This document shows positions 1-23,740 of a DNA stretch of 23,740 nucleotides, in pieces. The stretch spans positions 1 through 23,740 of the IMG/VR virus record IMGVR_UViG_3300044972_000880, one strand, 5' to 3'. Positions within the stretch are counted from its first letter, which is position 1. Each line of letters starts with the position of its first letter. The notes beneath the pieces were generated by a model that did no database searches, was not told the DNA's origin, and saw only the letters and a list, made by a program, of their open reading frames with translations. A program made the translations under genes and the position numbers. This stretch comes from a virus.

Positions 1-991
1 CGTTGTCCTCATCAACTAAGCGTTGGTAGCAATAAATCACTTCAAACAACTCACTGGCGTCATACGTCGTAGATTTGTAGGTGAAATTGGTGTTGTTGTT
101 ATTGTTGTTGATTGGGTCGCCTTCTTTGCCGCAATTTTCAATCACATAATCAACCCAACTCTCATCCCAGCCCTCTGTTGCAATTTTATTCTTGAGCTGC
201 TGAGCACTCATCAACACACGCCAGAAGCAATAGGGAACTTTCTGTGGGTCGGTGGTGTAAGACGGAAACAAAACATCGCCATCGGGAGCAATGGCCTGAA
301 CCATTGGGCAATCTACGCTGCGCCGAATGATGGGAAACTCAGCATTACCGGTCTTACGCAAATCGTTTAGGGCACGTTTGGCTTTCTTGTCAGTCATTCC
401 GTTGAATTGACCTTTCAAAAGCTCAACCAATTGGTCGTCGGACTTTTTCTCCAAGATGGCTTTAACCAAATCGGGACTAACCTGTTGAAGCTGATCTAGT
501 GTGAGCTTCTGTTTGAAGATGCGGTCCTCCTTCTGCCAGCCCACATAGGTAATCATGATGCCACGCTCAAGGAGGTAGTTGGCCCCAAGTTCCATTTGCC
601 GTTTGAACTGAGGAATGTAACTAGCCACCATCCACTTTAAGAAAGCACTAGTAACGCGGGCGCGGCCAATGTCGCCAGACTCAACCGGATAGGCGCGAAT
701 GTTAGCGCGGTTAAGCGAAGACATGAACATCGCCACGTAGCGATTGATGCGCTCGTTAATAACATGAGCCTCCTGATCGGATGCTCCCTTCCACGGGAAG
801 GCATCGCTTCCACCCTTGCGTAAATCCTCGGACTTCCCCGCCCACAGGTTGCGCCGATTGTCATAGGCGTCAGCACACTGGTCAAAATAGAAATTGAGGT
901 CAGTGGTAGTGCGTTCATACGCATTACGGATAGCCATAACATTTGGCTTATCCTGAACGTAAATAAGTGCTTCTTGATTATCGTTTTCCAT
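1..991 (-). CDS. Portal protein, N-terminal part (runs off left edge)
   Basis: An open frame starts at the ATG at 989-991 and stays open to the left edge, giving about 330 residues. It opens MENDNQEALIYVQDKPNV and contains a segment around residues 58-75 (LRKGGSDAFPWKGASDQEA) typical of the N-terminal region of phage portal proteins, where a PW..ASD stretch precedes helices that carry the clip and stem. Portal proteins form the dodecameric channel in the capsid vertex through which DNA is packaged and ejected. The position just downstream of TerS and TerL on the same strand supports the call. The start overlaps the end of the small upstream gene by 14 bases, so translation is probably coupled. 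Near the edge it has a run of seven or more Asn codons (NNNNNN) that is probably a surface loop. The C-terminal part is missing only because the window ends. Confidence 0.82.
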   Translation of the reverse strand, partial: MENDNQEALIYVQDKPNVMAIRNAYERTTTDLNFYFDQCADAYDNRRNLWAGKSEDLRKGGSDAFPWKGASDQEAHVINERINRYVAMFMSSLNRANIRAYPVESGDIGRARVTSAFLKWMVASYIPQFKRQMELGANYLLERGIMITYVGWQKEDRIFKQKLTLDQLQQVSPDLVKAILEKKSDDQLVELLKGQFNGMTDKKAKRALNDLRKTGNAEFPIIRRSVDCPMVQAIAPDGDVLFPSYTTDPQKVPYCFWRVLMSAQQLKNKIATEGWDESWVDYVIENCGKEGDPINNNNNNTNFTYKSTTYDASELFEVIYCYQRLVDEDN

Positions 992-1235
992 TTAGGTTTT
1001 GTCCAATAGCGCGAATGATGCGGTAGGCTGCACCCTTATCAATTGCTACCTTGTCCGCTAGGACAGCAGCTTCAATCGGTTGGTATTCAGCGTGAAGTGT
1101 TCGTTGCAAAATTTCAAAACCCAACAGACGATCAATCTGTTCGTCCTGCCACTTACGGTCCAATGTAATATCAATCTCCAAGCATTTCATGGCGATAGGT
1201 AGTTCCACCGGATGAGTCTGTAATTGCGTCAACAT
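978..1235 (-). CDS. Small unknown protein between TerL module and portal
   Basis: An 85-residue frame that I do not recognise. It contains a predicted helical segment with DRKWQDEQIDRLLGFEILQRT and a C-terminal stretch (ADKVAIDKGAAYRIIRAIG) that might be a small helical DNA-binding or structural unit. Two starts are possible: ATG at 1235, behind an A-rich stretch (AACGAATAA) but overlapping the upstream gene by 65 bases, or ATG at 1190 giving 70 residues with a 20-base overlap. I keep the upstream one because its context resembles other starts in the window. The end overlaps the portal start. Its place in the packaging operon suggests a small head-assembly or packaging accessory, which is only an inference. 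Confidence 0.6.
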   Translation of the reverse strand: MLTQLQTHPVELPIAMKCLEIDITLDRKWQDEQIDRLLGFEILQRTLHAEYQPIEAAVLADKVAIDKGAAYRIIRAIGQNLNGKR

Positions 1236-1557
1236 TTATTCGTTTGCCCAACAGCTTACCACGGAGTTTGCGAGGGATTGCAACAGGCACCTTGCCTTCA
1301 TGCCCCTCTAGCTTTGCGTAAACCCATCGTGGATTGCGGGCTTCCATCAACACCGTTGCCCTAATTCTGTTTGGGACAGCAAGCGGAGCTTCAAGCGATA
1401 GCTCAATTAACTCTACGGCTTCTTCGGTGAGGTAGGTGTTCTTTCCATAACCGGAGTAGTGCAGCCCCTCCTTTAGCTTGGCCGACTTAATTTTAAGCAG
1501 CTCGTTAACTGTCTTGCCCAGCCTGTCGGCCAGCGTGATGATTTTTACTTTAGCCAT
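1171..1557 (-). CDS. Small protein with N-terminal helix-turn-helix-like segment
   Basis: A 128-residue protein starting one base inside the TerL stop (TAATG junction), so coupled to TerL. Residues 5-27 (ITLADRLGKTVNELLKIKS) look like the short helical domain found at the N terminus of some translation factors and DNA-binding proteins, followed by YLTEEAVELIELS. Residues 60-112 are rich in beta-forming residues with VLMEARNPRWVYAKLEGHEG and many Arg/Lys (IPRKLRGKLLGKR), which could be an OB- or SH3-like nucleic-acid-binding fold. I do not recognise the family. Between TerL and portal it could be a packaging accessory or a head completion protein. The domain reading is tentative. Confidence 0.65.
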   Translation of the reverse strand: MAKVKIITLADRLGKTVNELLKIKSAKLKEGLHYSGYGKNTYLTEEAVELIELSLEAPLAVPNRIRATVLMEARNPRWVYAKLEGHEGKVPVAIPRKLRGKLLGKRINVDAITDSSGGTTYRHEMLGD

Positions 1558-3158
1558 TAGTATCCGCTCCTTCGTTTTGGTTGTTGTATTGTCTTATCCA
1601 TCCAGCGTATGCCGTCAATGCACGCATAGCGGATTACGTCTATCGGGTCTTTCCATGCTTCATCTGTTCCGCCGTCTCCTGTGTATTCCTGAAGGGCAGT
1701 GATGATGTTCTGGCAATTCTCTGAAACATAGAAGCGTGGTCGGTTGAGGCTATCCATCTTGGCCTTACGATTGTATGCCATCTTGCTTTGGATGGCTTGG
1801 ATGCCGTCCTCAATGTCCAAACCGGGGGCAGGATTGAATGTCAGTCCGTTGTCCGCTAGGTCTTCGATGATGGAACTCGCGCCGTTCTGTGATTGATACT
1901 TGGCTGCGCCAAGGCGCGGGTCAATGAGCCTGTCCAGTATCTCTTCCTTGTCATCCGACTCCGACCGGATGATTAGGTCAACGTAGTTCTTAATGCCGTA
2001 GCCAAGCCCCTTGCTGCCGTCTCCACCTATCCATCGTCCTCCATGCCACTTGGCCCAGTCTCCCACATTAACATCCGGCCACTCACGATAGACGTAGTAG
2101 GTTTCGCTTTCATCCACAGCTATCCAGCACATGAACCAGTTCTTGCGCCCAGCCGGGTCTAGGACCATGTAGCGTGTTACGTTATCACGCGGTATCTTAT
2201 CATGTGGTATGACATTGACCTCCCGCGAGAACATAGGGAAACGGGTGGACGCACTCTTGGTTGGAACCCCGTAGGCTCGGGTTAGGATTTCCTCTTCGCC
2301 CCTGCCCTGTAAATCCTGAGCAATACGATCATAACCGCCAAACGGATTGTCCTTTGAATGGAAATAAATGATTGCGCTGTTTCCATTCGCAGCGTGCTGA
2401 ATAAACGGAACTGGTCTGTCATTGAGGAGTTCCGCCGTTTTGGTTTCAACAGTTCTTGCTTTCTCAAGGTAGTCTCTAACCACCTCCGTGTAACCGTCAA
2501 TCGGAGTGAACGTAACAATGACCTTGGCGTTACGGGTAGCCAATCGAAAACGCAGAGTGCGTAGTAGCTCAGGGCCAATAAGGTATTCATCACACCAAGC
2601 CCCAAGATTGAGCCATACCGGTTCACGACTGCCCAACTCCGCACCTTCCAGAATAGTATCGTTGTTAAGAAATTGAGCATAGGTTTTGAAGATGATGTGG
2701 CTCTTAGTCCCCGGCAAAATTAGACTACTCTTGGAGAATCCATTCTTCCGCGTGTAGCTAATGTTCTCCTCAGCACTAAGGGTTTTCTTTCTAAGCTCTT
2801 CAGGGAGCGCATCGTATATGGCGCATTGTTGCTGGCGAATAGACACGTCTGCGTTCTGCGCGAAGCACATTATGACACTACCGGGATTGTCCATTGCAGC
2901 CTTTACTACGGCTGTCGCTGCCCACGTTGTCTTGGACGATCTATTGCCTCCGCTCACAAGTATCTCATTGAAAGACTCTAACAACTCTTCCGCCTTCTTC
3001 CAGTGAGGGAGTTTGAACCCATACCTGTAAGGGTCTCGGATGCTGTTCTCAATGGCCTGATGATAGATGTCGTAGAGCGAGGCTAGAGCCTCTGGCTGCA
3101 TTCGCGCCATCTCCTCATTGGTTGGTGGCGCGAGAATGGCGTGTTTCCTCCAAATCAT
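1557..3158 (-). CDS. terL: Terminase large subunit (DNA packaging ATPase/nuclease)
   Basis: A 533-residue motor protein that pumps phage DNA into the procapsid and cuts it. The ATPase half shows a Walker A motif SGGNRSSKT at residues 69-77, a Walker B-like strand ending in D190-E191 (NLGAWCDEYL) and a coupling-type motif VTFTPIDG at 215-222. The C-terminal half has the RNase H-like nuclease signature: D334 in YMVLDPAGRKNW, then a Trp-rich strand (YYVYREW), D413 in IDPRLGAAK and acidic residues D504/D507 near the end (KDPIDVIRYACIDGIRWMD). Length is normal for the family. The start overlaps the TerS stop as ATGA, and the stop overlaps the next gene as TAATG, so the packaging genes form one coupled operon. 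Confidence 0.95.
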   Translation of the reverse strand: MIWRKHAILAPPTNEEMARMQPEALASLYDIYHQAIENSIRDPYRYGFKLPHWKKAEELLESFNEILVSGGNRSSKTTWAATAVVKAAMDNPGSVIMCFAQNADVSIRQQQCAIYDALPEELRKKTLSAEENISYTRKNGFSKSSLILPGTKSHIIFKTYAQFLNNDTILEGAELGSREPVWLNLGAWCDEYLIGPELLRTLRFRLATRNAKVIVTFTPIDGYTEVVRDYLEKARTVETKTAELLNDRPVPFIQHAANGNSAIIYFHSKDNPFGGYDRIAQDLQGRGEEEILTRAYGVPTKSASTRFPMFSREVNVIPHDKIPRDNVTRYMVLDPAGRKNWFMCWIAVDESETYYVYREWPDVNVGDWAKWHGGRWIGGDGSKGLGYGIKNYVDLIIRSESDDKEEILDRLIDPRLGAAKYQSQNGASSIIEDLADNGLTFNPAPGLDIEDGIQAIQSKMAYNRKAKMDSLNRPRFYVSENCQNIITALQEYTGDGGTDEAWKDPIDVIRYACIDGIRWMDKTIQQPKRRSGY

Positions 3159-3649
3159 ATATTAACAGCCTCCTTCTGTAGCGCGGCCCTAGCATCCGCT
3201 ATAGCCTTCATAGCATCTTCCAAGCTCGGCTTCCCGGCCTTATGTTCCACAACCACCTTGTTCTCACCTAGAGCCTGCATACCCTTATCCACGGCTATCC
3301 CATAGGAAAGAACCAAATCCCGAATGTTCACCTTAGCCAAAGCGTCAGGGTTGTTCGCCAGCATCTCTAGCTTCTGTTTAGCCAACAACCTCAGCCCCTC
3401 TGCCATCTCAAACCCATCAGCCGCCAACTGCTTCCGTCTCACCTCAATAGCCACCTCATGCCGCGCCTTCACCTTACTAATCTGATTGAACGAGAATCCC
3501 GTAGCCTCAGCTATCTCTTCCCACGTATTCCCCTCCGCCAGTTGCTCCAAACACAGCATAGCCTTCGTCGGCTCCCGCGCCTCTAGGGTGCGACAATCGC
3601 TGTCCACTAGGGAGGACAATAGAACTGGGCTGATGTTCTCTAGGCTCAT
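3155..3649 (-). CDS. terS: Probable terminase small subunit
   Basis: A 164-residue protein directly upstream of, and overlapping by four bases, the large terminase. Residues 41-63 (NTWEEIAEATGFSFNQISKV) form a clear helix-turn-helix, preceded by a helix with CLEQLAEG and followed by a long helical region to about residue 130 that would serve as the oligomerisation domain. This order, DNA-binding HTH then central helices then a short variable tail, is that of TerS proteins, which recognise the packaging site and load DNA onto TerL. Similarity cannot be confirmed by search here, so the call rests on the HTH, size and position. It is the first gene of the leftward late operon; its promoter must lie in the control region to the right, but I cannot identify it. 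Confidence 0.78.
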   Translation of the reverse strand: MSLENISPVLLSSLVDSDCRTLEAREPTKAMLCLEQLAEGNTWEEIAEATGFSFNQISKVKARHEVAIEVRRKQLAADGFEMAEGLRLLAKQKLEMLANNPDALAKVNIRDLVLSYGIAVDKGMQALGENKVVVEHKAGKPSLEDAMKAIADARAALQKEAVNI

Positions 3650-3720
3650 ACTTTAGACAAATAGATCATAATCGACTTATACTTGAAACAATCTAGACAT
3701 AGAATGCCAAACAAAAAACA

Positions 3721-3852
3721 ATGAAGAAAAGTCTTTCATCGTTATCCTTCGCTTGCGTATGGATTGTATCGAGCCTCCAAAATTTCTGTCAAGACATTTG
3801 TTCAACTATGTTTCCCCGTCTTCTTCAACTATGTTCTACGTTCTCCTTTTAG
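3721..3852 (+). CDS. Possible small signal-peptide-like ORF, 43 residues
   Basis: A short frame, ATG at 3721 to TAG at 3852, beginning MKKSLSSLSFACVWIVSSLQ. The start is preceded by CAAACAAAAAACA, which closely matches the A-rich leaders in front of well-supported genes on the plus strand. The N terminus (two Lys, then a hydrophobic stretch with Cys) looks like a signal peptide or short membrane segment. Its second half overlaps the repeated 12-mers of the control region, so it could be non-coding DNA with a chance frame. Only the leader and the amphipathic start support it. Confidence 0.25.
   Translation: MKKSLSSLSFACVWIVSSLQNFCQDICSTMFPRLLQLCSTFSF
3801..3835. repeat. Direct repeat of TTCAACTATGTT
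   Basis: The 12-mer TTCAACTATGTT occurs at 3801-3812 and again at 3824-3835, 23 bases apart, which is roughly two helical turns. The second copy leads into TGTTCTACGT (3832-3841), the left part of the large palindrome found at 4223-4238. Tandem spacing by two helical turns suits a protein bound on one face of the DNA, so this could be an operator or replication-initiator site. Confidence 0.6.
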
Positions 3853-3927
3853 GAAGGACCATTTAGATTATTTTTTTATGGGGGCGTTCTGACCAATTAA
3901 CAGTAAGCCACCCCTGCAAGTCACAGA

Positions 3928-4070
3928 CCCCCTCCCCCCCCCTAGGTACGCGCGCGGGCGTGCGGACGTGCGTATGCGGGCGGGTGCGTGCGCGTTAGCG
4001 CGGGCGTGCGTGCGTATTAACGCGCAGGCGCATCAATACGGGCGTTAATACGGGCGTGCGGGCGTGTCTA
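3928..4070. repeat. Poly-C run and GC-rich alternating purine-pyrimidine tract
   Basis: A C5-T-C9 run at 3928-3942 is followed by about 125 bases built almost only of GCG, GTG, GGGCG and CGT units. The 9-mer GGGCGTGCG is exact at 3956-3964, 4002-4010 and 4052-4060, spaced 46 and 50 bases. Within it CGTATTAACGC (4013-4023) is the exact reverse complement of GCGTTAATACG (4042-4052), with an 18-base loop. Such alternating tracts favour Z-DNA, and spaced repeats plus an inverted repeat with TTAA cores resemble an iteron-type origin. The homopolymer run could also cause sequencing length errors. Confidence 0.7.
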
Positions 4071-4222
4071 GTCGTTGGTTGCCGTCGTGCGAGGTTTGTT
4101 TCGTGAGGTGAGGGGAATGTATTGTGGCGGCATTCCGTGTGGGTATGATGGCCGCAAGGTGAAGCGGGCTGTCAGTCCATAGCTTGCAAGCAAGTGATGG
4201 GAGTCAGTGTTTACCTTGCTAA

Positions 4223-4238
4223 TGTTCTACGTAGAACA
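4223..4238. promoter_or_regulatory. 16-bp perfect palindrome, candidate operator
   Basis: TGTTCTACGTAGAACA is its own reverse complement over all 16 bases. Its left ten bases, TGTTCTACGT, occur also at 3832-3841 in the same control region, where the right arm is degenerate. A perfect dyad between divergent gene arms, with a second half-site about 390 bases away, is typical of a binding site for a dimeric regulator. The bound protein is unknown; several small HTH proteins encoded downstream are candidates. Confidence 0.6.
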
Positions 4239-4670
4239 GAGGGAAACGGACAGGTGTCCTTATTTGTTTCAGCTATTGCCTCACCTACGCTTTACGGGAG
4301 TCTTTACGGGGAAAGCGCGAATTTTAACTCGTTGGTAATCAACACCCGTAAGACGGTTTGAAAAGATTGTTCTCGACCTTGAGAAGTGTCTACTTATTGT
4401 CGGTCTCGTCAGTGTTCTTTCACAGTTTAGCACACAGCACAGCGGGGGTGGATTCACCCCTTGCGAGTGCCCAACATAGTTGCAGGGCGGTGACCCGATG
4501 CGCGGCCATATCAGGTGCGCACGTAAGCAGTTTGTCAGTTTGCGATAGTAACGCGAACAAGCCCAACAGGGAGGACCTGATTGGTTTTACGATAGTAAAA
4601 GAAAGACAGATTGTGCGGCGAGCGATTGCAGGGTTGGGTGCGGAGTGCTAGGACAGCCAAGGGGCGCGGG

Positions 4671-4697
4671 GTTGAGCGTGTCAGCTCAACGTGACAC
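4671..4697 (+). promoter_or_regulatory. Two overlapping, mutually exclusive hairpins
   Basis: GTTGAGC (4671-4677) pairs with GCTCAAC (4684-4690) around the loop GTGTCA. That loop is itself complementary to TGACAC (4692-4697), giving a second hairpin that uses the first hairpin's right arm as loop. Forming both at once as a pseudoknot would need a one-base linker to cross a 7-bp stem, which is sterically poor, so they are alternatives. In the leader of the first early gene this could act as a switch, or in DNA as a protein site. Confidence 0.45.
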
Positions 4698-4762
4698 CCG
4701 CAAAAGACACAAGAAGCGCAAACCAGGTTGGCTACCGTCAAAAGGCCGTAGGTTCGCGCTTT

Positions 4763-4798
4763 CCCTTGCAAGCAATCTGCCTCACCGTGGCGCAAGGG
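4763..4798 (+). promoter_or_regulatory. Stem-loop in the leader of the first early gene
   Basis: CCCTTGC (4763-4769) is the exact complement of GCAAGGG (4792-4798), leaving a 22-base loop. No U-run follows, so it is not a standard terminator. It lies about 55 bases before the start of the first rightward gene and probably forms part of a structured 5' leader. Confidence 0.4.
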
Positions 4799-4851
4799 TG
4801 AAACGTCACATGTCGTGATGGCTAAAGAATGCAAAATAGAAAGATAAAAAC

Positions 4852-5169
4852 ATGCAACTAGTAAACGCTGACCAAATCCGTGCAATCGTGAATTCGACCA
4901 ACTCGTTCTCCAAAGAAGTGATGGAGGCGAACCGCGAGTTAATCAAAACCCTACGTGCCGAAAAGAAGGCACGTCTTATGCAACTCACCCCGTCACAAAT
5001 CGGGACGTTAATTGAACATGAGGGGCTGACGTTGGTTGGTGAGAAACGGCGCACACTCAAAAACGGTGTTCCTGTTGTCACCTTGACTCTTCGTGGCACA
5101 CAAGACGAACGCGCCAAATTGCTCAAAGAAAAGGCAAAGATTGAGGCTCTGCTCGCCAAATTGAACTAA
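4852..5169 (+). CDS. Unknown small protein, first gene of early arm
   Basis: A 105-residue protein, not recognised. It starts behind the A-rich leader AAAGATAAAAAC. The N-terminal half is a charged helix (VMEANRELIKTLRAEKKARL), the middle has a beta-rich segment with GLTLVGEKRRTLKNGVPVVT, and the C terminus is again a charged helix (ERAKLLKEKAKIEALLAKLN) likely to form a coiled coil. It is one base upstream of the lysozyme-like gene. Being first after the control region it may be expressed early, but no function can be assigned. Confidence 0.75.
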   Translation: MQLVNADQIRAIVNSTNSFSKEVMEANRELIKTLRAEKKARLMQLTPSQIGTLIEHEGLTLVGEKRRTLKNGVPVVTLTLRGTQDERAKLLKEKAKIEALLAKLN

Positions 5170-5170
5170 G

Positions 5171-5512
5171 ATGCTGGCAACCATTCTGTTCTCCGCGATT
5201 GTAGCGGTGGAAAGTGGCGGAAATCGCCTTGCCGTAGGTGACAACGGCAAGGCAGTTGGCCCAGCCCAAATGTGGGCCATCACGGTGCGAGACGTTAATC
5301 GCATTCTCGGCGAGCCTGTCTTCCGCATGGAGGACAGGTTTTCGCTTGCAAAATCAAAAGCAATGTTCGACATATACACAACTCACTATGGTAAACGCTA
5401 TGGCATACCCATCACCGACGAGGTTAGGGCTAAGGTTTGGAATGGTGGCCCAGATGGGCCTAAGAAACAGGCAACAAATAAATATTGGCAGAAAGTGAAA
5501 TCAAAATTATGA
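5171..5512 (+). CDS. Lysozyme-fold / lytic transglycosylase-like protein
   Basis: A 113-residue protein with a compact lysozyme-superfamily pattern: AIVAVESGGNRLAVGD with the presumed catalytic Glu at residue 14, GKAVGPAQMW at 27-35, and NGGPDG at 91-96 followed by ATNKYWQKV near the C terminus. This arrangement is seen in short transglycosylase-like proteins that cleave peptidoglycan glycan chains. No signal peptide precedes the catalytic helix, so it would need a holin or another export route, or it acts within the virion. The start ATG at 5171 follows the previous stop by one base; the stop overlaps the next start as ATGA. It could be the endolysin, although a lysis gene at the start of the early arm is unusual. 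Confidence 0.72.
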   Translation: MLATILFSAIVAVESGGNRLAVGDNGKAVGPAQMWAITVRDVNRILGEPVFRMEDRFSLAKSKAMFDIYTTHYGKRYGIPITDEVRAKVWNGGPDGPKKQATNKYWQKVKSKL

Positions 5513-5751
5513 AAAAAATACAAATTATCAGATATAAATTACCCGCATATTGGGCATCTTACATATTCAATGGAGACGCAAGTGGACTCGAAGACGGAGA
5601 GCAAGAGGAAATCGACAGCTTTATTGAGCGCGAATCGAGTCCTTTTCCAATTCACTTTGTGGATTGTGGCGAACCCTATTTTTCCCGTATCAATGAAGCA
5701 AACAATCTCGGCGGTGATGTCTGCGATTTTGTCGCTCAGGTTTTGAGTTAA
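5509..5751 (+). CDS. Small acidic unknown protein
   Basis: An 80-residue protein beginning MKKIQIIRYKLPAYWASYIF, with ATG overlapping the stop of the lysozyme-like gene (ATGA). The body has NGDASGLEDGEQEEIDSFIE, then VDCGEPYFSRINEANNLGGD near the end. This layout, a hydrophobic opening, a GD.SGL..E segment and a terminal EP.F...N..N.LGG motif, resembles a widespread small family of unknown function found on phages and plasmids (possibly DUF6926). The family assignment is from memory and uncertain. No catalytic residues are evident. I chose the internal ATG at 5509 over an upstream one because of the coupling overlap. Confidence 0.7.
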   Translation: MKKIQIIRYKLPAYWASYIFNGDASGLEDGEQEEIDSFIERESSPFPIHFVDCGEPYFSRINEANNLGGDVCDFVAQVLS

Positions 5752-5764
5752 CAATCAGGCCGAA

Positions 5765-5821
5765 ACAACGCTCCCAAGCGTTGTCTTGTGGTAGTTTCCA
5801 CAACTGACGAGGCCAGTCGTC
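5765..5821 (+). promoter_or_regulatory. Three consecutive hairpins before the amidoligase gene
   Basis: ACAACGC/GCGTTGT (5765-5771 with 5778-5784), TTGTGG/CCACAA (5786-5791 with 5798-5803) and GACGA/TCGTC (5806-5810 with 5817-5821) follow one another, each with a six-base loop. They fill the 90-base gap between two genes and are followed by the A-rich leader of the amidoligase gene. There is no U-run, so I read them as a structured leader or RNA-processing site rather than a terminator. Confidence 0.55.
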
Positions 5822-5842
5822 TCAAGATAGAAACATACAAAA

Positions 5843-6844
5843 ATGAGAAATCAGATAGAAATACCCGTGTATCCTGAGGGTGCCTCTCAAGGCATCACCT
5901 TCAGGCATCGGGAGTTTAGTTACGCAATTCCGTCGTATTCATTCACAGATGAGTACACGCAGACGCTATGGGCGAAAAGTTTCGCCAAAAAAGCAAGAAA
6001 ACTAATAACCAAAACCGGCATAGAAAACGTCATTCTTGACGTATTCAGATACAGGGGCTCAACGCAATACAATGATCGGGTGCATCAACGCAGGCTGGCC
6101 AAGCAATTGGGCAGTTGCGACCCGTTAGTTAGGCAACCGTTTCTTGACAGAATCAAGCAACAAAATCTCACGCCGCAAGTATTCAGATACGACAGGGCAA
6201 TTGGCGTTGAGATAGAATGCCTAAAGCCTGCTGGAAGGCGAGTTGATATTCCCATATGGTCAAGGGCCAAGGGTGATGGCAGTATTAGGCCCGCACCCAA
6301 CACAGAGGCCGTTGAGTATGCCATCCTCATAAAGCGGTCAGAGTTGGAGCACAGGCTTCACAAATTCTGCGGTCTAATCTCTGACCATAGGGTAAACACA
6401 TCATGTGGACTTCATGTCCACATTGATTGCCGGGGTCGCACGGAAGATGATGTGCGTAAGATTGCCAAGCGGATGACCGCGTGGATGATTGCACTCAAGG
6501 AATTCGTTCCCGAGAGTAGGCGCAACAACACGGACTACGCCGCGCTTTCTTTCTCGGAAACCAACCGCTACCGCGCCATCAACTTCACGGCGTTCAAGAA
6601 GTATAAGACGTTGGAAATTCGGTTGCACAGTGGCACCGTTGATTACACGAAAATCATTGCATGGATTAGACTGTGCGAGCTATTGTTTGTGATTAACGTA
6701 AAGCCCAAGGCGGGGGCTGAGGGCGTTGCGGCTCTCTGTCAATTGCCCTTGACTGAATACGAGAAAAGCTACTGGCTCAAGCGTCACCAGCAGCTAAATC
6801 CCGGCCATTACAGCAGCAGCACGCCAAGCACGGAAAGCGAGTGA
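5843..6844 (+). CDS. Amidoligase-family enzyme (glutamine synthetase-like COOH-NH2 ligase)
   Basis: A 333-residue protein with the hallmarks of the Pfam 'putative amidoligase' family: GVEIEC at residues 121-126 (metal/ATP-binding Glu residues), GDGSI at 144-148, the strongly conserved SCGLHVHID at 187-195, RYRAINF at 242-248 and TLEIRLHSGTVD at 256-267. Enzymes of this fold use ATP to join a carboxylate to an amine, forming amide or peptide bonds. Residues 1-115 are a basic N-terminal extension of unknown role, and the tail after residue 318 is Ser-rich. The next gene is a class II glutamine amidotransferase, the known genomic partner of this family, so the pair may make or modify a peptide or cell-wall linked compound. 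The substrate is unknown. Confidence 0.87.
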   Translation: MRNQIEIPVYPEGASQGITFRHREFSYAIPSYSFTDEYTQTLWAKSFAKKARKLITKTGIENVILDVFRYRGSTQYNDRVHQRRLAKQLGSCDPLVRQPFLDRIKQQNLTPQVFRYDRAIGVEIECLKPAGRRVDIPIWSRAKGDGSIRPAPNTEAVEYAILIKRSELEHRLHKFCGLISDHRVNTSCGLHVHIDCRGRTEDDVRKIAKRMTAWMIALKEFVPESRRNNTDYAALSFSETNRYRAINFTAFKKYKTLEIRLHSGTVDYTKIIAWIRLCELLFVINVKPKAGAEGVAALCQLPLTEYEKSYWLKRHQQLNPGHYSSSTPSTESE

Positions 6845-6850
6845 GTCAAC

Positions 6851-6900
6851 CAGCCCCTAAGCAATTGGGGGCTGTCATGTCTTCCTCGGTTGGAATGACA
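6851..6900 (+). promoter_or_regulatory. Two hairpins between amidoligase and amidotransferase genes
   Basis: CAGCCCC (6851-6857) pairs with GGGGCTG (6868-6874). Immediately after, TGTCA (6873-6877) and TGACA (6896-6900) enclose TTCC/GGAA (6882-6885 with 6892-6895), giving a bulged second stem. The A-rich leader AAAAACAAAAACAT and the next ATG follow. Without a U-run this is more likely a structured leader or mRNA-stabilising element than a terminator. Confidence 0.5.
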
Positions 6901-6913
6901 AAAACAAAAACAT

Positions 6914-7732
6914 ATGTGTAAACTAGCAATCGTTACTAAGCATGACAGCACCAAACTTGGTGCTATCATTGTCAATGCGTGGAAAGAAATGTCCACGACA
7001 GAGAGAGATGGATTCGGGGCGGCGTGGGTTGGCCCGAATGGAAAGATTGGTTATGTCAAAAGCTCGCAGCCTTCGTTTCTGCCTGAGTTGCCAGCGTTCT
7101 GCTCGGCATTTTCAGACGGCAATGGACTCAAGAGTGATGGCAGTGCCCTCATCATTCATGGTCGCACGGCAACGTGTGGTGTGAATGTGGGAAATACCCA
7201 CCCAATGATGGGCAACAACTGTGCATTGGTGCACAACGGTGTTGTGAGTTCCAAGCGTTTCCACAACACGGAAACCACTTGTGACTCCGAGCTGTTGCTC
7301 CATGCGTGGAAGGCGGATGGTATTGACGCGGTGGCCAAGGATATTTCCGGCTACTATGCGTTCGCCATTCTCCAGCGCATCAGGGGCAAGACGGTGCTCG
7401 ACATCGTGCGAGACGACAGGGCGCAGCTCAAGGTGGGCAAGATTGACGATGGTTGGGCATTCGCCACGACGCCCTCGTTGCTTGCCACACTGGGCTCAAG
7501 CTATCTGTCGGACTACAAGCCAAACACCCATACATCATTTGTAGATGGCGAGGTGTATTCCGTGGAAAACTTCATCCCGGCGGAGGCTGATAAGCGTCTT
7601 GAGAAAGCCGCAGAGAAAGCCATTGGTATGAGTGACATGGCCACGCGATACAGGGAGAGCACCAATTGGCGTTCGTATGAAGCCGCCAGAGCGAAACAGG
7701 AGGCAATGGACCTCGGTTGGGGTGCTGCATAA
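6914..7732 (+). CDS. Class II glutamine amidotransferase (Ntn hydrolase)
   Basis: A 272-residue protein whose second residue is Cys (MCKLAI), the N-terminal nucleophile of class II glutamine amidotransferases once Met is removed. Further family motifs are DGFGAAW at residues 32-38, HGRTATCG at 82-89, NTHPM at 94-98, LVHNGVV at 105-111 and DSELLLH at 124-130. These bind glutamine and form the oxyanion hole. The enzyme would release ammonia from glutamine or process a gamma-glutamyl bond. The domain ends near residue 215, followed by an Ala/Glu-rich helical tail of unknown role. It has no synthetase domain of its own, so the adjacent amidoligase is the likely acceptor enzyme. The start at 6914 is fixed by the need for Cys2. 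Confidence 0.9.
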   Translation: MCKLAIVTKHDSTKLGAIIVNAWKEMSTTERDGFGAAWVGPNGKIGYVKSSQPSFLPELPAFCSAFSDGNGLKSDGSALIIHGRTATCGVNVGNTHPMMGNNCALVHNGVVSSKRFHNTETTCDSELLLHAWKADGIDAVAKDISGYYAFAILQRIRGKTVLDIVRDDRAQLKVGKIDDGWAFATTPSLLATLGSSYLSDYKPNTHTSFVDGEVYSVENFIPAEADKRLEKAAEKAIGMSDMATRYRESTNWRSYEAARAKQEAMDLGWGAA

Positions 7733-7734
7733 TT

Positions 7735-7980
7735 ATGTCCCGCAAACTACAACCAGATGGCAAGCGGGTGAGGATTCCGCCCATCGTAATATCGGCTACA
7801 ACCAAGCGGAAGATGGATGCTTGGCGTATTCAGTATGGCATACCACATGGCCGCATTGTGGACGCTATGCTGAAGCACGTTGAGCAAGACTTCAAGTTCG
7901 TCATTCCGCTAAGCGGGCAGAGGCGCAGCCTAATCGGTGAGCTTCAGCCCTTCAACAACAAGGCATTGTGCAACACATAA
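7735..7980 (+). CDS. Small protein, possible ribbon-helix-helix DNA-binding type
   Basis: An 81-residue basic protein starting two bases after the amidotransferase stop. The segment at residues 15-50 (PPIVISATTKRKMDAWRIQY, then GIPHGRIVDAMLKHV) has the order beta strand, helix, turn, helix expected for a ribbon-helix-helix (CopG/Arc-like) repressor. The rest is a basic tail. If correct it would bind DNA as a dimer and might regulate its own operon. The fold is inferred from pattern only. Its 3' end overlaps the start of the tiny membrane protein gene. Confidence 0.65.
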   Translation: MSRKLQPDGKRVRIPPIVISATTKRKMDAWRIQYGIPHGRIVDAMLKHVEQDFKFVIPLSGQRRSLIGELQPFNNKALCNT

Positions 7981-8081
7981 AAACACTAGCGTTGGTTATC
8001 CTAGCCGTCATTGCGGCTGGGATAATTGTCCCCATCATTGTGGGATTTCTACTGTCCCGGTGGAAAGATGACGACCATTAG
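7968..8081 (+). CDS. Tiny single-pass membrane protein, GTG start
   Basis: A 37-residue frame, GTG at 7968 to TAG at 8081, overlapping the previous gene by 13 bases. After a short polar start (MQHIKT) comes about 22 hydrophobic residues (LALVILAVIAAGIIVPIIVG) and a tail SRWKDDDH. It reads as one transmembrane helix with a short charged tail. The next small gene has the same plan with tail WGKDDDD, which supports both being real. Such proteins in phages can be holins, spanin parts or inhibitors of host membrane functions. The non-ATG start is the only one available. Confidence 0.5.
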   Translation: MQHIKTLALVILAVIAAGIIVPIIVGFLLSRWKDDDH

Positions 8082-8110
8082 AAGGCGCGTTCATTTTCCG
8101 TCTTCCGGTA

Positions 8111-8131
8111 AATGGTAATCCTTTGACCATT
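8111..8131 (+). promoter_or_regulatory. Hairpin between the two tiny membrane protein genes
   Basis: AATGGT (8111-8116) pairs with ACCATT (8126-8131) over a nine-base loop in an 80-base gap. The following AAATGACACTATGACACTCC contains a tandem copy of ATGACACT, of which the second ATG is used as the start of the next gene. Confidence 0.35.
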
Positions 8132-8160
8132 AAGTCAGATAACACTCAATAAATGACACT

Positions 8161-8280
8161 ATGACACTCCCTAATCTAATCGGCCTAGGCTTGGCCGTTC
8201 TAATTATCCTTCAATTGCTCGGTCTAATCGTTTTATGGCAAATTTGGGGCAAAGACGACGACGACTCATGGGATTTGTAA
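8161..8280 (+). CDS. Second tiny single-pass membrane protein
   Basis: A 39-residue frame from ATG at 8161. It has a hydrophobic helix (NLIGLGLAVLIILQLLGLIV) and a tail LWQIWGKDDDDSWDL that is strongly acidic. It resembles the preceding 37-residue protein in size, single transmembrane helix and W.KDDD tail, although the helix sequences differ, so they may be a diverged pair. Two membrane peptides in tandem suggest a holin/antiholin pair or membrane-targeted host takeover proteins; there is no direct evidence. An ATG nine bases upstream in another frame ends at once. Confidence 0.55.
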   Translation: MTLPNLIGLGLAVLIILQLLGLIVLWQIWGKDDDDSWDL

Positions 8281-8293
8281 ACAACCACACGAA

Positions 8294-8539
8294 ATGAAAA
8301 AACACATGACTAAACAGCAAATCATTCAATTCCTGCTAGAAACCATAGACGACTACGGGATGCAGATTGACGCCCGTAAACATGAAGAAATCGCGGCATT
8401 TCTTGAGGGAGCCAAGAACCGGGCTGACCTAGCAGACCTAATGGCAGAGCAAGCAAGTTATGCTCTACGATATCGGCACGGTGAAGACCTTGAACAATGC
8501 CAGCGTTCACTACAGAACATTGTGACACTTAACGCATAA
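8294..8539 (+). CDS. Unknown small helical protein
   Basis: An 81-residue protein that I do not recognise. It is mostly helical and acidic (IIQFLLETIDDYGMQIDARK, then HEEIAAFLEGAKNRADLADL) with a C-terminal region YALRYRHGEDLEQCQRSLQN. ATG at 8294 follows the A-containing leader AACCACACGAA; a second ATG at 8306 is possible. It is separated from neighbours by short gaps and has no obvious catalytic residues. Confidence 0.65.
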   Translation: MKKHMTKQQIIQFLLETIDDYGMQIDARKHEEIAAFLEGAKNRADLADLMAEQASYALRYRHGEDLEQCQRSLQNIVTLNA

Positions 8540-8564
8540 TCAAAAATTGCAGAAACTCAGTCAA

Positions 8565-8596
8565 ATATAACAAAAATCGCTTAGATATAACAAAAA
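8565..8596 (+). repeat. Direct repeat of ATATAACAAAAA in a leader
   Basis: ATATAACAAAAA occurs at 8565-8576 and 8585-8596, 20 bases apart, just before the ATG at 8601. The second copy forms the A-rich leader of that gene. The duplication may be a repeated leader or a small operator with two-turn spacing. Confidence 0.55.
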
Positions 8597-8600
8597 ACAC

Positions 8601-8801
8601 ATGAAACTCTTAAAAGAATTTGACGGCAAAAAAGCCGGGGACCGCGTAACAATGTGGGCCGACAGAGGCACCATTGAAGAGGTAATAGACAGTGGATTCC
8701 ATGAGAACGGAAGGTATGCCGTGGCTTATTGGGTTAAATGGGACGATTACGGGTTAACCTGCGTTTCGTTTGATCGGGATGGAAATTGGATTCGGGATTG
8801 A
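8601..8801 (+). CDS. Unknown small beta-rich protein
   Basis: A 66-residue protein starting behind ATATAACAAAAAACAC. It opens MKLLKEFDGKKAGDRVTMWA, followed by GTIEEVIDSG and a strand-rich half with AVAYWVKWDDYGLTCVSFDR. The pattern of strands with GDRV and W..DD resembles a small SH3-like barrel, but I do not recognise a family. It may be a small host-interaction protein, as such proteins are common in phage early regions. Confidence 0.65.
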   Translation: MKLLKEFDGKKAGDRVTMWADRGTIEEVIDSGFHENGRYAVAYWVKWDDYGLTCVSFDRDGNWIRD

Positions 8802-8825
8802 TGCTGGTGAAATCAGACCCTTTTT

Positions 8826-9038
8826 ATGAGAACGCCAAAATTCATTCCATTAACCGACCAAGAAAGTGCGGACGTGGAATCTGCAATTGACGCCATTTAT
8901 CAGCAAAGCGCAAAAGTGCCATTCAAACCTTTTGAATCCCTCGACTATCTTCTAGCCGCCGAACGCGCACAAAAGGCGGGATTTCACCATCTAGCGCGGG
9001 CACTAATCGACCTCTATCAGCGAACAACAAACACATGA
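8826..9038 (+). CDS. Unknown small helical protein
   Basis: A 70-residue protein from ATG at 8826, preceded by TTTTT, a start context unlike its neighbours. Most of it is helical (DQESADVESAIDAIYQQSAK, then LLAAERAQKAGFHHLARALI). No motif is recognised. Its stop overlaps the start of the next gene as ATGA, showing that the two are translated together. Confidence 0.62.
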   Translation: MRTPKFIPLTDQESADVESAIDAIYQQSAKVPFKPFESLDYLLAAERAQKAGFHHLARALIDLYQRTTNT

Positions 9039-9271
9039 AAACAGAACAAGAACACATCAGGGCATTTATCGGCACTCGCCGGATAAACTACCCCTACCAC
9101 GTCGGCCAATTGCAGGCCGTTTTACGCTATTGCTTGCCCTATGGAGTGATTCCCGGCGTGACGATCACTGACAGGGCGGCAGTCAACCAATGGATTGAAA
9201 CGGAACTGGAACGGCTCATTCAAGAGGCCGAACAATTTGAAAAGGAGGGGAACAAACCAATTGACAGCTAA
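9035..9271 (+). CDS. Unknown small protein before the small RNA
   Basis: A 78-residue protein, coupled to the preceding gene by an ATGA overlap. It has a mixed segment RRINYPYHVGQLQAVLRYCL, GVTITDRAAVNQW and an acidic C-terminal helix (ETELERLIQEAEQFEKEG). I do not recognise it. Its last codons overlap nothing else, but an extended -10 promoter starts five bases after its stop, so it is the last gene of this block. Confidence 0.62.
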   Translation: MKTEQEHIRAFIGTRRINYPYHVGQLQAVLRYCLPYGVIPGVTITDRAAVNQWIETELERLIQEAEQFEKEGNKPIDS

Positions 9272-9275
9272 GGTG

Positions 9276-9284
9276 TGGTATAAT
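9276..9284 (+). promoter_or_regulatory. Extended -10 promoter for a small RNA
   Basis: TGGTATAAT at 9276-9284 is a perfect TGN plus TATAAT extended -10 element. A TTGACA lies upstream at 9261-9266, but only 12 bases from the -10, too close for normal sigma-70 spacing, so the extended -10 is the main signal. Transcription would begin near 9291, between genes and 105 bases before a strong terminator. Confidence 0.65.
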
Positions 9285-9290
9285 CCCCTC

Positions 9291-9396
9291 GTTAGGTAGC
9301 TGAACTAGAGCTAAAGGAAAACTTTTGTCTTTCGGTCGTTAAGGCCGGATTCCCTGAGAATGCCCCTTGGTGCTAGTTCCACCTTGGGGCTTTTTT
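9291..9396 (+). ncRNA. Putative phage small RNA of about 105 nt
   Basis: The stretch between the extended -10 promoter and the intrinsic terminator has no frame of useful length and can fold into successive hairpins. These are TAGCT/AGCTA (9297-9301 with 9309-9313), a CGGTC/GGCCG stem around 9333-9347 with a bulge, ATTC/GAAT (9349-9352 with 9358-9361), then the terminator stem. Promoter, folded body and terminator together are what a free small RNA gene looks like. It does not match a family that I can name (not a tRNA, not a recognisable 6S or tmRNA). It might regulate phage or host mRNAs, or be a long leader whose transcript is attenuated here. Confidence 0.55.
9362..9396 (+). terminator. 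Intrinsic (rho-independent) terminator
   Basis: GCCCC and GGTG (9362-9366, 9369-9372) pair with CACC and GGGGC (9380-9383, 9386-9390), with a TT/TT internal mismatch and a seven-base loop, directly followed by six T (9391-9396). This GC-rich stem with a U-run is the clearest terminator in the window. Confidence 0.85.
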
Positions 9397-9731
9397 GTTG
9401 CCCAGAAAGCAGAACGCACCGTTCCGGGGGCGTATAAGGCAATTACCACCGGACGCCTTAAGCGGCGACACACTCAGCTTTGCTAGGACAGCGCGAAAAT
9501 CCGTTCCCCAACTTTGAAGATTCGAGGGAGGGCGGTATGGAACTCCCTCTGGAGGATCATTTGGCAGCTAAGCGCATACCGAAGCCCTGATTCTTTTGGG
9601 GTAGTGCAAACGGGACTCTCAGACATTGGCCTAACGGCCTATGGAATCTTCTCTGTCGGATATTTGGCAGCTTAACTAGCCGCGAATTGCGTAGCGGCTT
9701 ACAAAACCTTATCAGAAAATAACAAACACCT
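9397..9731 (+). other. Structured non-coding stretch with an internal duplication
   Basis: This 335-base gap has no convincing gene. It can form TAAGGC/GCCTTA (9435-9440, 9455-9460), GAGGGAG/CTCCCTC (9524-9530, 9543-9549), alternatively CGGTATG/CATACCG (9533-9539, 9575-9581), GGCCTAACGGCC (around 9628-9639) and TAGCCGC with GCGGCTTA (9677-9683, 9694-9701). A 33-34-base unit is duplicated (9536-9569 and 9640-9672). Each copy starts with TATGGAA and ends with ATTTGGCAGCT. Short frames start at both ATGs (17 and 12 residues) but the copies are out of frame with each other, so RNA structure is the more likely conserved property. Confidence 0.5.
9536..9672 (+). repeat. Imperfect direct repeat, 33-34 bases, two copies
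   Basis: Copy one at 9536-9569 and copy two at 9640-9672 share TATGGAA, a central TCTG..GGAT and the 11-mer ATTTGGCAGCT at their ends, about four fifths identical with a one-base length difference. They are 104 bases apart. The shared block suggests a repeated RNA element or protein site. Confidence 0.65.
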
Positions 9732-9965
9732 ATGGAACAAGACATAACATCTAAAGAAACAAGCATTAACCCTGAACATTCAGTGATAATGCCTAAAGAA
9801 ACAATAGTTAAGACCAGAATAAGATTGCCTACCAAAAGAGGATGGGCCGCAATGAAAGTTGCGGACCTATTCAAAGCACAGAAAACCCTAAGAGAGCTTT
9901 GCAGGGACCACGGAGCACCGCTCCACCTAGCAAAACACTATCTCTACCAAAACAAAACAAAATGA
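9732..9965 (+). CDS. Small HTH-like protein, first of three
   Basis: A 77-residue basic protein starting after AATAACAAACACCT. The N-terminal 30 residues are polar and probably flexible; an internal ATG at residue 20 could also serve. Residues 42-71 (VADLFKAQKTLRELCRDHGA followed by PLHLAKHYLY) look like a helix-turn-helix. The stop overlaps the next start as ATGA, and the next two genes encode similar small HTH proteins with the same junction. It may be a regulator or a replication-initiation accessory. The HTH is judged by eye. Confidence 0.6.
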   Translation: MEQDITSKETSINPEHSVIMPKETIVKTRIRLPTKRGWAAMKVADLFKAQKTLRELCRDHGAPLHLAKHYLYQNKTK

Positions 9966-10192
9966 GCACAGCCAGTATCTGCCTAGACCTAATCTTCCGC
10001 CATGCCCCGCGCCTTATGCGCGAAGGTGGGGGACCAATTGAGGAGGACAGGAAAACTAACAGGCTCTCAGCCAAAACGATTTTCGCTATTCTCGAACGCC
10101 GAAAAAGCGGTATGCCCATTAAGCAAATCGGTAAGGAGCTGGGGGTAAGCCGGAGCGCAATCCAAGTCCATTGCAGGAAAAACAAAACATGA
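9962..10192 (+). CDS. Small HTH protein, second of three
   Basis: A 76-residue protein from ATG at 9962, coupled to the preceding gene (ATGA) and preceded by CAAAACAAAACAAA. The C-terminal half holds the best HTH of the three: RLSAKTIFAILERRKSGMPI then KQIGKELGVSRSAIQVHCRK, where IGKELGVSRSAI is a classic recognition unit as in sigma-like or resolvase-type HTH domains. It should bind DNA. A longer frame begins upstream at 9842 but would run through the preceding gene. Confidence 0.7.
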   Translation: MSTASICLDLIFRHAPRLMREGGGPIEEDRKTNRLSAKTIFAILERRKSGMPIKQIGKELGVSRSAIQVHCRKNKT

Positions 10193-10479
10193 ACATATCA
10201 GAAACGATGGCTTCCGTCCGATTTTTGATGGGAAAATACTACTTACGATTTGCTAACAACCCCATTGCACAGGGGAAAAGCCGGGAGTTTGCCTCACGGC
10301 CTAGAATTGACGCCAAGAAAGCCCTAGCCGTTGTGCAAGACTGGCGAAAGGGGCTTAGCCGGAAGGATTTATGTAAGGTACACAACCTTTCATTGCCCTC
10401 GGTTGATCGGTTGGTTAAAGCCAATCTCAATAAGTACTCACTTACGTTAGAAAACGTCAGCTACAAAATAAAGAAATGA
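10189..10479 (+). CDS. Small HTH protein, third of three
   Basis: A 96-residue basic protein from ATG at 10189, again in an ATGA overlap and preceded by AAAAACAAAAC. The HTH candidate is at residues 48-72 (VVQDWRKGLSRKDLCKVHNL followed by SLPSVDRLVK). The segment before it has SRPRIDAKKA. The plan (a WRKG..RKDLC..H.L..P...RLV core) resembles the first protein of the set (LRELCRDHGAP), so these may be diverged copies. It may regulate the replication operon that follows. Confidence 0.68.
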   Translation: MNISETMASVRFLMGKYYLRFANNPIAQGKSREFASRPRIDAKKALAVVQDWRKGLSRKDLCKVHNLSLPSVDRLVKANLNKYSLTLENVSYKIKK

Positions 10480-10832
10480 ACACTGAAAAACAAAGAATAG
10501 CCATCGCGGAAGCGTGTGGCTGGAAAGATATAAAAGACACCAATCACGAGAGCGTGGATATTGAGTCTCGCTCAATAACTCATTGGTCAGGACTTACCGG
10601 AGTTCCGCCTGAATTTATCCATTACGAATGGAACAGGGTAATAATCCCCGACTACCTCAACGACCTAAACGCCATGCATGAGGCGGAGGAGGTTTTGACA
10701 GACAGCGACCAAAAACACAAGTATGCCAGCCTGCTTGGAAGGCATGATTATTGGTTGCTCATTCATGCCACCGCCGCCCAACGCGCCGAGGCTTTCCTCC
10801 GCACGATTGGCAAGTGGGAGGATGATAAATGA
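10476..10832 (+). CDS. Phage ABA-sandwich-type protein of unknown function
   Basis: A 118-residue protein coupled on both sides by ATGA overlaps. It begins MNTEKQRIAIAEACGWKDIK, then has IPDYLNDLNAMHEAEEVLTD in the middle and ATAAQRAEAFLRTIGKWEDD at the end. This order, an N-terminal I.IAEACGW helix, a P.Y..DLNAMHEAE motif and a C-terminal QRAEAFLRT.GKW, is common in phage proteins described as having a Phage ABA sandwich domain. Their function is not known. The gene sits directly before the helicase, which may hint at a role around replication. Confidence 0.72.
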   Translation: MNTEKQRIAIAEACGWKDIKDTNHESVDIESRSITHWSGLTGVPPEFIHYEWNRVIIPDYLNDLNAMHEAEEVLTDSDQKHKYASLLGRHDYWLLIHATAAQRAEAFLRTIGKWEDDK

Positions 10833-12088
10833 ACAAAGAATCCATCTTCATCGGGGCGTGCCTAGCTTGCCCTGAACTCATAGACGACGGCATAGCGCAG
10901 GGATTGAACAACGCGGCCTTTGGCAACGCTCACCGCACCCTCTGGCAGACCCTTGTAGGGCTGAGAAGCAAGGCGCAACTCACCGACTGTAACTCAGTTT
11001 ACCTAGCTTTGGGCGATAAGTGCCCAGCCGATGAGCTATTTGCGGCTGAAAAAGCCTGCCAAAGCTCAGTCACCGGCAAGAAAGCTCTAAAGAGCCTGAT
11101 ATGGGAAGGACAACTAGCCACCCTCAAGCCAGCGTTACAGGACGCCATTGCTTGCGTTTTACGGGGCGGGAAGGCCGAGGAGGTGTCAACACTCGTAGAA
11201 GGGCTGCAAACCCACTTAAAACCCACGGAAAGCGAGGCTCCGAGCCTTACCCAACTCATCACTGAGGTTAAATTGTGGGCCGAGCAGGAAATTGCGGGGA
11301 CTAGAGACAATAGGGACTTGGTAACTACCGGCCTGCCTAGCTTCGATAAGCTGGCTTCGCCTATGGAAGCACATGAATATGTGGTGGTGGGGGCGCGGAC
11401 TTCGATTGGCAAGTCCTCGTTTATGAGCCAAATTGCCAGCCACAACCTCAACCGGGGCTTACGGGTGGCCTACTTCACCCTTGAAACCTCAGCCGGGGCT
11501 GTCGTTAAGCAAATCGCGGGACAACGGGCCAAGATTAACCTGCGCCAAATCAATCAGGAAATGACCGACCGGCAGCAGGAGTATTTCAAAGCCCTAAAGC
11601 GACTAGGCGAGCAACACCTGAGAGTGTTCGACAAGGATATGACGGTGGGGCAAATTGAATCACGTTGCCGCCTCCTCGCCGCAAGCTGGAAACCCCAGCT
11701 AGTAATCATTGACTACCTCGGACTCATCAGAGGCACCGATGGGTCTGCCTATGAACGCATGGGGCAACTAAGCAAAGCCATGATACCGCTCCGCAAAACC
11801 CTTGGCTGCGTGCTTATGGTGGCGGCACAGCTTAACCGCTCCAACGAACGGGAAGACCGTGCGCCAACTCGGTCTGACTTCCGCGATGCTGGGTCCATTG
11901 AGGAGGACGCGCACAGAGTCATTGCACTCCACCGGCCTAGCAAGAGCCACACTGGAAACGTGCAAGAACTCGGGCAATCCACCTACGACTATGAGCTTCT
12001 CCAATTGAAGCTCAGGGATGGACCGCTGGCCTATTCTCGCATCAAATACTTCGCGCCGCACACTTGGTTTTACGAACAGCAAGAATGA
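10829..12088 (+). CDS. DnaB-family replicative helicase
   Basis: A 419-residue helicase that unwinds DNA at the phage fork. The N-terminal domain spans about residues 1-130 and the RecA-like ATPase domain the rest. Motifs are Walker A GARTSIGKSS at 188-197, catalytic Glu in FTLET at 219, Walker B LVIIDYLGLI at 291-300 with D295, the AAQLNR motif with Q334 and the arginine-bearing RSDFRDAGSIEEDAHRVI near 348-365. These are all at expected DnaB positions. There is no primase domain and no primase gene nearby. The start overlaps the preceding gene (ATGA) and the end overlaps the next, so helicase, clamp-motif protein and SSB are made together. No polymerase gene is in the window. Confidence 0.95.
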   Translation: MNKESIFIGACLACPELIDDGIAQGLNNAAFGNAHRTLWQTLVGLRSKAQLTDCNSVYLALGDKCPADELFAAEKACQSSVTGKKALKSLIWEGQLATLKPALQDAIACVLRGGKAEEVSTLVEGLQTHLKPTESEAPSLTQLITEVKLWAEQEIAGTRDNRDLVTTGLPSFDKLASPMEAHEYVVVGARTSIGKSSFMSQIASHNLNRGLRVAYFTLETSAGAVVKQIAGQRAKINLRQINQEMTDRQQEYFKALKRLGEQHLRVFDKDMTVGQIESRCRLLAASWKPQLVIIDYLGLIRGTDGSAYERMGQLSKAMIPLRKTLGCVLMVAAQLNRSNEREDRAPTRSDFRDAGSIEEDAHRVIALHRPSKSHTGNVQELGQSTYDYELLQLKLRDGPLAYSRIKYFAPHTWFYEQQE

Positions 12089-12252
12089 AACAATACGATC
12101 TTTTCGGCAACGAAATTAGCATAGAAAAGGCTACGGAGAAACCAGTTGCAAAAGTTGAAGAAAAAAAGCCAGAAATAGTTCGACAGGAATCCATCAATAG
12201 ACCTTTCTCCGTTCTTCGGGTAGATAAAAACACAACGTGGATATTCCACTAA
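12085..12252 (+). CDS. 55-residue protein with N-terminal clamp-binding motif
   Basis: A small frame starting at ATG 12085, overlapping the helicase stop (ATGA). It begins MKQYDLFGNEISIEKA. QYDLF at residues 3-7 matches the bacterial sliding-clamp-binding consensus QxxLF found in proteins that dock on the beta clamp. The middle is charged and probably disordered (KPVAKVEEKKPEI), and the C terminus has VLRVDKNTTWIFH. With no other domain it looks like an adaptor that carries the clamp motif. Next to the helicase and SSB it could recruit the host clamp or polymerase to the phage fork. The role is inferred; the motif itself is plain. Confidence 0.65.
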   Translation: MKQYDLFGNEISIEKATEKPVAKVEEKKPEIVRQESINRPFSVLRVDKNTTWIFH

Positions 12253-12261
12253 CCTAAACAG

Positions 12262-12534
12262 ATGCACATAAATATAGAAAACACACGCTTGCTAGGAATC
12301 GGAGAGACTGTTCTCCCCACCGACTACTGCCACATCGACGGCGACTTCATGCTCGTTGACCACCCAGAGGTGGGCCACATCGTTGACGGTGACGAGTTTT
12401 ACGAATATCGTCGCAGCCTCCAAGGTTGCCCTTGGGAAGCCATTTACGCTGAGCTGGGTATCAGCAGCCAACAAGCCAAAAATTCCTTTCGCAGGATTTG
12501 CGAAGAACTGAAGAACCTGAAAAACAATGAATAA
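12262..12534 (+). CDS. Small acidic protein, possible C-terminal HTH
   Basis: A 90-residue protein preceded by CCTAAACAG. The N-terminal half has ENTRLLGIGETVLPTDYCHI and is acidic (VDHPEVGHIVDGDEFYEY). The C-terminal half, RSLQGCPWEAIYAELGISSQ followed by QAKNSFRRI, may be a helix-turn-helix (WEAIYAELGISSQQA). I do not recognise a family. Its last eight bases overlap the SSB-like gene, so it belongs to the replication operon, perhaps as a regulator or loader accessory. Confidence 0.65.
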   Translation: MHINIENTRLLGIGETVLPTDYCHIDGDFMLVDHPEVGHIVDGDEFYEYRRSLQGCPWEAIYAELGISSQQAKNSFRRICEELKNLKNNE

Positions 12535-13099
12535 GACACTCCAAGAACTAGCGAACACGGCACCGGGAACATTCTTCTCCGGCACCTTCCAAGCAAATGT
12601 GAGCGGTTGCAAAGCCGTGAGCACTAAGACAGGCAAGACTTTCTACAAAGCCACCCTTTCGGGTGATGGCGTAGAAGTCTCCGCCACCTCGTTTAGCCGC
12701 GATCTTAGCCCGCTGGAAGGCAAGTTGGTGAAGTTTGGCGGAATGGGCATCAAGCGCGGCGACGACTATCAGGGCAAGGGTCAAGTGGTGTTGGGCGATA
12801 AGTCCATCATCAGTCCAGTAGGCGAGGCAATCCCTACAATGCCAGCTCCCCTCCCAGCCTTTGCAGGCATTCCAACCCAATCGCAATCGGCGGGTTCTAA
12901 CCGGATTGAGGGTGTAACGGTAGGCATGGCTATCAACAAGGCGGTGGACATCCTCATTCCGAGCGGCGTCCATATTGACGAGAACTCAGTTTGGCAAACT
13001 GCCTCCATGCTCATCCGCGTGGCTCAGAAGCTCCAATCTGGTGTAGTCGCCAAGTTGCCAGAACCCAGCAACGAACCATCCGAAGAACAGCCCTACTAA
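12527..13099 (+). CDS. SSB-like protein (single-stranded DNA binding, OB fold)
   Basis: A 190-residue protein in the replication operon. Residues 12-100 are beta-rich with TFQANVSGCKAVSTKTGKTF, YKATLSGDGVEVSATSFSRD and LVKFGGMGIKRGDDYQGKGQ, as expected for an OB fold that binds single-stranded DNA. A linker rich in Pro and Ala (about 103-120) leads to a helical segment around residues 125-175. The C terminus is acidic (PSNEPSEEQPY), similar in nature to the acidic tip that SSBs use to contact partners. No exact family match can be confirmed, so the call relies on fold pattern, acidic tail and neighbours. The start at 12527 overlaps the previous gene. Confidence 0.62.
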   Translation: MNKTLQELANTAPGTFFSGTFQANVSGCKAVSTKTGKTFYKATLSGDGVEVSATSFSRDLSPLEGKLVKFGGMGIKRGDDYQGKGQVVLGDKSIISPVGEAIPTMPAPLPAFAGIPTQSQSAGSNRIEGVTVGMAINKAVDILIPSGVHIDENSVWQTASMLIRVAQKLQSGVVAKLPEPSNEPSEEQPY

Positions 13100-13102
13100 C
13101 TT

Positions 13103-13168
13103 CTCGGCGGTTCCGAGCATAAACCTAACCCTCCGAGCCCGACCGTGGGCGTGCGAAAATACGCGGTC
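13103..13168 (+). promoter_or_regulatory. Two hairpins after the SSB-like gene
   Basis: CTCGG/CCGAG (13103-13107 with 13113-13117) is followed by GACC-GCGT/ACGC-GGTC (13141-13152 with 13161-13168). Neither has a U-run, so neither is a typical terminator. They fill the 80-base gap before the A-rich leader CTAAATAAAC of the next gene, like hairpin pairs elsewhere in this arm. Confidence 0.45.
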
Positions 13169-13179
13169 ACTAAATAAAC

Positions 13180-13356
13180 ATGAACAAAAACGACTATCTA
13201 ATGGCCCACTCTCTAGGCAGACTCTTAGGAGCCTGTGAATTTGCGGGACTTTACGGAAAAGAAATGGGAGTGGACCTACTCCACGAACAGTTGCAAAAAC
13301 TTGCGGCTCTCAGCAAAGAAATCTCAGCAGAACTAAATAAAAACAAAACACCATGA
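13180..13356 (+). CDS. Small unknown helical protein, 58 residues
   Basis: ATG at 13180 opens a frame MNKNDYLMAHSLGRLLGACE with A-rich leader CTAAATAAAC, ending at TGA 13354-13356. It overlaps the exonuclease start as ATGA, which supports it as a real gene. It is mainly helical (GVDLLHEQLQKLAALSKEIS) and ends in NKNKTP. No function is recognised. Coupling to the exonuclease suggests a partner or regulator of that enzyme. Confidence 0.62.
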   Translation: MNKNDYLMAHSLGRLLGACEFAGLYGKEMGVDLLHEQLQKLAALSKEISAELNKNKTP

Positions 13357-14171
13357 GCACAGAATCTGGACACTGGTATACACTCGACGGTAAAGCCTGC
13401 CACACGCAGGCCACAAAAAAGGGGGCCAAGAACCCCACGAGACCGACCAACATTAAAGACGCACGGGAGCAGAAGCTTCTGCCTAGCGTTACAGCCTACA
13501 CGAAGATGCTCGCCTCTCCCGGCCTAGAACGCTGGAAGATGGGCAAGGTAGCGGAAACCTGCTTCGCCTCTCCTCCGCACCCCGGCGAGGAAATGGGGGA
13601 CTACGTTCGGAACATGCTGGAGAAGTCCAAGCAGGATGGAATGGGCGCAGCCGATTTAGGCACCACCATTCACGCGGCCATTGAGGGCAAACTAAAGGGC
13701 CAAGACTACTTCAATCATGAAGTGGCTCTGAATGAGGAACGTAGTTGTATGCTGTCTGAGCTAGTGGAACCAGCCTTTGCCAAGCTGGAAAGCCTGAGCA
13801 TTAAGGTGGTCAAGGCAGAGACGGTTCTAGTAAACGCTACGCAAGGCTACGCAGGGACGACAGACGTAGTGTTTGAATCGCCCTACGGCAAAGGCATCTT
13901 GGACTGGAAGAGTAAGCGGACGAAGCCGGAAGAACCCATCTTCCCCGGTGAAACCCACCCAATGCAACTTGCGGCCTACTACATCGCGCACTACCAAGAT
14001 TTGTTCTTCACCGATGCTCTCTGCATGAACATCTACATCTCTACGACCGAACCGGGACGCATTGACGTGGTTAAGTATGACGGGGAAGCGTTAATGGAGT
14101 CCTACAAAGACTTCCTCTGTCTCACACGACTATGGAGACGCCAGAACAACTACGACCCGCGAGTAGCGTAA
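13353..14171 (+). CDS. PD-(D/E)XK exonuclease, RecB/Cas4-like
   Basis: A 272-residue nuclease. Motifs in order: LPSVTAYTKML at 43-53, GTTIHAAIE with H107, AETVLVN with E156, GYAGTTD with D171, GILDWKSK with D184 and K186, and HPMQLAAYY with Q205. This is the pattern of RecB-family and Cas4-like nucleases with His, Glu/Asp, Asp, Glu/Lys and Gln active-site residues, which resect DNA ends for recombination. No single-strand annealing partner such as Bet is seen nearby, although the SSB-like gene is just upstream. The HNH gene begins 40 bases before its end. Size is normal for single-domain members. Confidence 0.87.
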   Translation: MSTESGHWYTLDGKACHTQATKKGAKNPTRPTNIKDAREQKLLPSVTAYTKMLASPGLERWKMGKVAETCFASPPHPGEEMGDYVRNMLEKSKQDGMGAADLGTTIHAAIEGKLKGQDYFNHEVALNEERSCMLSELVEPAFAKLESLSIKVVKAETVLVNATQGYAGTTDVVFESPYGKGILDWKSKRTKPEEPIFPGETHPMQLAAYYIAHYQDLFFTDALCMNIYISTTEPGRIDVVKYDGEALMESYKDFLCLTRLWRRQNNYDPRVA

Positions 14172-14449
14172 ACTACTTCTTGCCGAAGAAAAAGAAAAGC
14201 TTGGGGCTTAAACGAGTAAGCTCCAAGCAATCGGCAAGGAACAAGGAATACACCAAACTGAGGCGCATCTTTCTGAGGGAATCGCCCTTCTGCGCCATCT
14301 GTAACCAACCAGCCACGGACATCCACCACAAGGAAGGCCGAGGCTCCAAAACCAACGACACAACGACATGGCTGCAAACCTGTCGTTCCTGCCACATCAA
14401 CATTCACTATCACCCTAGCTGGGCTAGGGAACAAGGCTACCTACTATGA
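14132..14449 (+). CDS. Zinc-binding HNH endonuclease
   Basis: A 105-residue protein that starts within the 3' end of the exonuclease gene. The N-terminal 45 residues are basic (PKKKKSLGLKRVSSK). Then come CAIC (C54, C57), DIHHKEGR (H65, H66), CRSCHINIH (C84, C87, H88, H92). The two Cys pairs bind zinc and the His residues form the HNH catalytic site. It is not inserted inside another gene, so it is not clearly a homing enzyme; it may cut host DNA, phage replication intermediates or assist packaging. It overlaps the next gene by ATGA. Confidence 0.88.
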   Translation: METPEQLRPASSVNYFLPKKKKSLGLKRVSSKQSARNKEYTKLRRIFLRESPFCAICNQPATDIHHKEGRGSKTNDTTTWLQTCRSCHINIHYHPSWAREQGYLL

Positions 14450-14625
14450 AACCAAAAATTGACCAACTAATCAACCACATGCTCGGGGACTGCATCCATT
14501 CGGAGAACCCCACCGATCTTTACAACGCCCTTGTAAGGCTGGAGAAAGGCTCTGTTGCCCTTCTTAACATCGCCCGCATTCACGAACTGGAACACTACAT
14601 TCCAGACAACGGCCATGAAGTGTGA
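14446..14625 (+). CDS. Small unknown helical protein, 59 residues
   Basis: ATG at 14446 overlaps the HNH stop (ATGA) and the frame ends at TGA 14623-14625. It reads MKPKIDQLINHMLGDCIHSE then NPTDLYNALVRLEKGSVALL and ends EHYIPDNGHEV. It is mostly helical with no recognised motif. Its 3' end overlaps the SWIM protein gene by 11 bases. The double overlap supports it as a real gene in the coupled block. Confidence 0.6.
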   Translation: MKPKIDQLINHMLGDCIHSENPTDLYNALVRLEKGSVALLNIARIHELEHYIPDNGHEV

Positions 14626-14872
14626 ACTGATTGGACGCTCGCAGATAGAATGCGAATCCGCCGACCGGGACGTAAAATACACCATTGAGCTGGACGAGAA
14701 TGTTCCAAACGGAGCTTGTAATTGCGCCGACTTCATGACTCGCTGCCAGAAAGAATGGGACAAAACAAAGAAAGTGGTGGAATACGGCAACCCTCAACGA
14801 ACAAGATGCAAACACATAAACGCAGCAGTAATGTTCTTAGGTAACACAGTGATAGCTAGTTTTAACAAATAA
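14615..14872 (+). CDS. SWIM-type zinc-finger mini-protein
   Basis: An 85-residue protein from ATG at 14615, beginning MKCELIGRSQIECESADRDV. The central part contains ACNCADFMTRC and later RCKHINAAVMFL. The spacing C-N-C ... C-K-H fits the CxCx(n)CxH signature of SWIM zinc fingers, which bind DNA or proteins. The domain normally occurs inside larger helicase, nuclease or transposase proteins; here it stands almost alone. It lies in the operon with the exonuclease and HNH, so a role in recombination or DNA repair is a fair inference. The upstream ATG at 14555 is less likely because it lies inside the previous gene. Confidence 0.7.
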   Translation: MKCELIGRSQIECESADRDVKYTIELDENVPNGACNCADFMTRCQKEWDKTKKVVEYGNPQRTRCKHINAAVMFLGNTVIASFNK

Positions 14873-14875
14873 AAC

Positions 14876-15160
14876 ATGAACCCACCCAAATCACCCACGC
14901 CGCGCACAGATGCCGAGTGCATCCAAATTTATCAGGAGGATGTAACCGGATGCTCCAGTGCTATTGATTATGTGCCAGCATCAGTTGCCCGCACCCTCGA
15001 ACGCGAACTCACCGCCGCGAATAAACGAATCGCTGATTGTGAATTTCTGCTAGAGCACAGATATAAAATCATCCAGCAACAAGAGCCGCGATGCAACGAA
15101 GCCATTGCCCGCGCCGAGAAAGCTGAGGCTGCGCTCGCCGCCATGAAAGGCACGCCATGA
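14876..15160 (+). CDS. Coiled-coil phage protein of unknown function
   Basis: A 94-residue protein with N-terminal PPKSPTPRTDAEC and the segment VARTLERELTAANKRIADCE, followed by a long charged helix (AIARAEKAEAALAAM). The TPRTD opening and the R.LERELTAA helix are widespread in phage proteins of unknown function. It is likely a coiled-coil dimer. It overlaps the next gene by ATGA. Confidence 0.72.
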   Translation: MNPPKSPTPRTDAECIQIYQEDVTGCSSAIDYVPASVARTLERELTAANKRIADCEFLLEHRYKIIQQQEPRCNEAIARAEKAEAALAAMKGTP

Positions 15161-15342
15161 ACCAACCTCGCACCTACTCTATCCTTCAGGCTAAAGCCTC
15201 CCTGCTCTCCGGCATGGGGTTTAGGCTCAAGCTATGGCAAGATGGCGACCTTTGGAGATGGCAATGGAACAACGGGCTGGCTGGCTCTACCGACGCTCAG
15301 AGCAAAGAGATCGCCCTAGTTTTCGCCTTAGAAAGCGTATGA
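15157..15342 (+). CDS. Unknown small protein, 61 residues
   Basis: A Trp-rich small protein (LKLWQDGDLWRWQWNNGLAG) starting in an ATGA overlap with the coiled-coil gene. It contains SILQAKASLLSGMGFRLKLW and ends SKEIALVFALESV. No family is recognised. It may be a small beta-rich fold. The overlap with its upstream neighbour supports it as a real gene. Confidence 0.6.
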   Translation: MNQPRTYSILQAKASLLSGMGFRLKLWQDGDLWRWQWNNGLAGSTDAQSKEIALVFALESV

Positions 15343-15470
15343 TTTTCCCCGTGCTATTGCAAGCCGAGTCTCAGGAGTATAGCTTCCCAATGGGTTGCGA
15401 AAGCCTGAACACAGCGCATGGACGCTTAGGGTGCCGTAAATTTACGGCCCTTCCGTGCGGCGGGGTCTGA
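15339..15470 (+). CDS. Possible small ORF, 43 residues, after the Trp-rich gene
   Basis: An ATG at 15339 overlaps the preceding stop as ATGA and opens MIFPVLLQAESQEYSFPMGC, ending RKFTALPCGGV at 15470. The junction matches other coupled genes. However, the frame runs through the 16-bp palindrome at 15433, and no recognised motif is present, so it may be a leader with a chance frame. Confidence 0.3.
   Translation: MIFPVLLQAESQEYSFPMGCESLNTAHGRLGCRKFTALPCGGV
15433..15448. promoter_or_regulatory. 16-bp perfect palindrome GCCGTAAATTTACGGC
   Basis: GCCGTAAA (15433-15440) is directly followed by its reverse complement TTTACGGC (15441-15448). A loop-free dyad suits a dimeric DNA-binding site more than an RNA hairpin. 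It sits 31 bases before the start of the next gene block. Confidence 0.5.
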
Positions 15471-15478
15471 TTTAACCT

Positions 15479-15967
15479 ATGAAAACACAAGATCGAGATT
15501 ACTTCAAAGAAGAATGCAAACGCTTACAAGCCGAGCTTCGTTATCGGTGGCAAACCGACCACCCGCTCGCGCTCGCAGCTCGCAGAGAAAATCAAAAACT
15601 CTACCGTAAAGACGGGAAGCGTTTTGTCAGAGTTAACGACCCCTATGCCCTTGATGGGCTTGGAGAGGGGTTTTGGCTCATTAAAATAGAGGATGGATGC
15701 ACATCTATTCGTCAGGAAATAGTGCCGGATAAGGTGGCTATCCACGCCGCCGCAATCTCAATGGAGGATGATCTTATTACCATCATTGCAGAAGCTTGTG
15801 AAGCCAAGCCCGTAAAACTTGTTTTGTCAGACGAGGAGAAGAAGGATTGGGAATGGTTCATCGCTAAACACGGTAAGAGTTTTAGCGTTTTGAATTACCC
15901 CTCGTTTCAGAAAACAGCGGAAGAAATCATTAAAGTGCTAACCGGCAAAGCAACCGATAAACAATGA
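15479..15967 (+). CDS. Unknown protein, 162 residues
   Basis: An unrecognised protein starting after GATTTAACCT. The N-terminal part is charged and helical (DYFKEECKRLQAELRYRWQT), the middle has RFVRVNDPYALDGLGEGFWL followed by IKIEDGCTSIRQEI, and the C-terminal half carries DEEKKDWEWFIAKHGKSFSV. No catalytic motif is evident. Its stop overlaps the second HNH gene by ATGA, so it may work with or near that nuclease. Confidence 0.65.
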   Translation: MKTQDRDYFKEECKRLQAELRYRWQTDHPLALAARRENQKLYRKDGKRFVRVNDPYALDGLGEGFWLIKIEDGCTSIRQEIVPDKVAIHAAAISMEDDLITIIAEACEAKPVKLVLSDEEKKDWEWFIAKHGKSFSVLNYPSFQKTAEEIIKVLTGKATDKQ

Positions 15968-16323
15968 ACGACAAGCCCTACTGCAATGGTCAATGGACTG
16001 CGGCTCGCAAGAAGAGCTTCATTACTTCGGCGTTGCGTAGGGCTTCGTCTCGTTGGGCACCTAAGTTCACCTCCAAGAAGGAAGCCCGCACCGCTAGAAA
16101 CACCTACACCTGTTCCTTGTGCTCAAAAAGCGTAGGGAATAAGGACATAAAGATTGACCACATCCATCCCGTAGTTGACCCTGTTAAAGGCTGGGTGAGC
16201 TGGGATAGCTTCATTGAACGCTTGTTTGTGGAGAAGGAAGGCTACCAAGCCCTTTGTGTAGCCTGTCATTCTTCGAAAACATCAGAGGAAAGACTTGTCC
16301 GTAAAGCTGCTAAACTCAAATAA
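15964..16323 (+). CDS. Second HNH endonuclease
   Basis: A 119-residue protein. A basic N terminus (TAARKKSFITSALRRASSRW) precedes YTCSLCSKS (CxxC), IDHIHPVV (the DH of the HNH motif), a spacer with WVSWDSFIERLFVEKEGYQA and CVACHSSKTSEERL (CxxCH). This is a zinc-stabilised HNH fold, with DHIHP the metal-binding and catalytic core. It differs from the first HNH, which has DIHHKE, so they are not recent copies. HNH proteins near helicases can act in replication, packaging or host DNA degradation. The stop is one base before the metallophosphoesterase start. Confidence 0.88.
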   Translation: MNDKPYCNGQWTAARKKSFITSALRRASSRWAPKFTSKKEARTARNTYTCSLCSKSVGNKDIKIDHIHPVVDPVKGWVSWDSFIERLFVEKEGYQALCVACHSSKTSEERLVRKAAKLK

Positions 16324-16324
16324 C

Positions 16325-17056
16325 ATGAAGAAATTTGTCATAGTCGCAGACATTCACGGCAATCATGCAGACCCTCAAGCCACTGCCGCCGCCCTAGCCT
16401 TCACCAAAGACTTCAACCCTGAGATAAGGGTGATTGCTGGCGACCTATGGGACTTCTCAGCCATCCGCAAGGGAGCCTCAGAGGAAGACAGAGCCGTAAG
16501 CATGAGGGATGACTTTGAGATGGGGGCGCGATTTGCGGACTCCTTCTTCAAGGGAGGCAAGGACAACACCCTAATGCTAGGCAACCACGACGTAAGGGCA
16601 TGGGACTTGGCCGAGTCCACAGATGCCGTTAAAGCCGATTTGGGGCAAAGAATGGTTAAGGACATACAAATGGTGGCAAAGAGGAACAAAGCCTCTCTAA
16701 TCCCCTACGATAGCCGCCTAGGGGTTGTTTCTATCGGCCATTTGAACGTAGTGCATGGCTTCCATACGGGAATGTCAGCTTGCGCCTCCCACTCCCGCAT
16801 CTACGGCAACGTAGTTTTCGGCCACTGCCACAGCATAGAGTCCTATCAAACCCCCGGCTTAAAGCCGCAGGAAGCCCGCTGCATAGGCTGTCTCTGCGAT
16901 CTTAACCCCAGCTACGCCAACAGGAAAACCGGCAAACTCCGCTGGAGTCATGGCTGGGTGTATGGCTGGGTAGAAGACGACGGAAGCTATTCGATCTTTC
17001 AAGTGCGCGGCATCAACGGCAAATTTCGCGCTCCCACAAACATAAAAACCTACTAA
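16325..17056 (+). CDS. Calcineurin-like metallophosphoesterase
   Basis: A 243-residue enzyme with all motifs of the family: DIHG (D9, H11), GDLWDF (D40), GNHD (N87, H88), VVHGFH (H144) and FGHCHS (H167, H169). These bind two metal ions and hydrolyse phosphoesters. Substrate cannot be told; phage members may act on nucleotides or DNA ends. The lack of a large second domain argues against an SbcD/Mre11-type nuclease, which would have a capping domain and an ATPase partner. The ATG at 16325 follows the HNH stop by one base, and the stop overlaps the next gene as TAATG. Confidence 0.9.
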   Translation: MKKFVIVADIHGNHADPQATAAALAFTKDFNPEIRVIAGDLWDFSAIRKGASEEDRAVSMRDDFEMGARFADSFFKGGKDNTLMLGNHDVRAWDLAESTDAVKADLGQRMVKDIQMVAKRNKASLIPYDSRLGVVSIGHLNVVHGFHTGMSACASHSRIYGNVVFGHCHSIESYQTPGLKPQEARCIGCLCDLNPSYANRKTGKLRWSHGWVYGWVEDDGSYSIFQVRGINGKFRAPTNIKTY

Positions 17057-17289
17057 TGAAAAACAACCCTTGGGCTGAGATGGACAAACTAATGGCAGAG
17101 GAAACCGTTTCCCGTAAGGACGGATGGTTTTCCATGCAAGACTTCGCGGACAACTACAAATGCCCCAGAAGCACAGCCCGCTCACGAATTGAGTCTTGGC
17201 TTGCCTCGGGTGCGATTGAGAAGAAAGCTGGAGTTGTCGCTGACGGGAAAAGAGGCACCTATTACCGTCACGCCAAAAAATCTTTGTGA
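17056..17289 (+). CDS. Winged-helix-like DNA-binding protein
   Basis: A 77-residue protein starting on the last base of the phosphoesterase stop. The segment WFSMQDFADNYKCPRSTARS, then RIESWLASGAIEKKAG and RGTYYRHA, has helix, recognition helix and a wing-like hairpin, a layout typical of winged HTH regulators. The start at the TAATG junction shows coupling. A repressor or late-gene regulator is possible since it is near the end of the early arm; the target is unknown. Confidence 0.72.
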   Translation: MKNNPWAEMDKLMAEETVSRKDGWFSMQDFADNYKCPRSTARSRIESWLASGAIEKKAGVVADGKRGTYYRHAKKSL

Positions 17290-17309
17290 TGGTGTAAAGA
17301 ACAACATTT

Positions 17310-17367
17310 CAGGGCTACCCACCTGACGAGGTGGGGGCAATCCTGAAGATGGGAGTTTGAGCCTCCC
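17310..17367 (+). promoter_or_regulatory. Strong hairpin pair before the last plus-strand gene
   Basis: CCCACCT (17318-17324) and AGGTGGG (17329-17335) form a stable stem with a four-base loop, flanked by CAGG/CCTG (17310-17313, 17342-17345). A second stem GGGAG/CTCCC (17351-17355, 17363-17367) follows. There is no U-run after either, so I read them as leader structures or partial terminators at the end of the plus arm. Confidence 0.55.
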
Positions 17368-17376
17368 TCACAATTT

Positions 17377-17619
17377 ATGAACAACGGCCTGTCCCCCAAC
17401 GACCCGCTCTATTGGTTTAAGAACCTCCCAAAAGAGGTAAGCGTCTTAGTTCAATTGGAGGACGATAGGCTTTTAGAGCTACCCAAACACTACAAGTTTA
17501 GGATGATGGGGGTGGACGAAGAAATGATCTCCCATTGTGAAGTGGTGGGAGGAGCCAATTGCGGCCTCCGCTTCTACCTAAGCGGGAATGGGCTTAACGC
17601 GATGGAGCCGGTAGAGTAG
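17377..17619 (+). CDS. Unknown small protein at end of plus arm
   Basis: An 80-residue protein starting after CTCACAATTT. It contains DPLYWFKNLPKEVSVLVQLE, then LLELPKHYKFRMMGVDEEMI and ends LSGNGLNAMEPVE. Not recognised; probably a small beta-rich protein. Its stop codon is one base from the stop codon of the convergent large virion gene, so there is no room for a terminator between them. Confidence 0.6.
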   Translation: MNNGLSPNDPLYWFKNLPKEVSVLVQLEDDRLLELPKHYKFRMMGVDEEMISHCEVVGGANCGLRFYLSGNGLNAMEPVE

Positions 17620-17620
17620 C

Positions 17621-20600
17621 CTAGTAACGCTTCTTCTGCATTACGCCAGCAGACTCAAGCTGCGCCCGAAGAGGAAGGGAAATAATTCCCTTTTTCTCAA
17701 GCTGCAACAAGTAGCCTTGAGCAAGATTTGGCCCCTGTTCATCAGAAATAATCTTAGCCTTTTGAGTAAGATATTTCACCCTGTCGCCATTCGCGTCATC
17801 CAAAGACATAATGAGTTTGTCCATGTCAGTGATACCGCGAATAGATTCCGAAGCCATGCGTTTATAAGACGAAGCCAAAGACATTGCCTGAAGGGGATTG
17901 GTCTTAGCTTCGGCTTTAATCAGGGCAACAATTTGCGCCTGCGTCTTGCCACTGTCTTTCCACGCGGTGATTTGCTCTGTTGGAGACTGTGTTTCCTCGT
18001 ATGCAGATGGGGAGTAAATGCCGTCAATAGCACCCAGAATGAGCTTGGGGGCCAGCTTAGCCTCGCGCCCCATCTTCGCAATGGCGTTCTCATCCATGCC
18101 AAGCGTCTTGGCGTCTTTAGCCCATTGAGTTATCTTTTCAAATTGACGCATACGACGCTGCTCAAATTCATTGTAAGCAGCCTGTTTTTCGCTTTCCAAC
18201 AAAGATGTTTTCTTCCTCTCCTTAAACATCCGCGCATCCTCAGCGATGTTGGCATTAAAGGTTCTAGCCTCACTCGTCATTCGCTCGGGAATTGAGTAAC
18301 GCTGAATGCGTATGCCAGCTAAGTTGGCTTTTGCAATGTCACCCATGTTGGTGATTTTGCCGGACGTGCTCATCACTGGCTCATCCCAAACCTTCTTTGC
18401 GTTCTTAATGTCAGCAACCACGCTAGGGGTAAACCATTCGCCAATCAGAAAACCTCCCACATTCCCAGCAAATTTAAGCGGTGAGTCGTTTGAAGAATAA
18501 ATTGGAACCCCTTGACTATTTTCGTTTGCTCGAATCTGGAATACTGGAGAGGAATACAAGCTCACACCCAAGAACTGCTCGCCAAAAACAGACATGAAGT
18601 TCTCGGCGGCTTGCTGGCTATTGTCACCACGCATAGCAGCGGCGGCGGCTTCCATAACAATGCTCTGCGGGATATTGTAGTTGAGGTTGGAAAAACCAAC
18701 TTCATTATCACCCGTTCTGCTAATAGAAAGGAATCCGTTCTTCAGGTAATCAGGGGCTCTGCGGCGAAGGGCTTCCTGTTCATTTCTATCTATTCCGTAA
18801 TTGGAACCAGCGACTCCTGCTCCAGCAAGCAATGCAACAGTAGAAGCAATTCTCTTTGCTCCAGCTTTCTGCAACGCTGGATTCTTGCTTTTAATTTCAT
18901 CCAGACCAATCCTGAATGTATTGTAAGTTATACGGTAGCGATCAGCTGTGTAAGCAACAAATGGGTCTAGTGCGCCAACCTGAGAAGCTTTTCGTATCAC
19001 CTTCCATTGAGAGTCATAGTTGGTGTTTAACGACCTAACTTTTTCTGCGGCCATTTTCATCTGCTCTTCAAGAGAAGACTTTGGATATGCGGCTTTAATT
19101 GTTTTAAGCTCACCGCCAAATGCAAACACCTTAGAGAACGACTCTGGCGCGGAGTAAACCTTTGACAGAAAATCAATGGCATTATCAACCAGCTTTACTT
19201 TACCCTTGATAAACGAAGAGTCGAAGGCGTTAACAAAGTCTTGGGCTGGGATTGATTTGCTGTTTACGCCAAGCTCAACAAGCTTTTTGTGGAATTGAAG
19301 AGCCTTGTTTTGCGACAGTCTTCCATTGTCGGAAACAATCCCGAACTCAATTGCCATATTGCCAATTGCATTGGACCAATTGTTTTTGTCCAGCAGTTCA
19401 AGAGCATGACCTTGAGCAAACAAATCGGATGCCCCGCCATATACGTTTGAGGTATAGGCTTTGAAGGAACCAAGTGTCTTTGGGATTTTAGTAGCAGACG
19501 AGACGGTTGATAGAGCCTTCATCAACGCGGACGACTGACCGCTTGAGATTGAAGCAAAAGCGTCACGAATTGCTGGAGTTGTGAAGTATCCAGATAGGGG
19601 ATTTAATGGGTCAACAGTCTCAACAATTGACTTAGTAAGTTGATCGTTGGCGTTACGAGACATCAGGCCAAGCCTTTCCCCAATCTCAACCATGTTGCTA
19701 CGCATCTTGTAATCCGCCGCTGTTTTAGCGATGCGTGAAGACGTGTCACTAAGCAGCAACAACGGGTCGTTAATCTCACCGTAGAGCCTGCGGGTCAGGG
19801 CATCAAGATTGGGATTGCGAGCGGTAAAAATGTTTCTATACGTCTTGGCATATACCTGAGTCACATACTGACCGGCAACATCCCTATCCAATAGGCGGGT
19901 AGCTTCGTTAGTAAATTGTTGTTGAAGTTCTGCCTGTGTAAAAGTGTTTTTTGGGTCTTTTAATTTACTGGATACATGAGCATCAACCCATTCTTTGAAT
20001 ACGGCCGGGTCTGGCTTAAAGTCTGGATTGGCAAACAACTCGTAAGCCCTACGGACATAGCTTCCACGATTATCAAGAATCGTGTCGGCTATTCTTCCAG
20101 TAGCAACGCCTCTATCAACCAGTAGCGTGCTGAGTCCATCAACAGCATCACGCGCATTCTGAGCGGCTGGTTGAAGGATTGCCGGTAAATCTTCAATAGA
20201 CTTTCTTCCGTTGATGTATTCAAAAACAGAATCGTTAGCAGCTTCGCGTTGGGCACCAGCCTCAAACTTGTTCAAAGCATTATTGAGCTGTCTGTATGCA
20301 AAATTGGATTCAACCATCAAGCCCCTTGCCTCGGCATCACCGGCCTGAATCGCGGCCATGAATGGTTTAAGGGTAATTTCTGGAACCCAATTGTTTTTAA
20401 CCTTACCCATGCTAGTGCCAATTTCTTTGGCTACCGTCCCCACCTTGCGGGCAACAGACGGAGATAGCACAGCACCAGCAATAGCGTATCCAAGGCCGTA
20501 GCCCAAGTCTTCCTCAATGGTATCACCTTGAATAACACCGGCCAATCCACCTATGCCAGAGCGACCAATAGCAAAAGCAAGTCGTGGGTCAATGAATCCA

Positions 20601-21781
20601 TACTCATCCATCATGCGTTGAGCCTTAGGGGAAAGCTTTGCGCTAATGGAGTTGGATTGATCGAAGCGACGGGAAGCAACGGCAGCAGGGGTTTGCTCTG
20701 CTTGAGCAGCAAGACGAGCACGTTCCCGCACGGCTCCAACGCCTTGGCCCAGCTTTGTGTCTAGGAATGTAACTTGGGCTGTAAGAGGGTTAACAATTTC
20801 AATGGACTCTTGTGTTCCCAATTGATTGAGCTTCATCTCTCGCGCAAGCTCTTTAGCTCTCAACTCATTCTTAGCCTGAGCAAAATCCAGCGCAAGACGA
20901 CCGCGTTCCTTCAAGCCATTATCAATGGCAATAAAAGATTCCAATGCGCTATTCTGTGGTGCGCCCATTAGTATCTCTGCGGACTCCCTAGCACTCTTTG
21001 GTGCTGAAAATCCCCTTTCATTTATGCTTCTAGCAAGTTCCCTTGAAGTTGCATCGTAAGCCCTGTTGATGGCTTGAGCATCCTTGTTTGCCTGATTAAA
21101 TAGCATCTTGCCCTCAATGGCTCTTCCGCCGTAGGCAATAGCCATACTTGCGCCCAAGTTATAGGGACTGACATCAGCAATGCTTTGACCTAAACGATTC
21201 TGTTCGGCAACGGTAAGTCCCAATCCTTCAAGCGTGGAACCAGTCAAATAGTTGAGCAGGCCGGGAGCCTTACGCAATGGAGCAAATATCGTGCTCTCAA
21301 CTCCCGTTTGAATTTGCTCGGGAATGTTCATTGTTGGACGACCCTCTAATCCTCTAGCCAGTGTTTCACCGGCAAGACCGGTAGCCGCAAGAAAACCCAA
21401 AGCCGGAGCTGTTCCAACGCCTGTTGGAAGGGCTATTGCAGCAGCCGCTACTGGGCCATAGCGAGCCACCGTAGGAGCAATCTTTTTACCCACCTGAAAC
21501 GCCGCCTGACCCACCGTAGTGATGTCTTCTGGAGCAGCCTGTCTAGCTGGGCTGGCAAGAAGTATCTCATCCACCTTGCCCATAAGCTCTGCCGCCTTTT
21601 GGTCGGTGCTCTTCTGGCTTTCGATAAATGACGACTTCGCCCTATCCAGCATTGATGGCTGGGGTGCTACTGGAGCATTTTGTTCGTCAATCTTCTTAAA
21701 GATGGACACAATCTCCTCGTCATCCATTCCATCAGGAAAAGATACTTTCCCGTATTTCGGGTGGTTGATGATTTGTGGCAT
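17621..21781 (-). CDS. Very large virion protein, ejection/internal-virion type
   Basis: A 1386-residue protein, similar in size to the T7 internal core protein gp16 (1318 residues) and coded by the last gene of the minus-strand late region. It starts MPQIINHPKYGKVSFPDGMD with a PDGMDDEEI motif (residues 16-24) common at the N terminus of large phage virion proteins. Hydrophobic, Ala/Gly-rich segments occur near 107-138 and near 980-1000 (ASTVALLAGAGVAGSNYG), which could insert in a membrane. The body is largely helical. Such proteins are carried in the head and ejected to build a DNA tunnel. Residues 1-30 resemble no catalytic domain; a lysozyme motif was not found. The start overlaps the preceding gene as TAATG. 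Confidence 0.68.
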   Translation of the reverse strand: MPQIINHPKYGKVSFPDGMDDEEIVSIFKKIDEQNAPVAPQPSMLDRAKSSFIESQKSTDQKAAELMGKVDEILLASPARQAAPEDITTVGQAAFQVGKKIAPTVARYGPVAAAAIALPTGVGTAPALGFLAATGLAGETLARGLEGRPTMNIPEQIQTGVESTIFAPLRKAPGLLNYLTGSTLEGLGLTVAEQNRLGQSIADVSPYNLGASMAIAYGGRAIEGKMLFNQANKDAQAINRAYDATSRELARSINERGFSAPKSARESAEILMGAPQNSALESFIAIDNGLKERGRLALDFAQAKNELRAKELAREMKLNQLGTQESIEIVNPLTAQVTFLDTKLGQGVGAVRERARLAAQAEQTPAAVASRRFDQSNSISAKLSPKAQRMMDEYGFIDPRLAFAIGRSGIGGLAGVIQGDTIEEDLGYGLGYAIAGAVLSPSVARKVGTVAKEIGTSMGKVKNNWVPEITLKPFMAAIQAGDAEARGLMVESNFAYRQLNNALNKFEAGAQREAANDSVFEYINGRKSIEDLPAILQPAAQNARDAVDGLSTLLVDRGVATGRIADTILDNRGSYVRRAYELFANPDFKPDPAVFKEWVDAHVSSKLKDPKNTFTQAELQQQFTNEATRLLDRDVAGQYVTQVYAKTYRNIFTARNPNLDALTRRLYGEINDPLLLLSDTSSRIAKTAADYKMRSNMVEIGERLGLMSRNANDQLTKSIVETVDPLNPLSGYFTTPAIRDAFASISSGQSSALMKALSTVSSATKIPKTLGSFKAYTSNVYGGASDLFAQGHALELLDKNNWSNAIGNMAIEFGIVSDNGRLSQNKALQFHKKLVELGVNSKSIPAQDFVNAFDSSFIKGKVKLVDNAIDFLSKVYSAPESFSKVFAFGGELKTIKAAYPKSSLEEQMKMAAEKVRSLNTNYDSQWKVIRKASQVGALDPFVAYTADRYRITYNTFRIGLDEIKSKNPALQKAGAKRIASTVALLAGAGVAGSNYGIDRNEQEALRRRAPDYLKNGFLSISRTGDNEVGFSNLNYNIPQSIVMEAAAAAMRGDNSQQAAENFMSVFGEQFLGVSLYSSPVFQIRANENSQGVPIYSSNDSPLKFAGNVGGFLIGEWFTPSVVADIKNAKKVWDEPVMSTSGKITNMGDIAKANLAGIRIQRYSIPERMTSEARTFNANIAEDARMFKERKKTSLLESEKQAAYNEFEQRRMRQFEKITQWAKDAKTLGMDENAIAKMGREAKLAPKLILGAIDGIYSPSAYEETQSPTEQITAWKDSGKTQAQIVALIKAEAKTNPLQAMSLASSYKRMASESIRGITDMDKLIMSLDDANGDRVKYLTQKAKIISDEQGPNLAQGYLLQLEKKGIISLPLRAQLESAGVMQKKRY

Positions 21782-22848
21782 TACTTTTTAGGCTTTAACA
21801 AAGTATTAAAGTCTCTAACACCAACGTCAACATCGGGAGCAGAAGATCGTCCAAATATTGATGGGTTAATAGTTTTTCCGCCACCCCCAAACATACCGGG
21901 GGGCGATAGATAAACCGGGGCTCCACTAACTTCAACGCGCCATTCATTTCCATCCCAAACAGATGGAACGGTTTTTTTATTACCGGTTTCTGGGTCTTCT
22001 AAAATCAAATCTTTTTTAGTGCCGGGACGAAGCAATAGGGTTGGGGTTTCAAGACTTTTTTCAACATCGGCTATTTCAATAGCATTTAGTTTTACTCCCC
22101 TTCTTTGTTCTTCTGCGGCTACCGCACGATTTAAAGTGGCGGCTTTATCTGTTACCGCAGTAACTTTTGGAGCCTTTTGAGCTTCGGTTTGTGCCTCAAT
22201 CAATCCAATTTGAGCCTCCGTCATCTTGCGGTCAAGCTCATCGGTATTCTTGATGATAGAAATGGCTTCGCTAACCGGAACACCCTGTTGAACCAACAAG
22301 GAAAGCGTTTGTTGAGGCGAGGCTTTAGCGGCAACATTAAGTTTCTCGAAGGTCATGCCGGGAGTGTTAAGCTGTTCAGTAATTCCAGCATTTTGATTTT
22401 GACGAAGAGCCGCAACAACTCTCTCGCTTTGCTTCCTTCTTGCCTCATCAGCCATACTCTGACTCATGGCACCACCGATTACAGAGTTAAGCATTGGATT
22501 AAGGGCTTGAGCTATATTGGCCTTTTCCATGCTAGACAACTTTGGGTCGTCAATTGTTTGAGTGGTTTTCTTGACCCAATCCTTAACCTCGGGAGATATA
22601 TCCTTGAGGCTATCCACGTTTTTCACGAAAGCCTTGGTGGAAGAAATGATGCTTTTATACTGCTCCTCTTCCTTCTTCTGTTTGGCTAGTGACCCAAAAA
22701 TTTGAGCACCAACATTACCTAAATTGCTAAACATTTGGCCGTATGCTTGGCCGCCTGCTTGGATGCTTTGTGCAGCAGATTGCGCCCCCTGTGTAATGGG
22801 GGAGTAGTCAATGCGACCTAGTGCGGGATTTACGGAGCTTCCAATCAT
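21781..22848 (-). CDS. Virion protein, probable internal/ejection partner
   Basis: A 355-residue protein with no recognised domain. The N terminus is Gly/Ser/Ala/Gln-rich (GAQSAAQSIQAGGQAYGQMF, then NLGNVGAQIFGSLA), the middle is helical with repeated Gln/Glu/Lys and the C terminus has GMFGGGGK. Such composition is common in phage internal virion or tail assembly proteins. It starts 15 bases after the Hint-domain gene stop behind TTAAACACA and its stop overlaps the start of the 1386-residue protein, so the three genes form one late operon. Function is inferred from position. Confidence 0.65.
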   Translation of the reverse strand: MIGSSVNPALGRIDYSPITQGAQSAAQSIQAGGQAYGQMFSNLGNVGAQIFGSLAKQKKEEEQYKSIISSTKAFVKNVDSLKDISPEVKDWVKKTTQTIDDPKLSSMEKANIAQALNPMLNSVIGGAMSQSMADEARRKQSERVVAALRQNQNAGITEQLNTPGMTFEKLNVAAKASPQQTLSLLVQQGVPVSEAISIIKNTDELDRKMTEAQIGLIEAQTEAQKAPKVTAVTDKAATLNRAVAAEEQRRGVKLNAIEIADVEKSLETPTLLLRPGTKKDLILEDPETGNKKTVPSVWDGNEWRVEVSGAPVYLSPPGMFGGGGKTINPSIFGRSSAPDVDVGVRDFNTLLKPKK

Positions 22849-22863
22849 TGTGTTTAAGAAAGT

Positions 22864-23740
22864 TTAGGTGGATGAGAAGGTGGCAAGTTCTTCAATCATG
22901 CTGTTAACAGCTACGCCAGACATACGATAGCCGATGTCTTCCGTCAACAAGTCATAGGAACGGGTGACGCCGCCATAGACAGCGATGGCTTCAACAACTT
23001 CGCCGCCCTTAAAGCTATTCCCCACATTGTAGTCCATCGAGCGTTCGCCTTCAATGCGGTGCATATCGCATACAGAGAAGTCCTTTCCATTATCGAGATA
23101 GAAACGATGGAAGCGTTCGGCTTCTGGGTTCTCGGCATACTCATGTTTAATGAGCACCTTAACGGGTTCGCCAGAGAAGCCAATGACGCTATCACCAGAG
23201 CGGATGTCTTCGATGGCCACTTGGCCTTCTGGTGTGTCAATAAGTTCGCCTTCTGGGATACAGAGGAATGCGGCTTTAGCACCAAGAACTTTACCGGCCA
23301 ATGCGCCTCCAACAATGCTTCCAATCCCGCCGACAATGCCGGAGGTTTTTGTAGCAGAGGCACCAGCCTTAGCAGCCGCCAATTGAGCAGCAGCAGACTG
23401 TTGAGCAATGTCTCGGTTGGTGATGTTAGCTTGATTGGCCAACGCCAAGTTAATACCCGTGTCTGGATTGTAGGTTGTTGGGGTGTTAAACGTCTTAGCC
23501 AAGTCCAGAGCATACCCTTGCTGTTGAGCAGCGGTTTGACCGGCATTGCTCTGTTGACCTAGCAGCATAGCCGTTGGGTCATACGCCGCGCCACGATAGC
23601 CTTGAGCCAAGTTGAGAGCATAAGCCCTATTAGCTTCAGCGGTAGCCGAGTCAGCTTGTCCAATTAGACCAAGGTTAGCAATGTTCTGCTGTTGCTGATT
23701 GGCGGCAAACAAACGATTCTGAGAGGCAAGGTCCATACCC
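22864..23740 (-). CDS. Virion protein with C-terminal Hint (intein-like) domain, incomplete
   Basis: The frame is open to the right edge; an in-frame ATG at 23734-23736 may be internal. The N-terminal 120 or so residues are Gln/Ala/Asn-rich (NQQQQNIANLGLIGQ), followed by an Ala/Gly helix (GIVGGIGSIVGGALAGK). From about residue 159 counted from that ATG comes LCIPEGELIDTPEGQVAIED with C159 and then GDSVIG: block A of a Hint domain. Block B is VCDMHRIEG (CxxH in place of TxxH, H226). The end has YGGVTRSYDLLTEDIGYRMS and VAVNSM (N278-S279), matching the C-terminal splicing block although the usual His before Asn is Val. It may therefore self-cleave or splice, leaving about ten residues after N278. 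Confidence 0.82.
   Translation of the reverse strand, partial: GMDLASQNRLFAANQQQQNIANLGLIGQADSATAEANRAYALNLAQGYRGAAYDPTAMLLGQQSNAGQTAAQQQGYALDLAKTFNTPTTYNPDTGINLALANQANITNRDIAQQSAAAQLAAAKAGASATKTSGIVGGIGSIVGGALAGKVLGAKAAFLCIPEGELIDTPEGQVAIEDIRSGDSVIGFSGEPVKVLIKHEYAENPEAERFHRFYLDNGKDFSVCDMHRIEGERSMDYNVGNSFKGGEVVEAIAVYGGVTRSYDLLTEDIGYRMSGVAVNSMIEELATFSST

Follow-up and report, generated by a model that had tools for sequence, protein, structure and literature searches.

A 23,740-nucleotide stretch of viral DNA (the window; IMG/VR record IMGVR_UViG_3300044972_000880) carries two adjacent plus-strand genes, for an amidoligase and a class II glutamine amidotransferase (GATase). The first gene (5843..6844, ATG start, 333 aa) encodes a ligase of the Amidoligase_2 family, which has the glutamine-synthetase fold; the second (6914..7732, ATG start, 272 aa) encodes an Ntn-type enzyme whose predicted nucleophile is Cys2. 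Both open reading frames lie exactly where an earlier reading, made from the sequence alone, had placed them, and its family assignments hold in a Pfam search of the window ORFs, with both proteins above the curated cut-offs: the amidoligase is PF12224 (Amidoligase_2; E 1.2e-12, 48.6 bits against a cut-off of 22) and the GATase is PF13522 (GATase_6; E 1.8e-12, 47.8 bits against a cut-off of 27) and also PF13537 (GATase_7; 2.3e-6, again above the curated cut-off). PHROGs concur with Pfam on both families, and the amidoligase is a member of PHROG 2443 ('amidoligase enzyme'; 3.5e-21). The motifs that the earlier reading had picked out are all present, GVEIEC, SCGLHVHID, and TLEIRLHSG in the amidoligase and Cys2 and HNG in the GATase; the GATase sequence also contains HGRTAT and DSE. 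No recognizable Shine-Dalgarno sequence was found in the start regions (5825-5843 and 6900-6914). Both starts are preceded by A-rich DNA, which, with the missing Shine-Dalgarno sequences, is a hint about the host.

Each gene follows a structured leader on the same strand: tandem hairpins upstream of the amidoligase (5757..5842) and, in the spacer between the genes (6845..6913), two stable hairpins (~6851-6874 and ~6878-6900). Compared with shuffled sequence, folding of the DNA ahead of the amidoligase (5752-5842) gives a z of -2.8 and that of the spacer a z of -5.1, as against +0.6 to -1.9 for four other intergenic stretches; the hairpins described earlier ahead of each gene are thus confirmed. 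An Rfam search of the window returned no known RNA family at E 1.

The sequence-only reading had also drawn three neighboring genes into the system, and here it did not hold, as none is conserved with the pair. The ORF at 5171-5512, called lysozyme-like, matches Pfam SLT at E 0.054, which is below the cut-off, and at E 0.01 three of its homologues have no Pfam match; the label is weak. This gene was rejected as a part of the system: it has homologues in the phage group, but where relatives retain the pair, several have it at another place, mostly on the other strand (in L026-L032 on the other strand, 4-6 kb away). Two tiny membrane peptides, of 37 and 39 aa and each with one span (7968-8081 and 8161-8280, plus strand), with the acidic C-terminal tails KDDDH and KDDDDSWDL, were likewise rejected, as they are restricted to near-identical contigs. 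An 81-aa ORF at 7735 comes after the GATase gene in the relatives L017 and L019. Genes for the small and large terminase subunits adjoin the pair in close relatives, so that these and the window phage form one phage lineage, which is probably podovirus-like. At the far end of the window, a repeat-rich gene on the minus strand (22864-23736) probably encodes a virion protein; its C-terminal part resembles Hint (PF13403, E 5.4e-5, below the cut-off).

Catalytic residues and folds of the two proteins

Conservation of the amidoligase is concentrated in a catalytic core of about residues 115-320, and the N-terminal extension (1-110) is poorly conserved. Among 21 homologues, down to 24% identity, residues E123, E125, D145, E158, H191, H193, R226, R242, N247, E258, and R260 are invariant or nearly so; those of the ExE, GxHVH, and ExR motifs of a glutamine-synthetase-type active site (E123, E125, H191, H193, E258, and R260) are invariant. 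In the GATase, C2, R84, N108, G109, and D124 are invariant among 23 homologues. When 29 non-redundant pairs were scored, H191, H193, R226, N247, E258, and R260 of the amidoligase were kept in all 29, R242 in 28, and E123/E125 in all 18 sequences that aligned there; D145 and E158 were left out of this scoring because the variable first half of the protein aligned too poorly. R84, N108, G109, and D124 of the GATase were kept in 29 of 29 pairs and C2 in 27, the other two being unaligned at that position. Wherever the alignment of these pairs could be scored, no loss of catalytic residues in homologues was seen, a point on which the earlier proposal had been made to depend.

The amidoligase model has a pLDDT of at least 90 over its core (~115-320). 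Among solved structures it most resembles glutamine synthetases and YbdK (1r8g and 1tt4), with Z of about 11-12, Foldseek E of 7e-4 to 1e-2, and low TM-scores; these E values and TM-scores are weak and so show a shared glutamine-synthetase/GCS2 fold, not close kinship. An hhalign comparison of the amidoligase profile with individual GlnA and YbdK sequences of E. coli gave no significant match, so the correspondence with the metal residues of glutamine synthetase is one of fold and motif only; against PDB sequences the profile matched nothing up to E 10. The GATase model (pLDDT 84) matches PurF, EgtC (4zfk and 4zfj), and GlmS. Its profile aligns with the GlmS glutaminase domain (1xff) at 3.3e-16, which brings R84, HNG, and D124 onto the glutamine-binding residues of GlmS. 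Structure prediction, put forward earlier as a check that would include ATP and metal sites, thus supports both folds, with the metal residues matched at the level just described.

These same matches bear on the main rival explanation, a gamma-glutamyl ligase and hydrolase, like EgtA/EgtC or like GmaS with the class II GATase-like subunit of N-methylglutamate synthase. In such a pair the amidoligase would link glutamate, by its side chain, to an amine and the GATase-fold enzyme would later remove it, the glutamate acting as a carrier or protecting group. The resemblance of the amidoligase model to YbdK, a weak match of the protein to TIGR02050 (YbdK family; 0.012), and the place of EgtC among the best matches of the GATase model are all consistent with this chemistry, whereas the Q-loop and N-x-H-P motifs of the GATase are close to those of GlmS.

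Conservation and probable exchange of the gene pair

An alignment-based scan of viral contigs recovered at least 80 relatives of the amidoligase, with identities from 99% to about 24% in the matched part. Bacterial genomes, scanned in turn, contributed 45 more loci, mostly from Bacteroidota, in many of which the GATase is again the next gene. Among the viral and bacterial matches listed, 83 loci have both genes: the GATase gene is the next one downstream on the same strand in 78 and lies upstream on the same strand in five, and it is never (0/83) on the opposite strand. The gap between the genes in the 78 loci among these matches is often 4-40 nt, or the two overlap. After clustering of the viral and annotated phage loci among the matches listed at 90% identity, 39 of 63 testable amidoligase clusters have a GATase gene directly 3' on the same strand, as does every cluster with enough sequence in the closest subfamily; about 20 of the clusters among the matches listed have no GATase in the fetched DNA. 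None of the loci examined encodes an amidoligase-GATase fusion. The pairing is not due to chance, and the two-gene form proves to be both common and preserved whole; such pairs in viruses were already known. The genes do stand next to each other in related phages, the second point on which the sequence-only reading had hung its proposal, and the recurring order bears out the link that it had drawn between the two families.

Distances of the two proteins correlate across 29 pairs (Mantel r 0.86, 0 of 2000 permutations), but linked genes would correlate anyway; because they share a history, this mirror-tree correlation is weak evidence. The flanks of the pair vary by lineage. Terminase genes flank it in the window phage and close relatives, in Arthrobacter phage Salgado it comes after a helicase gene, and in the faecal phage contig MT835576 the plain pair stands among virion genes, as the pair also does in prophage-like contigs.

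Strict order and adjacency over such distant phages would be unexpected of unrelated metabolic genes, and for this reason it is improbable that the two are independent auxiliary metabolic genes that only boost the nitrogen or amino-acid supply of the host. A role of this sort, in nitrogen metabolism, has been proposed for phage ZRK32, but the published test used the whole phage and not these genes (PMC10945688). That the pair attaches an amide or amino-acid group to nucleotides or to bases of the phage DNA is more improbable still: the arm that holds the pair also holds replication genes, but neither the Pfam search of the window nor the neighbor surveys recognized base-modification enzymes beside the pair, and its position among the virion genes of prophage-like contigs also speaks against such a role.

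Two more viral contigs carry the pair at 99-100% protein identity, one of which (G002) is 39 kb long. Compared with G002, the amidoligase gene has 31 synonymous and three nonsynonymous changes, a dN/dS of 0.025 that marks clear purifying selection; the GATase gene has four synonymous changes and one nonsynonymous change, too few to be strong evidence alone. Synonymous divergence from G002 is 0.72 in the gene at 4852 and 0.16 in the amidoligase, and it falls to 0.02 in the GATase and in the gene at 8601 (66 aa), a pattern that suggests recent recombination between related phages at the GATase end of the cassette, over roughly 6.9-8.8 kb. Set against L008, the window shows a synonymous divergence of 0.02 over about 6914-8800 and of 0.14-0.7 in the genes on both sides.

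Both hairpin leaders are nearly unchanged in relatives whose amidoligase is 66-68% and whose GATase is 84% identical. The first leader (5757-5842) is about 88-93% identical in L017 and L019, with most changes in the loop of its first hairpin, as against 48-78% identity for the coding DNA next to it in L017; the spacer (6845-6913) is nearly identical in five relatives, almost all of its columns being invariant. Synonymous divergence of the GATase gene in relatives is 0.17-0.21 over its first 135 nt and 0.58-0.63 over the rest, so that the constraint seems to extend into the first 90-135 nt of the gene. Low divergence of the leaders and of the 5' end of the GATase gene indicates a probable constraint on the nucleic acid itself, or short-tract conversion. 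Conservation of the leaders above that of the surrounding coding DNA was observed in the comparison of the window, L001, L017, L018, L019, and L143. The hairpins were also considered as a dispersed repeat, an idea that was rejected: each sequence occurs once, in this phage group only, with the same genes downstream.

Proposed chemistry of the pair

About an even chance is given to the reading that the amidoligase and GATase are the subunits of an amide synthase that depends on glutamine and is made during infection. The GATase would shed its initiator methionine, and Cys2 would then hydrolyze the side-chain amide of glutamine. The amidoligase would activate a carboxylate with Mg-ATP, as in glutamine synthetase and the gamma-glutamyl-cysteine ligases, and couple it to the freed ammonia, so that some molecule of the host or the phage would acquire a carboxamide. 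This mechanism builds on the families, residues, and fold models, on the purifying selection on the amidoligase, and on the fixed gene order; from these we infer that both proteins would act in one reaction, with ammonia as the amine and passing between them, and that the target would be a host macromolecule, such as a stem peptide of the cell wall. Of all parts of the mechanism the target is the least secure, and peptidoglycan is named for it only tentatively.

Neighbor surveys of the two-gene form showed no further partner enzyme to be conserved. Pairing a ligase with a hydrolase of its own product would then give a futile cycle, there being no conserved third enzyme to use the intermediate; this argument favors a glutaminase joined to a synthase. 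Several observations count against the amide synthase. The clusters that have no GATase imply that the ligase can act without it, and the absence of fusions between the two proteins was counted on the same side. The GATase model is about equally like EgtC, which hydrolyzes a gamma-glutamyl amide, and GlmS. The distribution of gamma-glutamyl cyclotransferase (GGCT) genes, which replace, adjoin, or are fused to the GATase in some phages, would suit gamma-glutamyl chemistry better than plain amidation. The gamma-glutamyl pair is judged somewhat unlikely.

A GGCT gene lies beside the amidoligase in Salgado, L011, L063-L065, L071, L095, and L132. In phage C75C1, CDS0020 (L147 20149-21045), which is annotated as GGCT, encodes a fusion of class II GATase and GGCT domains; its GATase half scores 21.9 against a Pfam cut-off of 23 bits and keeps Cys2, the Arg, the Asn-Gly, and the Asp. 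GATase and GGCT parts occupy adjoining frames in L079 (4952-5863). Gamma-glutamyl amides are substrates of GATase and GGCT alike, which makes glutamine or gamma-glutamyl chemistry the common theme. Amidoligase_2 is also found fused behind a superfamily-2 helicase in a Myxococcales bin (L139 5742-8615) and in a Planctomycetota bin (L140 6207-8597), the latter with a GGCT gene downstream of the fusion; these fusions possibly belong to a cellular conflict or defense system.

A broader proposal, which is held with a good deal of reserve, is that the pair is a self-sufficient two-subunit amide synthase, dependent on glutamine and distinct from the large module of phages phiEco32 and LUZ24. It would occur in many unrelated phages and prophages, with GGCT added to the GATase, substituted for it, or fused to it, and its expression in the phage group of the window would be under the control of a structured leader with stricter conservation than the proteins have.

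Comparison with known phage modules and enzymes

Amidoligase and GATase genes are widespread in phages. Those of UFV-P2, LUZ24, and PaP3 (PMC3890496) occur with genes for an ATP-grasp protein and a COOH-NH2 ligase and often with GGCT, and modules of this type with the same companions are described for phage tf (PMC3517423) and the PA11-like phage TC6 (PMC6209634). Such modules in PSA-HP1, RIO-1, phiEco32, and others (PMC5498523) and in a LUZ24-like phage (PMC11945000), and the amidoligase and GATase of OM43 phages (PMC10580990), have been proposed to modify peptidoglycan; these papers propose cell-wall modification against superinfection, after Iyer et al. 2009.

By analogy to these, the window pair may be a minimal peptidoglycan-modifying module that blocks superinfection, a reading that concerns the target and overlaps with the amide synthase. 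The published interpretation of the same families argues for it (PMC5498523; PMC10580990; PMC11945000), but the usual label of peptidoglycan modification rests on comparative genomics. The searches used detected neither of the most cell-wall-like members, ATP-grasp and COOH-NH2 ligase, in the window or in close relatives, the local lysozyme-like gene is outside the conserved unit, and the full modules have the GATase upstream of the amidoligase with the genes apart; such a role is possible and rather doubtful.

The phiEco32/LUZ24-type module shares with the window its PF12224 and PF13522 proteins and their position in the early/replication arm of podoviruses, but there the GATase comes first and other ligases lie between, whereas in the window the amidoligase is followed by the GATase with nothing between. 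Two oyster phages in which the full module is annotated likewise have the GATase upstream of the amidoligase and not adjacent to it. Both served as positive controls for the COOH-NH2 ligase (PF14395), which matched them and had no match in the window or G002, records that may be fragments. GGCT (PF06094) was not found in the window or in G002, nor by a single-sequence search that found it in 11 other records. For ATP-grasp there was no match by single-sequence search or with PF14243, a profile that missed one of two positive controls and placed the other below the cut-off. Since the amidoligase and GATase genes adjoin without a COOH-NH2 ligase or GGCT, the window phage is, as judged from gene content, a minimal two-gene form of a known kind. 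Compared with modules of five or six genes this form is the easier one to study biochemically, with only two soluble proteins of 270-330 residues, a conserved order, and intact sites, and identifying the amidated molecule would matter for dozens of phage genera.

Among named phages, Salgado (Laroyevirus, genes 97-99) has an amidoligase gene and, directly after it on that strand, one for a GATase of much the same length as here; unlike in the window, a GGCT gene comes first (PF06094, 2.1e-18), and the proteins are about 21-24% identical to those of the window. Phage C75C1 (OQ984151, 39.5 kb), the nearest named phage by terminase (44% identity), has a similar layout, with the amidoligase beside the terminase end of the replication arm, but its GATase, fused to the GGCT domain, lies four small genes away.

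Outside phages, the closest parallels are two enzyme pairs. EgtA/EgtC act in ergothioneine synthesis, where EgtC hydrolyzes a gamma-glutamyl conjugate; no ergothioneine genes were seen in the window. What this pair has in common with that of the window is a glutamine-synthetase-fold enzyme, in its case a gamma-glutamyl ligase, together with a protein of class II GATase fold, in its case a hydrolase, and EgtC is itself a structural match. MurT-GatD is a two-gene ligase and glutaminase that carries out the glutamine-dependent amidation of peptidoglycan glutamate. Although its Mur-ligase and class I GATase have other folds and are not homologous to the window proteins, it performs the two-gene, glutamine-dependent carboxylate amidation that is proposed here.

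What the first reader, a model, noticed from the sequence alone, without database searches (positions are those of the whole stretch)
22864..23740. Hint/intein-like domain at the C terminus of a virion protein with altered splicing residues
Block A Cys159, a CxxH version of block B and a terminal V-A-V-N-S block are recognisable, yet the penultimate His is Val and block B Thr is Cys. Only about ten residues follow the presumed cleavage site, so a true intein would have almost no C-extein. This fits autoproteolysis or covalent attachment of the virion protein to something else (as in bacterial intein-like or Hedgehog-type domains) rather than normal splicing. It could be a maturation step during assembly or ejection.
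Basis: partly seen in the sequence, partly recalled or inferred. Interest (0 to 1): 0.62.

Follow-up and report, generated by a model that had tools for sequence, protein, structure and literature searches.

The report
Self-cleaving-type Hint domain on phage protein
A protein of an uncultivated phage, probably one injected into the host cell, ends in an intein/Hedgehog-type domain that keeps the residues for cutting itself free but lacks those for splicing; the same unusual version occurs in several unrelated phages and in small lipid-anchored-type proteins of Verrucomicrobiota bacteria.

Summary
The Hint domain is real. Cys159 (C1), block-B CDMH with His226, and the block F/G end (Y261-D262 ... 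The ORF is cut off by the contig end; complete homologues are about 740-1270 aa. AF2 gives a confident Hint fold (pLDDT 94; Z about 17 to inteins and Hedgehog).

One correction: in two independent models Ser279, not Asn278, sits at the intein's terminal Asn. Asn278 is at the penultimate His and Met280 at +1. Canonical splicing is therefore very unlikely.

The altered residues are a conserved signature, not decay. Across 60 members, C1, His(B:10) and Asp(F:4) are invariant; among close relatives dN/dS is about 0.06. Several unrelated phage lineages carry the domain at the C-terminus of the gene just upstream of gp15/gp16-like ORFs. Thirty-three Verrucomicrobiota MAGs carry it, mostly in small lipoprotein-like proteins. 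Both settings share Lys at -5. Close phage relatives lack the domain, ending near the predicted cut and carrying a PAPS reductase gene instead.

Best reading: a non-splicing, Hog/type-B-BIL-like autoprocessing module that cuts before Cys159. Chemistry and virion location are inferred. New variant of a known kind.

The parts
22864..23739 (-). C-terminal part of the Hint-bearing ORF; frame open to the contig end, so the N-terminal several hundred residues are missing
   Evidence: Open frame at the contig edge; complete homologues about 740-1270 aa
23263..23343 (-). Gly/Ala-rich hydrophobic tail of the presumed N-extein (residues 132-158, ending K154-A-A-F157-L158 before Cys159); Lys at -5 is the conserved junction residue
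   Evidence: Tail lengths compared with Hint-less relatives; Lys -5 in 33 of 34 members from bacterial genomes and in most phage members
22867..23262 (-). Hint module, Cys159 to the C-terminus (132 residues)
   Evidence: Pfam Hint_2; AF2 and structural matches; BLAST homology between unrelated proteins starts at residue 157-159
23260..23262 (-). Cys159 = Hint residue 1, presumed nucleophile of the N-S acyl shift
   Evidence: Invariant in 60 of 60 members
23059..23070 (-). Block B C223-D-M-H226: B:7 Thr replaced by Cys; B:10 His kept
   Evidence: His 60/60; B:7 Cys 49, Ser 10, Gly 1
22951..22953 (-). Asp262 = F:4 Asp
   Evidence: Invariant 60/60
22897..22905 (-). Asn278-Ser279-Met280: structural equivalents of penultimate His, terminal Asn and +1 residue
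   Evidence: Register in two models; conserved in members found without the motif
22867..22899 (-). 11-residue C-terminal tail (Met280-Thr290), partly predicted helix at low confidence
   Evidence: AF2 helix 123-131, mean pLDDT 66 in residues 121-130
21781..22848 (-). Next ORF, 355 aa, at the gp15-like position
   Evidence: Gene order across lineages; no PHROG or PDB match
17621..21781 (-). Next ORF, 1386 aa, at the gp16-like position; weak LPD38 match
   Evidence: Gene order; LPD38 E 0.007, below cut-off

Best explanation
The last 132 residues are an exchangeable Hint autoprocessing module on a phage protein that is probably injected into the host (gp14-like by gene position). Proposed mechanism: the fold places Cys159 near His226 and Asp262. 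The Leu158-Cys159 peptide bond shifts to a thioester and is then resolved by water or a small nucleophile. This frees the N-terminal protein, which then ends in its Gly/Ala-rich hydrophobic tail, from a roughly 14-kDa Hint fragment. With Ser instead of Asn at the terminal position and Met at +1, the C-terminal steps of splicing do not occur. Shown here: Hint homology and predicted fold, residue conservation, register in predicted structures, module exchange, gene order, and the second setting in Verrucomicrobiota. Inferred: catalytic activity, cleavage as the outcome, location in the virion, and timing (assembly or ejection).
For: Cys1, His(B:10) and Asp(F:4) invariant in 60 members of 36% identity and up while other positions vary; purifying selection, median dN/dS 0.057; confident Hint fold; terminal Asn and +1 nucleophile absent by structural register in two models; homology between unrelated proteins begins at Cys159 within two residues; Hint-less relatives end 18-30 residues after a shared anchor, the predicted cut lies at 21-27, so cleavage would give nearly the Hint-less protein; gene order as in ejection operons; the junction residues Lys -5 and Phe -2 are conserved in unrelated hosts of the module. 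Type B BIL domains, which lack block G similarity, cleave without splicing, and Hedgehog uses only the first acyl shift (PMC4031507, PMC7664689).
Against: No biochemical evidence. B:7 Thr, important for Hedgehog processing (T326A strongly reduced, PMC9163320), is Cys, Ser or Gly here. The strict conservation of Asn278-Ser279-Met280 is not explained by simple hydrolysis. The register rests on predicted structures. No sequence match to T7 ejection proteins.
Confidence: 0.5

Rival explanations
1. Hedgehog-like ligation: the thioester formed at Cys159 is passed to a specific nucleophile (a lipid, an amine of another protein or cell-wall component, or the conserved Lys at -5 of the same chain), so the N-terminal part ends up covalently modified rather than merely cut.
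For: Structural match to Hedgehog Hint Z 17.0 with Ser279 at Cys400; conserved Lys -5 and Phe -2 in unrelated N-terminal partners; invariant N-S-M and near-invariant Glu(125) beyond the core; bacterial members look membrane-anchored.
Against: No sterol-recognition-like region, only a tail of roughly 10-30 residues in most members; TxxH and Cys400 themselves not kept; no acceptor known.
Confidence: 0.2
2. Catalytically silent Hint fold kept as a binding or structural domain, for instance to dock the protein during assembly.
For: Loss of B:7 Thr, terminal Asn and +1 nucleophile; presence/absence among close relatives; conserved surface-type positions such as N-S-M and Glu could be a binding face.
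Against: Cys1, His(B:10) and Asp(F:4) are 60 of 60, at positions where inert domains usually drift; homology begins at Cys1.
Confidence: 0.22
3. Protein splicing or type A BIL activity with Asn278 as the cyclising residue, joining the main protein to the short C-terminal tail.
For: Asn278 followed by Ser279 resembles an intein end; some inteins splice without a penultimate His (PMC7664689).
Against: Structural register puts Ser279 at the terminal position in two models; only 11 residues would be spliced on; Hint-less relatives show no matching tail.
Confidence: 0.05
4. A decaying mobile intein caught after losing its splicing residues.
For: Altered splicing residues; patchy presence.
Against: dN/dS 0.057; the altered residues are shared by the whole family; in the members listed the domain is at the ORF C-terminus with no room for a homing endonuclease.
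Confidence: 0.03

Closest known systems
Hedgehog C-terminal autoprocessing (Hog) Hint domain, PDB 1at0
   Same: Fold (Z 17.0 over 120 residues); Cys1 and block-B His; no terminal Asn, a small nucleophilic residue at the same place (Ser here, Cys400 there)
   Different: TxxH is CxxH; no sterol recognition region; prokaryotic; 14-17% identity
Bacterial intein-like domains, type B (and CthBIL4, PDB 2lwy, as a solved BIL)
   Same: Fold (Z 15.9); Cys1; cleavage without splicing expected when the intein block G is lost (PMC4031507)
   Different: This family has its own strict block-G-like end V-N-S-M-I-x-E, is always ORF-terminal in the members seen, and carries a conserved Lys at -5
Class 1 and class 3 inteins (Mtu RecA, gp41-1, Msm and Mch DnaB)
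   Same: Fold (Z 16-17); Cys1 (class 1); block-B His; F:4 Asp (class 1)
   Different: No terminal Asn/Gln/Asp, Met at +1, Cys at B:7, no real C-extein, not inserted in a conserved enzyme site
T7-type ejection operon gp14-gp15-gp16
   Same: Same gene order, with a medium and then a very large ORF downstream; hydrophobic Gly/Ala-rich tail
   Different: No sequence match to gp14/15/16; the first protein is much larger; no Hint or processing is mentioned in the review of ejection proteins read here

Membership tests
HINT superfamily | HINT fold | tested here: met
   AF2 pLDDT 93.9; VIA Z 17.4 to 6bs8, 17.0 to 1at0; replicated with L339
HINT superfamily | Pfam Hint_2 score above the curated cut-off | tested here: inconclusive
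   Window 24-25 bits against 28.4; four of five bacterial family members tested pass, 28.7-32.8 bits
HINT superfamily | Cys/Ser at residue 1 and block-B His | tested here: met
   60 of 60
[quoted passage not shown]
   Ser279 at that position in two predicted structures
Class 1 intein | Cys/Ser/Thr at +1 | tested here: not met
   Met280 by the same register; Met in 60 of 60, though part of most search patterns
Class 1 intein | Inserted within a host protein with a functional C-extein | tested here: not met
   11 residues follow; Hint-less relatives have no matching C-terminus
Class 3 intein | WCT motif with Cys at F:4 and no Cys1 | tested here: not met
   F:4 is Asp in 60 of 60 and Cys1 is present
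BIL type A | C-terminal His-Asn | tested here: not met
   V-N-S-M instead; Asn-Ser at the His-Asn positions
BIL type B | No similarity to intein block G; cleavage without splicing | tested here: inconclusive
   Block G residues are replaced, but the end is strictly conserved in its own way; cleavage not testable here
Hedgehog Hog domain | TxxH and Cys400 | tested here: not met
   CxxH and Ser
Hedgehog Hog domain | Cholesterol or other adduct transfer | not testable with these tools
   Needs biochemistry
T7-like ejection proteins | Operon order gp14-gp15-gp16 with growing sizes | tested here: met
   Hint gene, then about 440-750 aa, then about 970 aa or more where complete in most lineages; window 355 then 1386 aa, L304 1116 then 1610 aa, L318 and L339 about 500 then 430-550 aa; order as in PMC8954989
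T7-like ejection proteins | Sequence homology to gp14/15/16 | tested here: inconclusive
   No PHROG or PDB match; these proteins diverge fast

The most novel reading that the evidence does not exclude
A prokaryotic counterpart of Hedgehog processing: a Hint subfamily without the splicing Asn that activates the chain before Cys1 as a thioester and joins it to a specific acceptor (a lipid, an envelope amine, or the conserved Lys at -5), used by phages on an ejection protein and by Verrucomicrobiota on envelope lipoproteins.
Probability: 0.17. Interest if true: 0.88.

Novelty: new variant of a known kind. Interest (0 to 1): 0.63.

Why it matters
If the domain is active, podophage-type ejection proteins can be matured by a built-in self-cutting module, a step not mentioned in the review of ejection proteins consulted (PMC8954989). 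The finding also defines a Hint subfamily that lacks the terminal Asn yet is tightly conserved and shared between phage proteins and Verrucomicrobiota lipoprotein-like proteins. That gives a simple system for asking how Hint domains move between cutting, splicing and ligation, and which groups of bacteria these uncultivated phages meet.

Tried and rejected
Whole-ORF and Hint tblastn against 50,697 isolate phages found only ordinary inteins at weak E-values, in head, terminase, helicase and other genes. The Vibrio phage hits are true inteins in a head gene ending His-Asn-Cys. Searching with the near-identical close set returned only itself. One degenerate DNA pattern had a spacing error of one codon and was wasted. 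The 18-sequence truncated alignment was too diverse to scan with. Fold prediction of the next gene was not attempted because its alignment is too poor. The nearest annotated genome with the same late-gene order, phage C75C1, has no Hint on the matching gene. The reading of Asn278 as terminal Asn was considered and rejected on the structural register. The apparent N-S similarity to the Drosophila Hedgehog sequence was recalled from memory and, by the same register, would not be the equivalent position; it was not used. Of 241 sampled Verrucomicrobiota genomes only the query genome itself matched, so the family is patchy, not general, there. Ten paper searches found no description of a Hint domain on ejection proteins; the single paper naming both Verrucomicrobia and 'Hint domain' only lists PF13403 among enriched functions. 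That library is open-access only.

Full report
What was checked. The window is a complete IMG/VR record of 23,740 bases classed as a linear fragment. The ORF at 22864-23736 (-) is open to the contig edge, so its start is unknown. Twenty-four contigs carry close homologues. Where complete they are about 740-1270 aa, full of Asn/Gln/Ala repeats; one Hint-less homologue is 656 aa. The finding therefore concerns the C-terminal end of a large protein, not a 290-aa protein.

The domain is real. Pfam Hint_2 matches at E 5.4e-5, 24 bits against a cut-off of 28.4. In a set of 20 diverse relatives, 17 match Hint_2 and 5 match the Hint module family. A profile of the family finds the CatC, CthBIL4 and gp41-1 inteins in the PDB at E about 4e-4 to 1e-3. 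AF2 on the window sequence gives pLDDT 93.9. The best structural matches are a class 3 DnaB intein (Foldseek E 2.6e-6; VIA Z 17.4, rmsd 1.9 over 117 residues), Hedgehog 1at0 (Z 17.0) and Mtu RecA intein (Z 16.5).

Register of the active site. In nearly all structural alignments model residue 121 (Ser279) pairs with the terminal Asn of the intein: 440 in Mtu RecA, 198 in GyrA, 125 in gp41-1, 145 in MchDnaB and 737 in the VMA intein. In Hedgehog it falls on Cys400 by the same offset. A second model, made for L339, about 40% identical to the window, gives the same register. Asn278 is thus at the penultimate His and Met280 at +1. B:7 Thr is Cys223; B:10 His is His226; F:4 Asp is Asp262. This uses the residue nomenclature of PMC4031507. 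[quoted passage not shown] On that rule this is not a class 1 intein, and the normal C-terminal steps are not expected. The register rests on predicted structures, and only the ends of the aligned ranges were reported, not every pair.

Conservation. The close relatives are 92-98% identical in this domain, too close to test conservation. A generic Hint DNA pattern that uses none of the residues in question found a distant member, L304, with the same C-D-x-H and V-N-S-M-I-x-E. A pattern built on G-Y-x3-G-x-x-V-N-S-M then found about 20 diverse contigs. Because that pattern fixes V-N-S-M, a third scan used an alignment truncated before it. All nine family members it found, three of them new, carry V-N-S-M. 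In the final set of 60 (27 phage, 33 bacterial), Cys1, Asp9, His(B:10), Asp(F:4) and Thr107 are 60/60; B:7 is Cys 49, Ser 10, Gly 1; Glu125 is 59/60. Median dN/dS in the close group is 0.057 over 105 pairs. The changed residues are therefore a family signature under selection.

Module behaviour. Between unrelated proteins BLAST homology covers the Hint only, starting at residue 157-159. In the window's own clade, close relatives lack the Hint. In them the gene ends in a short hydrophobic tail and a PAPS reductase gene follows. PAPS reductase is present in 4 of 4 Hint-less close relatives tested and in 0 of 7 Hint-bearing records, while the Hint shows the reverse; several records are fragments. 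Measured from a shared anchor, the Hint-less proteins run 18-30 further residues and the predicted cut lies at 21-27. Cleavage before Cys159 would thus give almost the Hint-less protein. More distant relatives have either no module or a different one, also beginning with Cys (CWVAREVYG...), which weakly resembles the NCBIfam CFI-box-CTERM domain (E 0.003, below cut-off).

Gene context. In lineages whose neighbouring genes mostly do not match each other, the Hint gene lies directly upstream of a medium ORF and then a second ORF that is very large in most lineages. That is the order described for gp14-gp15-gp16 ejection operons in PMC8954989. No sequence match to T7 proteins was found. 'Ejection protein' is an inference from gene order.

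A second setting. A pattern scan of bacterial genomes gave 35 stretches; 34 hold this Hint subfamily, 33 of them in Verrucomicrobiota MAGs. The bacterial proteins are mostly small (about 160-320 aa). At least 23 have a lipobox-like site, mostly 18-22 residues before Cys1, then the Hint and a short tail; signal peptides were judged by this simple pattern only. Their neighbours look chromosomal by inspection, and the genomes tested have one full copy each. Lys at -5 is found in 33 of 34 and Phe at -2 in 29 of 34; most phage members also have Lys at -5. The scan pattern did not touch this region. Phage and bacterial sequences interleave in the tree, and the direction of transfer is unresolved. 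In 241 sampled genomes of the phylum only the query genome matched, so the family is patchy.

Most likely mechanism. N-S acyl shift at Cys159 assisted by His226 and Asp262, then resolution of the thioester by water or a small nucleophile, releasing the N-terminal protein. Confidence about 0.5. Ligation to a specific acceptor, as in Hedgehog, is the most interesting alternative; the conserved Lys at -5 and the invariant N-S-M argue that something beyond hydrolysis may be going on. An inert binding domain cannot be excluded without biochemistry.

Comparison and novelty. It works, on this reading, like Hog and type B BIL domains, but it fails tested defining features of class 1 and class 3 inteins, of type A BIL and of Hedgehog (TxxH and Cys400). 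It is best filed as a new subfamily of the HINT superfamily: a new variant of a known kind.

Noticed in passing
L019:8486-9289, and the matching site in L020, L024, L025, L058 (between the ORFs at window 22848 and 22864): Hint-less close relatives carry a PAPS reductase gene (PF01507) directly after the shortened protein; Hint and PAPS reductase were mutually exclusive in the 11 records tested.
   Followed up: partly
L088, L112, L114, L116, L127, L159, L169: A different C-terminal module, CWVAREVYG...IKHGE.FA..IS.KP...IRKWM, sits where the Hint sits, also beginning with Cys after the Gly-rich tail; only one of four tested gave a weak CFI-box-CTERM match.
   Followed up: partly
L323:4614-14057 and L343:2505-9851: Downstream ORFs of 3148 and 2449 aa at the gp16-like position; the part of L323 scanned had no Pfam match, L343 was not scanned.
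   Followed up: no
L387 (Alphaproteobacteria MAG contig JAURGE010000054.1): A phage-type 790-aa Hint protein nearly identical to that of viral contig L318/L326 inside a bacterial MAG: prophage or mis-binned phage contig.
   Followed up: no
window 5843-6844 and 6914-7732 (+): Amidoligase-like and glutamine amidotransferase-like genes side by side; phage C75C1 with the same late-gene order has amidoligase and gamma-glutamyl cyclotransferase genes.
   Followed up: no
window 17621-22848 (-) and matching genes of L002, L009, L016, L019: The two ORFs downstream of the Hint gene are swapped for unrelated or partly related versions among phages that are otherwise close (families fam9/18/21 and fam13/16/17).
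   Followed up: no
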